DNA from: Rhodococcus jostii NBRC 16295
GTDB lineage: Bacteria > Actinomycetota > Actinomycetes > Mycobacteriales > Mycobacteriaceae
Length of the DNA: 64,000 nucleotides
NCBI RefSeq assembly: GCF_001894825.1
Contig: NZ_BCWY01000047.1
Coordinates: 1 to 64,000, forward strand
Direction: 5' to 3'
Below, in pieces: positions 1 to 64,000 of the stretch. Each line of letters starts with the position of its first letter. Position 1 is the first letter of the stretch. Both the position numbers and the translations under genes were made by a program. The notes beneath the pieces were generated by a model. It worked only from the letters and a program-made list of their open reading frames with translations. It ran no database searches and was not told where the DNA came from.

Positions 1-399
1 CTTGAGGAGCAGCGACGTCGACAGGTCGCGTGCCGAAACCGCGTACGGCTGATCGGCATTCGAGTTGTGTGGGCGGTTCGCGGGTTGCTGGGGCGCGAAC
101 TGCTGTTGCGGCTGGGGCGGCGTGAACGGTCCCTGCGGAGGGGCCTGCTGTGTGGCGGGAGCCTGCTGCGGGACGGGAGCCGCCGGGGCCTGGGTCTGCG
201 GCCGCGCGGGCGTGGCGGCCTGGGCCTGGGCCTGGGCCTGGGCCTGGGAAGCAGGCTGCGCGAACGGGTTGGGACCCTGAGGCTGAACGTACGGTGCCTG
301 CCGCGCGGCGTTCCAGGCGACGGCCGATCCGTTGTCGTCTCCAGGCAGGTTCGAGGCAGGCCGTACCGGCTCCCACATGCCGGCGTTGTTTTCGGACAT
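1..399 (-). CDS. Pro/Gln/Ala-rich protein, N-terminal part (runs off the window)
   Basis: The frame is open from an ATG at 399 to the window edge, giving the first 133 residues. A GAGGGG ribosome binding site lies about 10 nt upstream. The visible part is low-complexity: rich in Pro, Gln and Ala, with a (Gln-Ala)5 run coded by a hexanucleotide repeat, and no membrane segment or signal peptide. It lies just downstream of ccsB on the same strand. In mycobacteria a conserved protein follows ccsB at this place; MinD/ParA-like ATPases with Pro-rich N-termini are one possibility, but the folded domain is outside the window. Function not assigned. Confidence 0.7.
   Translation of the reverse strand, partial: MSENNAGMWEPVRPASNLPGDDNGSAVAWNAARQAPYVQPQGPNPFAQPASQAQAQAQAQAATPARPQTQAPAAPVPQQAPATQQAPPQGPFTPPQPQQQFAPQQPANRPHNSNADQPYAVSARDLSTSLLLK
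217..246. repeat. GGCCTG hexanucleotide repeat, 5 copies
   Basis: Five perfect tandem copies of GGCCTG lie inside the Pro/Gln-rich coding region and code for alternating Ala and Gln on the minus strand. Because the unit is 6 bp, copy-number change would alter length but keep the frame. Confidence 0.9.
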
Positions 400-494
400 G
401 GCTGAACATCCCCCTCGTGAAGTCTCCATCGCCCCCACCGGAATCACACCGGTCGGAGACGTCGCGGCGGAAGGATATCAGTCGGTGGCTACGG

Positions 495-1472
495 TCAGTT
501 CAGGCCCGCGTACGAGTGCAACCCCGACACCACCATGTTGATGATGAACAGGTTGAACAGCATCGCGACGAACCCCGCCACGTTGATCCACGCGGCCTTG
601 GTGTCGCGCCATCCGGACGTCGCGCGGGCGTGGAGGTAGGCGGCGTAGATCACCCAGGCGATGAACGACATCGTCTCCTTCGGATCCCAGCCCCAGAATC
701 GGCCCCAGGCGGCCTCGGCCCAGATGGCGCCGAGGATGACACCCGCGCCGAACAGCGGGAACCCTATGATCGTGGTCTTGTACGCGAGCCGGTCGAGGGT
801 CTGGGCGTCGGGCAGGCGCTCCGCGATCCGCGCGAAGACGCCGGATCCCTCCTCGCCGTGCGGGTACCGCATGCGCAGCAGGAACAGCAGGCTCGCGATG
901 CCCGACACCAGGAAGACACCGGAGCCGACGCTCACGATGGTGACGTGGATGGGCAGCCAGTACGACCGCAGCGCGGGGACCACGGGGGCCGCGTCGGCGT
1001 AGAGCACGGTGGCGGCGAGGAACATCAGGATCAGGACGGGAACGAGCAGGAACACCCACATCGACCGGTAGGCCGGCTTCGACAGCAGCGCGAGTCCGAC
1101 GACGAGCGCGGCCGCGCAGGCCATGGTCACGAACTCGTACATGTTGCCGAGCGGGAACCGTTCGGTCGCGAATCCGCGGAGCACGATCGAGGCGAAGATC
1201 AGGACGGTGCCGACGACGAGCACGGCCGCACCCATGCCGCCGAACCGCTCGGACAGCGGCTTCTTCGGCTTCTCGATCAGCCGGCCGGGACCTGTGGCCG
1301 TCGCGGCCGGGGGTGCGCCCGCGCCGGCCGACACGAGTTCCCGGTCCTGCACGGCCCGCGCCCGCGTGGACGCGTACTGCACGATGAGCAGCACGAGTGC
1401 CAGCGCCAGCACGGTGAAGGCTGATCGGAAGGCCCAGTCGCTGTACTGCGCCAGTGTCTCGTTGGTCGTCAT
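495..1472 (-). CDS. ccsB: Cytochrome c biogenesis protein CcsB/CcsA (heme handling)
   Basis: Membrane protein of 325 residues of the System II cytochrome c synthase. With ResB it brings heme to apocytochrome c outside the membrane. The family WGRFWGWDPKE tryptophan-rich signature is at about residues 256-266. Candidate heme-ligand histidines lie in membrane-flanking segments near residues 176, 281 and 318. Several hydrophobic helices are visible from residue 17 on, with a charged insert at 35-75. The ATG overlaps the resB stop as ATGA, so translation is probably coupled. It is the last recognised gene of the operon that starts with the histidine phosphatase at 6495. Confidence 0.95.
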   Translation of the reverse strand: MTTNETLAQYSDWAFRSAFTVLALALVLLIVQYASTRARAVQDRELVSAGAGAPPAATATGPGRLIEKPKKPLSERFGGMGAAVLVVGTVLIFASIVLRGFATERFPLGNMYEFVTMACAAALVVGLALLSKPAYRSMWVFLLVPVLILMFLAATVLYADAAPVVPALRSYWLPIHVTIVSVGSGVFLVSGIASLLFLLRMRYPHGEEGSGVFARIAERLPDAQTLDRLAYKTTIIGFPLFGAGVILGAIWAEAAWGRFWGWDPKETMSFIAWVIYAAYLHARATSGWRDTKAAWINVAGFVAMLFNLFIINMVVSGLHSYAGLN

Positions 1473-3133
1473 CGTTGGCTCTCCTGCGCGTCAGGCTTCG
1501 TGTCGTCCGTGAGCAGACGGGTGCAGAGCCGGCCGAACTCGTCGCCCCAGCCGGCCTGATCGGTCCGGGCGAGTCCACCAAGCTCTACTACAGTACGTCG
1601 TGGCCCCTGCTCCGCGGCGTCCGCGGGGTAGATGCGGGCCCAGATGCGGCGGCGCTTGACCAGCAGCGAGACGAGCAGTCCCGCCATCATCGTCAGAGCC
1701 GACACCAGCACCCACTGCTGCGCCGGGTCGTGCGACACCTGCAGGTTCACGAAGTCCACGGCTCCGTCGAACCGTACCTGGGTGCCGTCGGCCAGCGTCG
1801 AACTCTCCCCCGGCTTCAGGTTCACCCGGTCCTGCTTCACGAGCCGGCCCTGGTTGATCAGTTCCGTATTGAGCGAGAACAGCGACTGCGGGTTGCCCGT
1901 GTCGAGTCCGGTGTCGCCCTTGTAGATGTCGATGGCGACGGCCGGGTCGTTCATCGCCGGGTAGCTCGACGCCAGCAGGTTGCCGTGGAACAACGCGGTG
2001 GGAGCGAACAGTCCCTCGATCGCGATCTGGTTCTTCCGGCGCTCGTCGGTGTCTGGGTACATGCCGCCGGGTGGGTCGAACCGCATGGCGCCGCTGCTGA
2101 GGAACGTCGTCGCGTCGTCGGGACGCCACTGCAGCGTCTCCGTGCGGGTCTCCCCGTTCGGGAACGTGACGGTGAACGTCGGCGCGTACCCGTGACCCTG
2201 CAGGTAGACGCGGTCACCCTCGACGCGCAGCGGGTGGTTGACCTGCAACTGCCCGTCCCGCCACGTGTTCGTCTCGAGGTCGTCGCCGGCCTGGTACGAA
2301 ATGTTGGACGTGAACATCTCGGCCTGACCGGTGTCGAGGTAGTCGGCCGCGAAGTCCTTGACCTTGACGCACAGCGGCGTCATACCGGTGCCGTCCTGCG
2401 TGTTGCCGGCCTTGAACGAGTCGAAGACGGCAGGCGACGTGGTGCAGAAGCCGGGACCGTCGTTGGCGACGACGATCACATTGCCCTCGTAACCGAACAG
2501 CTTGCCGACGGCGATCGCGACGAGCAGTCCGACGAGGGACAGGTGAAAGACGAGGTTGCCGAGTTCGCGCAGGTATCCCTTCTCCGCGGAGATGGTGATC
2601 TCGCCGTCGTGCGCGGCACGCTCCCCGCCCTCGCGGGTCTCGACCCGCCACCCCTTCAGGTGGGTGCGGATGCGGGCGGCGAGTTCCTCGGGTGTTTCGT
2701 CGACCCGGTCCTCGTGGTGGTGCGGGAGTCGCGCGAGGTTGCGCGGGGCCGGCACCGGACGGGTGCGCAGCGCCTTGGCGTGGTCGACGCATCGCGGCAG
2801 GATGCAGCCGACGAGCGAGATGAACAGCAGCACGTAGATCGCGGTGAACCAGAAGCTGCCGAACACGTCGAACAGTTCGAGTTTGTCCATCCACGGGCCG
2901 AGGGTGGGCCGGTTCGCGATGTACTCGTCGACCTTTCCCGCGTTGAGGCTGCGCTGCGGGAGCAGCGCGCCGGGAATGGCGGCGAGGGCCAGCAGGAACA
3001 GCAGCACCAGCGCCGTGCGCATGGACGTGAGTCCGCGCCAGGTGTTGCGGACGAGCGCGAACGCGCGGCCCGGCAGCGATTGACGGGGCACCGGTGCGGC
3101 TTCCGGGGCCTCGGGGGTCTGGGTGTCGCTCAT
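1469..3133 (-). CDS. resB: Cytochrome c biogenesis protein ResB
   Basis: A 554-residue ResB family protein, partner of CcsB in heme delivery for cytochrome c maturation. It has a Pro-rich cytoplasmic N-terminus, a first membrane helix at about residues 38-58, further helices before residue 250, a large extracytoplasmic domain and a C-terminal helix followed by Lys/Arg. I chose the ATG at 3133 because a GGGAG site lies 7 nt upstream; longer frames run into the tnpB insertion. The gene is separated from ccdA by about 1.28 kb that holds an opposing tnpB, although in relatives the two genes are close neighbours. Transcription from the upstream operon must cross that insertion, or resB must have its own promoter. 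Confidence 0.93.
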   Translation of the reverse strand: MSDTQTPEAPEAAPVPRQSLPGRAFALVRNTWRGLTSMRTALVLLFLLALAAIPGALLPQRSLNAGKVDEYIANRPTLGPWMDKLELFDVFGSFWFTAIYVLLFISLVGCILPRCVDHAKALRTRPVPAPRNLARLPHHHEDRVDETPEELAARIRTHLKGWRVETREGGERAAHDGEITISAEKGYLRELGNLVFHLSLVGLLVAIAVGKLFGYEGNVIVVANDGPGFCTTSPAVFDSFKAGNTQDGTGMTPLCVKVKDFAADYLDTGQAEMFTSNISYQAGDDLETNTWRDGQLQVNHPLRVEGDRVYLQGHGYAPTFTVTFPNGETRTETLQWRPDDATTFLSSGAMRFDPPGGMYPDTDERRKNQIAIEGLFAPTALFHGNLLASSYPAMNDPAVAIDIYKGDTGLDTGNPQSLFSLNTELINQGRLVKQDRVNLKPGESSTLADGTQVRFDGAVDFVNLQVSHDPAQQWVLVSALTMMAGLLVSLLVKRRRIWARIYPADAAEQGPRRTVVELGGLARTDQAGWGDEFGRLCTRLLTDDTKPDAQESQR

Positions 3134-3228
3134 CGCGTCACTCCCGTCGAACCCGCGGATTCGGCTCGCGCAGTGCGCATACTGCATGGCTGCCGATACA
3201 TGTCGGTGCCTCTCGTTATTGTTCGGGA
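3134..3228. other. Gap between resB and tnpB: probable left end of the tnpB element
   Basis: This 95-bp stretch holds the resB ribosome binding site and, nearer tnpB, a short imperfect hairpin at 3192-3207 (CCGA, TACATG loop, TCGG) and a TTAT at 3217-3220. Elements of the IS200/IS605 group carry subterminal hairpins and insert 3' of TTAC/TTAT-like tetranucleotides, so the left end is probably here. I cannot place the exact junction without an empty-site sequence. Confidence 0.35.
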
Positions 3229-4416
3229 ATGGGGGAGATCGTGCGTTACACCTACCGCCTGCGACCGGGCGCGACGGCAGAAACTGCACTTGTCGCGGAG
3301 TGGCATCGCTGCCGGTTCTTGTGGAACGAGGCAGTGCATCAACAGAGTTCCGGCACTATGCCGACTATGGGCTCTCTCTCTCGGATGCTTACCGAGGCGA
3401 GAGCCCGTTGCGAGTGGCTGCGGACGGGCTCGCAGGTCGCGCAACAGCAGATGCTGCGCAATTACTGGCAGGCGTTGACCGACTCGTTCAAATTGAAGGA
3501 CAGGGGGCGACCGCGGCAAAAAGCGCGGAAGCGCGCTCTCCCCTCGTTGGAATTCACGACTCGGGGTTTCTCGATTAGCGACGGGCGTTTGATGCTGCCG
3601 AAAGGTACAACGATCCCCGTAGTGTGGTCCCGCGAATTGCCGTCCAAGCCAACCTCTGTCCGTGTGTACCAGGATTCCATTGGTCATTGGTATGCGTCGT
3701 TCGTCGTCCGACGACCGGATACGCCGATTCCCAGAGTAGAAGGCGCCATTGGTATCGACTGGGGTGTATCGACGACCGCGACTACCACCGACCAGCGCTA
3801 CGATTTGCCATACCTTAGGCATCGGAAGCGCTGCGCCGCCGAGCTCGCAAAGGTACAACGCAAGATGGCGCGACGCCGACGTGTAGGCGCGAAACCATCG
3901 CGCGGGTATATCGCCGCCAAGAGGCAGGCCGCGCGACTGCAAAAGAAGGCGGCTCGCCAGACTCAGCACGACTCCAGGATCTGGGCACGAAGGGTCGTCG
4001 AGGACCATCAGCTGATCGCCGTGGAGGACTTCAAACCGAAGTTCCTCGTCAAATCGACAATGGCGCGAAAGTCTGCTGATGCCACGATCGGGGCGGTGAA
4101 GAGGGGGCTGATCGAATTCGCCCACCGGTTCGACCGTCAGCTGGTGCTCGTCTCGCCCAGGTACACGACCATGACGTGCTCCAGTTGCTTCGCGAGAGCC
4201 AAGCAGCAATTGGGGCTCGGCGAACAAACTTTCCGGTGTTACGGGTGCGGCAGTACTGCTCATCGTGACCGGAACGCCGCCAGGGTGATCCTGGCTGTGG
4301 CAGAGCGGGGCCACACCAGCGTTGACGATATAAGTCACTTGCAGCCCTCCTCTGGGTTGGTTGTGAGTGCGGTCCGAGTTGAAGATCCCCAGGCCTCATC
4401 AATGGGGAACCGTTAA
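3229..4416 (+). CDS. tnpB: TnpB, RNA-guided RuvC nuclease of an IS200/IS605- or IS607-type element
   Basis: A full-length 395-residue TnpB. The RuvC catalytic residues are all visible: Asp177 in GIDWGV, Glu266 in AVEDF and Asp347 in HRDRN. A zinc ribbon has Cys317/Cys320 and Cys337/Cys340. The N-terminus has the usual YRLRP...C..LWN start, and a Lys/Arg-rich stretch lies at 200-245. The ATG at 3229 was chosen because the family N-terminus begins there. No tnpA transposase lies beside it, so this is a lone tnpB. It runs against the ccs operon and its stop overlaps the ccdA stop by two bases. Codon use has more A/T third positions (TTG, GTA, CAA) than the neighbours, a sign of transfer. TnpB proteins are known to use an RNA from the 3' end of their own gene as guide scaffold; activity here is inferred. 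Confidence 0.93.
4386..4408 (+). ncRNA. Terminal hairpin of the tnpB element (candidate omega RNA end)
   Basis: TCCCCA at 4386-4391 pairs with TGGGGA at 4403-4408 across an 11-nt loop, just before the tnpB stop. A GC-rich hairpin ending in GGGGA at this place is typical of the right end of actinobacterial tnpB elements and closes the guide RNA scaffold. If so, the guide would be read from the bases just downstream, inside the 3' end of ccdA. The exact right end is not defined. Confidence 0.45.
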
Positions 4417-5243
4417 ATGGGGAGGGTCACTTCCGAGATGAAGGCGTCGCGAACCCAGCCGACGAACTGGTCCCACGCGCCGGTGACGAGGGCGATGCCC
4501 ACGGCCACCAGCATGATTCCGCCGAAGATTTGAATGGTGCGCGCGTTGCGGCGCAGCCAGCCGACACCGCGCAGCGCGCGGGACGAGCCGAGCGCCAGGA
4601 TCACGAACGGCAACCCGAGGCCGAGGCAGTACGCGACGATGAGGGCCACTCCGCGGGCGGCGGTGGCACCGTCGGTGCCGGCGGCGAGGGAGATGACACC
4701 CGCCAGGGTGGGGCCGAGGCACGGGGTCCAGCCGAGCGCGAACACGGCACCGAGCAGCGGGGCCCCGGCCAGGCTGGAGATGCGGCGCGGCTCGAGCCTC
4801 GTGTCGCGCTGCAGGGCCGGGATCAGGCCGATGAACACCAGGCCCATGGCGATGGTGACCACCCCGCCGACGCGCATCAGGATGTCGCGGTTGATCGCCA
4901 GGGCCGAGATGGCGCCGAACACCGAGGCGGTGGCGAGCACGAACACCACGGTGAAACCGGCGACGAACAACCCGGCCGCGCCCGCGACCCGCAACCGTCC
5001 GTCCGCGACCGTCTTCGTGCGGGTGGCGGCCTCCTCCGCGGTGACGGCCGGGGCGTCCGCCCCGACCACACCCGCGAGGTAGGACAGGTATCCGGGAACG
5101 AGCGGCACGACGCACGGCGACGCGAACGACACCAGACCGGCGAGGACGCACGCACCGAGCGCGAGCAGCAGCGGGCCGGATGCCGCGGTGGATTGGAAGG
5201 CGTCGCCGACGCCGCCGGCGAGAAGGGCAGTGCTGGTGCTCAC
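4413..5243 (-). CDS. ccdA: Cytochrome c biogenesis protein CcdA
   Basis: CcdA/DsbD-type membrane thiol carrier of 276 residues. It passes reducing power from cytoplasmic thioredoxin across the membrane to keep apocytochrome c and its thioredoxin partner reduced. The two conserved Cys-Pro contexts are present: Cys44 in [13 protein letters not shown] and Cys175 in GWTPCLGP. About six helices are visible. Its ATG overlaps the TlpA-like gene stop (ATGA). The C-terminus abuts the tnpB insertion: the ccdA stop shares two bases with the tnpB stop on the other strand, so the element inserted at or just beyond the end of ccdA. Confidence 0.94.
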
Positions 5244-5839
5244 GATTCCTGCGCCACCCGTTCGACCACCGGCTTCAGGTCTTCGACCAGCAGTTCCTTC
5301 AGGAACACGGCGGCCACGCGGTGTTCCCGGTCGAGCACGATCGTCGTGGGGATGACGCTCGTGGGGTAGTTCTGGCCCAGCGCGATCATCGTTCGCATGG
5401 CGGGGTCGTAGATCGACGGATACGACACCTTGTTGTCGATCACGAAGTCCTGCGCCTTGTCCTGCTGGTTGTCCCGCACGTTGATTCCGAGGAACGACAC
5501 ACCCTGGTCCTTGGTCTCCTCGTACACCTGCTCGAGGTCGTCGGCCTCACCCCGGCACGGACCGCACCACTGCCCCCACACGTTGAGGACCACGACCTGG
5601 CCCTCGAAGTCGTCGAGTGACGTGGTCTTGCCCTCGGTCATCAGGTCGGGACCCGTCACCGTGCCGATGGTGCCGCGGTCGGCCGGCGGGTCGTAGAAGA
5701 TTTCCGTCTGGCCGCCCGGCGACACGAAGTCGAACGTGCCGCCCTGAGCCACGGCGTCGTCGCCGGACGCACACGCCGACAGCGACACCGCGGCCGTACA
5801 GATCACCGCGAGAAGCCCGGCGAAGCGCCCCCGACTCAT
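5240..5839 (-). CDS. TlpA/ResA-like thioredoxin lipoprotein
   Basis: A 199-residue thioredoxin-fold protein anchored outside the membrane as a lipoprotein: signal helix at residues 5-20 and lipobox LSAC with Cys23. The redox motif is WCGPC (Cys92, Cys95). It probably takes electrons from CcdA and reduces the CXXCH cysteines of apocytochromes. The start at 5839 gives a proper signal peptide; longer frames add an Arg-rich tail that is out-of-frame coding of the upstream gene. It overlaps both neighbours by 4 bp. Confidence 0.92.
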
Positions 5840-6495
5840 GCCCCGGTCACCCTCGGATCCGATGCGCCCGCGGGCTCCGAGTACACGATGTCGATGAGGG
5901 TGTCGCCCTCGTAGACGAGCGACGTCAGCGACGCGAGACCGCACTGACGGTGGCGCGGGTCGTGCCACAGCCGCTCACCCTGGAGGAACCGGCGGAGGGT
6001 CCAGACGGGGAGCTGGTGGCTGACGACGACGGCCTCGTGTCCCACGGCCGACACCCGGGCGCTGTTGACGGCGGCGAGCATGCGGTGCGCGATCTGCAGG
6101 TACGGCTCGCCCCACGACGGGGTGAACGGATCGCGCAGCTTCCACCAGTGCCGCGGGCGGGACAGCGCGCCGTCACCGACGGAGACCTTGAGGCCCTCGA
6201 ATTCGTTGCCCGCCTCGATGAGGTTCTCGTCGGTGGCGATCTCGACGCCGTGCGCGTCGGCGATCGGGGTCGCTGTCTCCTGCGCCCGCTGCAGCGGCGA
6301 CGACACCACGTGGGTGATGTCGTGCTTGGCCAGCACCGACGCCACCGCTCGCGCCTGCGCCTCACCGGTCACCGACAGCCGGAACCCGGGGAGCCTGCCG
6401 TAGAGGATTCCGCGCGGGTTGTGCACCTCGCCGTGCCGGAGCACATGCACGATGGTGCGGGTCTGGGTGTGGTCGGGATGATCGGCTTCGGTCAC
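5836..6495 (-). CDS. Histidine phosphatase family protein (phosphoglycerate mutase-like)
   Basis: A 219-residue protein of the histidine phosphatase superfamily, with the phosphohistidine motif LRHGE (His21) near the N-terminus. It starts at GTG 6495, where GAGGAA lies 8 nt upstream; there is no in-frame ATG closer than inside hemL. It is the first gene of the ccs operon, as in mycobacteria, overlapping the thioredoxin gene by 4 bp. The substrate is unknown; it is not the glycolytic mutase, which is at 34.7-35.4 kb. Confidence 0.85.
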   Translation of the reverse strand: MTEADHPDHTQTRTIVHVLRHGEVHNPRGILYGRLPGFRLSVTGEAQARAVASVLAKHDITHVVSSPLQRAQETATPIADAHGVEIATDENLIEAGNEFEGLKVSVGDGALSRPRHWWKLRDPFTPSWGEPYLQIAHRMLAAVNSARVSAVGHEAVVVSHQLPVWTLRRFLQGERLWHDPRHRQCGLASLTSLVYEGDTLIDIVYSEPAGASDPRVTGA

Positions 6496-6580
6496 GTCGC
6501 GGTTCCTCGGGTCGGGGCGGGAGGTCGGGTGGGAGTCGGCGGTGCGGCGGGGCGGTGTTGCCGCCACGGGGGACGACACG

Positions 6581-7906
6581 TCAGGGCCGGACGGCCGCGG
6601 CGGCGGCCTTGGCAGCGTGCGGCAGGGCGTCGGCGATGATCGAGAATGCCTTGTCGTCCATGGCGGCGGAGACGAACCACGCCTCGAACGCGCTCGGCGG
6701 CGGGTACACCCCACGCGACAGCAGGCCGTGGAAGAACGCCGGGAAGCGCCAGGTCTGGGCGGCCTTCGCCTCGTCGTAGTTGGTCACCGGGTCCTCGCTG
6801 AAGAACACGCTGAGCATCGTGCCTGCGGTCTGCACCCGGTGCGGCACGCTCTCCGCGGTCAGCGCGTCGGACAGCAGGGTCCGCAGGGTGGCGCTGTTGC
6901 GCTCGAGTGCGTCGTACACGCCCTGGTCCGCGGCGCGCAGGCTGGCGAGCCCGGCAGCGACGGCGACGGGGTTCCCGGACAGGGTGCCCGCCTGGTAGAC
7001 GGGTCCGGCCGGGGCGAGATGCGCCATGACGTCGGCGCGGCCCCCGAACGCGGCGGCGGGCAGGCCACCGCTCATCACCTTGCCGAACGTGTAGAGGTCA
7101 CCGGCGACGCCGTCGAGGCCGTACCAGCCGGCGGAGCTGACCCGGAATCCGGTCATCACCTCGTCCATGATGAGCAGCGCGCCGTTGTCGCGGGTGAGGG
7201 TGCGCAGGCCCTCGTTGAAACCGGGCTGCGGCGCCACCGCGCCCATGTTGCCGGCGGCGGCCTCGGTGATGACGCACGCGATCCGGCCCTCGTTCGCGGC
7301 GAACGCCTGGGCGACGGCGTCCAGGTCGTTGTAGGGCACGACGATGGTGTCTTCGGCCTGCGCACCCGTCACCCCGGGGGACGTGGGGAGTCCGAACGTG
7401 GCGAGTCCCGAACCGGCGTCGGCCAGCAGGGCGTCGACGTGGCCGTGGTAGCAGCCGGAGAACTTGAGGATCTTGGTCCGGCCGGTGAAGCCGCGGGCCA
7501 GGCGGACGGCGCTCATGGTGGCTTCGGTGCCGGAGTTGACCAGGCGCACCTTCTCCACCGGCGCGACCCGGCGGACGATCTCCTCGGCCAGTTCGATCTC
7601 GCCCTCGGTGGGCGCGCCGAACGACAGGCCGGTGGCGGCCGCCTTCTGCACGGCCTCGACGACGGCGGGGTGCGCGTGCCCGAGGATCATCGGCCCCCAG
7701 GAGCAGATGAGATCGACGTAGTCGTTGCCGTCGACGTCGGTGAGTGTGTAGCCGGACGCTTCCTTGATGAACCGCGGGGTGCCGCCGACCGAATGGAAGG
7801 CCCGGACCGGGGAGTTGACGCCGCCGGGAATGACCAGATCAGCCCTCTCGAAGAGCTGGGCGGAGCGGGATGCGTGCACGTCGGGGTCACCGGAGGAAAC
7901 AGTCAC
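6581..7906 (-). CDS. hemL: Glutamate-1-semialdehyde 2,1-aminomutase
   Basis: PLP enzyme of about 441 residues that makes 5-aminolevulinate from glutamate-1-semialdehyde, the step after HemA (18.9-20.3 kb). Family features are visible: PGGVNSPVR near the N-terminus, GCYHGH, the [12 protein letters not shown] cofactor motif and the Schiff-base lysine in [11 protein letters not shown]. The start is uncertain. I use the GTG at 7906, but its GGAGG is only 2 nt away; a longer frame begins at 7981. It follows the VOC gene on the same strand by about 60 bp. Confidence 0.93.
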
Positions 7907-7967
7907 GGCCTCCAGTGTCCCAGTTCTGTCGAATTTGCCAACGACAGGGTGTAGTGGGTGGCCAGGA

Positions 7968-8480
7968 TCACTCTGCCCCATCCGTCGCGTCCGGACGTGT
8001 GGGGACGAGCGAGTCGAACATCGCCCGCATCTCGTCGGACAGTTTCATCAGTTCCACGTAGCCGCCGAGCGGACCGCCCTCGAGGTAGGCGAACTCCATC
8101 CCGACGCCCTCGAACCGGCCCTGCTGCACGACGGGCAGACCACGACGCGCGGCCTCCGCGAGGGTGGCGTCGAAGTCTTCGGGGACCCACGCCACGTGGT
8201 GGACGCCGGGACCGCCGGTCTCCAGCTGTTCCGTGTAGAGGTTGCGTCCGGACACCGGTTGGATCAGCTCGAGCTGCTGCCCTCCGGCGTATCCGAGGGA
8301 CACGTGGACCACGTAGTCGGCGGGCTGCCCGCGGTACGTGCAGTGCTCGGGACCGAAGTGCACGTCGGGGAGCCGCAGCCATCGCGCGACGCCCAGCTGC
8401 TCCGTGAAGTACCGCTCCGCCGACTCGACGTCGTCGACCACCCAGCAGATCTGGAAGATCGGGCCGTCGACGAGACTCAT
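7968..8480 (-). CDS. VOC (glyoxalase/dioxygenase fold) family protein
   Basis: A 170-residue vicinal oxygen chelate protein with two beta-alpha-beta-beta-beta modules. Probable metal ligands His (GVHHVAW) and Glu (GGYVELMK) are present in the second module. In the first module the usual leading His appears as FQICWV, so metal binding may be altered. It overlaps the upstream SDR stop by 4 bp and belongs to the hpd-SDR-VOC run, so a role in aromatic or hydroxyphenylpyruvate metabolism is likely; the substrate is unknown. Confidence 0.75.
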
Positions 8481-9241
8481 GCCATCTTCCCGTTGTCCAC
8501 CGCGTACACGGCGCCGTGGATGGCGGAGGCGTCGTCGGACGCGAGGAACGCCACCGTTTTCGCCACGTCCTCGGGTTCCATCAGTCCTCGCGGGGAGGCC
8601 GATTTCATGACGAGGTCGAAGTCGACACCCTCCGGAAACGTGAAGTTCGTGACCTGCGGCGTCATCATTCCGCCCGGGCAGACGGCGTTGATCCGCAGCG
8701 GTGTGCCGGTGAACTCGAGCGCCATCGCTCGGGTGAGACCCACCAGTCCGTGTTTGGCGGCGCAGTAACCGGCGGAATAGGCCTGCCCCTCCAGCCCGGC
8801 GACGGACGCGACGTTGACGATGTTGCCGCCCCGCTCGAGTAGATGCGGCAGCGCCGCCCGGGAGAGGAAGAACGGCCCGTCGAGGTTCACGGCGAGGTCG
8901 CGTGCCCAGTCCGCGTCCGTGACGTCCGCGGTGTGCCGGAGGGTGTGCGAACCGGCGACGTTGATCAGCACGTCCAGGCCGCCGAGCGTGGCGACGCACG
9001 ATTCGACGGCCGCGCGGCACGCGTCCGGCGAGGCGACGTCCGTGGGCGCGCACCAGTCAGCGGCGTCCGCTCCGGCGATCTCGATCATGGCTTGCCGTAA
9101 CGCTTCCCCGTCACGGGCGACGCCGAAGACGCGGGCTCCCCGGTCGGTGAGCACCCGGGCCACGGCGCGACCGAGCCCCGAGGAGGCACCGGTGACGAGT
9201 GCGATTTTCCCTGCGAACGATCCCCGATCAGTCTCATCCAT
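8477..9241 (-). CDS. Short-chain dehydrogenase/reductase (SDR)
   Basis: Classical SDR of about 254 residues: cofactor motif TGASSGLG near the N-terminus, NVAG in place of NNAG, and the YCAAK active site. NADP or NAD specificity is not clear. The ATG at 9241 is used; an in-frame start exists 15 bp upstream and neither has a strong ribosome binding site. It lies 33 bp downstream of hpd and overlaps the VOC gene, so the three are probably cotranscribed. Confidence 0.82.
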   Translation of the reverse strand: MDETDRGSFAGKIALVTGASSGLGRAVARVLTDRGARVFGVARDGEALRQAMIEIAGADAADWCAPTDVASPDACRAAVESCVATLGGLDVLINVAGSHTLRHTADVTDADWARDLAVNLDGPFFLSRAALPHLLERGGNIVNVASVAGLEGQAYSAGYCAAKHGLVGLTRAMALEFTGTPLRINAVCPGGMMTPQVTNFTFPEGVDFDLVMKSASPRGLMEPEDVAKTVAFLASDDASAIHGAVYAVDNGKMA

Positions 9242-9274
9242 CACTCGATGATGCACTGCGTGCCGGACGGACGA

Positions 9275-10486
<1,212 letters not shown>

Positions 10487-10533
10487 TCACTGTGATCCAG
10501 CACACATCACTGCGCAACGGTGACCATTGACGC

Positions 10534-10560
10534 TGTTCAATCTGTACACAATGCTGGACA
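10534..10560. promoter_or_regulatory. Operator-like dyad between hpd and the Lrp-type regulator
   Basis: TGTTCA at 10534 and TGGACA ending at 10560 form an imperfect inverted repeat (one mismatch) around an AT-rich 15-bp centre. Its size and place in the divergent promoter fit an Lrp/AsnC binding site controlling both hpd and the regulator. No binding data are visible. Confidence 0.4.
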
Positions 10561-10600
10561 GAAAGACCGATCGACCGTACATATTGACCAGGGGTGCGTC

Positions 10601-11089
10601 ATGGGTATCGACGAGCTCGACGCGGCGCTGCTCGGCCTCCTCCATGCCGAGCCGAAGGTCGGGGTGCTCGAGGCATCGAGACGACTCGGGGTGGCGCGTG
10701 GCACCGTTCAGGCGCGACTCGACCGGCTCGAACGCACCGGTGTGATCACCAGTTCCGCACCGACACTCGATCCCGAAGCGCTGGGGTTTCCGGTGGTCGC
10801 GTTCGCCACACTCGAGATCGCCCAGGGCAACGGGCACGCCGCGGTTGTCGAGCACCTGACCGCCATCCCCGAAGTGCTGGAGGCGCACACCATCACCGGG
10901 GCCGGCGACGTCCTGGTCCGCGTGGTGGCGCGCACCCACGCCGACCTGCAGCGGGTCATCAACTCGATCGTCGACGGGCACAACGTCCTCCGCTCGTCGA
11001 CCGTCATCGCGACACAGACGCAGATCGCCCTGCGGCACGAGCAACTCGTCCGCGCCGCGGTCCCGGGCGGCCAGAAGGACATACCGTGA
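10601..11089 (+). CDS. Lrp/AsnC family transcriptional regulator
   Basis: A 162-residue regulator with an N-terminal winged helix (residues 1-60, GVLEASRRLGVARGTVQARL recognition region) and a C-terminal RAM/AsnC ligand domain (TGAGDVLVRVV). It starts at ATG 10601 with AGGGG upstream. It is divergent from hpd, so it probably controls tyrosine or phenylpyruvate breakdown in response to an aromatic amino acid. The stop overlaps the DUF427 GTG start as GTGA. Confidence 0.88.
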   Translation: MGIDELDAALLGLLHAEPKVGVLEASRRLGVARGTVQARLDRLERTGVITSSAPTLDPEALGFPVVAFATLEIAQGNGHAAVVEHLTAIPEVLEAHTITGAGDVLVRVVARTHADLQRVINSIVDGHNVLRSSTVIATQTQIALRHEQLVRAAVPGGQKDIP

Positions 11090-11589
11090 CGAGCGGTCAC
11101 CCGGCGCCGGATCCCGCCGGCCCGGGGCAGGAGTCGGTGTGGGACTACCCGCGGCCGCCCGCGGTCCAGCCGAGCGAAGAGCTGGTCGAGGTGTGGTTCG
11201 GCGGGCAACTCGTCGCACGGACGGGGACCCCGTTGCGGCTGCTCGAGACGAGTCACCCACCGACCTACTACCTGCCGCGCTCCTGCTTCGCGGAGGGCGT
11301 CTTGCGGCCGGTTCCCGGGAGCACGATCTGCGAGTGGAAGGGGCGGGCCGACTACTTCGACGTCATGGCAGGCGAACAGGTCGCCGATCGTGCAGCGTGG
11401 CACTATCCGCGGCCAGTTGCCGGATACGAATCACTCCTCGGGCACGTGGCAGTCATGCCGGGTTCGATGGACCGCTGTGTCGTCGACGGCGAGCGGGTCC
11501 GGCCCCAGACAGGGGGCTTCTACGGCGGTTGGATCACCCATCGGGTGGTCGGGCCGTTCAAGGGCGGGCCCGGTAGTGCCTTCTGGTGA
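11086..11589 (+). CDS. DUF427 domain protein
   Basis: A 167-residue protein of the DUF427 family: a small beta-rich domain with VEVWFGGQLVART, a proline-rich PPTYYLPRSCF segment and a Trp-rich core ending in WHYPRP. It has no membrane segment. It starts at GTG 11086 overlapping the Lrp-type gene, so it is translationally coupled to it. The biochemical role is not known. Confidence 0.82.
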   Translation: MTSGHPAPDPAGPGQESVWDYPRPPAVQPSEELVEVWFGGQLVARTGTPLRLLETSHPPTYYLPRSCFAEGVLRPVPGSTICEWKGRADYFDVMAGEQVADRAAWHYPRPVAGYESLLGHVAVMPGSMDRCVVDGERVRPQTGGFYGGWITHRVVGPFKGGPGSAFW

Positions 11590-11654
11590 ACACCTCCCGG
11601 CGACGCTGCTCGCGTGACACCCACGCTCGACACGGCGGCGGCTAATGTCGAATC

Positions 11655-13601
11655 ATGGCCTCCACAGCTGACCACCTGAGAAGCACACTCGACGGGCGCT
11701 GGCGGGAGGTGCGCCAGCGTGTCCGGGCCGAGTTGTCCGGCACCCCCGACTTCGCACCGCACTACACCCCCGACCTCGACGAGGCCCGCGCGACGACGCT
11801 GGCCCAGTTGCGCCTGCTCGCGAGCAACGGCTACGCGGCCGACGGATTCGCGAAAGACCACGGCGGCACCGGTGACGCCGGGGCCGCCGTCACGAGCATC
11901 GAGATGCTCGCGATGTCCGACCTGTCCCTGATGGTCAAGGCCGGGGTGCAGTGGGGACTGTTCGGCGGCGCGATCGAGAACCTCGGCACCGAGCGCCACC
12001 ACGAGGCCTACGTGAAGCGGCTGATCGATCTCGATCTGCTGGGCTGCTTCGCGATGACCGAGACGGGTCACGGCAGCGACGTGCAGGCGCTCGAGACCAC
12101 CGCCACATACGACGCGGACGCAGGCGAATTCGTCGTCCACTCCCCCACACCGTCCTCACGCAAGGACTACATCGGTGGCGCGGCGCAGCACGCGACGATG
12201 GCGGCGGTGTTCGCGCAGTTGATCACAGGCGGCGAGTCCCAGGGCGTGCACTGCTTCCTGGTGCCCATCCGGGACGAGGGCGGCAACGATCTGCCGGGCG
12301 TCCACACGTCCGACTGCGGATACAAGGGTGGGCTGCCCGGAGTCGACAACGGCCGAATCACGTTCGACCAGGTGCGGATTCCGCGCGAGAACCTCCTCAA
12401 CAAGTACGCCGACGTGGAGCCGGACGGCACCTACACCTCACCCATCGACAACGCGAACCGCCGCTTCTTCACCATGGTGGGAACCCTCGTGCGGGGACGC
12501 GTCACGGTCGGCGGGTCCGCCGGCGCCGCCGCCCGCGTCGCCCTGTCGATCGCCACGCGGTATGCCCTGCAGCGCAGGCAGTTCAACGCACCGCAGGCCG
12601 AGGACGAGGTGCTGCTCATGGACTACCTCGTGCACCAGCGCAGGCTGTTCCCGCTGATCGCCCGCTCCTACGCACTGCAGTTCGCCCAGAACGAGCTCGT
12701 CGCCAAGATGCACGAGATCCAGAGCAGCGACGACGCCGACCCGCAGGAGCAGCGGGAGCTCGAGGGTCGCGCCGCCGGGCTCAAGGTCGCGAACACCTGG
12801 CACGCCACCCGCGCGATCCAGGAGGCCCGCGAGGCGTGTGGCGGCGCCGGGTACATGGCCGAGAACCGTCTCACCGCACTGAAGGCGGACACCGACGTGT
12901 TCACGACGTTCGAGGGCGACAACCACGTCCTGACGCAGCTCGTCGCCAAGGAACTGCTCACGTCCTACGCGGACGAGGTGCGCGGCATGAGCCCCGTCGA
13001 GTGGATGCGCTTCGCGGCCACCACCGTGTCCGACGTCGTGAAGAAGCGCACCGCCGCGCAGCAGATCATCCAGACGATCCTCGACACGAGGCAGGACAAC
13101 GAGGAAGACGGGAGCCTGTTCAACCGCGGCACCCAGCTGGCGATGTTCGAGGACCGCGAGCAGTACCTGCTCTCGACCGCGGCCCGTCGCCTCCAGGGTG
13201 CGCAGAAGCGTGAGGAGAACCCGTTCGACGCCTTCAATTTCGTGCAGGATCACGTGCTGCACGCCGCGCAGGCCCACATCGACCGGATCGTGCTCGAGGC
13301 GTTCGTCGCCGGCATCGACGAATGCGAGGACGACGACGCCCGCGACCTGCTGAGTGACGTCTGCGACCTGTACGCGCTGAGCGTGATCGAGGAGGACAAG
13401 GCGTGGTTCATGGAGCACCGGCAGCTGTCGGTGGAGCGGTCGAAGGCGGTGCAGCGGGGAATCAACGAACGATGCCGGTCGCTGCGGCCGCACGCGCAGA
13501 CGTTGATCGAAGGACTCGGGGTTCCCGAGGCGCTACTCGGTTCCGCGATGCTCGACGGTCCCGGGACCGACACCGTCCGCAAGACCCACATCTTCCGGTG
13601 A
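11655..13601 (+). CDS. Acyl-CoA dehydrogenase / acyl-CoA oxidase-like protein
   Basis: A long (648-residue) FAD enzyme of the acyl-CoA dehydrogenase superfamily. The middle domain shows CFAMTETGHGSDV, and the C-terminal half shows the ACGGAGYMAENR and DVFTTFEGDN motifs. The extra C-terminal domain of about 200 residues and the TFEGDN sequence are typical of acyl-CoA oxidases, which pass electrons to oxygen, so it may be an oxidase rather than an ETF-linked dehydrogenase. It probably acts in fatty-acid beta-oxidation. Its 3' end overlaps the convergent small membrane protein gene by 69 bp. Confidence 0.88.
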   Translation: MASTADHLRSTLDGRWREVRQRVRAELSGTPDFAPHYTPDLDEARATTLAQLRLLASNGYAADGFAKDHGGTGDAGAAVTSIEMLAMSDLSLMVKAGVQWGLFGGAIENLGTERHHEAYVKRLIDLDLLGCFAMTETGHGSDVQALETTATYDADAGEFVVHSPTPSSRKDYIGGAAQHATMAAVFAQLITGGESQGVHCFLVPIRDEGGNDLPGVHTSDCGYKGGLPGVDNGRITFDQVRIPRENLLNKYADVEPDGTYTSPIDNANRRFFTMVGTLVRGRVTVGGSAGAAARVALSIATRYALQRRQFNAPQAEDEVLLMDYLVHQRRLFPLIARSYALQFAQNELVAKMHEIQSSDDADPQEQRELEGRAAGLKVANTWHATRAIQEAREACGGAGYMAENRLTALKADTDVFTTFEGDNHVLTQLVAKELLTSYADEVRGMSPVEWMRFAATTVSDVVKKRTAAQQIIQTILDTRQDNEEDGSLFNRGTQLAMFEDREQYLLSTAARRLQGAQKREENPFDAFNFVQDHVLHAAQAHIDRIVLEAFVAGIDECEDDDARDLLSDVCDLYALSVIEEDKAWFMEHRQLSVERSKAVQRGINERCRSLRPHAQTLIEGLGVPEALLGSAMLDGPGTDTVRKTHIFR

Positions 13602-13868
13602 CGGGGACGGCTCGGCGGGTTCGCCCGCCGGGCCGTGCCGGAACCGGCGCACCGAATCGATCACCAGCAACCCTGCGACCGTGACAAGCCCTGCCGCGAC
13701 GGCGATCCAGGATCCCGAATACTCGGTTCCCACGAACGAGGGCGCGCTGGGAGCCACCGGGCCGAACTCCGACGTGACCTGCGCGTGGTTCCAGCACCAC
13801 ACTGCGAGAACGACGCCGACCACGGCGCCGATCCACTCGGCGGCCACCACCACGGCACGGCGGTTCAT
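13533..13868 (-). CDS. Small membrane protein, two helices
   Basis: A 111-residue protein with one hydrophobic helix at about residues 8-26, a short outside loop, a second helix at about 52-70, and a charged Pro-rich tail. The ATG at 13868 overlaps the stop of the next upstream gene (ATGA), which supports it as real. Small membrane proteins occupy the same place upstream of hemB in mycobacteria. Function unknown. Its last 69 bp overlap the acyl-CoA dehydrogenase end. Confidence 0.7.
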   Translation of the reverse strand: MNRRAVVVAAEWIGAVVGVVLAVWCWNHAQVTSEFGPVAPSAPSFVGTEYSGSWIAVAAGLVTVAGLLVIDSVRRFRHGPAGEPAEPSPSPEDVGLADGVGPGTVEHRGTE

Positions 13869-14353
13869 TCCGCCGACCCTCCCGCCGACTTCGCGAGCAA
13901 CGACTCGAGCTGCGCGCGCAGTCCCTCGTCGTCCTTCGCCCACGCCTGCACCAGGGCGCCGCCCCGCAGTCGCAGTCCGATTCCACTGCGTCGCCGGGGA
14001 ACCGCGGACAACTCGCCCAGACTCCGGGCTGTCTCCCACGGCTGCTGTTCGTACGCCTCGGGGTCGGCGGGGGGCATGATCTTCAGGATCTCGGAGATCG
14101 GCAGATCTTCGGTGCCCTGCCGCAACGACGACGTCGTGAGTTCGACGCTGGCGTGCCTGCGGGCCGCCACCACCTGCACGTAGACGAACCCGCTGAGCAG
14201 CACCGCGAACAGCGACAACGCGAACCAGTGCACCACGGGGCCGGTCAGCAGTTCGATGATCAAGGCGATCAGGCAGAACACCGGACCGAATGCCACCATC
14301 CGCCAACGCGCGCCGGGCTCACTGAACAGCACGGGCACGTCAGGAGAGGACAC
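13865..14353 (-). CDS. Conserved membrane protein (two helices plus cytoplasmic domain)
   Basis: A 162-residue protein with two adjacent helices at about residues 18-58 and a soluble domain that resembles membrane-associated PH-like domains of actinobacterial envelope proteins (VELTTSSLRQG, GIGLRLRGGALVQAW). It is translationally coupled to the downstream small membrane protein. No enzyme motif is visible; function unknown. Confidence 0.72.
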   Translation of the reverse strand: MSSPDVPVLFSEPGARWRMVAFGPVFCLIALIIELLTGPVVHWFALSLFAVLLSGFVYVQVVAARRHASVELTTSSLRQGTEDLPISEILKIMPPADPEAYEQQPWETARSLGELSAVPRRRSGIGLRLRGGALVQAWAKDDEGLRAQLESLLAKSAGGSAE

Positions 14354-14411
14354 CAGGGATCACGACGAGCAACAGAGTCAGCAGAACGAAGGCCACGATG
14401 ATGGCGAACAT
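14340..14411 (-). CDS. Candidate 23-residue single-helix membrane peptide
   Basis: A short frame starting at ATG 14411 with AAGAAG 5 nt upstream codes for a peptide that is almost one continuous hydrophobic helix and stops inside the start region of the next gene. It is too short for a confident call, but the spacing and overlap look like a real coupled small gene. Confidence 0.4.
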   Translation of the reverse strand: MFAIIVAFVLLTLLLVVIPGVLS

Positions 14412-14497
14412 CAGTGCTTCTTTGCGAGACCCGTGTGCTCGATCGTCAGCGCGCATGGAGAAAAAGCCCTTCGGTCGAAATGAAGTCTGTCGTCTGT

Positions 14498-14541
14498 GCC
14501 CTTGTGACGCACTTCGTCGTCGCGCCCTTGTGACGTACTTC
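14498..14541. repeat. Two direct repeats GCCCTTGTGACGyACTTC
   Basis: Two 18-bp copies differing at one base lie at 14498-14515 and 14524-14541, 26 bp apart, in the 165-bp gap upstream of the membrane-protein genes. ACTTCACG also recurs at about 14568. They may be regulator sites in the promoter of the 14411-13533 gene run. No gene lies in this gap. Confidence 0.5.
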
Positions 14542-14576
14542 ACGGTACATCTTTATACTTCACGAGCAAATCGAAG

Positions 14577-15182
14577 CTACTCGGCGGCGGGAGGCAGCCT
14601 CAGGAAGTAGCTGTTGGAATCCTTGCGGTGCATCAACACGACGGCGCCGACGGCGACCACGGCCTGAAGGATCTGCACCCCGCCGAGCGCGAGTGCGGTG
14701 CCGCTTCCGTCGGATCCGATGCCGAAGAGCACCGGAATCGTCCACACCACCATCATCACGCAGGCGATGGTGAGCAGCATCCTGGCCCAGTTCCTGCCCT
14801 TGCGCATGAAGTGCACGAACAGGAGGAAGAGCCCGGTGAGGATCAGGATCAGCACGACGGTGAACCCGATACCGACGTAGAACAGCGTCTCCACGCTGTC
14901 GCGGCTCATGTCGACCTCGCCCGACGTGACGCTGGGGTTGTTCATCAGTTCGTCGACGAACGTCGACTTCTCCCCCACCACCAGTACCATCGCGGCCAGT
15001 GCCTGGATCAGACCGAGCCCGGCCACGGCCCACAGCAACTGGGCCGCAGTGCCCACGTCGACCGGAGCCGGACGTTCGGACTTCGGCTGCGGCACCGGCG
15101 GGGGGTACGGGAAATTCTGCGGCGCCGGGCCCTGCTGATGCGGGGCCTGGTGCGGCGGTGTCGGTGGCCACTGCTGGGTCAT
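14577..15182 (-). CDS. Pro-rich four-helix membrane protein
   Basis: A 201-residue protein with a Pro/Gln-rich cytoplasmic N-terminus (residues 1-40) followed by about four membrane helices and an extracytoplasmic loop between the first two. It lies 28 bp downstream of hemB on the same strand. The layout is common among actinobacterial membrane proteins of unknown role; no catalytic motif is visible. Confidence 0.75.
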   Translation of the reverse strand: MTQQWPPTPPHQAPHQQGPAPQNFPYPPPVPQPKSERPAPVDVGTAAQLLWAVAGLGLIQALAAMVLVVGEKSTFVDELMNNPSVTSGEVDMSRDSVETLFYVGIGFTVVLILILTGLFLLFVHFMRKGRNWARMLLTIACVMMVVWTIPVLFGIGSDGSGTALALGGVQILQAVVAVGAVVLMHRKDSNSYFLRLPPAAE

Positions 15183-15210
15183 GGCACTACCGTATCCGCC
15201 GTCGTGGCGA

Positions 15211-16191
15211 TCACAACCAGCCCGCCGCTTCGGTGGCCCAGTAGGTCAGCACGACGTCCGCGCCGGCGCGGCGGATACTCGTGAGCGATTCGAGGATTGC
15301 GGCGTCCCGGTCGATCCAGCCGTTCTGCGCGGCGGCCGTGATCATCGAGTACTCACCCGAGATCTGATACGCCGCAACGGGGACGGGCGAGCGGTCCGCC
15401 GTCTCGCGCAGGATGTCGAGGTAGGACATCGCCGGCTTCACCATCACCATGTCGGCGCCCTCCTCGAGGTCGAGGTCCACCTCACGCAACGATTCCCGGC
15501 GATTCGCCGAGTCCTGTTGGTACGTACGACGATCGCCCTGCAACGACGAACCGACCGCCTCACGGAACGGCCCGTAGAACGCCGACGCGTACTTCGCCGA
15601 ATACGCGAGTTGACCGACGTCGGTGTAGCCCGCGTCGTCCAGAGCCTTGCGGATGGCGGCGACCTGGCCGTCCATCATTCCGCTCGGACCGAGCAGATGC
15701 GCGCCGGCCTCGGCCTGCGCGACCGCCATGTCGACGTACCGCTGCAGCGTGAGGTCGTTGTCCACGGCACCGTCGGCGTCGAGCACACCGCAGTGACCGT
15801 GGTCGGTGAACTCGTCCAGACAGGTGTCCGCCATGATCACCGTCGCATCACCGACTTCGTCTGCGAGCCAGCGCAATCCGCGGTTCAGGATGCCGTCCGG
15901 ATCGGACGCGCCCGAACCCTCGGCATCCTTGTCGTCGGGACGCGGCACCCCGAAAAGCATGAGCCCGCCGAGCCCCGCCTCCGCCGCCTCCGTCGCCGCC
16001 CGCCGCAACGAGTCGGGCGTGTGCTGGACGACGCCGGGCATCGACGAGATCTCACGCGGCTCGTCGATACCGTCCGCGACGAACATCGGCAACACGAGAT
16101 GCCGTGGCTCGAGCGAAGTCTCGGCCACGAGCCGGCGCAGGGCCGGGGTGCGGCGAAGCCGTCGCGGTCGGTGGGTCGGAAACACGGACAT
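15211..16191 (-). CDS. hemB: Delta-aminolevulinic acid dehydratase (porphobilinogen synthase)
   Basis: A 326-residue enzyme that condenses two 5-aminolevulinates into porphobilinogen. The Schiff-base lysine is in VKPAMSYLD and the second lysine in [13 protein letters not shown]. The metal region reads [14 protein letters not shown]: two of the three zinc cysteines are kept and the middle one is Asp, a mixed metal site. The ATG at 16191 has AAGGAGG just upstream. A 20-bp perfect hairpin lies directly 5' of this ribosome binding site. Confidence 0.95.
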
Positions 16192-16207
16192 GCCCTCCTT
16201 CGTCGGG

Positions 16208-16253
16208 CCTGTGAGTGGTTGAGGAGTGCCTGGACTCCTCAACCACTCACAGG
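16208..16253. repeat. 20-bp perfect palindrome between hemD and hemB
   Basis: CCTGTGAGTGGTTGAGGAGT at 16208-16227 is exactly repeated inverted at 16234-16253 around a 6-nt loop. In the hemD-to-hemB transcript it would form a very stable hairpin ending 16 nt before the hemB start, without a T tract. It shares GTGAGTGG with the palindrome at 49.55 kb. It could act as an attenuator, an RNA-processing site or a mobile palindrome. Confidence 0.85.
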
Positions 16254-16263
16254 CGCGTAGCGC

Positions 16264-17829
16264 CTATCGCCGTGCGCGAGACTTCTTGCGCGGCGGGGGC
16301 AGTGCGCCCTCGGCCCGCAGGCGCGCGGCGTGCTCGGCGAGAGCCTCCACCAGCGGGCCGACCTGAGCGGTCTCGGGCTGCACGTCCACACGCAGGCCGA
16401 ACTCGATCGCCGTCTCGGCGGTCTTGGGGCCGATGCAGGCGACGAGGGTGCGCGCGTGCGGCTTCCCGGCGATGCCGACGAGGTTGCGGACGGTCGAGGA
16501 CGAGGTGAAGCAGACGGCGTCGAACCCACCGGTCTTGATCATCTCGCGGGTCTCGGCCGGCGGCGGCGCAGCCCGGACGGTGCGGTACGCGGTGACGTCG
16601 TCGATTTCCCAGCCACGTTCGCGCAGGCCCTCGGCCAGCGTCTCGGTGGCGATGTCGGCGCGGGGCAGCAGAACCCGGTTGACCGGGTCGAACACGTCGT
16701 CGTACGGCGCGAACTCGGCCAGCAGGCCTTCGCTGGACTGCTCGCCGGCGGGCACGAGTTCGGGGTTGATTCCGAACGACCGCACCTTGGCGGCGGTGGC
16801 CTCACCGATGCAGGCGATCTTGACGCCGGAGAACGCGCGGGCGTCGAGCCCGAACTCCTCGAACTTCTCCCACACCGCACGCACCGCGTTGGTGGAGGTG
16901 AAGACCACCCACTGGTAGCGGCCGTCGACGAGACCCTTCACGGACCGTTCCATCTGCGCCGGGCTGCGGGGCGGCTCGACGGCGATCGTCGGCACCTCGA
17001 TCGGGATGGCGCCGTGCGTGACCAGGCGGTCGCTCATTTCGCCGGCCTGATCCTTGGTGCGCGGCACCAGGACCTTCCAGCCGTACAGTGCGCGCGACTC
17101 CCACCAGGACATCTTGTTGCGCTGGGCGACAACCTTGCCGACCGTCACGACCAGCGAACCGACCAGTTCGGATCCGGCCTCGTTCAGCGTCGCGAGGGTG
17201 GCCTCCACGGTGCGCTGCTGCCGGGTGGTGCCGCGGACGGTGATGGCGGCCGGTGTCTGCGGGGCCAGGCCGTGCTCGACGAGCGCGCTCGCCGTCTCGG
17301 CGAGGTGACCCGACGTGGCGTGCAGGACCAGCGGTCCGGGTGCGGCGGCCAGGGCCGCCCAGTCGACCTCACCGCGCACGTCGGCCTCGGTGTGCCCCGA
17401 CCCCAGCGCCATACCGGCGTAGGAGGGGACGGCGGACGCGGACGGCAGGCCGGGCAGGACCTCGAACTGCACCTGGGTGCGGGCGACGGCGGTGACCTCG
17501 GCGATCACGGAATCGGTGGTCAGCGGATCGCCGGACACCAGACGCACGACGTCGTGGCCGTTCTTCGCCTCGTGGACGAGGGTCTTCGCGACCTCCGCCG
17601 GCTCACCCAGCGCGGGCCGGACCTCGGCGAGCGGCTCACCGGTCTCGGCGTCGACGCCCAGGTCGGTGCCCACCAGAACGGTGACGCCCTTGTCGACGTC
17701 GGGGTCGGTGAAGGCGAGGGTCGCTGCGGCAAGGACGTCCCGTGCGTGCACGGTGAGCAGTGCCGGATCGCCCGGTCCGGATCCCACGAACAGGATTCGT
17801 CCGGGGGTGTTCTTACGGACTCGGCTCAT
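16264..17829 (-). CDS. hemD: Uroporphyrinogen-III C-methyltransferase-like / uroporphyrinogen-III synthase fusion
   Basis: A 521-residue two-domain protein. Residues 1-245 have a tetrapyrrole methylase fold: VGSGPGDPALLT at the start and LPGLPSASAVPSYAG. It is diverged: VRLVSGDPLTTDS stands in place of the usual VRLKGGDP. Residues 250-505 are a HemD domain that closes hydroxymethylbilane to uroporphyrinogen III (VVFTSTNAVRAV, CFTSSSTVRNL, ACIGPKTAETA). Such fusions are normal in actinobacteria. Whether the first domain still methylates at C2 and C7 cannot be read from sequence. It lies 75 bp after hemC. Confidence 0.92.
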   Translation of the reverse strand: MSRVRKNTPGRILFVGSGPGDPALLTVHARDVLAAATLAFTDPDVDKGVTVLVGTDLGVDAETGEPLAEVRPALGEPAEVAKTLVHEAKNGHDVVRLVSGDPLTTDSVIAEVTAVARTQVQFEVLPGLPSASAVPSYAGMALGSGHTEADVRGEVDWAALAAAPGPLVLHATSGHLAETASALVEHGLAPQTPAAITVRGTTRQQRTVEATLATLNEAGSELVGSLVVTVGKVVAQRNKMSWWESRALYGWKVLVPRTKDQAGEMSDRLVTHGAIPIEVPTIAVEPPRSPAQMERSVKGLVDGRYQWVVFTSTNAVRAVWEKFEEFGLDARAFSGVKIACIGEATAAKVRSFGINPELVPAGEQSSEGLLAEFAPYDDVFDPVNRVLLPRADIATETLAEGLRERGWEIDDVTAYRTVRAAPPPAETREMIKTGGFDAVCFTSSSTVRNLVGIAGKPHARTLVACIGPKTAETAIEFGLRVDVQPETAQVGPLVEALAEHAARLRAEGALPPPRKKSRARR

Positions 17830-17904
17830 CGGTAATTCTCCAGTGCGATCATGTGTCGAGATGGGTACAGGAAGCGGATCGGCCGATCAGTCGGCCTTCG
17901 CACA

Positions 17905-18870
17905 TCAAACATCGGCATCACCGGCCTCGGTGACATTCATCAGCTCCCGCGCACCGAGCTCGAGAAGCTCCCGCGCGACGGAGCGGCCGAGTTCTTCGGC
18001 GTTCTCCGGGGAGCCGACGGCCCCCGTGCGTATGACGTCGGAACCGTCGATGGCTGCGGCGCAGCCTCGGACGGACAGTTCGTCGAAGATGCGGCCGTCG
18101 TCGTCGAGCGATTCGACGACCTCGGCGATGGCGCCGACGGGCGCGGTGCAGCCGGCCTCGAGCTCGGCGAGCAGCGCGCGTTCCGCGGTGACGGCGGCGC
18201 GACTGTTCGGGTCGTCGAGCTCCGACAGGATCGCGACGAGCGCGGTGTTCGCCGACAGGCATTCGACGGCGAGCGCGCCCTGCGCGGGTGCAGGCAGCAT
18301 CTGGACCGGTTCGAGAGACTCGGTGATCAGGTCCAGGCGGCCGATCCGGGCCAGCCCGGCCCGCGCGAGGACGACGGCGTCGAGTTCGCCGGATTCGACC
18401 TTGCCGAGTCGGCGCTGCAGGTTGCCGCGCAGCGGGCGGATGTCGAGGCCGAGGCCCAGCGCCCGGAGCTGCGACGTGCGCCGCGGTGCGGACGTGCCGA
18501 CCTTCGAACCGGCCGGCAGCTCACCGAGCACCAGTCCGTCGCGGGCCACGAGCGCGTCTCGCGGATCCTCCCGCGGCGGGATGGCGGCGATGGTGAACCG
18601 CTCGTCGCGGGCGGTCGGCAGGTCCTTGTAGGAGTGGACGGCCACGTCGACCCGGCCGTCGGCGAGCGCTTCGCGCAGTTCGGCAGTGAAGACACCGACC
18701 CCGATCTTCTCCACCGATTCCATGGACTGGTCGCCCTTGGTCTTGATGATGACGAGTTCGGCGTCGTGCCCGGCCGAGATCAGTGCGTCACGCACGGTGC
18801 CGGCCTGGGTGGTCGCGAGCTCACTCCCCCGGGTTCCGATCCGCAGAGTGCGGGTGCCGACGGCGCTCAT
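17905..18870 (-). CDS. hemC: Porphobilinogen deaminase (hydroxymethylbilane synthase)
   Basis: A 321-residue enzyme that joins four porphobilinogens into hydroxymethylbilane. It has the [10 protein letters not shown] start, the VHSYKDLPT motif and Cys241 in [12 protein letters not shown], which carries the dipyrromethane cofactor. Its ATG overlaps the hemA stop (ATGA). Part of the rex-hemA-hemC-hemD operon. Confidence 0.96.
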
Positions 18871-20306
18871 GCCTGCGATTCCTTCCCGTGGTTGTCGTCT
18901 GCGACGAAGCGGCGCAGGCGCGGGTCCTGGCCGGCGATGAAGCCGTCCGTGATGTCGATGGCACCGAGGTCGGTGGCGCTTCCCAGGTCGGTGGGCTTCG
19001 CGACGGCCTCGACCGCTCCGGGGCTCAGTTCGAACAGTTCGCGCAGGGCGGCGGCGTACGAGTCGCCGCCGGGCGCGGACGCGAGCTGCTTGACCCGGAC
19101 GGTCGGCGCGTGGAGGAGTTTGTCGACGACGCGCCGGACGGTGCGGGCCACCTCGTCGCGCTCGGGGTCGTCGAGCCCGGGCAGACGCGAGTCCAGTCGC
19201 ATGAGTTCCGCCTCGACCACGTCCGCCGCGCGCTGGCGCAGGGCGGTGACGGTCGGTGTGACCTCCGCCAGGCGCTGGCCTGCCAGGTAGTTGGCGAGTT
19301 CGGCGGCAACGATCGTCCGGGCGGCGTCGGCGTCGGATGCGGCCGCGCCGGCGGCGGGGTCGCGCTGCAGCGACTCCATGTCGAGGACGGTGACCCCGGG
19401 CAGACCCGCCACGGCGGGCTCCACGTCGCGGGGCAGTCCGAGGTCGCAGATGACGAGGGGGCGTTCGGGGTCGCGGCCGGGCTGCGCCAGCGCGCGGTGG
19501 GTGTCCGCGAGCGTGACGACGGCGCCGACCGCGCCGGTACAGGTCACGAGGACGTCCGCCTGGGCCATCGCAGTGGGCAGTTCACTCAGTTCGAGGGCCT
19601 CCGACTCGACGCCGTTGGACCGGGCCGTGTCGGCGAGGTGCTCCGCACGCTCCTTGGTGCGGTTCACGACGATGATGCGGCCGATCCCGGCACGCGTGAG
19701 GTGCGCGACCGACAGCCCGCCCATGGAACCGGCGCCGACGACGACAGCGGTGCGTCCGGCGAGTCCGCCCGTTCCCACGATTCCGGCGGCGCGGTCGAGG
19801 GCCACGGACACGACGGAGGCGCCCGCGGAGTCGATGCCCGTTTCCGAGTGCACCCGCTTGCCGACGCGCAGTGCCTGCTGCGCGAGTTCGTGCAGCGTGC
19901 GGCCCGCGGCCTGCTGGGCGTCGGAAGACGCATACGCGGTCCGGATCTGGCCCAGGATCTGCTGCTCGCCGATCACCATCGAATCGAGACCGCTGGCCAC
20001 GGCGAACAGATGCTCGGCGGCGGCCTCGCTGTAGCGCACGTACGCGTGCCGGTGCAGGTCCGTCAGATCGAGCCCGGAATGGTCGGCGAGCAGTTCGCCG
20101 ACCTCGGTCAGCGCACCGTGGAACGCATCGACGACCGCGTAGATCTCCACCCGATTGCAGGTGGAGACGATCATCGCCTCCGAGATGTGCGACGACGCCA
20201 GAAGCTTGTCCGTCAACTTCGGGCGATCGGTGTCGGTGACAGCCACTCGCTCGAGAACCGGCACCGGGGCCGTCCTGTGCGAGACCCCGACAAGCAGAAC
20301 ACTCAC
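18867..20306 (-). CDS. hemA: Glutamyl-tRNA reductase
   Basis: A 479-residue enzyme that reduces glutamyl-tRNA to glutamate-1-semialdehyde, the first committed step of the C5 heme pathway. The catalytic Cys50 is in VSTCNRVE. The NADPH-binding domain begins with [11 protein letters not shown], and the C-terminal dimer helix is present. It starts with GTG 20306, which overlaps the rex stop as GTGA. The product feeds HemL at 6.6-7.9 kb. Confidence 0.96.
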
Positions 20307-21130
20307 GGCGCGATCACTGATCCGTTTCTTGGTGCGGTGGACGGGACAGCCGAATGTCCGATGCGCACGCGCGGAGCGGTGGGGACCGATTCCGTGTTGC
20401 GTGCGCTGTTGAACGAGAGAACCTGCATTTCGACGGCGAGGTCGACGCGGCGCATCTCGACGTGATCGGGGACGTCGAGTGAGGTCGGCGAGAAGCTGAG
20501 GATGCAGCGCAGTCCGGCGCGGACGAGCCGGTCGGCGACTTCCTGCGCCGCCTCGTCCGGCGTCGAGATGACACCGATGGTGGCTTCGAGTTCGACGCAG
20601 GCCTGCTCGAGTTCGTCGACGTGCCGCACGGTGAGGTCGCCCACCGGCGCACCCACCCGGGCCGGGTCGCTGTCGAACAGTCCGACCATGGAGAACCCGC
20701 GGCGGCCGAAGCCGCCGTAGCCGGCGAGGGCCTGGCCGAGGTTCCCGACGCCGACGAGCACCACCTTGTGTCCGCGGTCCAGGCCGAGCGCGCGCTCGAT
20801 GCGGGCTCGGAGGCGCGTCACGTCGTAGCCGACGCCGCGCACGCCGTTCGGCCCGAGAAAGGACAGGTCCTTGCGGAGCTTCGCGGAGCCGACACCGGAG
20901 GCGGCGGCGAGTTCCTCGCTGGAGACGATGATCGTGCCGCGTTCCGTCAGCACTCCGAGGACCCGCAGGTACGTCGCGAGGCGCGTCACCGTAGCCTGGG
21001 GGATGTCCCTCGATTCGGGGAGCGGGGACGCACCGGCGACCGAGGGGGCCGGAGAACCGACCACAGACGGCCCGACCGCGCCCGTGACGCCAGGGGCCAC
21101 AGACCCATGCGTCTGGTGCGTTTCGGTCAC
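20303..21130 (-). CDS. rex: Redox-sensing transcriptional repressor Rex
   Basis: A 275-residue NADH/NAD+ sensor. Residues 1-35 are a Gly/Pro/Ala-rich tail, then a winged-helix domain ([32 protein letters not shown]) and a Rossmann domain with [10 protein letters not shown]. The GTG at 21130 was chosen because GAGGAG lies 9 nt upstream. The rex-hemA-hemC-hemD order is the same as the Rex-autoregulated operon of Streptomyces coelicolor, so tetrapyrrole synthesis is probably tied to NADH level here too. Confidence 0.94.
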
Positions 21131-21190
21131 GTCGTTGGCTCCTCGTCCGACCGGCATTCGATGCCGTTCTTCACGATGCTCCGGGGAATT

Positions 21191-21218
21191 GTTCACACCA
21201 CGGTAACTGCTTGTGAAC
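21191..21218. promoter_or_regulatory. Inverted repeat upstream of rex
   Basis: GTTCACA at 21191 and TGTGAAC ending at 21218 form a perfect 7-bp inverted repeat with a 14-bp spacer in the 167-bp gap between the glutaredoxin-like gene and rex. The half sites resemble those of Rex operators (TTGTGAAN4TTCACAA), but their order is reversed, so this may be a different operator or two single half sites. Confidence 0.35.
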
Positions 21219-21297
21219 CCATGCACAAAGTCGCTGCGACTGCGCGACATGCGGTCCTACCTGCACGGCATCGGAAGATCCCACTTTTAGGGTTCCC

Positions 21298-21558
21298 TTA
21301 CTTGCGTAAATCCGAGCGAAGGCGCTCTTCGTCGACCTCCCAGTAACTGTGCTCACGTCCGTCGAGCATCACCACCGGCAATCGGTCACCGAATTCGGCC
21401 CTCAGTTCGGGGTCCGTGGCGGCCGCCTCGTCGACGTCTATGCACGTCAGTTCCAGCCCGAACTCCTCGCACAGAACCAGCAGCCGCTCGCGGGCCGGCG
21501 CGCACGCACCGCACCCCGCCCGCGTGAGAAGCGTCACCTCGTGTCCGCCCGTGCTCAT
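21298..21558 (-). CDS. Glutaredoxin-like small redox protein
   Basis: An 86-residue thioredoxin-fold protein with the redox pair in AGCGAC (Cys16, Cys19) and the cis-Pro segment RLPVVMLDG. It has the DUF836/glutaredoxin-like pattern. It may be reduced by mycothiol or thioredoxin reductase. It precedes rex on the same strand as in mycobacteria; the partner is unknown. Confidence 0.82.
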
Positions 21559-21737
21559 GCCTCGTCACTTCCTTTCGCCGCCTCCGGTGGAGTCACTGTG
21601 CCGTTTCCGGGTGCGGTGACGCCAATCGCCTCGGAGATGAACGTCACACAGTTCCCCGCGGGCGGCCATCCACCCGCCCCGTCCCAGACTCGCGGGATAG
21701 GCTGCTCCCAGAGGCTTCTGCGATACGGGAGGTGCGA

Positions 21738-22724
21738 GTGCCTGCGCGATCACTACCGAGCGGCTCGGGTTTCGGTTCAGGTCTGGCGGGGATCATCCTC
21801 CCGGGCCGGCGCCAGTTCAGGAATCCGCTGGGACCCAGCGAGGCCGAGGTACGTGCCAATGTCGCAGGTGAGGCGAGCGCCGACGCGGCCCTCGCACTCC
21901 ATGTCGCGTCCGGCGAGGAAACCGAGGTCGAGGAACACGACATTCCTCTCGACCTCACGGCCGCCGCGTTCTTCGACGTCGACAACACGATGGTCCAGGG
22001 CGCGTCGATCATCCACTTCGCCCGCGGGCTCGCCGCCCGCAAGTATCTGAAGACGTCCGACCTCGTCGACTTTGCGTGGAAGCAGATCAAGTTCCGCGTC
22101 ACCGGCAAGGAGAGCAGCGACGACGTCGCCTCCGGCCGCGAGAAGGCCCTCTCGTTCGTCTCCGGACGGTCGACCGCCGAACTCGCCCGGCTCGGTGAGG
22201 AGATCTACGACGAGGTCATCGCCGACAAGATCTGGCCCGGCACCCGGGCCCTCGCGCAGATGCATCTCGACGCCGGACAGCAGGTATGGCTCGTCACCGC
22301 GACCCCGGTGGAGCTCGCCCAGGTCATCGCGAAGCGCCTCGGCCTGACCGGCGCCCTCGGCACGGTCGCCGAGAGTGAGGACGGACTGTTCACCGGACGT
22401 CTGGTCGGCGACATCCTGCACGGCCTCGGCAAGGCCCACGCCGTGCGCGCCCTGGCCGTCCGCGAGGGTCTCAACCTCAAGCGCTGCACCGCGTACTCGG
22501 ACAGCCACAACGACGTGCCCATGCTGTCGCTCGTCGGCACCGCGGTCGCCATCAACCCGGATACCGATCTGCGCGAACTCGCCAAGAACCGGGGCTGGGA
22601 GATCCGCGACTTCCGGACCGGACGCAAGGCCGCCAAGATCGGTGTCCCCACGGCGCTGCTCCTCGGCGCCGCCGGCGGTGCGCTGGCGGCGATCGTCGCC
22701 CGCCGCCGCGAACAGGCCGCCTGA
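21738..22724 (+). CDS. HAD-IB family phosphatase (SerB-like) with C-terminal membrane anchor
   Basis: A 328-residue HAD phosphatase. The nucleophile motif is FFDVDNT, motif II is in VTATPVEL, and motif III/IV is [11 protein letters not shown]. The first 70 residues are an acidic extension. A hydrophobic segment near the C-terminus ([17 protein letters not shown]) followed by Arg suggests membrane anchoring. It starts at GTG 21738 with GGGAGG 4 nt upstream; GTG 21732 is possible. It resembles the SerB1-type proteins of mycobacteria, so phosphoserine is only one candidate substrate; lipid phosphates are another. Confidence 0.85.
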
Positions 22725-22751
22725 GCCGGGCGGCGGTTCACGAAGGGCCGG

Positions 22752-23762
22752 TCAGCCGAGGAACACGTTCCGGCGCTTCGCGAGGAGGCGGTACAGCGTC
22801 TGCTGGATGGTCTCCCGGACGTGGTCGGTGACCTCGAACAGTTCCATCGGATCGTCGGCCGCCGCCGCGTCGTACGTATCGGTGACGATCGGCTTGCCGA
22901 ACTCGATGTACCACTTCGAGGGCAGCGGAACGAGGCCGAGCGGCCCGAAGTGCGGGAAGAGCGGGGTCACCGGGAAGTACGGCATCCCCAGCAGCCGGGC
23001 GAGCGTCCCCAGCTCGCCGATCTTCGGGTAGATCTCCTCGGACCCGACGATCGAGCACGGAATGATGGGCGCACCGGTCCGCATGGCCGCGGACACGAAC
23101 CCACCACGGCCGAAGCGCTGCAACTTGTAGCGTTCGCTGAACGGTTTGCCGATGCCCTTGAAACCCTCGGGGAACACGGCCGCCACCTCGCCGTCCTGCA
23201 GCAGGCGCACGGCGTCCGGGTGGCACGCAAGGGTGTGCCCGGCCTTGCGGGCGACTCCACCCACCAGCGGCATCTCGAACGCCAGGTCTGCGGCCAGCAT
23301 CCGCAACGGGCGATGCGCCGGGTGATGATCGTGGACGGCGACGGAGGTCATCAGACCGTCGATGGGGAGGACACCGGCATGGTTGGCGACCACCAGCGCG
23401 CCGCCGGTGGACGGGATGTTCTCGAGACCGCTGACCTCGACGCGGAACCACTTGTCGAACAGTGGTCGCAGGATCGGGAGCCACACGTTCTCGGCGAAGT
23501 GCGGGTCGTAGCCGAAGTCGTCCACGTGATAGTCGCCCGACAGCCGACGGCGCACGAACTCGGCGGTGTTGACGATCTGCTCGGCCAGCGCATGCCGGAC
23601 GGCGTCGACGGCCGAAGATTCGGTGACGGGCTCGGGTGGGGTGATCACGGCGGGTGGAGGCATCGCGGACGGATGTCGGCTCTCGCTCTGCTCACGCCTC
23701 GAACGTCCGATAGCGGCCCCGCGCGCGGCAATCGCACCGTGCAACGGAATGACCTTCGCCAC
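22752..23762 (-). CDS. 1-acyl-glycerol-3-phosphate acyltransferase-like protein (PlsC fold)
   Basis: A 336-residue acyltransferase with NHAGVLPID in place of NHxxxxD, the FPEGFKGIG motif and IIPCSIVGSEE. It probably acylates a lysophospholipid or related lipid at the inner membrane face. The GTG at 23762 is preferred (GGAGAGG 7 nt upstream); a GTG at 23771 would overlap the epimerase stop as GTGA. It is coupled to the NAD-dependent epimerase upstream, an arrangement conserved in mycobacteria. Confidence 0.85.
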   Translation of the reverse strand: MAKVIPLHGAIAARGAAIGRSRREQSESRHPSAMPPPAVITPPEPVTESSAVDAVRHALAEQIVNTAEFVRRRLSGDYHVDDFGYDPHFAENVWLPILRPLFDKWFRVEVSGLENIPSTGGALVVANHAGVLPIDGLMTSVAVHDHHPAHRPLRMLAADLAFEMPLVGGVARKAGHTLACHPDAVRLLQDGEVAAVFPEGFKGIGKPFSERYKLQRFGRGGFVSAAMRTGAPIIPCSIVGSEEIYPKIGELGTLARLLGMPYFPVTPLFPHFGPLGLVPLPSKWYIEFGKPIVTDTYDAAAADDPMELFEVTDHVRETIQQTLYRLLAKRRNVFLG

Positions 23763-23767
23763 TTCGT

Positions 23768-24850
23768 TCACCTCTCCCCTTTCGCCGTGCCGGTAAGAGC
23801 GAGTAGTGCGTTTTCTGCTGCGTCGACCCATTCGTTCTTGATGATCGCCTTGACGCCTGCCGCGCGAGCGAAGTCGTCGAGCGCCTGCATCGAGGTCCAC
23901 CGTGGCTCGAAGGATAGTTCGGTTCGCATCCGAGTGGTGTCGAGTCCGCAACCGAAGTGGAAGTACTCGAGTTGTTCGGTGGTGTACGACCGCATCACGG
24001 GACCCATCAGCGCACGTCCGACATTGCGGAACAACCCGAACGGCATCGGGACCTCGATCCGCCCGGCGCGGCGGATGGCCTGCGACATCATGACCACGCC
24101 GTCGCCGGCGACGTTGAACGTGCCCGCCGGACCCGACACCGTCGCCCGTTCCAGTGCGGCGAGTGCGTCCTCCTCGTGCAGCACCTGCAGGCGCGCGTCG
24201 CGACCGAGAATCGTCGGCACCACCGGTGAGGTGAGGTACTGCGCGACCGTTGCGTTGAGGCGGGGCCCGACCAGCGGGGCGAGGCGGACGATCGACACGC
24301 CGATGTCCGGACGCCGGCGCCCCATTCCGCGCAGGTAGCCCTCGATCTCGATGCAGTCCCGCGCGTAGGCGCCCGCGGGCCGCCGCCGGGCGCTCATCTC
24401 CTCGGTGAACTTGGCCGGGTCCTTGGCGCTGCAGCCGTAGACCACGGAGGCCGAACGCAGCACCACTTTCCGGACGGTCGGCGCCTTCTGGCAGACGGCG
24501 AACAACTGCATGGCGCCGATGACGTTCATGTCCTTCATGGCCGCGCGACTGCCCGACTTCGGGGGACGCGCCAGCGTGGACGCGTGCACAACGGTGTCGA
24601 CTTCGGCGTTGCGAATGACCTTGCCGATCAAGGGGTTCCGGATGTCGGCGCGCACGAACTCGGCGCGGCCCATGCGGCGCAACATGTCCTTGCTCGGCGA
24701 CACCGCGTCGACCGCGATGACCCGCTCGATGTCCGGATTCTGAGCGAGCCGAGTCACCAGATATCCACCCAGAAACCTGCTTGCCCCAGTGACGAGCACG
24801 ACGCGCGGCACCGCCGTCCGCGTAGTACTGTCTTCGTCACTCACAACCAC
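23768..24850 (-). CDS. NAD-dependent epimerase/dehydratase family protein (extended SDR)
   Basis: A 360-residue Rossmann protein with GASRFLGGYL near residue 22 and VYG in the active-site strand. The usual catalytic YxxxK reads YARDC, so the lysine is missing, which casts doubt on normal sugar epimerase activity. It has an extended C-terminal substrate domain. It starts at GTG 24850 with GGGGG 5 nt upstream and is followed by the acyltransferase. It may act on a lipid or envelope precursor, or have a structural role. Confidence 0.8.
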   Translation of the reverse strand: MVVSDEDSTTRTAVPRVVLVTGASRFLGGYLVTRLAQNPDIERVIAVDAVSPSKDMLRRMGRAEFVRADIRNPLIGKVIRNAEVDTVVHASTLARPPKSGSRAAMKDMNVIGAMQLFAVCQKAPTVRKVVLRSASVVYGCSAKDPAKFTEEMSARRRPAGAYARDCIEIEGYLRGMGRRRPDIGVSIVRLAPLVGPRLNATVAQYLTSPVVPTILGRDARLQVLHEEDALAALERATVSGPAGTFNVAGDGVVMMSQAIRRAGRIEVPMPFGLFRNVGRALMGPVMRSYTTEQLEYFHFGCGLDTTRMRTELSFEPRWTSMQALDDFARAAGVKAIIKNEWVDAAENALLALTGTAKGER

Positions 24851-24967
24851 TAGGACCCCCGATCACGTAGCGAGTGACGTCAACGATACGTGCAGGATGG
24901 GGATGGCGCTCCGCACAACGACAATTGGTCGCGCGCCCAACGGATAGCGGCCGGTGGCGGAGACGAC

Positions 24968-24998
24968 GGATGCCCGCCACCTCAGGTGACGGGCATCC
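24968..24998 (-). terminator. Hairpin terminator after bS22
   Basis: GGATGCCCG pairs with CGGGCATCC, extended by a G-U pair and CACC/GGTG to a 14-bp stem with a 3-nt loop, 12 bp past the bS22 stop. There is no strong T tract, as is usual for these GC-rich genomes. Confidence 0.8.
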
Positions 24999-25010
24999 AG
25001 ACGCGACTCT

Positions 25011-25112
25011 TTACTTACCGAGTTTCCTGCGCTGCACTCGGGTGCGGCGAAGCAGCTTGCGGTGCTTCTTCTTCGACATGCGCTTGCGTCGCTTCTTGAT
25101 CACTGAACCCAT
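25011..25112 (-). CDS. 30S ribosomal protein bS22 (33 residues, AURKAIP1/COX24 type)
   Basis: A 33-codon gene: ATG at 25112, stop TAA at 25011-25013, GAGGG about 10 nt upstream. The peptide begins [18 protein letters not shown] and ends RRKLGK, so nearly half the residues are Lys or Arg. This matches the tiny ribosomal protein seen near the decoding centre of mycobacterial 30S subunits. It lies between the excisionase-like HTH gene and the epimerase as in mycobacteria. A strong hairpin terminator follows. The gap upstream contains three direct repeats. Confidence 0.9.
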
Positions 25113-25282
25113 AGCGGGTGTCCCTCACGTTCTTCTCTAGCGTTCCTGCGCACGCCGGTCACGTACGCCTGCGCCACTCTGGCGCCTGGGCCTCGTTTTA
25201 ACTAGCTCAGCGCCTTACGACACCAGCTGGCTGGTACGACAGTCGCTAATCGTACCGGTGCGGGTCCGTCCGGGAGAAACCG

Positions 25283-25347
25283 AGGTCGCACCGCTCCCGG
25301 CCAACCAGGTCGCACCGCTCCCGGACAACAGGTCGCACCGCTCCCGG
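25283..25347. repeat. Three direct repeats AGGTCGCACCGCTCCCGG
   Basis: Three identical 18-bp copies at 25283-25300, 25307-25324 and 25330-25347, separated by 6 and 5 bp. They lie in the 267-bp gap between the HTH gene (stop 25380) and bS22 (start 25112), which has no other gene that I can see. MerR-like/excisionase small HTH proteins often bind head-to-tail direct repeats, so these may be sites for the adjacent protein. Confidence 0.85.
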
Positions 25348-25379
25348 CGCAACCACTGGACCCTCTTCGTGCCGATCGG

Positions 25380-25616
25380 TCAACCGGCGTCGAAGTACGA
25401 GGTTTCGAGGTAGTCGTGCACTGCTTTCGCATGCACTCTGAACGAACGGCCCACACGGACGGCGGGCAGTTCGCCGCTGTGCACCAACCGATACACAGTC
25501 ATCTTGGACACTCTCATCAGCGTCGCTACCTCGGCGACGGTGAGAAATTGCGTTCCGGCCAGGGCCGGTTGTCCGTCCGGGGCCGAGCCCTTGGACGGCT
25601 TTTTTGCAGACGTCAT
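25380..25616 (-). CDS. Excisionase-family helix-turn-helix protein
   Basis: A 78-residue protein with a MerR-like/excisionase HTH: LTVAEVATLMRVSKMTVYRL followed by a wing (GELPAVRVGRSFRVH). ATG 25616 has GGAGG 9 nt upstream. The N-terminal 20 residues are Lys/Pro/Ser-rich. It is conserved at this chromosomal place in mycobacteria and is a chromosomal regulator, not a sign of a prophage. The direct repeats just downstream are possible binding sites. Confidence 0.88.
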   Translation of the reverse strand: MTSAKKPSKGSAPDGQPALAGTQFLTVAEVATLMRVSKMTVYRLVHSGELPAVRVGRSFRVHAKAVHDYLETSYFDAG

Positions 25617-25741
25617 CAACCACTTACCTCCGGCACGTCTCGCGCCGCCGGCTTCCCCTCCGGCGGAACAGACACGCACGTGCTACTTCGAGCTTAGCGG
25701 GACGGATGGGGTTACTGCGACGGGTGTGGGCAATCGAATAT

Positions 25742-26557
25742 TCATTCGCTCGTCGTACCGAGTTCGGCGGATCGAATTTTCGCGGCTTCGAGGGCATCGA
25801 AAAAGGCTGTTCGGAGCCCGTTTCCCTCCAGCCGGCGGATCGCTGCGGCGGTGGTTCCGCCGGGCGAAGTCACGGCGGCACGAAGTTCGGTGGCGCTCTC
25901 CCCCGACCGATCGAGCATGGCTGCGGAGCCGACCATGGTCTGCACGACCAGTTCGGAAGCGGTCGCCCGGGTCAGCCCGAGCCCCACACCGGCGTCGATC
26001 ATGGCCTCGGCGACCAGGAAGAAATAGGCCGGACCGGAGCCGGAGACGGCGGTGACGGCGTCGATCTGCGATTCGGGAACGACCACGACCTTGCCGACCG
26101 ACGACAGGACGCTGCGCACCAGTTCGAGGTGCTCCTTCTTCACGTGCCTGCCGGGTGCGAGCACGCTGACGCCCTCACCGACCAGCATCGGCGTGTTGGG
26201 CATGACCCGGACCACCGGGAACCCCGCAGGCAGTCTCGTCTCGTAGAACGCGGTCGGGATACCCGCAGCGAGCGACACGAGCAGCTGCTCCCGCTCGCCG
26301 TCGAGCTCCACCTTGGACACCTCGGTGAGTGCGGCCTCCACGTCACCCGGCTTGACGGCGATCACGATGACGTCGGCGCCTTCGGCGGCATCCGAGGGGG
26401 TGGTGACCCGCACCGAGTACGCCGCGGCCAGCTCGTCGGCACGCGCCGGGTGCTGCTCGGCCACCACGAGATCCTTGACCGCGTGACCTGCCTGCAGAAG
26501 CCCCGAGATGAGTGCCTCGCCGATCTTGCCGCCACCGATTACCGCAATTCTCGTCAT
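25742..26557 (-). CDS. proC: Pyrroline-5-carboxylate reductase
   Basis: A 271-residue enzyme for the last step of proline synthesis. The Rossmann motif IGGGKIGEALISG is at the N-terminus, with VRVMPNTP and the C-terminal SGSGPAYFF and TSPGGTT signatures of ProC. It is 36 bp downstream of the thioesterase gene on the same strand. Confidence 0.95.
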   Translation of the reverse strand: MTRIAVIGGGKIGEALISGLLQAGHAVKDLVVAEQHPARADELAAAYSVRVTTPSDAAEGADVIVIAVKPGDVEAALTEVSKVELDGEREQLLVSLAAGIPTAFYETRLPAGFPVVRVMPNTPMLVGEGVSVLAPGRHVKKEHLELVRSVLSSVGKVVVVPESQIDAVTAVSGSGPAYFFLVAEAMIDAGVGLGLTRATASELVVQTMVGSAAMLDRSGESATELRAAVTSPGGTTAAAIRRLEGNGLRTAFFDALEAAKIRSAELGTTSE

Positions 26558-26593
26558 GGCGAACAGCCTGCCACGACGCGCTGCGGGGACTTC

Positions 26594-27436
26594 CTAGCGG
26601 GGGATCATCGCCAACTGCCGGCTCTGCACGACGATCGCCCCGGTCGAGTCGAGGACGGTGTGGTCCTCCTCGAACCACGCGCCGCCGAGCACCGTGCTGC
26701 TGGCCATCACCCGCAGCCAGCCCGGCGCGGGCTGCCTGCGCAGGTAGGTGGTCAGCTGCACCGTCGGCGCCCAGCCGAACATGCCGCGGTTCATCGTCAC
26801 GGGTGCGCTGATGTCGCCGGTCATGATCGCGAACAGGGCCGCGGTGTCGGGATCGTTCTCGTCGCCGGCACGCGGACGCACCCACATGCGCACCTCGGGT
26901 TCACCCTGATTGCCGGTGAGGAAGTGCGCCGAAGACCCGTCCACCCGCATGTCGCAGCCCTGCGACACGTGGACGATCTGCCCCATCGGATGGTCGGCGG
27001 TGAGCACGACCGCGTCGGCGGGCGGTTCGACCGGCAGCTGCGCCAGCGCGTGGTCTCCGCTGTACTGCGGCTCCCCCACGTCCGGGACGCCGAGCGTCAC
27101 CGACGCGTGCACCGCCACCCGGTCGCCCTGACGGAGTTCCACGTCGACGAACGACACCTGCTTACCCTGCTTGCGCAGCGTCGTCGACAGCGTCACCTCG
27201 CCGGGGTCGGGGGCGGACAGGTAATTGGCGCCGACCGCGAGCGGCTGCACCCGGGACAGCTCGGCGTCGCCGGTGCCGTCGAGAAGCCGCCGGCGGGCCG
27301 CCGCCGCGCAGAGCGACATCATCGAGCCGCCGTGCACCTTCGGGCCGATCGTCCAGATGGGGTCGATCGAAGCCTGGTAGGACCCGTCGCCGACAGCGGT
27401 GAGGACGTTGAGGTCGTGGAAGGGGGTTGAGCTCAC
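26594..27436 (-). CDS. Acyl-CoA thioesterase-like protein (double hotdog)
   Basis: A 280-residue protein with two hotdog modules as in TesB-type thioesterases: IGPKVHGGSMMSL in the first and GMFGWAPTVQLTTYL in the second. It probably hydrolyses an acyl-CoA. It starts at GTG 27436, overlapping the MerR-type regulator stop, so the regulator probably controls it. Confidence 0.8.
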   Translation of the reverse strand: MSSTPFHDLNVLTAVGDGSYQASIDPIWTIGPKVHGGSMMSLCAAAARRRLLDGTGDAELSRVQPLAVGANYLSAPDPGEVTLSTTLRKQGKQVSFVDVELRQGDRVAVHASVTLGVPDVGEPQYSGDHALAQLPVEPPADAVVLTADHPMGQIVHVSQGCDMRVDGSSAHFLTGNQGEPEVRMWVRPRAGDENDPDTAALFAIMTGDISAPVTMNRGMFGWAPTVQLTTYLRRQPAPGWLRVMASSTVLGGAWFEEDHTVLDSTGAIVVQSRQLAMIPR

Positions 27437-28074
27437 TGCTGATCCTGTTCTTCGGAGTTCCGGAGGCGCTTCTGCGCGACGTCCTGGTGTGCGAGCCGGC
27501 GCATCGCGGCGATCACCGGCTCGTAGATGGCCGTGCCGAGCACCGCGTAGCGGATGGCGTCCTCGGCCGATTCGGTGGGCATGAGACCGATGTCGATCTC
27601 GGCGATCCCCCGCACGTGTCGCCCGTAGGCCTCGAGCCGCTCGTCGGTCATCGGGACGCCGGCTTCCTCGAGCCCCTCCAGCGCCCGTTCGAGCTGACCG
27701 ACCGCGACGTACCGCGGGTCGTACACCTGCCCGAGCCTGTCGAGGACGGCACGGGCCCGGGGGAAGTCGTCGACGTCACCGGTGCCGGCGGGAGTGTCGA
27801 GATACGGGGGCAGTTGCGCGATGGCCTGGCCGAGCACCTCGAACAGCGAACCGTCCGGGTGGTCGACGAGCCTGAGGATCTCGCGGATGCGCGGAATCGG
27901 GAGTCCGGCGCCGGCCAGCGCCTTGACGAGGCCCAGGCGCTGGACGTGCTCCTCGCCGTACCGGGCCTGGGTGGCGCTCGTCGCCTCGCCGGGCATGAGC
28001 AGACCTTCGCGCAGGTAGTACTTCACCGTCGCGAGCGGAACGCCGGTCCGGGCGACCAACTCGGAAACGCGCAC
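27433..28074 (-). CDS. MerR-family transcriptional regulator
   Basis: A 213-residue regulator. The N-terminal winged HTH (VRVSELVARTGVPLATVKYYLREGLL) is followed by a coiled segment and a C-terminal effector domain without conserved Cys, so it is not a metal sensor of the classical type. GTG 28074 has AAGGAG 5 nt upstream. A 33-bp dyad lies about 25 bp upstream of the start. It is cotranscribed with the thioesterase and probably regulates itself and that gene. Confidence 0.87.
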   Translation of the reverse strand: MRVSELVARTGVPLATVKYYLREGLLMPGEATSATQARYGEEHVQRLGLVKALAGAGLPIPRIREILRLVDHPDGSLFEVLGQAIAQLPPYLDTPAGTGDVDDFPRARAVLDRLGQVYDPRYVAVGQLERALEGLEEAGVPMTDERLEAYGRHVRGIAEIDIGLMPTESAEDAIRYAVLGTAIYEPVIAAMRRLAHQDVAQKRLRNSEEQDQQ

Positions 28075-28098
28075 AATCACTCCTTCGGTACTTCGACC

Positions 28099-28131
28099 CC
28101 CATATTGGATATCGATACTATCCAATATGGG
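28099..28131. promoter_or_regulatory. 33-bp operator dyad upstream of the MerR-type regulator
   Basis: CCCATATTGGATA at 28099-28111 and its exact inverse at 28119-28131 surround a 7-bp centre. The AT-rich arms stand out from the GC-rich surroundings. MerR proteins bind long dyads between -35 and -10, so this is a strong candidate site for the adjacent regulator. Confidence 0.7.
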
Positions 28132-28166
28132 AGCGAGCTTACCGCAGGAGGAACTCGACAGGCATC

Positions 28167-29108
28167 TCAGGCGCCGTCGTGATCGCCGCCGGAGTGGCCG
28201 CGGGGTGACCCGGATGCGGCGCGGCCCGGTTCGAGGTGCTCCCGGGCGAAGGCCAGCGCCTGCCCCAGCATCGACGACCGTTCCCGCTGCGTCCGAGCGT
28301 TCTGGGTGTTGATCTCGATCACCGCTTGCCCGTCGAAACCGGTGTCGACGAGGTGACGGCACAGCTGCGCGCACGGCTGGGCGCCGTGCCCGGGGATGAG
28401 GTGTTCGTCCATCGACGCGCCCCGGCCGTCGGCGAGGTGGAGATGCGCGAGACCCTCACCCATCCGCTCCGCCAGCTTCATTGCATCCATTCCGGCCGTG
28501 GCCGTGTGCGACAGGTCGAGGGTGTAGTGGGCGTGCCCCGAATCGGTGGGGTCGTAGGACGGGCTGAATGCCGACAGCGCCGCCCCCGGACCGCCCCGCC
28601 TGCGGAGCCTCTCGGCCGACCTCTCCTTGCTGCCGAAGAAGCCGTCGGCCCGCATGGGGAACATGTTCTCCACCGCGACGACGACGTCGCTGCGCTGTTC
28701 CAGGTCGGCGACCTGGTCGGCGAACCCCTCGGCGTACCGGCGCTGCCAGCGGAACGGTGGATGCACTACGACACTCGTCGCCCCGAGCGACTCGGCGGTG
28801 CGGACCGAACGTTCCAGCTTCGCGACCGGGTCGGCGCCCCACACCCGCTGCGAGATCAGCAGGCAGGGCGCGTGGATCGCCTGCACCGGGATCGCGTACT
28901 TGCGTACGAGCGCGGCGACGGCCCCGACGTCCTGGCTGACCGATTCGGCCCAGACCATCAGTTCGACGCCGTCGTATCCCAGATCGGCCGCGTACCGGAA
29001 GGCTGCCTCGGTGTTCTCCGGGTACACGGAGGCCGTCGACAAGCCCACCAGGACCTTCCGCCCGCGCGGTGACCGTCGAACCTGCTCGTGCCCACTGTCC
29101 CCGACCAT
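28167..29108 (-). CDS. Sugar phosphate isomerase/epimerase family protein (TIM barrel)
   Basis: A 313-residue AP-endonuclease-family-2 barrel protein. Metal-site candidates include VVVHPP, VAVENMF, LDLSHT, HLHLADG and VIEIN. The substrate is unknown. The C-terminal 20 residues are a Gly/Ser/Asp-rich tail. It starts at ATG 29108; a TTG two codons earlier is possible. It follows the Pro-rich membrane protein by 7 bp, as in mycobacteria. Confidence 0.8.
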   Translation of the reverse strand: MVGDSGHEQVRRSPRGRKVLVGLSTASVYPENTEAAFRYAADLGYDGVELMVWAESVSQDVGAVAALVRKYAIPVQAIHAPCLLISQRVWGADPVAKLERSVRTAESLGATSVVVHPPFRWQRRYAEGFADQVADLEQRSDVVVAVENMFPMRADGFFGSKERSAERLRRRGGPGAALSAFSPSYDPTDSGHAHYTLDLSHTATAGMDAMKLAERMGEGLAHLHLADGRGASMDEHLIPGHGAQPCAQLCRHLVDTGFDGQAVIEINTQNARTQRERSSMLGQALAFAREHLEPGRAASGSPRGHSGGDHDGA

Positions 29109-29115
29109 GAGCAAC

Positions 29116-30348
29116 TCAGCCCGACGCGAGCATGAAGGCTAGTGGCCCCAGTGTGACGATCATCCCGACCACGACGGCGATCACGAAACTGGTGATGTCG
29201 TCGGTGCGCCGCAGGATGCGGACCATCGCTACCAGGCCCACGATGACGAGCAGCGCCAGGATCAGCGCGACCCACGGAAACACGTCCCACAGCTTCTCGA
29301 AGCCCTTGAAGAGCAGCGCCCCGGCGATCACGGCGACGACACCCTGACCGATGAGGACGGCCCACTCGCGAGTGGAGTTCTCGCCGGCCTCGTCCGCCTT
29401 TCCGGCCTTCTCCGCTTTCTCGGCCTCTGCCTTCTCGGCCTTCGCTTCCTTGCGGGAACGGCGAGGGCTCTCGGGCTTCGCCGTGTCACCCTCTGGTGTC
29501 GCGGTCGCCGCCTCGTCGGTGGCGGCGTCGATGAGTTCCGTCTCCTCGCCCGCGTTCGCCGCATCCTTGTCCCGGGACTGGCGCATCAGGTCGCCGGCCA
29601 GCGTCGACCCGGACAGCAGTCCCGGCTCCGGCTTCGCCTTGACGGAGGCGCCGGGCTTCGGCGCCTTCACGAACTTCGCTGCACCGTTCGAGGGGGCGGG
29701 AACGCCCGGCTTCGCGGGTGTTCCGGACTTCGGTGGTGTCTCGGGCTTCGCCGGCGTCTCGGGCTTCGCCGGGGCGGCGGACTTCACCGGCTCCGCCGGT
29801 GCGGGGGTGTCGGTCTTCGGCGCCGGCTTCACGCGGGGAGCGGCGACCGTCGGTGCAGGCTCCGGCTTCTTCACGACCGGGGCTGCCACGGTGGGCGCCG
29901 GTGTGGGCGCGGCCGGCTCGGGGACCGGCCGTTCCTGCCGGGTCGCTCGACTGACCCAGGCCCCCTGGTGATCGCGCGACGTCCCGCCCGACACCACTCC
30001 GCGGGCACGTCCGGCGGGGCGACTGGCGATGGGTTCGTCGTCATCGTCGTCATCGTCGACCGGCGCCGAGAAAGCTGCGGTGCGCTCGTCTGCGCGCGCC
30101 GGCCGCGTGGCGGGCGCAGGCCGACGCGGCAGTTCGGGCGCGGCAGGAGAAGCAGGTTCCGGTTCCGGTTCGGGCTCGAGTGCCCGCGACTCGGACGCGT
30201 CGCGGACCACCGGAATTTCACCGGTCAGTTCGGCAACGGAGATTCCCCCCTTGACGCCGCGACGACGCCGCCCGCCCCGGGACTCCACCTGCTGTCCGTT
30301 GCGTTTGAGCAGCTCTGACACAGAGATCTGCTGACTGTCCTCGGTCAT
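29116..30348 (-). CDS. Pro/Ala/Lys-rich membrane protein, three C-terminal helices
   Basis: A 410-residue protein. Residues 1-40 are a basic N-terminus (SVSELLKRNG...GRRRRG), 55-325 are disordered with Pro-Glu, Pro-Ala-Lys and Glu-Lys-Ala repeats and a run of seven Asp near residue 98, and 330-410 hold about three membrane helices. It overlaps the ppx stop by 4 bp. A similar protein lies next to ppx in mycobacteria; function unknown. Confidence 0.8.
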   Translation of the reverse strand: MTEDSQQISVSELLKRNGQQVESRGGRRRRGVKGGISVAELTGEIPVVRDASESRALEPEPEPEPASPAAPELPRRPAPATRPARADERTAAFSAPVDDDDDDDEPIASRPAGRARGVVSGGTSRDHQGAWVSRATRQERPVPEPAAPTPAPTVAAPVVKKPEPAPTVAAPRVKPAPKTDTPAPAEPVKSAAPAKPETPAKPETPPKSGTPAKPGVPAPSNGAAKFVKAPKPGASVKAKPEPGLLSGSTLAGDLMRQSRDKDAANAGEETELIDAATDEAATATPEGDTAKPESPRRSRKEAKAEKAEAEKAEKAGKADEAGENSTREWAVLIGQGVVAVIAGALLFKGFEKLWDVFPWVALILALLVIVGLVAMVRILRRTDDITSFVIAVVVGMIVTLGPLAFMLASG

Positions 30349-31298
30349 CGAGCACCCACCATCAATTCACCGCCCATTTCCGTATCGAGCTTGCGGAGGA
30401 TCAACCCCTCACGCAGAGCCCAGGGGCAGATTTCCAGTTCCTCCACGCCCAGTGCTCTCATGCTGGCCTCCGCAACGAGTGCTCCGGCCACGATCTGCTG
30501 CGACCGGTCGGAGCTCACCCCCTCCAATTCTGCACGGTCCGAGGCCGTCATCCGCGAAATGAAAGCTATGAGTTGCCTGAGACCGCTGGCGGTGAGGGTG
30601 CGCTTGACCCGCGGGCCCGCGCCGGACGGTGCCGCGCCCGTCAGCCGGGCCAGCGAGCGGAACGTCTTGGACGTGCCCACGGCCCGATCCCACTGCCCCG
30701 CCGCGCGCAGTTCCTTGGACGGGACCGTCAGTTCGGCGTCCAGCCAATCCCGCAGCACCGCCACGCGACGCTTACCCGGCGGATCGGCCTCGAGCCAGTC
30801 CCGGGTCAGTCGGCCCGCGCCGAGTTGCAGAGACAGCGCGACGTCCGGGTCCTCGTCGCCGCCCGTCGTCAGCTCGAGGGATCCGCCGCCGATGTCGAGG
30901 TTCAGGATGCGGCCCGCGCTCCACCCGAACCAGCGGCGCACGGCGAGGAACGTCAACCGGGCTTCGTCGACACCCGACAGGACCTCGAGCGTCACCCCGG
31001 TCTCGGCGTGCACTCGCGCGAGCACGTCGTCCGAGTTGTTGGCGTCGCGGACCGCGGACGTGGCGAAGGCCATCAGCTCCCCGCATCCCGATGTCTTCGC
31101 GATGCTGGCGAAGTCCGCCACCGTCGTGACCAGGCGATCTGCACCCTGGGAGGTGATGTCACCCCGATCGTCGGTGTTCTCCGCCAACCGCAGAGTCGAC
31201 TTGGTCGAACTCATCGGTGTGGGGTGGCCGCCCCTGTGGGCGTCCACTACGAGCAGATGGACGGTATTGCTTCCGACGTCGAGTACCCCTAGTCGCAC
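30345..31298 (-). CDS. ppx: Exopolyphosphatase / Ppx-GppA family phosphatase
   Basis: A 317-residue actin-fold phosphatase with the phosphate motifs [13 protein letters not shown] at the N-terminus and [11 protein letters not shown] in the middle. It lacks the extra C-terminal domain of long Ppx proteins. It hydrolyses polyphosphate or pppGpp. It begins with GTG 31298. The position beside senX3-regX3 (phosphate control) fits a role in phosphate storage. Confidence 0.9.
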
Positions 31299-31331
31299 AT
31301 TGACACGGTACTGGGTCTACCGTCGGGCTTT

Positions 31332-32150
31332 GTGACAGCACGTAAAGCAGGGCCTTCACACAAGATGAAGCCCAGCCCTGAAGTACCCCTCGACTTCGCT
31401 CGTGAATGGGTCGAATTTCCCGACCCCGACAACGTCGAGCACATCATCGCCGCGGACATGACGTGGCTGCTCTCCCACTGGACCTGCGTGTTCGGCACCC
31501 CCGCCTGCCAGGGCATCATCGGTGACCGCCCGGACGACGGCTGCTGTTCCCACGGCGCCTTCCTCTCCGACGAGGAGGATCTGGAGAAGCTGAACGCGGC
31601 AGTGAAGATGCTCACACCCGAGGACTGGCAGTTCATGGAGAAGGGCCTCGGCAAGAAGGGGTACATCGAGGAGGACGACCTCGAGGACGAGCCCGCGCTG
31701 CGCACCCGCCGCTACCAGGGCGCCTGCATCTTCCTGAATCGCCCCGGCTTCGAGGGCGGTGTCGGTTGCTCACTGCACTCGATGGCCCTCAAGCGCGGAA
31801 TCGAACCTCTCGAGGTCAAGCCCGACGTGTGCTGGCAGCTCCCGATCCGCCGCACCCAGGAATGGGTCGAACGGCCGGACGGCGAGCAGATCCTCAAGAC
31901 CACCATCAGCGAGTACGACCGGCGTGGCTGGGGCGAGGGCGGCGCCGACCTGGACTGGTACTGCTCCGGCTCCCCCGACGCCCACGTGGGCGCCAAGGCC
32001 GTCTGGCAGTCGTATGCGCCGGAGCTGACGGAACTGCTCGGCAAGGCCGCGTACGCCGAGTTGGCGAAGCTGTGCAAGCGCAGGGCGGGCCTCGGGTTGG
32101 TCGCCGTCCACCCGGCCACCGTGGCGGCGCAGGCGAAGGCCGCCGAGTAA
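31332..32150 (+). CDS. Conserved Cys-rich protein (actinobacterial, unknown function)
   Basis: A 272-residue soluble protein with several conserved-looking Cys: [37 protein letters not shown] and WYCSG. The pattern suggests a metal- or cluster-binding zinc/iron protein. It starts at GTG 31332, divergent from ppx with a 33-bp gap. An orthologue sits at the same place in mycobacteria. Its 3' end lies in a 31-bp tandem duplication. Confidence 0.78.
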
Positions 32151-32185
32151 CACAGCGGCGCAGGCGAAGGCCGCCGAGTAACACA
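32124..32185. repeat. Perfect 31-bp tandem duplication over the stop codon
   Basis: The 31 bases at 32124-32154 are repeated exactly at 32155-32185. The first copy ends the coding sequence of the Cys-rich protein and includes its TAA; the second copy is untranslated and carries a useless copy of the last codons and stop. The perfect identity suggests a recent event. Confidence 0.95.
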
Positions 32186-32250
32186 TCGGACCTACCGGTC
32201 GATTTCCCAGTCACGGCCCCTTTCCGGGCACAGCCATGATGGGAGAGATC

Positions 32251-32589
32251 ATGTTCGCTCGAATTCTGTCCGGTGCCCTGCTGACCGCCGCCGCGGCAAC
32301 ACTTGCCCTGGCGCCGACAGCGTCGGCCGATCCGACCCCGGACTGGAACACCTTCTACGACAAGACCGCCAACTTCGTCGCGCCGTTCGATCCGGGCGCC
32401 TTCGGCGACAAGGGTGACCGGGCGCTCGTGCTGAGCCCGTACGGGACCGGCCGGGTCATCGAGTGCAAGGGCGACGGACACTACGTCGCGGTCTACTGCC
32501 GCCAGTTCGACGACCAGGGTCGCGAGCACGCCATCACGCAGATCATCTCGGCGCCGTTCCGCGGTGTCTACGTGTACAACCCGTTCTGA
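32251..32589 (+). CDS. Small secreted protein
   Basis: A 112-residue protein with a Sec signal peptide: hydrophobic stretch at residues 5-24 and a likely cut after ALAPTASA. The mature part of about 85 residues has two Cys (IECKGD and VYCRQF), likely a disulfide. ATG 32251 has GGGAGAG upstream. No known domain recognised. Confidence 0.72.
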   Translation: MFARILSGALLTAAAATLALAPTASADPTPDWNTFYDKTANFVAPFDPGAFGDKGDRALVLSPYGTGRVIECKGDGHYVAVYCRQFDDQGREHAITQIISAPFRGVYVYNPF

Positions 32590-32599
32590 CAAGCGCCCA

Positions 32600-32647
32600 C
32601 GAAATAGTCAGCCGCACATGCAATTGCGTGTGCGGCTGACTATTTCG
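32600..32647. terminator. 19-bp palindrome between convergent genes (bidirectional terminator)
   Basis: CGAAATAGTCAGCCGCACA at 32600-32618 is exactly inverted at 32629-32647 around a 10-nt loop that itself contains GCAATTGC. It lies 10 bp after the secreted protein gene and 14 bp before the regX3 stop, so it can end both transcripts. It shares GTCAGCCGCACA with the palindrome at 45.4 kb. Confidence 0.8.
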
Positions 32648-32661
32648 CGTGAATCCGCCGC

Positions 32662-33351
32662 TCAGGCTTCCAGTTTGTAGCCCAGGCCGCGGACGGTGAC
32701 GAGATGTTCGGGCTTGGCCGGGTCGGTCTCGATCTTCGAGCGCAGACGCTTGACGTGGACGTCGAGGGTCTTGGTGTCGCCCACGTAGTCCGCGCCCCAC
32801 ACCCGGTCGATCAACTGCCCGCGGGTGAGCACCCGGCCCGAGTTCCGCAGCAGGTACTCGAGGAGGTCGAACTCCTTGAGCGGCAGCGTGACCGCCTCGC
32901 CGTCGACCTGGACCACGTGACGCTCGACGTCCATGCGGACCGGTCCGGCCTCGAGGACGGCCGAATCCTGCGCGACGTCGAGTTCGCTGTCGACCCCGCG
33001 GCGCAGGACCGCGCGGATGCGGGCGATCAGTTCCCGCGCCGAGTACGGCTTGGTCACGTAGTCGTCGGCGCCGAGTTCGAGCCCCACCACCTTGTCGATC
33101 TCGCTGTCCCGCGCCGTCACCATGATGACGGGGACCCCGGACCGGCTGCGGAGTTGCTTGCAGACGTCGGTGCCGCTCATGCCGGGCAGCATGAGGTCGA
33201 GGAGGACGATGTCGGCACCGGCCCGGTCGAACTCGGCGAGCGCGGACGGTCCGTCGCCGACGATCGTCGTCTCGAACCCTTCCTTGCGGAGCAGGAATGC
33301 CAATGGGTCGGCCAGTGACTCCTCGTCTTCCACGATCAGCACACTTGTCAT
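32662..33351 (-). CDS. regX3: Two-component response regulator RegX3
   Basis: A 229-residue OmpR/PhoB-type regulator. The receiver domain has Asp52 (LLDLMLPG) as the phosphate acceptor and a C-terminal winged helix ([15 protein letters not shown]). It answers phosphate limitation in actinobacteria. Its ATG overlaps the senX3 stop (ATGA), unlike mycobacteria, where repeats separate the two. Confidence 0.95.
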
Positions 33352-34541
33352 CGCTTGGCCTCCATACCGGTTTCTCTCTTCCCCACGTTTCCGCCTTCGG
33401 CGTCCACTGTCTCGATGTGTGCAGGTATCTGCAGGGTAAACGTCGAACCTGTTCCGGGCTTGCTCCACAGGTCGATGGATCCGTTGTGGTTGGCGGCCAC
33501 ATGTTTGACGATCGCGAGGCCGAGGCCCGTTCCGCCGGTCGCCCGCGCCCGCGCCTTGTCGACGCGGAAGAAGCGTTCGAACACCCGCTCCTGGTCGGCC
33601 TTGGCGATGCCTTCGCCGCGGTCGGTCACCGAGATCGCCACGTTGTCGCCGCGGATCGACCGGCTCACCGAGACCGGGGTTCCCTTCGGCGAATAGGCGA
33701 TGGCGTTCTGCACCAGATTGGACAGCGCGGTGACGAGGAGGGCGCGGTCGCCGAGCACTTCGTAGCCGCTGTTGTGGTCCGTGGTGACGGCGATCCCGGC
33801 CGCTTCGGCGGAGATCTTGCAGCGCTGCAGGGCCTCGTCCACCACCTCGTCGACCGAGACGGCCTCGAGGTCGGGCAGCTTCTCGGCGCCCTGCAGCCGC
33901 GACAGCGCGATCAGTTCGGTGACCATCTTGCCGAGCCGGACGGATTCACCGAGCACGCGTTCGCCGAAGTGCCGCACCGAATCGGGGTCGTCCGCCGATT
34001 CGAGGAGCGCCTCCGCCAGCAGACCCATCGCGCCGACCGGCGTCTTGAGTTCGTGGCTGACGTTGGCGACGAAGTCGCGGCGGGTCGCCTCCATACGCAC
34101 CTGTTCGGAGTCGTCGTCGGCGAACAGGACCACGAAGTTGTGGTCTTCCTTGCTGAGCAGTCGGGCGGTGCCGCGCACCGCGATCCGGTCACGTCCCCGT
34201 TGCGGATTCTTCGTGCTGAGGTCCACCTCGACGGGTTCACCGGTTTCGAGGACCCGGAGCGCCGCCACCCAGGCGCGGTCGTCGACGAGCCGGTTCCTCA
34301 CCAGGCCCAACTCCTCCGCGCGGGGATTGAACAGGACGACGTCGTGGAACTGGTCGACCACGGCGATGCCGCTCTCGGATGCCAGGACGATCAGGTCGAG
34401 CACCTGCGACATCGTGAGTCCGGATGTTTCTTCCATACGCTGCGCCTGCCGGGTGGACAGCATCGGGATCAACACGCCACCGACGAGGTAACCGACGAAG
34501 CCGCCCACGATGGCAAGCAAGACGGCTTGAACGACACTCAC
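33348..34541 (-). CDS. senX3: Sensor histidine kinase SenX3
   Basis: A 397-residue kinase with two N-terminal membrane helices (residues 3-26, short loop), a PAS-like domain (residues 40-145), the H box [11 protein letters not shown] and ATP-binding motifs ([30 protein letters not shown]). It starts at GTG 34541. It phosphorylates RegX3. PhoU and the Pst system, its known partners, are not in this window. Confidence 0.95.
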
Positions 34542-34647
34542 GCCTGAATCGTACGTTCGCGCGGCGGGCCGGTTACGCAGGGTCCAGGCATTTCCGCGCA
34601 CGTCACACCCGGGAACCGGACTCTTCGTCCGCAGTTAACCTGCCGTT

Positions 34648-34679
34648 GGCCGGACGTCCCGCGGACGGGACATCCGGCC
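34648..34679. terminator. Hairpin terminator after gpm
   Basis: GGCCGGACGTCCCG pairs with CGGGACATCCGGCC with one mismatch and a CGGA loop, starting 11 bp after the phosphoglycerate mutase stop. It separates gpm from the senX3 promoter region, which lies in the remaining 106 bp. Confidence 0.75.
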
Positions 34680-34690
34680 GGGCACACGGG

Positions 34691-35446
34691 TTACTTCCCG
34701 CCCTGGTTCGCGACAGCGGCCGCGCCCGCGGCGGCGGCCTCGGGGTCGAGGTACGTTCCACCGGGATTGAGGGGCTTCAGGTTCTCGTCGAGGTCGTATC
34801 GCAGCGGGATGCCCGTCGGGATGTTCAGGGCGGCGATGTCCTCGTCGGAGATTCCGTCGAGGTGCTTGACGAGGGCGCGCAGCGAGTTGCCGTGCGCGGT
34901 GATCAGCACGGTCTTGCCGGCCCGCAGGTCGGCGGAGATGGTGTCTTCCCAGTAAGGGAGCAGGCGGACGACGACGTCCTTCAGGCATTCCGTCAGCGGC
35001 ACTTGGTCGAGGTCGGCGTAGCGGGGATCGGCGTCCTGGCTGTACTCGCTGCCGGCCTCGATCGGCGGCGGCGGGGTGTCGTAACTGCGGCGCCACAGCA
35101 TGAACTGCTCTTCGCCGTACTTGTCCTTGACCTGCGCCTTGTTGCGTCCCTGCAGGGCGCCGTAGTGGCGTTCGTTGAGTCGCCAGTCGCGGATGACGGG
35201 AATCCAGTGCCGGTCAGCCGTGTCGAGCGCGATGTTGGCGGTGCTGATGGCGCGACGCAGCAGCGACGTGTACAGCACGTCGGGGAGCAGGTTGTGCTCG
35301 AGCAGCAGTTCGCCGGCACGCTTGCCCTCGGCGATGCCCTTATCGGTCAGGTGGACGTCCACCCAGCCGGTGAACAAATTGAGCGCATTCCATTCGCTCT
35401 CGCCGTGGCGGAGCAGCACAAGGGTTCCGGTACTCATGCCGTTCAT
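34691..35446 (-). CDS. gpmA: 2,3-bisphosphoglycerate-dependent phosphoglycerate mutase
   Basis: Glycolytic mutase of 251 residues that interconverts 3- and 2-phosphoglycerate. It has [10 protein letters not shown] with the phosphohistidine, [21 protein letters not shown] and [14 protein letters not shown] 35446 has GGGAGG 9 nt upstream; ATG 35437 is an alternative. The C-terminal tail is Ala-rich. Confidence 0.95.
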
Positions 35447-35489
35447 CCTGGCATGCCTCCCGGAACCCTCGCGCCGTGAACCCCTGCCG

Positions 35490-37082
35490 TCAGCTCCGGC
35501 CGGCCTCGCTGGCCCGCAGATCCTTGCGGAGAATCTTGCCCGCAGCGGACTTCGGCACGATGTCGATGAACTCGACCTTGCGCACCTTCTTGTGCGGCGA
35601 CACCCGCTCGGCGACGAACGCGATGACCGCGGCCTCGTCCAGTTCGGCGCCCTGCTGCTTGACGACGAACGCCTTCGGCACCTCCTCACCCTCGTCGTCG
35701 AGGACACCGATGACGGCGGCGTCGGCGACCTGCGGGTGCGTCAACAGCAACGCCTCCAACTCGGCGGGCGGCACCTGATACCCCTTGTACTTGATCAGCT
35801 CCTTCATCCGGTCCACGATCGTCACCACCCCCTCGGAGTCGACGGTCGCGATGTCCCCGGTGTGCAGGTACCCGTCCGCGTCGAGGGTTTCGGCGGTCGC
35901 CTCGTCGTTGCCGAGGTACCCGGCCATGATGTTCGGGCCCTTGCACCACAGCTCACCCGGCTCGCTGACCCCCTCGGCCGGGTAGGCGACCTCCTCGCCG
36001 GTGGCCGGGTCGACCAGCTTGCATTCCATGTTCGCGATCGACGGCCCCACCGAGTCCAGCGCGATGTCGTCGCGGTCGAACGGAATCGCGTGCGAGACCG
36101 GGCTCATCTCCGACATCCCGTAGCCCTGCCGCACCCGGCAGCCGAGCCGGTTGGCCACCGCCTTGCCCAGTTCCTGATCGAGCGGTGCGGCGCCGGAGAA
36201 GATCGAATGCACGCTCGACAGGTCGTACTCGTCGACCAGTGGGTGCTTGGCCAGCGCCACCGCGACCGGCGGAGCGATGAACACGTACGTGCACTTCTGC
36301 CCGGACACGACCTTCAGGAATTCGACCAGGTCGAACTTCGGCATCGTCACCAGGGCGGCCCGGTTGTACAGGGCGGCATTGAGCAGCACCGTCATCCCGT
36401 AGATGTGGAAGAACGGCAACACCGCGAGCAGCTTGTCGTCGGCGCCGATGCCCATCCGCGGGTTGATCTGACACACGTTCGCCACCAGGTTGCGGTGGGT
36501 CAGCATCACCCCCTTCGGCCGGCCCGTGGTCCCCGAGGAGTACGGCAGCACCGCCAGCTGGGTCGCCGGGTCGAACGACACCTCCGGCGCCGGTGCGCCC
36601 TCGGTCAGCAGATCTTTCAGCGACGGATGCCCCTCGGCGCCGTCGAGGACGATCACCCGCTCGTCGGGGATCCCGACCTTCGCGGCGGCGGCCTTGGCCT
36701 GCGGCAGCAGCGGGGAGACGGTGAAGAGGAACTTCGCCTTCGAGTCGGTGAGCTGCTTGGCGATGTCCTCGGCGGTGTAGAGGGCGTTGATGGTGGTGGC
36801 GACACCACCGGCCCGCAGGATCCCGTGGAACACCGACGCGAACGCCGGAACATTCGGCGAATGCAGACCCACCACCTCACCGACCGCCAGCCCGCGAGCG
36901 GCCAGCGCCCCGGCGACCCCGTCGATCTGGGTGATGAGGGACCGATAGGTGGTGACCGCGCCGGAGGCACCGTCGATCAGCGCGGGCCGGTCCAGGTCGG
37001 CCGACTCGACCTGACCGAAGAGGAAATCGTAGACACTGAGGTTCGGAATCTCGACGTCCGGAAACGGGCTCTTGAAGCTCAC
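35490..37082 (-). CDS. 4-coumarate-CoA ligase-like AMP-binding protein
   Basis: A 530-residue ANL-family adenylating enzyme. P-loop [28 protein letters not shown] and the catalytic C-terminal lysine in [13 protein letters not shown] are all present. The order and MSPVSHAIP region fit 4-coumarate/cinnamate-type ligases, but fatty or other aryl acids cannot be ruled out. GTG 37082 has GGGAGAGG 8 nt upstream; a longer frame is open to 37175 but runs through the operator sites. Monocistronic, with two palindromes in its promoter. Confidence 0.88.
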
Positions 37083-37140
37083 TGGGGCCTCTCCCTCGAA
37101 GTGTTGCAGCAGCAGTTGTCGGTACAAGTTTCTGTGAACA

Positions 37141-37158
37141 TCAGATACATGTACCTGA
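37141..37158. promoter_or_regulatory. 18-bp near-perfect palindrome in the ligase promoter
   Basis: TCAGATACATGTACCTGA is a palindrome with one mismatched pair, 59 bp upstream of the ligase start. Its size fits a TetR- or MarR-type operator. No such regulator gene is adjacent. Confidence 0.5.
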
Positions 37159-37160
37159 CC

Positions 37161-37176
37161 TGTGACAACAGTCACA
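37161..37176. promoter_or_regulatory. CRP/GlxR-type binding site
   Basis: TGTGACAACAGTCACA matches the TGTGA-N6-TCACA consensus of actinobacterial CRP/GlxR exactly in both half sites. It lies 79 bp upstream of the ligase start and 57 bp past the YbjN gene stop on the far side, so cAMP-dependent control of the ligase is likely. Confidence 0.6.
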
Positions 37177-37232
37177 AGCTCGCCGCAACTCTACCCGCGC
37201 GTATTCCCCGTCGGCGGTCGGTCTACCAGCGT

Positions 37233-37724
37233 TCAGGCCTGCGAGTCGTCGATGAGATGCTCGAACGGTTTGAGGTTCGCCAGCGACTCCCCGCGTGAGA
37301 CGCGCCACTCCCACTCCCGCTTGATGGAGCCCGCGAATCCGAGTTCGAGGAGGGTGTTGAAATCGCCGTCGGCGGCCTCGAGGACCTGCCCGAGGATCCG
37401 GTCCAGTTCGTCCGGGGTGACCGCGTGCCCCGCGACCTGGCCGACCAGGTAGATGTCGCCGATCTTGTCGATCGTGTAGGCCACCGAGTACAACCGGCGA
37501 TTGCGCCGCAACAGGTACTTGTAGACGCCTTCGAAGTTCTCGTCCGGCTTGCGGCAGACGAACGCCTCGACCCGCAGACCGTGTGTGCCGACGGTCAGCA
37601 GCGTGGTGGTCTCGAGCTTGCGCTCGCCGGGCAACGCGACGACGAAGTGCGTCGAGTCCTTCCTCGTGAAGTCCATCTCGCGTTCGGTCAGGGCGGACTC
37701 GATCACATCGGTCAGGTCGCTCAT
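37233..37724 (-). CDS. YbjN domain protein
   Basis: A 163-residue protein with the YbjN fold, similar to type III secretion chaperones: VESALTERE-type N-terminal helix, then [24 protein letters not shown] and a C-terminal helix. ATG 37724 overlaps the mshA stop (ATGA). This pairing with mshA is conserved in mycobacteria. Molecular role unknown. Confidence 0.85.
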
Positions 37725-39061
37725 GCGCGCACTCCCCCGGCCCGGCGCAGCTTCCACAATCCGCGTCCGCGACGCGGGGAGAACTCGCTCGGGCCGTGTC
37801 CGTAGTTGTAGTTGACGGTCGCCATCCGATAGCTCTCGAGAAGTCCGTCGGCGGTGTGTTCCCAGGAGAAGTTCTCCGCGTGACGCGGCGCCTCGGCCGC
37901 GAGGGCGGCGAGCCGGGCGGGGGCGGAGACCAGCGACTGCAACGCCGTCGCCCAGTCCTCGGTTCGGTGCCCGTCCACCAGCAGTCCGGTCTCGCCGTGC
38001 CGGACAGCGACCCCGAGACCGCCCACGTTCGCGGCGATCACCGGCGTTCCGCAGGCCTGCGCCTCGATGGCGACCAGGCCGAACGACTCCGAATAGCTGG
38101 GCACCGCAACGAGATCCGAGGCCCGGTACACGTCGGCGAGCCGCTCGGGCGCCTGCGGCGGAAGGAATGTCACCCGCGCGGCGATACCGAGGGAGGACGC
38201 GAGTTCGATCAGCGCGTCCGGCCGGGCCAGCCCGGAACCGGACGGACCTCCGACCACGAGCACCCGCAGCGTCGACTCCGGGTCTCGGGCGATCAGTTCC
38301 GCGGCGGCACGCAGCAGGACGTCGGGCGCCTTGAGCGGCTGGATGCGTCCGACGAACGTCACGACGGTCTCGCGGGGGTCGACTCCGAACTTGGCTCGCG
38401 CGGCGGCCCGGTCACCCGGCCGGTACCGCGTCAGGTCCGCGCCGGGCGCCACCACGTCGATGCGGTTCGGGTCGGCGCCGTAGTGCCGGACCAGCTGATC
38501 GGATTCCTCGGTGGTGTTGGCCACGAGCCGGTCGGACTCGGCGACCACCTGCTGCTCGCCGATCTGACGGGCCGCGGGCTCCGGGGTGTCGCCCTCGGCC
38601 AGCGACAGATTCTTGACGGCGGCAAGCGTGTGCGCGGTGTGCACGAGCGGCACACCCCACCGGTCGCGGGCCAGCCACCCGACCTGCCCCGACAACCAGT
38701 AGTGCGAGTGCACCAGGTTGTAGTAGCCCGGTTCGTGGCGGGCCTCCTCGCGGAGCACTCCGGCCACGAACGCGCAGAGCTGGGTCGGCAGGTCCTGCTT
38801 GTCCAAACCCTCGAACGGGCCGGCCACGACGTTGCGGACGAGGACACCCGGCGCCGCTTCCTGGACCGGTGCGTCGGCCGACGACGTGGCCCGGGTGAAG
38901 ATCTCCACCTCGACACCACGACGCGCCATCTGGATGGCGGACTGCAGCACGTAGACGTTCATGCCGCCCGCATCGCCGGTACCGGGCTGCGCCAGTGGTG
39001 AGGTGTGGACCGAGAGGACGGCCACCCTGCGGGGGCGCGAATTGTGCATGGGCGTCACCAC
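37721..39061 (-). CDS. mshA: D-inositol-3-phosphate glycosyltransferase MshA
   Basis: GT4-family enzyme of about 446 residues that makes GlcNAc-inositol phosphate, the first step of mycothiol synthesis. The sequence is very close to Msh[23 protein letters not shown] at the start (donor loop), [31 protein letters not shown] and [20 protein letters not shown] near the C-terminus. Several starts are possible (GTG 39079, 39061 or 39058, ATG 39049); 39061 has GGGAG 9 nt upstream. Confidence 0.95.
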
Positions 39062-39091
39062 TCCATAGTGCTCCCTCACCGAACGGCCCCT

Positions 39092-39919
39092 TTAACCGAG
39101 GTTGTCGACGAACCCGCCGACCTCCTTCACGAACCTTTCGGGATCCTCCACGAACGGTGCGTGGTCGCAGCCCTCCCAGAACGACGTCCGCGCCTGCGGG
39201 ATCAGTTCGGCAGCGTGCCTACCAGCCGAGATGTCGACGACGGAGTCCTCGGTGCCGTGCAGGACGAGCACAGGGACGTCGAGCGACCGGAGCAGGTCGT
39301 CGTGGCTCGCGGACCGGTTGAACAGGGCGGCCCGCACCCGCGGCGGCGTGGCGAGGCTGGCGCCGAACAGGGCCTGCGACTGCGCGCCCTTGCCTTCCGG
39401 CGGTCCCGTGAGTGCGGTGCCGAAAGCGCCGAGCGCGCGGATCGCGTCGCGCGGTTCCTCCGACATGGCCCCGGGAATCGCGGCCCGCATCGCCGCGCCG
39501 ACCTTGCCGCCGGCCTCACCGCGACCGATGCTGGTGATCGCGCCGACGAGGACGACGCCGTCGACGGCGGAGGTGCCGTGCGCCGCCAGGTAGTCGCAGA
39601 TCACGAGGCCGCCGTAGGACCAGCCCAGAAGCACCGCACCGGACGTGACGCCTTCGGCCGCCAGCACGGCGTCGACATCGCCGGCCCACACCGCGGAGTC
39701 GTCGTATCCCGTGTCGGGGGCGCCCGAGTAGCCGTGCCCGCGGAGGTCGACCGCGATGACGCGGTAGCGGGCCGCGAGTTCGTCGAGCACTCCCGGGCCC
39801 CAGCATTTCGAGGACTGCGCCCAGCCGTGCAGGAGAACGAGGGTCCTCGCCTCGGGGGCACCGGTCACCGAGTAGACGAGGGGGGTTCCGTCGACGCCGA
39901 CTGCTTCACGAATAGCCAT
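39092..39919 (-). CDS. Alpha/beta hydrolase
   Basis: A 275-residue hydrolase with the oxyanion motif LLHGWAQ, the nucleophile elbow GWSYGGL, the acid in HGTEDSVVD and His in GCDHAPF. The substrate is unknown. It overlaps the 3' end of the MFS gene by 55 bp on the same strand. Confidence 0.85.
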   Translation of the reverse strand: MAIREAVGVDGTPLVYSVTGAPEARTLVLLHGWAQSSKCWGPGVLDELAARYRVIAVDLRGHGYSGAPDTGYDDSAVWAGDVDAVLAAEGVTSGAVLLGWSYGGLVICDYLAAHGTSAVDGVVLVGAITSIGRGEAGGKVGAAMRAAIPGAMSEEPRDAIRALGAFGTALTGPPEGKGAQSQALFGASLATPPRVRAALFNRSASHDDLLRSLDVPVLVLHGTEDSVVDISAGRHAAELIPQARTSFWEGCDHAPFVEDPERFVKEVGGFVDNLG

Positions 39920-41067
39920 GGGGTCACCATAGAGGCCAGGAGCGCGGCGACCGCCGCCACGGCGTAGCCCGCAGTCGTGCCGAATTCGTCGATCATCCGG
40001 CCTGCGAGTGCCGATCCCACGGCGACGCCGACGCCGAGCCCGGTGACGATCCAGGTGATGCCCTCCGTCAGCGCGCCGGCGTGCACGATCTGCTCGACGA
40101 GCCCGGTGGTGACGATCATGATCGGCGCCACCGTCATTCCTGCCACCGCGTAGGCGACGGCGAGCGCCGGGATGCTGTCGACGAGCAGCAGCGGAACCAT
40201 CAGGACGGCCACCGCGGCAGTGGCGACCATCAGCTGTTTCCGGAGCGACGCCGACACCCGGACCGCGCCGAACACGAGTCCGGCCACCCCGGACCCAGCT
40301 GCGAACAGGGCCAGCACGACGGTGGCGGAGGCCGGCGCGTCGTGGCTCCGGGTGAACGCGATGGCGCCGACGTCGATGACACCGAAGATCGTGCCCATCG
40401 ACACCATGACCGCAACCAGGATCCACAGTGCGGGGGTGCGGACGACGGACGGGCTGCCGTCGTCCGTCGACGGGTACACGGGTGGTTCGGTGCCGCGCTG
40501 GGCGACGAGCGCGAGGGTGCCGACCACCAGCAGGACGAGACCCGCGAGCGGGCCGGCCTCGGGGAACACCGTGACGGACAGCCCGACGGAGACCACGGGG
40601 CCCGCGATGAAGCACAGTTCGTCCACCACCGCCTCGAACGCGAACGCCGTCCGCAGCAGCGGGGTGCCGCGATACAGCTCGGTCCAGCGGGCGCGGACCA
40701 TCGCGCCGATCGTGGGCATGCAGCCGGCGGGGACGGCCCACACGAACAGCACCCAGTCGGGTGTCCCGAGCCGGACGCACAGCAGCATCGCGGCGATCGA
40801 CGTCGCACTGATTCCCGACGCGACGGGGAGGACGCGGGACTGCCCGTAGCGGTCCACCGCGCGGGACACGACCGGGGTGATGAACGCGTACGTCAGCGCG
40901 AACACCGCGGCGAGGGCACCGGCCAGCGCGTAGTCGCCCCGCAGTTCGGCGAGCATCGTGACGATGCCGATGCCGACCATGGCGATCGGTACGCGGGCAA
41001 CGAATCCTGCGGCGGAGAACGCTGCGGAGCCGGGGGCGGCGAAGATCTGACGATAGGTACCGAGCAC
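39865..41067 (-). CDS. MFS transporter
   Basis: A 400-residue membrane protein with 12 hydrophobic segments. The loop between helices 2 and 3 reads VSRAVDRYGQSRVL, like the MFS motif GxxxDRxGRR. GTG 41067 has GTGAGG 9 nt upstream. The substrate is unknown; it is probably cotranscribed with the hydrolase. Confidence 0.85.
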   Translation of the reverse strand: MLGTYRQIFAAPGSAAFSAAGFVARVPIAMVGIGIVTMLAELRGDYALAGALAAVFALTYAFITPVVSRAVDRYGQSRVLPVASGISATSIAAMLLCVRLGTPDWVLFVWAVPAGCMPTIGAMVRARWTELYRGTPLLRTAFAFEAVVDELCFIAGPVVSVGLSVTVFPEAGPLAGLVLLVVGTLALVAQRGTEPPVYPSTDDGSPSVVRTPALWILVAVMVSMGTIFGVIDVGAIAFTRSHDAPASATVVLALFAAGSGVAGLVFGAVRVSASLRKQLMVATAAVAVLMVPLLLVDSIPALAVAYAVAGMTVAPIMIVTTGLVEQIVHAGALTEGITWIVTGLGVGVAVGSALAGRMIDEFGTTAGYAVAAVAALLASMVTPWLFVKQSASTEPPSSTR

Positions 41068-41123
41068 GCGTCGAGCCTCACAGATCGTGGCCGCGACTTC
41101 CAGCACGTGCAAGTATTGCGCTC

Positions 41124-41897
41124 ATGAGTGTCCTGGTGTGTTTCCACGCCCATCCCGACGACGAAGTGTTCACCACCGGTGGGGTGATGCGTCAGGCCGC
41201 CGACGCCGGTCATCGCGTCGTGGTGGTCACCGCCACGGACGGGGCGCTCGGCGAGGCCCCCGACGGGATCCTGACGGACGGCGAGTCACTCGCCGAACGT
41301 CGGCGCCGCGAACTCGAGGAATCGACGTCGCTTCTCGGCGCGCAGCGAGTGGTGTTGCTGCACTACGCGGATTCGGGGATGGCGGGAACACCGGAGAACG
41401 AGAATCCCGCGGCGTTCTGCAACGTCGACGTCGAGGAGGCCGCTGCCCGGCTCGCCGCGATCCTCGTCGAGGAATCCGCCGACGTGGTCACCATCTACGA
41501 CCCGAACGGTGGCTACGGTCATCCGGACCACGTCCAGGTCCATCACGTCGGCCTCCGCGCCGCGGAACTGGCCGGTGTGCCGCACGTCTACGAGGCGGCC
41601 GTGAGCCGCGACCACATCCGGCGTCTCATGGCGGCGAATCCCGAGTGGTCCGAGAACGCTCAGCCGCCGGACCTCGACACGTTCGGGCTTCCCGACTCCG
41701 AGATCACCACGGTCGTGGACGTCAGCTCGGCCATGGACGCCAAGCGCGCCGCGATGCACGCACACGCCACCCAGATCGGGGATTTCGGCCCGTTCCTGCA
41801 GATGCCCGAGGAGCAGTTGCGGGCCGCGTTCGGTCAGGAGTGGTTCCGCCGTCGCGGCGCGCCGGCCGGGCTCGCGGAGTCTTCGCTGCCCCTCTGA
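41124..41897 (+). CDS. PIG-L/LmbE family deacetylase
   Basis: A 257-residue zinc-dependent N-deacetylase-like protein. The zinc motif AHPDDE is at residues 9-14 and the second HPDH at about 133. The family includes MshB and Mca of the mycothiol pathway, but it is shorter than those and lacks clear hallmarks, so the substrate is open. Divergent from the MFS gene. Confidence 0.85.
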   Translation: MSVLVCFHAHPDDEVFTTGGVMRQAADAGHRVVVVTATDGALGEAPDGILTDGESLAERRRRELEESTSLLGAQRVVLLHYADSGMAGTPENENPAAFCNVDVEEAAARLAAILVEESADVVTIYDPNGGYGHPDHVQVHHVGLRAAELAGVPHVYEAAVSRDHIRRLMAANPEWSENAQPPDLDTFGLPDSEITTVVDVSSAMDAKRAAMHAHATQIGDFGPFLQMPEEQLRAAFGQEWFRRRGAPAGLAESSLPL

Positions 41898-42478
41898 CCG
41901 ACCGGTTCGGGTGTCCGCCTGCCGGAGAACCTCCTCTCCACCAGGGTGAGGATCGCTGCGGCGAGGAGGAATCCGCCCGCACCGGCCCCGGTCACCGTGC
42001 CGGGAGCCACGGTCGTGGTCAGACCCGTCACGAGCCCGGTCGCGGCGACCACGACGAGCAGCGCACCGAGCACGGTCAGGGAAGCCTCGCCGAGGACTGT
42101 GGCAAGCGGAAAGAAGTGGATGCCGACGGCGACGCACACCCAGACGGGGATCCACTCCGACAGGCCCGTGTTCCCGAGAACGGCTGCGCCCGCCCAGATC
42201 ACCGCAAACTCGACCACCACCACGAGGGTGTACCTCCGCCGGACCGTCCGGTCGGCCAGCGCGGAACTCTCGGCGGGACTGCGGACGGCCAGCACCGCTC
42301 CCAGCACAGCCACGACGAGCGCCACCACGATCCCGGCGTCGAGGAGGACGGTGACGGGCCGGGGAACGTCGATGGCCATGGCCCAGCCGAACCAGGCCGC
42401 GGCGAAGAATCCGACCACGGCGGCGGCGCTCCCCCGGGCGCGGCCGGATCGGCGGGCAGCTTCCGACAGACGCGACAT
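41834..42478 (-). CDS. Membrane protein, about six helices
   Basis: A 214-residue protein with helices at roughly residues 18-36, 45-64, 82-100, 105-127, 132-155 and 165-180, an Arg-rich N-terminus and a Pro/Arg-rich tail. Its last 64 bp overlap the 3' end of the convergent PIG-L gene. No motif recognised. Confidence 0.72.
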   Translation of the reverse strand: MSRLSEAARRSGRARGSAAAVVGFFAAAWFGWAMAIDVPRPVTVLLDAGIVVALVVAVLGAVLAVRSPAESSALADRTVRRRYTLVVVVEFAVIWAGAAVLGNTGLSEWIPVWVCVAVGIHFFPLATVLGEASLTVLGALLVVVAATGLVTGLTTTVAPGTVTGAGAGGFLLAAAILTLVERRFSGRRTPEPVGQRGSEDSASPAGAPRRRNHS

Positions 42479-42541
42479 GCCGCCAATCTAGCCCCGCGAA
42501 CCGCCTGCGCGGGTTCGGTTCCCCGCCTAGCATCCACGGGT

Positions 42542-42946
42542 ATGGATCCCGCTGATCTGGTCGCGACCATGCCGTTCGCCGTGCACACCGGGGTTCGCCT
42601 CACCAAGGCCGCGCCCGAGGAGGTGGTTGGGCATCTCGACTGGGACCAGCACCGCACCACCGCCGGAAACGGGATGCACGGCGGGGCGCTGATGACACTC
42701 GCCGACAGCGTCGGCGCCGTCTGCGCGTTCCTCAATCTGCCGGCCGGGGCGTCGACGTCGACCACGAGTTCGAGCACCGTGTTCACCCGGGGCGTCCGCA
42801 AGGGCACCGTCACCGCGACGGCGCGTCCGCTGCACGCCGGACGAAGCACGGTCGCGATCGTCACCGAACTGCGGGACGACGAGGACCGGCTCGTGGCGCA
42901 GGTGACGCAGTCGCAGGCGGTGCTGCACCCGCAGTCGGGAAGCTGA
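42542..42946 (+). CDS. PaaI-type hotdog thioesterase
   Basis: A 134-residue single hotdog protein with GNGMHGGALMTLADSVG. It probably hydrolyses acyl- or aryl-CoA esters. It ends 3 bp before the tocopherol-cyclase-like gene, so the two may be translated together. Confidence 0.85.
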   Translation: MDPADLVATMPFAVHTGVRLTKAAPEEVVGHLDWDQHRTTAGNGMHGGALMTLADSVGAVCAFLNLPAGASTSTTSSSTVFTRGVRKGTVTATARPLHAGRSTVAIVTELRDDEDRLVAQVTQSQAVLHPQSGS

Positions 42947-42949
42947 CCG

Positions 42950-43981
42950 ATGTCGCGACTACTGCGGGCGTACCGCTCCACGGGGGCCGATCTGCCGTTC
43001 GGCAACGTCCTCGCCGCGCACGACGTCGCGATGGAAGGCTACTTCTGGCGGTTCACCCAGCCCGCGACGGGACAGGTCGTCATCGCGCTGGCCGGGATCA
43101 ACCGGGCCGCTGACGGTCACTGGTCCACGCTCGGTCTCGCCGGTCACCCCACCGGATTCCTGCGTACGGCGGCGCATCCGGAGGGTTACGCCAACCCGGC
43201 GGGGCTGGGCGCGTTCGCCGGCGACGCGTTCCGCGGGTCCGTCGACCGCGTCCACGTGGATCTCGGGCCCGATGCCCGACTCGACGTCCGGATCGGCGCG
43301 CAGGTCCCGTGGCCGCGGCGCAGGCTCGGCGGGTCGAGCGTGTTCCAGACGGTGCCCGCGCTGAACCAGTACTGGCACCCGTGGCTGCTCGGCGGCAGGG
43401 CCGAGGGCACGGCCGTGCTCGGCGGCACCGAGATCGACCTCGACGGCGCCCAGGTCTACGGCGAGAAGAATTGGGGCAAGGGCGGTTTCCCCGACTCCTG
43501 GTGGTGGGGTCAGGCTCACGGTTTCGCCGACCGGCAGGCGTGTGTCGCGTTCGCGGGCGGCGAGGTCACCGCCGGTCCGCTGCGCACCGAGGTCACGGCC
43601 GTGGTCGTCGCGCTGCCCGACGGCACGGTGGTCCGTCTCGGCAACCCGGTGACGTCCCCGGTGCAGGCGCACGTCACCGACGAGCGGTGGTCGCTGCGGG
43701 GACGCAGCCGCACGTGGAGCGTCGAGATCGAGGGCGGCTCGCCGCTCGGCTCGGCCCACGTGCTGCCGGTTCCGCTCCCCGCCGAGCGCCGCAACATCCC
43801 CGGAGCCCTCGAGCACCTCGCCGGCTCGATGAGTGTCACCGTCCGCCGTCGCGGCGAGCTGGTCTGGGCCGACGAATCACCGCTCGCCGCGCTCGAGCAC
43901 GGCGGCATCGAGAGGGCGCGGGCGGAGCTGCGCAGGCGGGGTGCGCCACCGGACGCGACGTCGGCGCCTCCCCTCAGCTGA
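42950..43981 (+). CDS. Tocopherol cyclase-like protein
   Basis: A 343-residue protein with the most typical signature of the tocopherol cyclase family: YGEKNWGKGGFPDSWWWGQAH at residues 164-184 (in three conserved blocks), after an N-terminal YFWRFTQP segment. In plants and cyanobacteria the family closes the chromanol ring of vitamin E; in actinobacteria its substrate is unknown and tocopherol is not expected. No signal peptide. It overlaps the isochorismatase gene by 8 bp at the 3' end. Confidence 0.75.
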   Translation: MSRLLRAYRSTGADLPFGNVLAAHDVAMEGYFWRFTQPATGQVVIALAGINRAADGHWSTLGLAGHPTGFLRTAAHPEGYANPAGLGAFAGDAFRGSVDRVHVDLGPDARLDVRIGAQVPWPRRRLGGSSVFQTVPALNQYWHPWLLGGRAEGTAVLGGTEIDLDGAQVYGEKNWGKGGFPDSWWWGQAHGFADRQACVAFAGGEVTAGPLRTEVTAVVVALPDGTVVRLGNPVTSPVQAHVTDERWSLRGRSRTWSVEIEGGSPLGSAHVLPVPLPAERRNIPGALEHLAGSMSVTVRRRGELVWADESPLAALEHGGIERARAELRRRGAPPDATSAPPLS

Positions 43982-44639
43982 TCACCTCGAGTTCGGGCGG
44001 CTGCAACGCCGCGACGATCTCGTCGGTCTCCGCGTGGAGAACCCCGATTCGTCCGGCCTCCTCCAGATGACGCGCGTCGACGCCCGAGATGGCATCGGCG
44101 GCGACGAGCACCTTGTAGTCGCGGGCGCTGGCATCGACGATCGTCGCGCGCGGGCAGTTGGCGTAGTTGCACCCCGCGATCACCACGGTGTCGACCCGCC
44201 ACCGGTGCAGGCGGTCGTCGAGGCCGGTGCGGTAGAACGAACTCCATCGCGGCTTGAACAGGATGAGCTCGGAGGGTGAGACGGTCTGGAGGTGCCCTGC
44301 GAGCAGGGCCTCGGGGTCCAGCGGTGGCACTCCCAACTCGGGCGCCACCTGGGAGCCGGCGGTGCCCGGTCGGGCGATGTCGAGTCCGGCCGCGATCACG
44401 CGGCGACGGCACAGGTCCACGTCGTCTCCCGCGTACAGCCGGACGACGTGCACGATCGGCGCCGAGGCTTCCCGATAGGCGTCCACGAGACGGGTGATCG
44501 CGGGCAGCACCGCCGAGGTCCCGGGGATCGGTGCCGTCCCGCCGTCCACGAAGTCCACCTGTGTGTCGACGACGAGCAACGCGGACCGGCCGAGATCGGG
44601 GGCGAGGAACGGATCCGAGTTCTGCCGCCAATGGGTCAC
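43974..44639 (-). CDS. Isochorismatase-family cysteine hydrolase
   Basis: A 221-residue hydrolase with the catalytic triad: Asp in LLVVDTQVDF, Lys in FKPRWSSFY and Cys in VIAGCNYANCPRA. The Cys marks it as a cysteine hydrolase (nicotinamidase/N-carbamoyl type) and not a true isochorismatase. The substrate is unknown. Confidence 0.85.
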   Translation of the reverse strand: MTHWRQNSDPFLAPDLGRSALLVVDTQVDFVDGGTAPIPGTSAVLPAITRLVDAYREASAPIVHVVRLYAGDDVDLCRRRVIAAGLDIARPGTAGSQVAPELGVPPLDPEALLAGHLQTVSPSELILFKPRWSSFYRTGLDDRLHRWRVDTVVIAGCNYANCPRATIVDASARDYKVLVAADAISGVDARHLEEAGRIGVLHAETDEIVAALQPPELEVIS

Positions 44640-44759
44640 GCTGCAAATCTAGCGCTCGCGCGCAGCCTGTCGCCGGAATCACAGGGACCGGTTCATTCGC
44701 CCGAAACGCGGGTTTGGGACGATGGAGCGGGTGGGGTAGCGCGAGAAGGGTCCCGACCG

Positions 44760-45344
44760 ATGACTGTGAGCGATGAGAACTGGCCGTTGATCGGCGCGAC
44801 AGGGGCGCGCTTCGGATCGGCCGGCCGGCGTCGCAGCGCCAGAAAAGAGCAGGACGGGAGCCCGCCGCAGTCGGCCGAGTGGGTTCCGCCCGTGCCCGCC
44901 GAGGACGTTTCGGCGCAGGTTGAGGCCGCTTCCGAACCCGTCGACCCGACTCCCGACACCCGCGAGCGCACTGCTGACTCCGCCGAGTGGGTGACTCCCG
45001 AGGACACCGTCTCCATCGTCCGGCCGTTCATTCTCACGGGCGGGCGAACCGAGTCCGGGGTAGATCTGCCGCTCGAGGCGCTCATCGTCGCCTGCGCGGA
45101 CGGGGGCGCCGTGGTGGACGGGATGCCGGCGCCGGACGAACTGCGCCGCGTCTTCGCGCTCTGCTCCGAACCGCGGTCGGTGGCCGAGATCGCGTCGCTC
45201 GCGTCGATCCCACTGGGGGTCGCGCGGGTACTCCTCGGTGATCTGGCCGCAGCCGGGGCGGTGAGGGTGAACGAGACGGCCGGATCCACCGGACCGGACC
45301 GCGCACTGATGCAGCGCGTCCTCGATGGGCTGCGCAAGATCTGA
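44760..45344 (+). CDS. DUF742 protein
   Basis: A 194-residue protein. The first 85 residues are disordered and Glu/Pro-rich; the DUF742 domain follows (VRPFILTGGRTESG, CSEPRSVAEIASLASIPLGVARVLLGDLA, a winged-helix-like region). DUF742 proteins usually sit in conservon gene sets with a sensor kinase, a roadblock protein and a small GTPase, but none is adjacent, so this is an orphan. Confidence 0.85.
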   Translation: MTVSDENWPLIGATGARFGSAGRRRSARKEQDGSPPQSAEWVPPVPAEDVSAQVEAASEPVDPTPDTRERTADSAEWVTPEDTVSIVRPFILTGGRTESGVDLPLEALIVACADGGAVVDGMPAPDELRRVFALCSEPRSVAEIASLASIPLGVARVLLGDLAAAGAVRVNETAGSTGPDRALMQRVLDGLRKI

Positions 45345-45386
45345 TCCCTCCCCCGGAAGGGGGGAGCACACGCACCGACGCACACG

Positions 45387-45430
45387 AATTCGTCAGCCGC
45401 ACACGCTATTGCCTGTGCGGCTGACGAATT
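45387..45430. terminator. 17-bp palindrome between convergent genes (bidirectional terminator)
   Basis: AATTCGTCAGCCGCACA at 45387-45403 is exactly inverted at 45414-45430 around a 10-nt loop. It sits between the DUF742 gene (stop 45344) and the ROK gene (stop 45440) and can end both. The core GTCAGCCGCACA and loop size match the palindrome at 32.6 kb. Confidence 0.8.
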
Positions 45431-45439
45431 GCTGTGACG

Positions 45440-46714
45440 CTAGAGCGAAGTCCGGCGCATCGCTCCGACCGGATCGGAGTAGATGGTGCTCAGCGAGACC
45501 ACCGTCGACGCGTACTCCTGCACCCGGTTGCCGAATCCGGAGATGCGAATGTCCCTGCGCTCCAGCGACGACGCCTGCGCGAACGCTTCCGCGACGTGCG
45601 GGATACCGGCCGGGTACTCGGTGAACGCCTGGCCACCGAGGATCACCCGGTCGGGGTTGAACAGATCCCGCAGCATGGCCACCGTCTTCCCCAGCACCTG
45701 GGCACGGTTCACCAGAAGATCATGTGCGGGAACGGAACCCGACGACGCCACCTTGTACAGCGCACTCATCGTCGGCCGCTGGTTCGACTCCGGAAGGATG
45801 CCCGCGTCGAGTGCGGCGGAGAGGACCGCGCGATCGCTGATCGTCGCCTCGAGGCATCCGCGTGAGCCGCACGAGCACTGCGCGGACGAGCCGGTCGGCA
45901 GGTGCGCGATGGAACCGGGGCCGCTCGAGGGTGTGTGGACGCGACCGTCGATCGTGATCGCGATTCCCGCCGTCTCGCGGGCGTAGAAGTATAGGCCCGT
46001 TTCGCCCTGCGCGACACCGTCTTCGCTGTCCGGGCTGAGCAGGAGTTCGGACGCGGCCATCGCCTCGACGTGCGCCGCGACGGACACGGGCAACCCGAGC
46101 CCGGTGGCGATGACGGCACCGACCTGCGCGGACTTCCACCCCAGCCGGGGATGGTCGACGACACCGGTCTGCGGATCGACCCGCCCACCGAGCGCGACAC
46201 CCGCCCACAGCGGACGACGCCGGTGCCAGCGGGAGGCGAAGGCCCGCGCACTGCGAGCGATGGCGGTGAGTGCGTCGGCGGATGCCCCCTGCGGGGTGGG
46301 CACCTCGACCGCGCCGAGGACCTTCCCTCGCAGGTCGCTCGCGATGATGCTGGTCACGACCGCGCCGATGTGGATGCCCACTGTCAGATACGGCTCGTGG
46401 TTGACCTCGAACGGAACACGCGGACGCCCGATCGCGCCGGACGGCGTGAGGTCGCCGCGCTCACGCAGCAGCCCGAGGTCGAGCAGCGCCGACACCTGAC
46501 GGTTGACGGTGGCGATGCTCAGTCCGGTCGCCTTCGCGGCGACATCCCGCGACAGCGGCCCGCGAGAGCGGGCAACCCGCAGAACACCGGCGGCCGGACC
46601 GTCGCTGATGCGCAGCTCGGGGGGAACGATGTGGAGACGGGGACGGGACGCCGGCCGCGGGAATCGGGATGCGGATCCGGTGCGGTTGGGGATGGAAAGC
46701 GTGGGGGTAGACAC
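45440..46714 (-). CDS. ROK-family transcriptional regulator
   Basis: A 424-residue protein with an N-terminal winged HTH (residues 50-95, GLSIATVNRQVSALLDLGLL) and a ROK sugar-kinase-like domain. The ROK zinc motif CSCGSRGCLEA is intact. GTG 46714 has AAGGA 9 nt upstream. A ROK regulator sits beside mshA in mycobacteria; here other genes lie between. Its 5' region contains a leader-peptide candidate and hairpin. Confidence 0.88.
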   Translation of the reverse strand: MSTPTLSIPNRTGSASRFPRPASRPRLHIVPPELRISDGPAAGVLRVARSRGPLSRDVAAKATGLSIATVNRQVSALLDLGLLRERGDLTPSGAIGRPRVPFEVNHEPYLTVGIHIGAVVTSIIASDLRGKVLGAVEVPTPQGASADALTAIARSARAFASRWHRRRPLWAGVALGGRVDPQTGVVDHPRLGWKSAQVGAVIATGLGLPVSVAAHVEAMAASELLLSPDSEDGVAQGETGLYFYARETAGIAITIDGRVHTPSSGPGSIAHLPTGSSAQCSCGSRGCLEATISDRAVLSAALDAGILPESNQRPTMSALYKVASSGSVPAHDLLVNRAQVLGKTVAMLRDLFNPDRVILGGQAFTEYPAGIPHVAEAFAQASSLERRDIRISGFGNRVQEYASTVVSLSTIYSDPVGAMRRTSL

Positions 46715-46767
46715 GTGGCAGTCCTTGCATGCGGAGGCGGTGCGCACCTTCGTCCGAACGCGGCATC

Positions 46768-46784
46768 CGTCCCGGAACGGGACG
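46768..46784 (-). promoter_or_regulatory. Hairpin in the ROK leader
   Basis: CGTCCCG and CGGGACG form a perfect 7-bp stem with a 3-nt loop, between the end of the polycysteine leader peptide (46819) and the ROK start (46714). It could serve as part of an attenuation switch. Confidence 0.5.
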
Positions 46785-46818
46785 AGGAGGACGATCGATC
46801 AGGAGAAGACGGCGCGAA

Positions 46819-46932
46819 TTAGCTGCAGATGCTGAGACAGCGACAACACAGTTCCCGCGCCAAGGGCAGCCGCGAACCCAGCGCGGAGGTCACGTAGGTG
46901 ACCCGCGGAGCGGTCGACTGGCCTGAGGACAT
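46819..46932 (-). CDS. Candidate polycysteine leader peptide upstream of the ROK gene
   Basis: A 37-codon frame (ATG 46932, TAA 46819-46821) that ends RELCCRCLSICS: four Cys among the last nine residues. A promoter (TTGGTG, 17 bp, TATTTT) places the likely transcript start at the ATG itself, so the message would be leaderless. In mycobacteria, leaderless upstream ORFs with polycysteine ends control downstream genes by cysteine-dependent attenuation. It lies 105 bp from the ROK start. Confidence 0.55.
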   Translation of the reverse strand: MSSGQSTAPRVTYVTSALGSRLPLARELCCRCLSICS

Positions 46933-46938
46933 GACACG

Positions 46939-46967
46939 AAAATAGCAGCTTCGCCCGGTTTCACCAA
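46939..46967 (-). promoter_or_regulatory. Promoter of the leader peptide/ROK transcript
   Basis: On the minus strand, TTGGTG (46967-46962) and TATTTT (46944-46939) are separated by 17 bp, a near-consensus housekeeping promoter. The predicted start is at about 46932, the A of the leader ATG. The rest of the 46933-47080 gap holds an 8-bp hairpin (46989-47010, GGGGGTGG/CCACCCCC) and no other gene that I can see. Confidence 0.5.
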
Positions 46968-47080
46968 TTGGAAGGCGCGCCGGTACCAGGGGGTGGGACT
47001 CTCCACCCCCAGGGTGACTGTCCGGATTCCCACCGTCGCCGGACCATAGATGTACACGTTCACCAGGTCGAGGAGCAACG

Positions 47081-47374
47081 ATGACCGATATCCCGGCGGA
47101 GCCCGCCACCGCGCCTGCCGACCTGAACCGGATCCACTCCGAGATCGCCCGTCTCGACGCGGAGATCCTCGACGCCGTCAATCGCCGGCTCGCTCTCGCA
47201 CAACTCGCCGCGCGGACTCGTGTCGAGACAGGCGCTCCCATGGTCGCCCTGGGCGGTGAGACGGACGTGATCCGGCGGTATCAGGACGAACTGGGGCCAC
47301 GGGGTTCCCTGCTCGCCCTGGAACTGCTTCGGCTGGCGCGTCCGCCCTTCTCCTCCACGTACCGGAAACGGTAG
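47081..47374 (+). CDS. Chorismate mutase (AroQ type)
   Basis: A 97-residue all-helical protein with the AroQ layout: [30 protein letters not shown] as the long first helix (in two blocks) with the active-site Arg residues, then a second helix. It converts chorismate to prephenate for Phe and Tyr. It is preceded by GGAG and is divergent from the ROK gene. Confidence 0.85.
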
Positions 47375-47412
47375 CCCCCACACCACAACTCGGTCCACAC
47401 CGAGCGCGAGAG

Positions 47413-47445
47413 CAGCGCCCAGCGCCCCAGCGGCACTGGGCGCTG
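47413..47445 (+). terminator. Hairpin terminator after chorismate mutase
   Basis: CAGCGCCCAG and CTGGGCGCTG form a perfect 10-bp stem with a 13-nt loop, 39 bp past the chorismate mutase stop. Confidence 0.65.
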
Positions 47446-47552
47446 TTCGATGCCCGGTTGCGATCAGGGTGACGCAAATCCTTCCGGCGACGCGCGCCCC
47501 GATGGTTCGGTTACAGGACTCCACACCGCCTCCGGTATCCGAAAGGTCCCTC

Positions 47553-48500
47553 ATGTCCATCGATTTCGCGCCCGAGCACGTGACAGACGCCGACGCGTCC
47601 ACCCCTGCCGCGAGCGTCGTCAAGCTCGGCGCCCACATCGGCGCCCGGATCGACGGCGTCCGGCTCGGCGGCCACCTCGACCCCGCCACCGTGTCGCTCA
47701 TCCGCCAGGCACTGCTCGAGCACAAGGTGATCTTCTTCCGCGGCCAGGAGCATCTCACCGACGACTCCCAGTACGAGTTCGCGGAGCTTCTCGGCTCCCC
47801 CACCACCGCGCACCCCACTGTCACGTCGCGCGGCACCAAGGTTCTGCCCATCGACTCCGACTACGGCAAGGCCAACAGCTGGCACACCGACGTCACGTTC
47901 GTCGATCGCATCCCGAAGGCGTCGATCCTGCGCGCCGTGAAGCTCCCCACCTACGGCGGTTCCACCACGTGGGCGTCGGGTGTCGCCGCCTACAACGCAC
48001 TGCCCGAGCCGCTGAAGGTCCTCGCCGACAACCTGTGGGCGACGCACACCAACGTCTACGACTACGCGGCCACCAGTGCCGAACGCGCGCAGGACGAGAA
48101 GGCGAGCGAGTACCGCGCCGAGTTCCAGTCCACGTACTTCGAGACCGAGCACCCGGTGGTACGGGTGCACCCCGAGACCGGCGAACGCACACTCCTGCTC
48201 GGCCACTTCATCAAGAGCCTCGTCGGCCTGAGCAGCACCCAGTCGCAGGCCCTGTTCCGGGTTCTGCAGGATCACGCCATCTCTCTCGAATTCACCACCC
48301 GGTGGAACTGGCAGGACGGCGACGTCGCCATCTGGGACAACCGGGCCACGCAGCACTACGCGGTCGCCGACTACGACGACCAGTACCGGCGCCTCAACCG
48401 CATCACCCTGGCGGGCGACGTCCCCGTCGACATTCGGGGTGAGCGGAGCCGCAGTGTCGCCGGCGACGCGAGTGGATACTCCGTCATCGACGAGCCCTAA
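47553..48500 (+). CDS. TauD/TfdA-family Fe(II)/2-oxoglutarate dioxygenase
   Basis: A 315-residue dioxygenase with the iron triad His/Asp in WHTDVTF and His in TQHYAV, and the 2-oxoglutarate Arg in YRRLNR. The family oxidises sulfonates (taurine), alkyl sulfates or aryloxyalkanoates; the substrate is not clear. ATG 47553 has GAAAGG upstream. It precedes the SDR gene by 9 bp. Confidence 0.88.
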
Positions 48501-48509
48501 CATGACCGC

Positions 48510-49256
48510 ATGACCCTTTCACCTGACACCCGCATCGCCGTCGTCACCGGAGCGAGCTCCGGAATCGGAGAAGCCACCGCCCGCACCCTCGCCGCGCAGG
48601 GATTTCATGTGGTCATCGGGGCCCGGCGACTGGATCGTCTGGAGAAGATCGCCGAAGACATCGGCGGTACCGCGCTCGAACTCGACGTCACGGATCAGGA
48701 CTCCGTGGACGCGTTCGCCGCGGTACTGCCGAGGGTCGACGTGCTCGTCAACAACGCGGGCGGCGCCAAGGGACTGGCCACTGTCGCCGAGGCCGATCTC
48801 GACGACTGGCGGTGGATGTGGGAGACGAACGTCCTGGGCACCCTTCGGGTCACGAAGGCGTTGCTGCCGAAGCTGGTCGAGTCGGGCGACGGCCTGGTCG
48901 TCACCGTCACGTCGCTGGCCGCGCTCGAGGCCTATGACAACGGTTCCGGCTACACGACGGCCAAGCACGCGCAGGCCGTCCTGCACCGCACGCTGCGCGG
49001 GGAGCTGCTCGGCAAGCCGGTCCGTGTCACCGAGATCGCCCCGGGCGCAGTCGAAACCGAGTTCTCGCTGGTGCGGTTCGAGGGCGACCAGGAACGCGCC
49101 GACAAGGTCTACGAGGGCATCACCCCGCTCGTGGCCGCGGATATCGCCGACGTCATCGGATTCGTCGCTTCACGGCCGTCCCACGTGAACATCGACCAGA
49201 TCGTGGTCAAGCCACGAGATCAGGCCTCGTCCGGACGTTTTCACCGCACGACGTAA
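48510..49256 (+). CDS. Short-chain dehydrogenase/reductase
   Basis: A 248-residue classical SDR: TGASSGIGEA, NNAGGAKG, the catalytic Ser in TVTSLAAL and YTTAK. Similar SDRs are found by the L,D-transpeptidase and murB in mycobacteria. It may be cotranscribed with the TauD-like gene. The substrate is unknown. Confidence 0.87.
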   Translation: MTLSPDTRIAVVTGASSGIGEATARTLAAQGFHVVIGARRLDRLEKIAEDIGGTALELDVTDQDSVDAFAAVLPRVDVLVNNAGGAKGLATVAEADLDDWRWMWETNVLGTLRVTKALLPKLVESGDGLVVTVTSLAALEAYDNGSGYTTAKHAQAVLHRTLRGELLGKPVRVTEIAPGAVETEFSLVRFEGDQERADKVYEGITPLVAADIADVIGFVASRPSHVNIDQIVVKPRDQASSGRFHRTT

Positions 49257-49359
49257 GCGACTTCGCCGCCGTCCGCCTGTCCTGGTGTTCGAGTAGCAGG
49301 ACCACGGTCCACAGTCCTGCCACGATCGACATCACCGATCCCAGCAACATCCATCCCAT
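49207..49359 (-). CDS. Candidate 50-residue single-helix membrane protein
   Basis: ATG 49359 with AGGGG about 8 nt upstream codes for a 50-residue peptide with one helix (about residues 4-23, MLLGSVMSIVAGLWTVVLLL) and a polar tail. It overlaps the SDR 3' end by 50 bp. The remaining 49360-49556 holds no other gene that I can see. Confidence 0.4.
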   Translation of the reverse strand: MGWMLLGSVMSIVAGLWTVVLLLEHQDRRTAAKSLTSCGENVRTRPDLVA

Positions 49360-49556
49360 CACAACAACCCCTGCCGAATCGGACTGTCGGGGGTCGTCCG
49401 TCGACCCCTCGACAGCGGACGACACCCCACAGTTGCGTTCCCCGAGGGCGCGGCGCCGTTGACGCGTCCTCATTCAGGTAGACGCAGCCGTTTCGGTTTC
49501 GGTTCCCTCGAAGTCGGAGAAAGTTCGCGGAGTGGGACGGAACCGCCCTCCCGCAC

Positions 49557-49596
49557 GTGAGTGGCATTGTGTGCTCGGGCACACAATGCCACTCAC
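49557..49596. repeat. 18-bp perfect palindrome after the L,D-transpeptidase gene
   Basis: GTGAGTGGCATTGTGTGC at 49557-49574 is exactly inverted at 49579-49596 around a TCGG loop; two more pairs follow after one mismatch. It lies 15 bp past the L,D-transpeptidase stop and may end that transcript. It shares GTGAGTGG with the palindrome between hemD and hemB. Confidence 0.85.
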
Positions 49597-49610
49597 ATGG
49601 GGCGTGGTCT

Positions 49611-50783
49611 CTAGGCGAGGGCGGAAAGGGACTGCCACTCGGGCCAGTCGACGGCCCAGTCGTAGATGTCGCCGTCCGCGGCCGAGAGGTCGATGGACGT
49701 TCCGGTCACCTCGACGGGATCGCCGTACATCGCCGTGCCGAAGTACTGCTGCGCGTCCTCGAGCGAGAGGTTGATGCAGCCGTTGGTGACGTTGGACGAA
49801 CCCTGGACGCCGATGGTCTCGGGGTTGGCGTGGATGAACTCGCCGTTGTTGGAGATGCGGACGGCCCACCGCTCGCGCACGTTCTCGTAGAACGGCGGGT
49901 TGGACATGAGGAAGTCCTCGTGCTTCTCGGTCACCATGTGGATGCCGCTGCGCGTGACGTTGCGCGCCTCGTTGCCCTCGCCGTAGCTGACCGGGATGTC
50001 CATGATGGTCTCGCCGCCACGCACCACCTGCATGCGGTGGCTGGGTGCGTTCGCGATCACGATCTGACTGCGTCCGACGGTGAAGTTCAGCGACAGGTCC
50101 TCTGCGCCGTACGCTCCGTCGCCGAAGTCCAGGCCGTACAACTTGGCGTCGAGGCCGACGGTGGTGCCGGGTGCCCAGTAGTTCTGCGGACGCCAGTGTG
50201 CGCGCGACCCGTTGTCGTCGGGCAGCCACGCCCAGGAGCCGGGGGTGGGCGGGTTGGTCGTGACGGTCATGGCCTTCTCGACCGCGGCCTTGTCCTCGAC
50301 GGACTCGTGGAACTGGACGATGATCGGCGCGGCGATCCCGACTTCCTGACCGTCGCCGATGTTGAGGGTGGCGCCGATCGTCTCGTCGGGCTCGAGAGTG
50401 GTGAAACTGCCGTCGACGGCGACGGACTTTCCGTCCGTGCCGAGTGCCGTGCCCTTCCACGTGTAGGTGGCCCCGTAGCCGAGCGCCTCCCCGACGGTGA
50501 ACGTGGTCCGGTCGGGTGACAGCACACCCTGCACGGCGCGGCCCTCGGCGTTGACGAGCGAGATGTCGGTGAACGTGCCCTGGGTCGCGGCCGCGGATAT
50601 CGGCGACACCGGGTTGACGTCCTCGGCGCCCGAGGACGGGTTCAGGGTGACGTCGACTGCCGGTTCGGGGGGCGCGGTGGCTGTTCCCGTCTCGGAGACC
50701 GTGCATCCGGTCAGCAGTAGGAGAAACGCGATCAGCGCGGCCGCGATCAGCGACCGACTTGTCCGAGAACCCAGTTCATGCAC
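49611..50783 (-). CDS. L,D-transpeptidase lipoprotein (Ig-like domains plus YkuD)
   Basis: A 390-residue enzyme that forms 3-3 cross-links in peptidoglycan. It has a lipoprotein signal (LLLLTGC, Cys27), two Ig-like domains (about 45-245) and a YkuD catalytic domain with HMVTEK, FIHANPE and SNVTNGCINLS carrying the catalytic Cys. It lies next to murB, as in mycobacteria. It is exported and membrane-anchored. Confidence 0.94.
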   Translation of the reverse strand: MHELGSRTSRSLIAAALIAFLLLLTGCTVSETGTATAPPEPAVDVTLNPSSGAEDVNPVSPISAAATQGTFTDISLVNAEGRAVQGVLSPDRTTFTVGEALGYGATYTWKGTALGTDGKSVAVDGSFTTLEPDETIGATLNIGDGQEVGIAAPIIVQFHESVEDKAAVEKAMTVTTNPPTPGSWAWLPDDNGSRAHWRPQNYWAPGTTVGLDAKLYGLDFGDGAYGAEDLSLNFTVGRSQIVIANAPSHRMQVVRGGETIMDIPVSYGEGNEARNVTRSGIHMVTEKHEDFLMSNPPFYENVRERWAVRISNNGEFIHANPETIGVQGSSNVTNGCINLSLEDAQQYFGTAMYGDPVEVTGTSIDLSAADGDIYDWAVDWPEWQSLSALA

Positions 50784-50815
50784 AGCTAACAGGTTACCTG
50801 CGCTACGGACCCGTC

Positions 50816-51898
50816 TCAGAGCGCGCAGCCCACCGTCACGGGTTCGGGTTCAAGCCGGACACCGAACGCCGATTGGACGCCGTCACGGACGTCGCGGGCC
50901 AATGACAGCAGGTCTTCGCTCTTGGCGGCGCCACGATTGGTCAGGGCGAGGGTGTGCTTGGTCGACAGCCGGGCGACGGCGTTCTCGCCGGGATACCCCT
51001 TGGAGAAGCCCGCACGCTCGATCAGCCACCCCGCAGACAACTTGGTTCCGCCGTCCGCCGGATACTGCGGAACGGTGACGTCACCGAGGCGGGTCTCGAT
51101 CGCGGCGAGGACACCCGCCAACTCCCCGTCGGACACGACGGGGTTGGTGAAGAAGGAGCCCGCACTCCACGTGTCGTGATCGTCGGGGTCCAGCACCATG
51201 CCCTTGCCCCGGCGAAGGTCCAGCACGGCGTCGCGGACCTGCGCCGACGGCAGCCGATCGCCCTCGGAACCGCCGAGCGCCGAGACGAGTTCGCGGTAGC
51301 GCAGCGGCTCGGAGAGCCCGTCGGGATGGACGGTCAGTTCGACCGCCAGCACCAGGGCGGCGTCGGAGTGCTTGAGAACGCTCGTGCGGTAGCCGAGACC
51401 GAGGGCGCCGGGTTCGACCCAGCGCGCCTCACCGGTGCGTCGGTCGAGCAGCTGTACCCGCCTCAGCATCGATCCGACCTCGACGCCGTATGCGCCGACG
51501 TTCTGCACCGGCGTGGCCCCCGTCGACCCGGGAATCCCCGACAGGCACTCGAGCCCGCCCAGTTCGGCCGCGACAGTCTGCGCGACCACCTGATCCCACT
51601 CGGCCCCCGCCTCGGCAGTGACGAATCCCTCCTCCAGACCGACAGTGGTGTTGCACACACGCGCCACCACGCCGTCGAATCCGTCGTCCCCGACCACCAG
51701 ATTGGAGCCACCGGCGAGGATCAGCGCCGGGATCTGCGCGGCGTCGAGGAGGCGCACCACGTCGACGAGGACCTGCGTCGTCGGACACTCGGCCACGATC
51801 CGCGCCGGCCCGCCGACCCGGAGCGTGGTCATCCCCGACAGTTCGAGGTTCTCGGACACAAAGGCGCCCGAATCGACGAGTTGACTGACAATGCTCAC
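50816..51898 (-). CDS. murB: UDP-N-acetylenolpyruvoylglucosamine reductase
   Basis: A 360-residue flavoenzyme that makes UDP-MurNAc for cell-wall precursors. The FAD motifs LAGGSNLVVGDDGFDG and GIPGSTGATPVQNVGAYG and the catalytic Ser in SAGSFFTNP are present. GTG 51898 is used. It is divergent from the DUF2505 gene by 34 bp and followed by the L,D-transpeptidase. Confidence 0.95.
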   Translation of the reverse strand: MSIVSQLVDSGAFVSENLELSGMTTLRVGGPARIVAECPTTQVLVDVVRLLDAAQIPALILAGGSNLVVGDDGFDGVVARVCNTTVGLEEGFVTAEAGAEWDQVVAQTVAAELGGLECLSGIPGSTGATPVQNVGAYGVEVGSMLRRVQLLDRRTGEARWVEPGALGLGYRTSVLKHSDAALVLAVELTVHPDGLSEPLRYRELVSALGGSEGDRLPSAQVRDAVLDLRRGKGMVLDPDDHDTWSAGSFFTNPVVSDGELAGVLAAIETRLGDVTVPQYPADGGTKLSAGWLIERAGFSKGYPGENAVARLSTKHTLALTNRGAAKSEDLLSLARDVRDGVQSAFGVRLEPEPVTVGCAL

Positions 51899-51932
51899 GT
51901 CCCACACAACCGCAAACGGTAGCCTGCGGATC

Positions 51933-52430
51933 GTGAGTCGCCGCATCGAGCATTCGTCGTCCTATGCGTTTCCCGTCGCCCAGGTCCATGCGGGCCTGAT
52001 CACCGAGCAGTACTGGCGCGACCGTCTCGACCGGGTCGGAGGACCGGGGGCGACCCTGGACGAGGTCACGACCGGCCCGGGCACCATCTCGGTGGCCATG
52101 TCTCAGTCGATTCCCGCCGAGCACCTGCCCAGCATCGTCTCGAAGGTCCGATCCGGTGACCTCGTGATCAAGCGCACGGAGACGTGGGGCACCCTCGACG
52201 GCGACCGCGCCGAGGGCACCTTCACGGCCGAAGTCCAGGGTGCGCCGGCGACGATCTCGGGGACCCAGACCCTGACGGCTACCGGTTCCGGGTCGAACGT
52301 GCAGGTCGAAGGCAAGGCCGACGTCAGGATCCCGCTGATCGGCGGCAAGATCGAGGGTGCGATCGCGGACGAGGTCCTGCGCCTGATCGCGAAGGAGCAG
52401 GGGTTCACGGAGCAGTGGCTCGGGGCCTGA
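51933..52430 (+). CDS. DUF2505 protein (SRPBCC-like fold), copy 1
   Basis: A 165-residue protein of the DUF2505 family, a START-like hydrophobic-pocket fold: SYAFPVAQVHAGLITEQYWRDRL at the start and VRIPLIGGKIEGAIADEV near the end. It starts at GTG 51933. Its paralogue follows 51 bp downstream. Function unknown; the fold suggests lipid or small-molecule binding. Confidence 0.82.
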   Translation: MSRRIEHSSSYAFPVAQVHAGLITEQYWRDRLDRVGGPGATLDEVTTGPGTISVAMSQSIPAEHLPSIVSKVRSGDLVIKRTETWGTLDGDRAEGTFTAEVQGAPATISGTQTLTATGSGSNVQVEGKADVRIPLIGGKIEGAIADEVLRLIAKEQGFTEQWLGA

Positions 52431-52481
52431 CCTGGGGCGGGTGTCCCTTGTGTTCCGTCACAGCCGGTAACCTTGGCGATC

Positions 52482-52982
52482 ATGGCTCGCCGCATCGACT
52501 ACTCAGCCCGTTACAAGCACACCCCCAAAGAGGTGTACAACGCGTTCACCAACCGTGACTACTGGGATGCTCGCATCGAGGAGATGCGGAAGTACTCCGA
52601 GAACCACATCGAACACTTCGAGGTGACCGACGACGGGATCGACATCGTCCTGCACCACATTCTGCCGCGCTCGGAACTCCCCGAGATCGCGCAGACCGTG
52701 ATGAAGAAGGACATGGTCATCACGCGCAAGGAGTCGTACACGCCCTTCGGTGAGCCGACCACGGGCACGTACGAGGCGTCGATCCCGGCGGGGCCGGGCA
52801 GCCTCACGGGCACCATGAAGCTGTTCGCCACCGAGACCGGGTGCACGTTCCGCACGTCGTCCGAGGCCAAGGTGTACCTGCCGTTCGTCGGCGGGAAGCT
52901 CGAGCAGCTGATGCTCGTCAACCTGATCGACCTCTTCCGCGCCGAGGCGGAGATCACCGAAACGTGGTTGTCGCAGCACTAG
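52482..52982 (+). CDS. DUF2505 protein (SRPBCC-like fold), copy 2
   Basis: A 166-residue paralogue of the preceding gene, with matching YSARYKHTPKEVYNAFTNRDYW and VYLPFVGGKLEQLMLVNL segments. Identity between the two is modest by eye, so the duplication is old. ATG 52482. Confidence 0.82.
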   Translation: MARRIDYSARYKHTPKEVYNAFTNRDYWDARIEEMRKYSENHIEHFEVTDDGIDIVLHHILPRSELPEIAQTVMKKDMVITRKESYTPFGEPTTGTYEASIPAGPGSLTGTMKLFATETGCTFRTSSEAKVYLPFVGGKLEQLMLVNLIDLFRAEAEITETWLSQH

Positions 52983-53003
52983 CAACCACCGCGCAGACTT
53001 CTC

Positions 53004-53801
53004 ATGACTTCAGCGACGCTGAAGCGGCCTCACGGTGTCATCACCCGGGGCACGACAGGCATCAATCGGCTGCGACGCAGCGACCGCTGGCTCGTTCACG
53101 ACGCGCTGGTGCGCCGGACCCTGCGCGATTCCGCCGACCCGCTCGTCGTCGACCTCGGGTACGGCGCCCGCCCGCACACCACGTTCGAGTTGGCCGACCG
53201 GCTGGCCGCCGTGCGCGGTGACCGCCGGGTGGTCGGGCTCGAGATCGACCCCGAGCGGGTGGTCGAGAGCAGGAACGGAGTGAGTTTCGCCCGCGGCGGG
53301 TTCGAACTCTCCGGACTGCGACCGGTCCTGGTCCGCGCCTTCAACGTGCTGCGGCAGTATCCCGAGGACGCGGTCGGGCCGGCCTGGGCGCGCATGCAGT
53401 CCGGGCTCGCGCCGGGCGGGCTGATCGTCGACGGCACGTGCGACGAACTGGGCCGGCGCTGTGCGTGGGTGCTGCTCGACGCCACCCGCCCGCTGTCACT
53501 GACGCTGGCGTGGGATCCGTTCGCCGTGGAGAAGCCCTCGGACATCGCCGAACGCCTGCCCAAGGCGCTGATCCACCGCAACGTCCCGGGCGAGCCGGTC
53601 CACGCCCTCCTCACGGCAGCGGATCGCGCCTGGGCGACGGCGGCCCCGCACGGCTCGTTCGGACCGCGGGTGCGGTGGCGGGCCGCTCTCGAACTGCTGC
53701 GCGCGCAGGGACTTCCCGTGCAATCCCAGCGCCGCCGGATCCGCGACAACATCCTGACCGTTCCGTGGGCACTGGTCGCGCCCGGTTCCGGCACCAATTA
53801 A
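53004..53801 (+). CDS. SAM-dependent methyltransferase-like protein
   Basis: A 265-residue protein with a class I methyltransferase core: VVDLGYGARPHTTFEL as motif I and VVGLEIDPERV as motif II. The usual G-x-G is replaced by GYGARP. Substrate unknown. It ends 47 bp before the first Y RNA, on the same strand. Confidence 0.72.
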   Translation: MTSATLKRPHGVITRGTTGINRLRRSDRWLVHDALVRRTLRDSADPLVVDLGYGARPHTTFELADRLAAVRGDRRVVGLEIDPERVVESRNGVSFARGGFELSGLRPVLVRAFNVLRQYPEDAVGPAWARMQSGLAPGGLIVDGTCDELGRRCAWVLLDATRPLSLTLAWDPFAVEKPSDIAERLPKALIHRNVPGEPVHALLTAADRAWATAAPHGSFGPRVRWRAALELLRAQGLPVQSQRRRIRDNILTVPWALVAPGSGTN

Positions 53802-53806
53802 TTCAC

Positions 53807-53835
53807 GCGACATCCCCCGAAGCGGCCCGTAGAGT
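53807..53835 (+). promoter_or_regulatory. Candidate promoter of the Y RNA/rsr transcript
   Basis: GCGACA (53807-53812) and TAGAGT (53830-53835) with a 17-bp spacer match -35 and -10 elements. The predicted start, at about 53842, is 6 bp before the closing stem of the first Y RNA. Confidence 0.45.
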
Positions 53836-53847
53836 CACTTCACGAAA

Positions 53848-53992
53848 CATGTTGTGCCGGTGCGCAGGCGAGGGTTACTTCGACTGTGGATCGCGTGGTC
53901 GCCGGTTCGAATCCGGTCAGGGACGCAGGTCCCTGTAGCTCAGCGGTAGAGCGCGTCCGTGCCTTCACCGACTCTGATCTCGGCACGACATG
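53848..53992 (+). ncRNA. Y RNA 1 (YrlA-like) with circularly permuted tRNA-like domain
   Basis: A 145-nt RNA. Its ends pair as CATGTTGTGCCG/CGGCACGACATG, 12 bp with one U-G. Inside, in this order: 3' anticodon-like strand GGA(T)CGC (53888-53894), T arm GCCGG-TTCGAAT-CCGGT (53901-53917), 3' acceptor strand CAGGGAC, loop GCAG, 5' acceptor strand GTCCCTG (53929-53935), TA, then a canonical D arm GCTC-AGCGGTA-GAGC (53938-53952) and the 5' anticodon-like strand GCGTCC. So the acceptor end is a closed hairpin and the RNA ends lie on the anticodon side, as in Salmonella YrlA. It lies just upstream of a Ro60 gene. Bacterial Y RNAs are known to bind Ro60 and tether it to PNPase. Confidence 0.82.
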
Positions 53993-53993
53993 C

Positions 53994-54100
53994 GTGCGCG
54001 CCACCCGGTGCGCAGACGACGGATACTTCTCAGGCGAAGTGCGCAAGCACGCGGTTCGACTCCGCACCCCGTCGTCGCCTCGACCTCGGGTGGCGCGCAC
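53994..54100 (+). ncRNA. Y RNA 2: long-stem RNA with compact tRNA-like head in normal order
   Basis: One base after Y RNA 1, GTGCGCGCCACCCG (53994-54007) pairs exactly with 54087-54100 (14 bp). After an internal loop (7 and 10 nt), GACGACGG (54015-54022) pairs with CCGTCGTC (54069-54076) as an acceptor-like stem. The head has a D-like hairpin ACTTC-TCAGGC-GAAGT (54025-54040), a minihairpin with a GCAA tetraloop (54040-54049) in place of an anticodon arm, and a T arm GCGG-TTCGACT-CCGC (54051-54065). The order is normal, not permuted. It is probably a second Ro60-binding Y RNA; it could also be part of the rsr leader. Confidence 0.65.
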
Positions 54101-54142
54101 TCCACGCGTACACCGACACCTCCCGGAAGGAGGAACGACCCC

Positions 54143-55690
54143 ATGAGCAAGTTCAACCTGAAGACACTGCGCCGCAACATGCTACAGAGCCCCGTCACGT
54201 CGGAGACGCAACCGACCGGACGCACCTTCGAAGGCGGCAGCGGCTACGCCCGCGACGCGAAGAGCGAGTTGTTCCTCCTCGCGGTCACCAACATGGTCGG
54301 TGAGAACACCTTCTACGAGTCGGCCTCGGACCGCGACGGGAGGTTCGTCGAGCTGATCCACGAGGTCGCTCTGGCGGATGCCGAGTGGACCGCCCGCCTG
54401 ATCGGGTGGCTGCGCCGCGACGCGCATCTGCGTTCGGCGTCGGTGGTGGCCGCCGCCGAGTTCGTCCGGGTCCGGCTGGGCGCCGGGCTGCACGGTGGCA
54501 ACCGTGCCGTCATCGCCTCGGCGCTGGAGCGGGCCGACGAGCCGGGTGAGATCCTCGCCTACTGGATTGCGCGCCACGGCCGTTCGATCCCGAAGCCGGT
54601 GAAGCGCGGTGTCGCCGATGCCGCCGTCCGGCTGTACTCGGAACGCTCGCTGCTGAAGTGGGATTCCGATGCGAGGGACGTCCGCTTCGGCGACGTTCTC
54701 GAGCTCACCCATGCGTCGCCGTCGGCGCCGTGGCAGGGCGAGCTGTTCCGGCACGCGATCGATCGTCGGCAGGGACGCGAGAATGCCGTGCCCGCGGGTC
54801 TGCGCATGCTCACGGAACGGGCGTCGCTGGCGGCGCTCCCGCCGGAGGATCGGCGTGCCGTCCTCCGCACCCCGGAGCGGCTGTCGGCGGCCGGCATGAC
54901 GTGGGAGTCGCTCGCCGGCTGGCTGCAGGGACCGATGGATGCGGCGGCGTGGCAGGCGGTGATCCCGTCCATGGGATACATGGCGCTTCTTCGCAACCTG
55001 AGGAATTTCGACGAGGCCGGGATCCCCGACCACGTCGCGGAGCAGGTGGCGGCGCGGATCGCGGATCCGGGTGAGGTCGCGAAGTCGCGGCAGTTGCCGA
55101 TGCGATTCCTCGCGGCGTACCGGAATGCGCCGAGCCTGCGGTGGGGACATGCGCTCGAGCGTGCGCTCGGGGCGTCACTGTCCGCGGTGCCGTCGCTCCC
55201 CGGCCGCACCCTGATCCTCGTCGACCGGTCGGGATCGATGTTCTACAGCCGCGTCTCGGCGCGGTCGGAACTGACGAGGGCCGACGCGGCCGCCGTGTTC
55301 GGCACCGTGCTGGCTGCGCGCGCCGAGCGGGCGAACCTGGTCGAGTTCGGCACGGGCAGCCGGTTCGTGCCGTTCAAGCACCAGCCGGTCCTGCGGGTCG
55401 TCGACAGTTTCGGCGATCTCGGCGGCACGGACACGGCGTCGGCGGTGCGGAAGCATTTCCGCGATCACGATCGCGTCGTCATCGTCACCGACGAGCAGGC
55501 GGCGTGGGGTGAACCGACCCGGCACGTCCCGGCCGACGTCCCCGTGTACACGTGGAACGTGGCGGGCTACCGGCACGGTCACGGACCCACCGGCACTGCG
55601 AACCGCCACACGTTCGGCGGGCTGTCGGATGCGGGATTCTCGATGATCCCGCTTCTGGAGAACACCCGGAACGGCGAGTGGCCGTTCTGA
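54143..55690 (+). CDS. rsr: Ro60 orthologue Rsr (TROVE plus von Willebrand A domain)
   Basis: A 515-residue Ro60 protein. The TROVE HEAT-repeat ring covers about residues 25-345 (GGSGYARDAKSELFLLAVTN near the start), and the von Willebrand A domain at 355-515 has an intact MIDAS motif DRSGS (361-365). AAGGAGG lies 9 nt before the ATG. Ro60 rings bind Y RNA on the outside and misfolded RNA ends in the centre, and help PNPase degrade structured RNA. No RtcB or RtcA RNA-repair genes lie nearby, unlike the Salmonella rsr operon. The Y RNAs lie directly upstream on the same strand. Confidence 0.93.
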   Translation: MSKFNLKTLRRNMLQSPVTSETQPTGRTFEGGSGYARDAKSELFLLAVTNMVGENTFYESASDRDGRFVELIHEVALADAEWTARLIGWLRRDAHLRSASVVAAAEFVRVRLGAGLHGGNRAVIASALERADEPGEILAYWIARHGRSIPKPVKRGVADAAVRLYSERSLLKWDSDARDVRFGDVLELTHASPSAPWQGELFRHAIDRRQGRENAVPAGLRMLTERASLAALPPEDRRAVLRTPERLSAAGMTWESLAGWLQGPMDAAAWQAVIPSMGYMALLRNLRNFDEAGIPDHVAEQVAARIADPGEVAKSRQLPMRFLAAYRNAPSLRWGHALERALGASLSAVPSLPGRTLILVDRSGSMFYSRVSARSELTRADAAAVFGTVLAARAERANLVEFGTGSRFVPFKHQPVLRVVDSFGDLGGTDTASAVRKHFRDHDRVVIVTDEQAAWGEPTRHVPADVPVYTWNVAGYRHGHGPTGTANRHTFGGLSDAGFSMIPLLENTRNGEWPF

Positions 55691-55708
55691 TCCCGGGGCG
55701 GTGATCGG

Positions 55709-56326
55709 TCAGGTGCAGGTGGCCAGTGCGTGTTCGACGCGCTGCGCCACCTGCGCCGGCAGGGCTCCGCATTCCCCGTGCAGGGCGCGGGCGTTCAGCC
55801 GCCCGATGGCGACGCCGTCGGCGACCACCTCGTCGAGCAGTTCCTGCGAGATGCCGCTGGCGGCGAGGTCGAGCGCCGTGCACATCGGCGTGGTGATGCG
55901 GAGGGGGCCGACCTGCTCGCAGTCCTCCGGGCGGAGGGAACGCCGGTGCAACGCCAGCTGCTGCGTGGGCGAGGGCGGCGACAACACCGTGGAGAGGTGG
56001 ATGAACCGCGGGTACAGGTGCCCGAGACCGTGAAGTTCGGCGGCACTCTGATGCGAGACCGCGGCGGCGGCACCGAACCAGGTGCACCACTTCGCGAATT
56101 CCTCGAGATCGGAGTGCGGACAATCCTTCATGCGGAACAGATCTCGCTCGATCTTGACCCACGAGCCGTCGGCGACGTGCTCACCGATGTCGTCGGCAGC
56201 GAAACCGAGGCGCAGCACCTGCGCAGTGGTGAAGAAACCCGCCTGAGCCGTCGCGACGCGTGTCAGCTCTTCACCGACACCTTCGCGCTCCGGGTCACCG
56301 GGACGTGGAGCCAACCATCCGGACAT
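55709..56326 (-). CDS. AbiEi-type antitoxin domain protein (orphan)
   Basis: A 205-residue protein with an N-terminal winged-helix like AbiEi antitoxins (ATAQAGFFTTAQVLRLGF) and the C-terminal DUF/REase-like region (PMCTALDLAASG). No AbiEii nucleotidyltransferase toxin is adjacent, so it is probably a solitary regulator. It is convergent with rsr (18 bp apart). Confidence 0.75.
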   Translation of the reverse strand: MSGWLAPRPGDPEREGVGEELTRVATAQAGFFTTAQVLRLGFAADDIGEHVADGSWVKIERDLFRMKDCPHSDLEEFAKWCTWFGAAAAVSHQSAAELHGLGHLYPRFIHLSTVLSPPSPTQQLALHRRSLRPEDCEQVGPLRITTPMCTALDLAASGISQELLDEVVADGVAIGRLNARALHGECGALPAQVAQRVEHALATCT

Positions 56327-56360
56327 TCCCCTAGATTACTGGGCGTTTGTGGCACGTATC

Positions 56361-56412
56361 ACAATTTCTGCGGATCTCGGCGACCCGCCGCGGGCGCATT
56401 CACAGAAATTGT
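56361..56412. promoter_or_regulatory. Inverted repeat in a divergent promoter
   Basis: ACAATTTCTG (56361-56370) and CAGAAATTGT (56403-56412) are perfect inverse copies 32 bp apart, in the 113-bp gap between the AbiEi-type gene and the DUF2993 gene. AbiEi proteins often bind inverted repeats upstream of their own gene, so this may be its operator. Confidence 0.5.
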
Positions 56413-56439
56413 TCAGAGTTGTCGGGGAGAATCCGTGCA

Positions 56440-57207
56440 ATGGCAGCCCGAACGAACTCCGCACCCCGAAGTAACCGTGTGCTCGTCATCTCTCTCGTCG
56501 TCATCGCCGCGCTCGTCGCGGTCCTCGTCGGCGGCGAACTCTTCGTGCGCAACAGAGTCAAGACGTGCATGGCAGACCAGTTCGAGACCCAACTCGGCTC
56601 GCAGGTGGATGTGGGACTGAGCTGGAAGCCGGTCCTGCTGCAGTCGATCGACAAGAACGTCCCGTACATCACCATCGACTCCGACGACACGAAGTTCGGC
56701 CCCGCGCAGGGGATGCAGGTCCACGCCCAGGTCAACGACATCCGGATCGAGAACACCGCCGACAGCAGCGGCACCATCGGCAGCTCGGACGCGGACATCA
56801 CCTGGTCCACCGCGGGCATCCTCGCGACACTGCAGCAGCAGGCGTTCGGCTCGCTCATCAGCGGTGTCACCGCCGATTCGAGCGCGGGAACACTGAGGTT
56901 CTCCGTCGGCCCGGCCGGGCTCGCGGACCTGACCGTCAAACCGGAGGTCGTGAACGGGACCGTGAAGGTGCAGACGGTCGGTGCGGAGATCCTCGGTTTC
57001 GGTCTGCCCACCGACCTCGTGGACGGGGTCGTCCAGACCCTGACCTCGAGTCTGCAGACCTACCCGCTGGGTATGCAGCCGACGTCGTTGAAGGTCACCG
57101 ACGACGCCATCGAGATCACCCTCGAGGGCGGCGCGTACTCGATGCCTGCCGCCGGCACCCAGCAACAGCAGCAGGAACAGCAGAGCAGCTGCGGCCTCCT
57201 GGTCTGA
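56440..57207 (+). CDS. DUF2993 (LmeA-like) membrane-anchored protein
   Basis: A 255-residue protein with one N-terminal membrane helix (residues 14-35) and an extracytoplasmic DUF2993 domain. LmeA of this family acts in lipomannan elongation in mycobacteria, but the family is large, so the role is open. The C-terminus has a Gln-rich run followed by SSCGLLV. ATG 56440 has GGGGAGA upstream. It is convergent with deoC. Confidence 0.8.
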   Translation: MAARTNSAPRSNRVLVISLVVIAALVAVLVGGELFVRNRVKTCMADQFETQLGSQVDVGLSWKPVLLQSIDKNVPYITIDSDDTKFGPAQGMQVHAQVNDIRIENTADSSGTIGSSDADITWSTAGILATLQQQAFGSLISGVTADSSAGTLRFSVGPAGLADLTVKPEVVNGTVKVQTVGAEILGFGLPTDLVDGVVQTLTSSLQTYPLGMQPTSLKVTDDAIEITLEGGAYSMPAAGTQQQQQEQQSSCGLLV

Positions 57208-57219
57208 TCGACCGGCGGG

Positions 57220-57885
57220 TCAGTCGGGCAACCCGTCCAGGACGGCGCGGGTTCCCGACAGACCCAGCCGCGTCGCCCCGGCCGCGATCATGTCGAGCGC
57301 GGCCTGCGCGGTGCGGATCCCGCCGCTCGCCTTGACCCCGATCCGCCCGTCCACGGTCTGCGCCATCAGCCGCACCGCTTCCACGGTCGCTCCCCCGGCC
57401 GGGTGGAACCCGGTGGACGTCTTCACGAAGTTCGCACCGGCACGCTCGGCGGCCCGGCACGATTCGACGATCGCCTCGTCGGTGAGCGCCGCGGTCTCGA
57501 GGATCACCTTGAGGACGGTGCTGTCGCCGACGGCCTCCCGCACGGTGAGGACGTCGGCCAGCACCGCATTGAAGTCGCCGGCCACGGCGGCGCCGATGTC
57601 GATCACCATGTCGATCTCCTGCGCGCCCTGATCGACGGCGAGCCGGGCCTCGGCGCCCTTGACCAGCGAGTGGTGCTTCCCCGAGGGGAACCCGACCACC
57701 GCCGCGGTCACGAGGCCGGGCGCCTTGACCGGAAGCATCGACGGCGACACGCAGACGGCGAGCACACCGAGTGCACGCGCCTCGACGATCAGCGCCTTCA
57801 CGTCGTCGGTGGTGGCCTCGGGCTTGAGGAGCGTGTGGTCGACGAGGTCGGCCACCTGGGAGCGGGTCAGTGCAACGTCGGACAT
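57220..57885 (-). CDS. deoC: Deoxyribose-phosphate aldolase
   Basis: A 221-residue class I aldolase that splits 2-deoxyribose-5-phosphate to acetaldehyde and glyceraldehyde-3-phosphate in nucleoside breakdown. The Schiff-base Lys155 is in NFVKTSTGF; the second lysine is in [13 protein letters not shown] 57885. Confidence 0.96.
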
Positions 57886-57942
57886 ACCTGTGAGCTTCGC
57901 ACAATGCCGTCCGGGGCTTGCGGCACGGCCTAGCATCGCCGT

Positions 57943-58776
57943 ATGAGTGATCCGGGATCGATCTTCGACGAGGCGCGGCGCGAGTTCGACCGGCTGACGA
58001 CGGCCGTGTGGGCGCCGGCCGGGCAGTCGCTCGCCTTTCAGCTCGGCCTGCGCCCCGGCGACGCCGTCCTCGACGTGTGCTGCGGCGCAGGGTCTTCGGC
58101 GTTGCCCGCCGCCACCGCGGTGGGGCCGTCGGGTCTCGTCCACGGGGTCGACCTGTCCGACGAACTCCTGGAGCAGGGCCGGGTCAAGGCGTCGGAACGC
58201 GGACTGCAGAACATCGAGTTCGTCTGCGCGGACGCCACCACCTGGGAGCCGCCGAGCACCGTCCCGGACGCCGGTTACGACGCGCTCGCCTGCTCGTACG
58301 GCGTGTTCTTCCTGCCCCACATGGATGCCGATTTCACCCGGCTCGCGGGCCTCGTCCGGCCTGGTGGGAAGGTCGGGATGACGGTGTGGCGGCGGGGGGC
58401 GTTGCGCGACTTCGCGGACGCGTTCCACGACGCCGTGGCCCGGCATCGGGAACCCGCGCCCGAACCGGCCGGGTCGCCGTTCGATCCGCTCGAACGCATC
58501 GACACCCCGGATGCGCTCCACCAGTGGCTGGGCGAGCTGGGCGCGCACTCGACCGAGGTCCGGGAACTGTCCAACATCATTCCCGCCACCCCCGAGTTCG
58601 CCTGGGACCTCGTCCTGGGTGGGAACTTCCGCCGCGCACTCGCCCCGTTCGACGACCGGACGGTCGAGCAGATCCGACTCGATCTCCTGCAGCTGCTCAC
58701 CGAGCGCGCGATTCACGACGTCGACGCAGGCACCCTCGTCGGCACCGCCGTGGTGAACGGCCGGAGCGCGACCTGA
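57943..58776 (+). CDS. Class I SAM-dependent methyltransferase
   Basis: A 277-residue methyltransferase of the UbiE/Coq5 type: [16 protein letters not shown] (motif I), [22 protein letters not shown] and [10 protein letters not shown]. The acceptor is unknown. It is divergent from deoC and 13 bp before purU. Confidence 0.85.
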
Positions 58777-58789
58777 AAGACTGGTGCCC

Positions 58790-59674
58790 ATGAGCGCTGC
58801 TTCGACCGAGGACCACCGGTACGTTCTTTCCCTCGGCTGCCCCGACCGCACCGGCATCGTCGCCCGGATCTCGACGTTCCTCGCCGACGTGGGCGGCTGG
58901 ATCGTCGAGGCGGCGTACCACGCCGACGCCGACACCGGCTGGTTCTTCACCCGCCAGGCCGTCCGCGCGTCTTCGGTCGACATGTCCATCGAGGAACTCC
59001 GGGAGCGCTTCGCGACGGTCGCCGCCGAGCTGGGTCCCGAAACCGAGTGGACGGTGTCCGACACCGGTGAGCGCAAGCGGGTGGTGCTGCTGGTGAGCAA
59101 GGAGGCGCACTGTCTCCACGACCTGCTGGGCCGCGCGGCCGGCGGCGAGTTGCCCGCCGACATCTGCGCGGTGATCGGCAACCACCGCGACCTCGAAAAC
59201 GTCACGCGACAGCACGGCATCGACTTCCATCACGTGCCGTTCGCGAAGGACCCCGCCGACCGCGGGCCCGCATTCGAGCAGGTGCGTGAACTGGTCGACG
59301 CCCACGATCCCGACGCCGTGGTGCTGGCGCGGTTCATGCAGGTGCTGCCCTCGGACCTGTGCGAGCACTGGGCGGGCCGGGCGATCAACATCCACCACAG
59401 CTTCCTGCCGTCGTTCGTCGGTGCCCGCCCGTATCACCAGGCGTTCGCCCGCGGCGTGAAGCTGATCGGCGCCACCTGCCACTACGTGACGGCCGAGCTC
59501 GACGCGGGCCCCATCATCGAGCAGGACGTGATCCGCGTCGATCACGCCGACGAGGTCGCGGACATGGTCCGGCAGGGTCGCGACATCGAGAAGCTCGTGC
59601 TCTCCCGCGGCCTGCGCTGGCATCTCGAGGACCGCGTCCTCGTGCACGGCCGTAAGACGGTGGTCTTCAGCTAG
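58790..59674 (+). CDS. purU: Formyltetrahydrofolate deformylase
   Basis: A 294-residue enzyme that hydrolyses 10-formyl-THF to formate and THF, feeding PurT and balancing one-carbon pools. N-terminal ACT domain ([17 protein letters not shown]) and C-terminal formyltransferase domain with [11 protein letters not shown] and [14 protein letters not shown] 58790. Confidence 0.95.
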
Positions 59675-59681
59675 TCGCCGG

Positions 59682-59698
59682 CACCGTCGCTGACGGTG
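59682..59698. terminator. Small bidirectional hairpin between purU and the hydratase gene
   Basis: CACCGTC and GACGGTG form a perfect 7-bp stem with a GCT loop, 7 bp after purU and 3 bp before the hydratase stop on the other strand. Confidence 0.55.
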
Positions 59699-59701
59699 AT
59701 G

Positions 59702-60544
59702 TCAGCGGTACACGTCGGGCAGGCCGTCGGACACCGACTGGGGGAAGTCGGGTTGCCGCTTGTCCAGGAACGCCGCGACCCCTTCGCGGACGTCGGCCGA
59801 GGCGCCGCGTACGTGGATGGCGATCGACTCGGCCCGGTGAGCCACCTCGGGGCTGTCGGCCCCGAGCATTCTCCACATCAGCTGCCGGGTCAGTGCGACG
59901 GAGACGGGCGAGGTGCCCGCCGCCAGTTCGCGCGCCACCTCGATCGCTCTCGGCAGCACGCGGTCGGTGGCGACGACCTCACGGACGAGGCCGCGTTCGA
60001 GCGCCTCTGCCGCTGACACCATCTTGCCGCCGACGGCCCACTCGACGGCGGTCGAGATGCCGACGATCCGGGGCAGGAACCAGGTGGAACATGCCTCCGG
60101 CACGAGCCCCCGACGGGTGAACACGAAGCCGAACTTCGCAGTGTCCGAGGCGATCCGGACGTCGGCGGGCAGCGTCATCGTCACGCCGACCCCGGCCGCC
60201 GGACCGTTGATCGCCGCGATCACCGGTTTCGTCGAACGGTAGATCCGCAGCGACGTCTGGCCGCCCGAATCCGGGGGCGCCTCACCGGTGTCCGGGTCGT
60301 CGTCGGTGACGAACGTGTCGCCGCCCGCCGCGAGGTCCGCGCCCGCGCAGAAGGCGCGACCGGTTCCGGTCAGGACGATCGCTCGGACCGAATCGTCCGC
60401 GTCGCACTCGTCGAAGACTTCGATGATCCGATCCCGCATTTCGAGAGTGAACGCGTTGAGCCGGTCCGGACGATTCAGTCGCACGACGGCGATCTCCTCG
60501 TGGCGTTCCAGCACGACGACGCTCTCGACACCGACACTCGTCAT
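59702..60544 (-). CDS. Enoyl-CoA hydratase/isomerase family protein
   Basis: A 280-residue crotonase-fold protein: RAFCAGADLAAGG for the first oxyanion loop and INGPAAGVGVTMTLPADVRIA. The catalytic Glu pair reads RGLVPEACSTWFLPR, with one Glu kept. It may hydrate a medium-chain or aryl enoyl-CoA. It lies 43 bp downstream of the ligase on the same strand. Confidence 0.88.
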   Translation of the reverse strand: MTSVGVESVVVLERHEEIAVVRLNRPDRLNAFTLEMRDRIIEVFDECDADDSVRAIVLTGTGRAFCAGADLAAGGDTFVTDDDPDTGEAPPDSGGQTSLRIYRSTKPVIAAINGPAAGVGVTMTLPADVRIASDTAKFGFVFTRRGLVPEACSTWFLPRIVGISTAVEWAVGGKMVSAAEALERGLVREVVATDRVLPRAIEVARELAAGTSPVSVALTRQLMWRMLGADSPEVAHRAESIAIHVRGASADVREGVAAFLDKRQPDFPQSVSDGLPDVYR

Positions 60545-60587
60545 TTCTTCCTCTTCCTGTTCGTCTGATCACGGTGTGGGTGGAGCA

Positions 60588-62105
60588 TCAGCGCACCTTC
60601 GAGAACCTCTCGGACACGTCCCGGTACTCGGAACGGATCGCGGTCTTCGACAGCTTTCCGCTGGGGAGGCGCGGCAGGGGTTCGTTCCGGATCACGACGT
60701 ATCGGGGCACCTTGTAGTCGGCGACCAGTCGGTCGCAGTGCTCGATGATGGTGGCCTCGTCGACGTCACCGGTGACCGTCACGATCGCCGCCGGAGTCTC
60801 ACCGAACCGCGAGTCCTTCGCGGCGATCACCGCGACTTCCTCCACTCCCTCGATCTCACCGATCACTCGCTCGAGTTCCACGGGTGAGATGTTGATTCCT
60901 CCCGTGATGATGAGGTCCTTGAGCCGGTCGACGAACTGCAGACGCCCTTCGCTGTCCCGCGTTCCCAGATCGCCGCTGTGCAGCCACCCGTCCTGCAGCG
61001 CGGCGGCGGTGGACTCCTCGTCGTTCCAGTAGCCCGGTGTGACGCCCGGTCCGCTCAGGAGGATTTCGCCTTCCTCACCGGGGTCGGCCTCGGTCCCGTC
61101 CGGGCGGACAACTTTCATCTCGGTGAAGATGGAGCCGTTTCCGCAGGTCTCGGGGTGGTCGAACGCCTCACTCACCAGAGTGGCGGTCGCGACTCCCCCG
61201 GCCTCCGTCATTCCGTAGATCTGGCGGAGCGCCACCCCCTTGTCCGCCCACCGCTGCAGCAGGGCGGGGGCGACGGCGGCGCCGCCGACGATCGCGGTGC
61301 GCAGCGAACCGAGGTCGGCGTCCTCGAACTCCGGGGCGCGGGAGATGGCGTCGAAGATCAAGGGGACGCCGAAGAGGGCCTGGACCCGGTGCTCGCTCAG
61401 CAGTGCCGCGGCACGTCCGGGTTTCAGCTCGCGTTCGATGATGATGGTGCCGCCCAGCACGGTGGTCATGAGGAGACCCCACACGAGGCCGGGTGTGAAG
61501 ACCAGAGGCAGAACCAGCAGCGTCGTCGACCCGGGCCGCAGCCCTTCCTCCGTCAGCGACGCCTCGAAGACGATGTTCAAGAGGGTGCGGTTGGTGCAGA
61601 TGACACCCTTGGAGAGCCCTGTCGACCCGCTGGTGAACAGCAGCGCCGCCGGCTCGTCGGGTCCGACGTCGATCCGGAAATCGTCGACGCCGCCACTGCG
61701 CAGCACCGAGAATTCGTCGAAGGGCAGCGAGTCGAATACGTCGCCCAGGACGCGCGTCTGCTCGACCGAGTCGCCGTACACGGCAGGCGCAATCACCAGG
61801 CGGGCTCCGGCGTCGTCGATCACCTTGCGCAGTTCCGCCGGCTTGAGCCGCGGGTTCAACGGTACGAGGACTGCGCCCGCCTTGAGGACGCCGAGGGCGA
61901 TCGCCGGCCATGCGAGCGAGTTCGGGCCGAGTACACCGATGCGATCGCCCGCCTCGATCCCGGCCTCGGCGATCCGGCGGGCGATTCGGCTCGACCAATC
62001 CTGCAGTTCCCGGTACGTGAGCGCGTCGTCGTCCACGACGATCGCCCGCCGGTCGCCCTTCGTCGCCGCCCACCAGTGCAATGCCGACCCGATTGTCGCA
62101 GCCAT
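60588..62105 (-). CDS. Acyl-CoA ligase (AMP-binding)
   Basis: A 505-residue ANL-family ligase with LLFTSGSTGLSKGV, QIYGMTEAGG, GWLHSGDLG and the catalytic Lys in PLPRLPSGKLSKTAIR. It resembles medium- or short-chain/aryl acyl-CoA ligases; the acid is unknown. ATG 62105; GTG 62111 is also possible. A dyad lies about 75 bp upstream. With the hydratase and the reductase further up it forms a catabolic cluster. Confidence 0.88.
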   Translation of the reverse strand: MAATIGSALHWWAATKGDRRAIVVDDDALTYRELQDWSSRIARRIAEAGIEAGDRIGVLGPNSLAWPAIALGVLKAGAVLVPLNPRLKPAELRKVIDDAGARLVIAPAVYGDSVEQTRVLGDVFDSLPFDEFSVLRSGGVDDFRIDVGPDEPAALLFTSGSTGLSKGVICTNRTLLNIVFEASLTEEGLRPGSTTLLVLPLVFTPGLVWGLLMTTVLGGTIIIERELKPGRAAALLSEHRVQALFGVPLIFDAISRAPEFEDADLGSLRTAIVGGAAVAPALLQRWADKGVALRQIYGMTEAGGVATATLVSEAFDHPETCGNGSIFTEMKVVRPDGTEADPGEEGEILLSGPGVTPGYWNDEESTAAALQDGWLHSGDLGTRDSEGRLQFVDRLKDLIITGGINISPVELERVIGEIEGVEEVAVIAAKDSRFGETPAAIVTVTGDVDEATIIEHCDRLVADYKVPRYVVIRNEPLPRLPSGKLSKTAIRSEYRDVSERFSKVR

Positions 62106-62177
62106 CTCCACTCAACCTTCCGCCGTCGCCGTCAGGCGACATCGATGTTGCGGCGGACGCCTGCGCGCCACCGCCAA

Positions 62178-62196
62178 AACCTATTATCTATAGGTT
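62178..62196. promoter_or_regulatory. Operator-like dyad upstream of the acyl-CoA ligase
   Basis: AACCTAT and ATAGGTT (7-bp arms, 5-bp centre) form an AT-rich dyad that stands out from the GC-rich surroundings, just past the MFS remnant stop and 73 bp upstream of the ligase. It fits a GntR/MarR-size operator. No regulator gene is in the window. Confidence 0.45.
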
Positions 62197-63126
62197 AACT
62201 GATGCAGTACCGAATCGGACACCCCGATCGGCACGATTTCTCCTCGAGCGTTCGGCACCCACGATGGCCAGTCCGGCCGCGCCGGCCGCCGCCCCGCCCA
62301 CCCAGAACCCGATCACGAACGCCTGCTCGGACGCCAGGCCCGTACCGGCGACGGTCACGGACGCGAGCAGCGTCGCCACCAGCGCACTGGCAAGCGAACT
62401 TCCGAAGGTTCGCGCAATCGCGTTGATGCCGTTGGTGAATCCGGTGAATTCGGACGGCACTGCGTCGACGAGCAACGCCGGCAGCGCCGCGTAGGACGCG
62501 CTCACGAAGACGTTGATCACGACGAGCGCCACCACCACCTGCCACAGCCGGGCGTGGGCCAGCGCCAGCATCGCGAATCCGGCGACCCCGATCCCGCAGG
62601 CTCCGAATGCATCACGCCGGCGGCGACCATGCCCAGTCCCCCGCCGACGGCGAGAATCCCCGACATCAGCCCGATCGCATTCACGAGCCGGCGAGGGCCG
62701 AGACGACCTCGCAGCACGGCGACGCCGATCGGGAACAAGGCGAACGACACCCCCTGGAGGACTCGCCCGAAGACGAGGACCGGGAGATATTCGGTCATGG
62801 TGCACAGCACCGAACCGAGGAGCACCACGACGAGGGTGCCCAGCAGAACCGGGGCGCGGACCGCGCTGATCGGCGAGTCTGTCCAGTACCGGCGTGCACA
62901 CGGCCGCGGCGAGCAGGTTCGCCGTGATCACCCAGCCCACGGCGGCCGAATCGACACCGAGCTGGGAAGCCATGGCGGGGAGCAATGGCACCACTGCCGT
63001 CTGTATCACCGCCGTGGTCATGACGACGAAGCACAGTGCCGCGACCAGCAGCCGATCACGTGTCGCGGAGTGTCGAACCGGGTGGGGTCGCGCGACTGTG
63101 ATCGACTCCTCGCCCGTCGCCACCAT
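62188..63126 (-). pseudogene. MFS transporter remnant with two frameshifts and an internal deletion
   Basis: Transporter sequence changes frame twice. From ATG 63126 the N-terminal helices are in frame (VVMTTAVIQTAVVPLLP...TPVLDRLADQ). Near 62851-62855, in a GGGG run, the sense moves to a second frame (VVVLLGSVLC...GLMSGILAVGGGLGMV). Near 62609-62618 it returns to the first frame (GVAGFAML to the stop). The second shift also seems to skip several central helices: at about 312 codons the whole is some 100 residues shorter than normal. So it is probably a pseudogene; sequence errors could explain the shifts but not the missing middle. Confidence 0.75.
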
Positions 63127-63129
63127 CTA

Positions 63130-64000
63130 CTACAGATCCAGGATCAGCTTGGGTGTGCAACTCCGGGACACGCAGATCATCATTGCGTCGTTCTCCGCCT
63201 GCTCGTCCTCACTGAGGACGGAGTCGCGATGATCGGGAGTGCCGCCGAGCACCGCGACCTCACAGGTTCCGCAGGTGCCCTCGCGGCACGAGAAGTCGGC
63301 GTCGACGCCCTCCCGGAGGACGGCGTCGAGGATCGTCTCGTCCGCGGCGACCTGCACCGCCTTTCCCGTTCGGTCGAGTTGGACCTCGAAGGCACCGTCG
63401 TCGGCGCCTGCCGGAACCTCCTTCGGCGCGAAGCGTTCGACGTGGAGCGTGACGTGGGGGCGTTCGCGGCACGCCGATTCGATCGCCTGCAACAACGGTT
63501 CCGGCCCACAGCAGTAGACGACGGTTCCGGGCTCGACCTCGTCGAGGGCCGCGCCGAGATCGAGGTGGCCGTGCTGGTCCTGCGGACGAATGCGCACCCG
63601 TTCGGGGTGTGTTTCCGCGAGTTCGTCGGCGAATGCCATGCTCGCTCGGGTCCGGCCGCCGTAGAGCATCTGCCACGACGTTCCCTTCGCCTCCACTTCC
63701 CGCACCATGGGGAGAAGTGGTGTGATGCCGATCCCGCCGGCCACGAACAGGTACGAGTCGGCATCGACGAGCGCGAAGTGGTTCCGGGGGCCGCCCACCG
63801 CGACGACGTCGCCGGTGTCGAGCTTGTCGTGGACGAAGATCGAGCCGCCCCGGCCGTCGGCCTCGCGCAGGACCGCCACGGTCAGCGACGTCGTGTCACC
63901 GGGGTCCCCGCAGAGGGAGTACTGACGGGTGATCGTGTCGTCGAGGATCAGATCGACGTGCGATCCCGGCGTCCAGGCCGGGGCCGTCGCACCGTCGTGG
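63130..64000 (-). CDS. VanB/phthalate-dioxygenase-reductase-type oxidoreductase (5' end outside the window)
   Basis: The last 290 residues of an iron-sulfur flavoprotein reductase. The flavin-binding motif RQYSLCGDP, the NAD motif FVAGGIGITPLLPM and YCCGPEPLL are followed by a C-terminal plant-type [2Fe-2S] domain with CREGTCGTCEV and a final Cys. This order (flavin, NAD, ferredoxin at the C-terminus) is that of reductases for Rieske oxygenases such as vanillate demethylase. The oxygenase should lie beyond the window. It ends 3 bp before the MFS remnant. Confidence 0.9.
   Translation of the reverse strand, partial: HDGATAPAWTPGSHVDLILDDTITRQYSLCGDPGDTTSLTVAVLREADGRGGSIFVHDKLDTGDVVAVGGPRNHFALVDADSYLFVAGGIGITPLLPMVREVEAKGTSWQMLYGGRTRASMAFADELAETHPERVRIRPQDQHGHLDLGAALDEVEPGTVVYCCGPEPLLQAIESACRERPHVTLHVERFAPKEVPAGADDGAFEVQLDRTGKAVQVAADETILDAVLREGVDADFSCREGTCGTCEVAVLGGTPDHRDSVLSEDEQAENDAMMICVSRSCTPKLILDL

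Follow-up and report, generated by a model that had tools for sequence, protein, structure and literature searches.

A Rhodococcus Ro60 locus carries a YrlA-like Y RNA resembling a complete, circularly permuted tRNA and, beside it, a second Y RNA

Two structured RNAs, designated RNA1 and RNA2, lie on the plus strand in the 341-bp gap upstream of a Ro60 gene of Rhodococcus jostii NBRC 16295. The evidence supports the identification of RNA1 as a YrlA-like Y RNA that lies next to Ro60 and contains a circularly permuted tRNA-like domain, as a preliminary description of this DNA had proposed: a match to the YrlA family, a TROVE gene, arrays of similar RNAs in other Ro60 loci, and covariation all bear on this assignment. 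Beyond that description, we report a second Y RNA (53994-54100), an anticodon-like arm in RNA1 (53881-53895), and arrays of Y RNA units upstream of Ro60, including in phages. On balance, we lean toward a model in which each of the two Y RNAs preceding Ro60 joins a constant handle to a presented module, that of RNA1 being a complete permuted tRNA, and in which the RNAs would tether a tRNA-binding partner. Positions are those of the window, the whole 64,000-nucleotide stretch of DNA that was analyzed.

Published passages portray bacterial Y RNAs as mimics of tRNA (PMC8394870) and as circularly permuted relative to tRNA (PMC11472068), a mimicry by permutation that the preliminary description had also noted. 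Those excerpts further state that Rsr binds the Y RNA stem, that a Y RNA tethers PNPase in Deinococcus, and that YrlA is modified by DusA and TruB (PMC8394870, PMC4726728). A structure of Salmonella YrlA (PDB 6CU1) is cited in PMC8394870 and PMC11472068.

RESULTS

The Ro60 locus

The features of the locus, with the evidence for each in parentheses, are as follows.

53807-53835, plus strand: promoter-like site GCGACA, 17-nt spacer, TAGAGT (read by eye)
53848-53858, plus strand: 5' side of the RNA1 outer stem, paired to 53982-53992 (sequence, fold, motif scan)
53859-53880, plus strand: RNA1 conserved 5' core GGTGCG...TTACTT (core that served to find the 177 complete units described below)
53881-53895, plus strand: RNA1 anticodon-like arm CGA-CTGTGGA-TCG, then CG, tRNA positions 29-43 (covariation, loop statistics)
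53896-53900, plus strand: RNA1 variable loop TGGTC, 44-48 (15-48 covariation in 52 relatives)
53901-53917, plus strand: RNA1 T arm GCCGG-TTCGAAT-CCGGT, 49-65 (YrlA match, fold, covariation)
53918-53935, plus strand: RNA1 acceptor hairpin CAGGGAC-GCAG-GTCCCTG, 66-72, sealing loop, 1-7 (YrlA match, fold, covariation)
53936-53955, plus strand: RNA1 TA (8-9), D arm, G26, and CG (27-28) (YrlA match, covariation)
53979-53992, plus strand: CTC of the RNA1 3' core (53979-53981), with the 3' side of the outer stem (sequence, motif scan)
53994-54100, plus strand: RNA2, the second Y RNA (fold, motif scan, kept in Rhodococcus)
54015-54022 with 54069-54076, plus strand: RNA2 inner stem, GACGACGG with CCGTCGTC (fold)
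54027-54050, plus strand: RNA2 hairpin TTC-TCAGGC-GAA, then GTGC-GCAA-GCAC
54051-54065, plus strand: RNA2 T arm GCGG-TTCGACT-CCGC (fold, motif classing)
54143-55690, plus strand: Ro60 (Rsr, TROVE) gene, 515 amino acids (PF05731, E = 1.3e-13, over the cutoff)

The Ro60 gene starts 150 bp downstream of RNA1. Its matched pieces were 54 to 94% identical in 10 of 11 relatives (L014 to L024); L014 was unmatched in that search. Among 101 genomes searched around the source genome, 12 carried Ro60, of which 8 belong to its genus, the source genome counted. The open reading frame before the gap ends at 53801 and had no Pfam match. The hexamers of the promoter-like site and their spacing are identical in all seven Rhodococcus loci with an intact RNA1 (the window, L018 to L021, L023, and L024), and a consensus promoter scan returned no site. 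We infer a promoter-like element upstream of RNA1 at this site, and RNA1 and RNA2 probably lie in the leader of Ro60, with which they may be transcribed.

A hairpin at 54119-54133 (CCTCC-CGGAA-GGAGG) could mask the ribosome-binding site of Ro60. Two tandem DUF2505 genes occupy 51891-52430 and 52473-52982. In one Rhodococcus relative (L022, upstream of 4052), the 5' part of RNA1 is swapped for other sequence and RNA2 is retained; the Ro60-matching stretch is shorter in this locus.

Architecture of RNA1

RNA1 is 145 nt long (53848-53992). Its outer ends close in the 12-bp stem foreseen in the preliminary description (53848-53859 with 53981-53992), in which G53859-C53981 is the 12th pair and one pair is G-U. 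The T arm, both acceptor strands, the GCAG loop, TA, and the D arm are all present between 53901 and 53952 in the order claimed. The acceptor hairpin consists of CAGGGAC (53918-53924), the loop GCAG (53925-53928), and GTCCCTG (53929-53935), and it is followed by TA (53936-53937) and the D arm GCTC-AGCGGTA-GAGC (53938-53952, positions 10 to 25). The tRNA halves are swapped and joined at the acceptor end, an order borne out by the sequence itself, the YrlA match, and covariation. Unlike a canonical tRNA, RNA1 has neither the 5'-to-3' order nor an open acceptor end; the end is sealed, and charging is therefore not possible. The triplet in the anticodon position is GTG (53886-53888), and the CG at 53954-53955 (27-28) pairs with the CG at 53894-53895. 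The 5' core (53859-53880) is presumed to be the Ro60-binding strand.

The minimum-energy fold of the 145 nt has an energy of −70.7 kcal/mol (z = −3.83), and none of 200 shuffles was as low. In this single-sequence fold, the outer stem, the T arm, and the acceptor hairpin are retained, and the D arm and the anticodon-like arm are both missing. A covariance-model search with YrlA, suggested earlier as a check, gave a subthreshold match: in an 801-base search, Rfam model RF02553 matched 53894-53955 with an E value of 4.4e-7, but the score of 39.5 bits falls under the gathering score of 69. A whole-window Rfam scan at gathering scores gave no match, and ARAGORN called no tRNA in the window. At E values up to 0.1, YrlA matches were obtained in 10 of the 11 relatives, the best at 43.6 bits. 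RNA1 shares with YrlA the order of T arm, acceptor hairpin, and D arm, the long enclosing end stem, the position adjoining Ro60, and a covarying structure.

RNA2, a second Y RNA

RNA2 sits between RNA1 and Ro60. The 5' core GGTGCGCAG.CGA.GG.TACTTC is common to both RNAs, as is a 3' core whose last bases are CTC; to this shared core RNA2 adds a T arm and no D arm. Its 13-bp outer stem is formed by GTGCGCGCCACCC (53994-54006) and GGGTGGCGCGCAC (54088-54100), and its fold has a z score of −4.10 (computed on 53993-54107). Three hairpins are present, one of which is the T arm. The loop of the TTC hairpin has 6 nt, and for this reason its likeness to an anticodon arm is one judged by eye; the stem becomes ACTTC/GAAGT if the neighboring GTGC hairpin opens. 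The hairpin GTGC-GCAA-GCAC is placed like a long variable arm, and the RNA2 module is perhaps akin to a class II tRNA in its 3' half.

Arrays of Y RNA units at Ro60 loci

Ninety-two loci were scanned: the window stretch, the 11 relatives, and the best 80 of at least 210 confirmed Ro60 loci, which seem to be actinobacterial and probably include the same genomes as 3 of the relatives. With the conserved core plus outer stem as the criterion, 177 complete Y RNA units were found in 76 of the 92 Ro60 loci, up to six per locus. No complete unit was found on the antisense strand of these loci or in one shuffle of each, and 19 more 5' cores lacked an accepted partner.

Inspection by eye added Y RNAs that the scan had missed: L014 has three Y-like RNAs, and in Streptomyces there are units whose stem is bulged. 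The array of L014, which belongs to another genus of the family, gave weak matches to RF01656, nematode stem-bulge RNA, at 4259-4367 and 4386-4516 (37.7 bits, against a gathering score of 38, and 29.4 bits).

A crude classing, which misplaces some units (e.g., the diverged RNA1 of L024 and L027, put in the last class), sorted the 177 units by the elements they carry: 93 have all three (T arm, acceptor hairpin, and D-like arm), 16 have the T arm and the acceptor hairpin, 16 have the T arm only, and 52 have none of these. The last class (L066, L100, L076, and others) holds minimal Y RNAs, many with 56 to 67 nt between the outer stem strands; T and D arms are absent, yet in some an anticodon-like hairpin persists (loops CTCCAAA and TTCAGGT, for example).

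An anticodon-like arm and the point at which the tRNA is opened

The bases of the arm, from the conserved TTC to the T arm, were taken by spacing alone. Of 91 unique RNAs with T arm, acceptor hairpin, and D-like arm, 60 are in tRNA register, their T arm starting 21 to 22 nt after the start of UUC; the other 31 are out of register, and 7 of these start the T arm 2 nt after the UUC start. The 60 in-register RNAs comprise 52 distinct strings, on which covariation was analyzed. The compensatory changes that the preliminary description proposed to look for in relatives were found in these 52 RNAs.

The 7-nt loop mostly obeys the tRNA rule Y-U-NNN-R-A in the 52 RNAs (pyrimidine 32 in 49, U33 in 42, R37 in 48, and A38 in 48), and positions 34 to 36 hold all bases. 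Of 196 distinct segments, 91 fold into a 7-nt-loop hairpin that begins in the core (mean of 27 and maximum of 41 in 300 shuffle rounds). The 196 include 37 TACTTC segments from ten phage loci, not every one of which is a Y RNA. Among these hairpins, 56 fit YUNNNRA (shuffle mean of 0.3, maximum of 3 in 300 rounds). The excess of hairpins is confined to the phage segments and to the classes with all three elements or none; none was seen in the class with T arm only, to which RNA2 belongs (2 of 12 segments; shuffle mean, 2.3), or with T arm and acceptor hairpin (2 of 16; shuffle mean, 1.8).

Pairs of the anticodon stem were tested letter by letter against 5,000 shuffles in the 52 distinct RNAs. 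Pair 30-40 is formed in 46 (shuffled mean, 23.3) and pair 31-39 in 44 (30.8). With the strand after the D arm (marked by a prime), pair 27'-43 is formed in 48 (29.0) and pair 28'-42 in 47 (31.9). For each of these four pairs, none of the 5,000 shuffles was as high. Pair 29-41 is C-G in 47 RNAs, and C29 is invariant. All five pairs of the composite stem are formed in 40 RNAs, four in 5, and fewer in 7. Pairs 29'-41, 30'-40, and 31'-39 had no shuffle support, and a full alternative closing stem (27'-31' with 39-43) was rejected, covariation being seen only in its outer two pairs. The stem is thus composite, with 30-40 and 31-39 formed with the Ro60-core strand and 27-43 and 28-42 formed with the strand after the D arm. 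Because the stem pairs covary from two places, the RNA1-type anticodon stem is best explained as built from two strands, which would make the tRNA a complete one with its opening between nucleotides 28 and 29. RNA1 of the window has the loop CUGUGGA, and its five pairs (C27-G43, G28-C42, C29-G41, G30-C40, and A31-U39) are all Watson-Crick.

An alternative partner for 42-43 is the upstream UU (28-42 in 44 of 52 RNAs and 27-43 in 39), and for this reason the composite stem and a plain five-pair hairpin may alternate; since UU is invariant, its pairing with 42-43 is beyond the reach of covariation. The plain hairpin was assessed by the pair-by-pair shuffle test alone.

In a MAFFT alignment of the 52 relatives, in which some rows are off by one in the hairpin, the composite structure (30-40, 31-39, 27'-43, 28'-42, and 29'-41) had 95.5% of cells paired and a covariation score of 0.624. 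Shuffling gave 71.1% paired cells, with none of 500 shuffles as high, and sliding the partners by 1 to 3 columns gave 32 to 46%, both being controls that do not fully allow for kinship. The one-sided closing stem, which has most pairs in common with the composite structure, had 90.8% of cells paired and a covariation score of 0.591. The tertiary pair 15-48 is G-C in 29 RNAs and A-U in 23, without exception; U8-A14 is present in 52 of 52, and the D-loop GG is present in 51.

When the bodies were un-permuted, ARAGORN called 51 of 52 as tRNA, with RNA1 of the window called as His(gtg); it called 0 of 52 in the native order and 0 of 52 after shuffling. Other openings were called in 52 and 50 of 52 RNAs and swapped halves in 21 to 30 of 52. 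ARAGORN therefore does not locate the opening and was rejected as proof of it. The analysis suggests that the tRNA mimicry of these RNAs is fuller than the recorded family description.

Variation of the loops

Among close Rhodococcus relatives, the triplet at 34 to 36 is GTG, ATG, GTT, or GTA in RNA1 and CAG, CTG, CCG, or TCG in RNA2. Loops differ within each of the 11 loci with two in-register RNAs. Counted as distinct loops (some phage segments are doubled in the raw tally), 16 of 54 equal an anticodon loop of the source genome's tRNAs; permuted triplets matched 9.15 loops on average, and 6 of 5,000 permutations reached 16. The excess of substitution rate in the anticodon among six close Rhodococcus relatives is weak, at 2 of 3 columns versus 14 of 151 for RNA1 and 1 of 3 versus 12 of 111 for RNA2. 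The pairing of a Glu-type D arm with a Glu anticodon is also weak (3 of 8 versus 5 of 89; P = 0.017). Assignment of each module to one parent tRNA was rejected, as the nearest source-genome tRNAs are mixed; RNA1 of the window is nearest to Arg(ccg) despite its triplet GTG.

Phage loci

Of 50,697 phage records, 89 have Ro60-like genes, duplicates included. Ten actinophage loci were read, and in eight of these (L105 to L109 and L112 to L114) arrays were seen by eye in the 800 bp before Ro60, those of L105 to L108 carrying the core CGATGCG. In L110, one clear unit precedes Ro60, and in Streptomyces phage Kela (L111), an annotated RNA ligase gene (2229-2981) lies directly before Ro60 in place of an array. 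Units also lie upstream of Ro60 in Xanthomonas, Brevundimonas, and Caulobacter phages (L164, L165, and L168), where a clean arm is present in 3 of 14 segments (with loops including CUUGUAA and CUGUUAA); the arm is therefore not confined to Actinobacteria and their phages. No units were seen upstream of Ro60 in a Microcystis phage, and an Rfam scan, the one search applied to it, gave no match in a Thermus phage.

Several phage Ro60 genes lie among tRNA genes. Annotations of tRNA-Arg(cct), tRNA-Arg(tct), and tRNA-Thr (L106, 2769-2843; L109, 2704-2775; and L164, 2711-2778) overlap Y RNA units directly upstream of Ro60, and these annotations are likely misannotated Y RNAs.

The units of the Caulobacter (L168, 2573-2830) and Brevundimonas (L165, 2860-2975) phages have D arms, GTGGCGGA...AGACGC and similar, that we take to look like those of tRNA-Leu; these units are perhaps class II tRNA mimics. 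The Brevundimonas phage, Domovoi, also carries a permuted tmRNA a few kilobases after Ro60 (6832-7087; RF04321, 60.2 bits, over the gathering score of 47).

DISCUSSION

The likeliest role of these RNAs is to tether Ro60 to a partner that binds tRNA. The handle would be the long end stem together with the GGUGCG...UUACUU/CUC core, and it should be held by Ro60. The module of RNA1 would run from 29 to 72, through the 4-nt sealing loop, and then from 1 to 28; with its chain broken within the anticodon stem and sealed at the acceptor end, it would present a free 7-nt loop on a five-pair stem. RNA2 would present its T arm, the second hairpin, and the short UUC hairpin. A tRNA-shaped module could dock a tRNA-binding protein, delivering it to RNAs threaded through Ro60, and might also gate access to Ro60. 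By analogy, RNA1 appears to fit the known tethering role of Y RNAs, and the genome encodes PNPase, RtcB, and Dus genes. What is new is that a sealed tRNA body presents an anticodon loop and that loops differ within one array.

RNA1 is like YrlA (RF02553) in its permuted T arm, acceptor hairpin, and D arm, in its long end stem, and in adjoining Ro60. In the RF02553 consensus, the 5' core and the T arm are not separated by a hairpin, whereas in RNA1 an anticodon-like arm with a 7-nt loop occupies this place. We regard this extra arm as the difference of a variant and know of no statement that makes absence of the hairpin a defining YrlA trait. In permuted tRNA genes of algae, the 3' half likewise precedes the 5' half; RNA1 differs in its sealed acceptor loop and in having its body inside a Ro60-type stem. 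tRNA mimicry is also common to tmRNA and viral tRNA-like structures. A tmRNA identity for RNA1 was rejected, Rfam giving no tmRNA match in the window at the gathering score or in 53500-54300 at E values up to 5. Two Y RNAs beside rsr are also found in the Salmonella rsr-yrlBA-rtcBA operon, where YrlB is the second Y RNA (PMC7790460, in part); the comparison is one of gene layout. At the present locus, a T arm is part of the second RNA, and the array is positioned upstream of Ro60. The anticodon-like arm is not described in the available parts of PMC8394870, PMC4726728, PMC11472068, PMC7790460, PMC7824862, PMC9569102, and PMC8190616, which are not an exhaustive sample of the literature, and an earlier mention is possible.

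Two serious rivals concern the arm itself. It could be a structural relic of descent from tRNA or a U-turn whose sole part is to stabilize the fold, with positions 34 to 36 drifting freely; we judge this rather unlikely, and since it is compatible with tethering, it does not exclude that explanation. The spread of 34 to 36 over all bases is as expected under drift, and 105 of the 196 segments have no clear arm. However, positions 36 and 37 show a tRNA-like preference (G37 with G36 in 12 of 17 distinct loops and A37 with U36 in 10 of 13), and units classed without a T arm form the hairpin in 22 of 51 segments (shuffle mean, 4.8), with YUNNNRA in 9 such segments (shuffle mean, 0.07). Alternatively, Ro60-bound Y RNAs could be stable tRNA look-alikes whose varied anticodon loops occupy or report anticodon nucleases (toxins and phage-triggered tRNases), the phage arrays being for counterdefense. 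Actinobacterial and phage Ro60 loci would then encode arrays of sealed permuted tRNA mimics as anticodon decoys or sensors in tRNA-cutting conflict, which we consider unlikely. Retention of the loop rules while 34 to 36 vary, the matches to real anticodon loops (16 of 54, against a permuted mean of 9.15), the different loops in all 11 loci with two in-register RNAs, the phage Ro60 genes and Y RNA units among tRNA genes, and the RNA ligase gene beside Ro60 in Kela are consistent with this proposal. Of 7 Rhodococcus RNA2 loops, 5 contain CAG-G or CUG-G and the rest CCG-G and UCG-G, and in an excerpted report the two tRNAs that one mycobacterial VapC cleaves in vivo have cut loops in which CAG or CUG precedes G (PMC6459853). 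Phage tRNAs have been proposed to counter anticodon nucleases (PMC10264068, in part). The authors of PMC7790460 raise the possibility that YrlA competitively inhibits an anticodon nuclease but report that the tRNA-like domain of YrlA is not a substrate of the nuclease. Also against a decoy role are the single PIN-domain match in the genome (PF01850, the nuclease family covered) and the weakness of the anticodon rate excess.

Processing of a permuted tRNA gene into a working tRNA is most improbable. The un-permuted bodies pass ARAGORN, and two sealing loops read ACCACAC and ACCACTC; against this, the acceptor end is sealed by 3 to 4 nt in 43 of 60 RNAs, the body is enclosed in the Y stem, the triplet varies between close relatives (GTG, ATG, GTT, and GTA), and the genome has its own set of 48 distinct tRNAs, His(gtg) among them. 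We give equally little credence to chance inverted repeats or a Ro60 leader attenuator, to which the location of the RNAs in the 341-bp gap and a hairpin that could cover the ribosome-binding site (54119-54133) lend themselves, in the face of the covariation, the arrays, and the absence of units on the other strand.

An intact anticodon loop directs the search for a partner to proteins that touch the anticodon. The loop would also link Ro60 to tRNA damage and phage conflict, a link that is directly testable. The findings carry a warning as well: among phage genes annotated as "tRNA" next to Ro60, some are probably Y RNAs.
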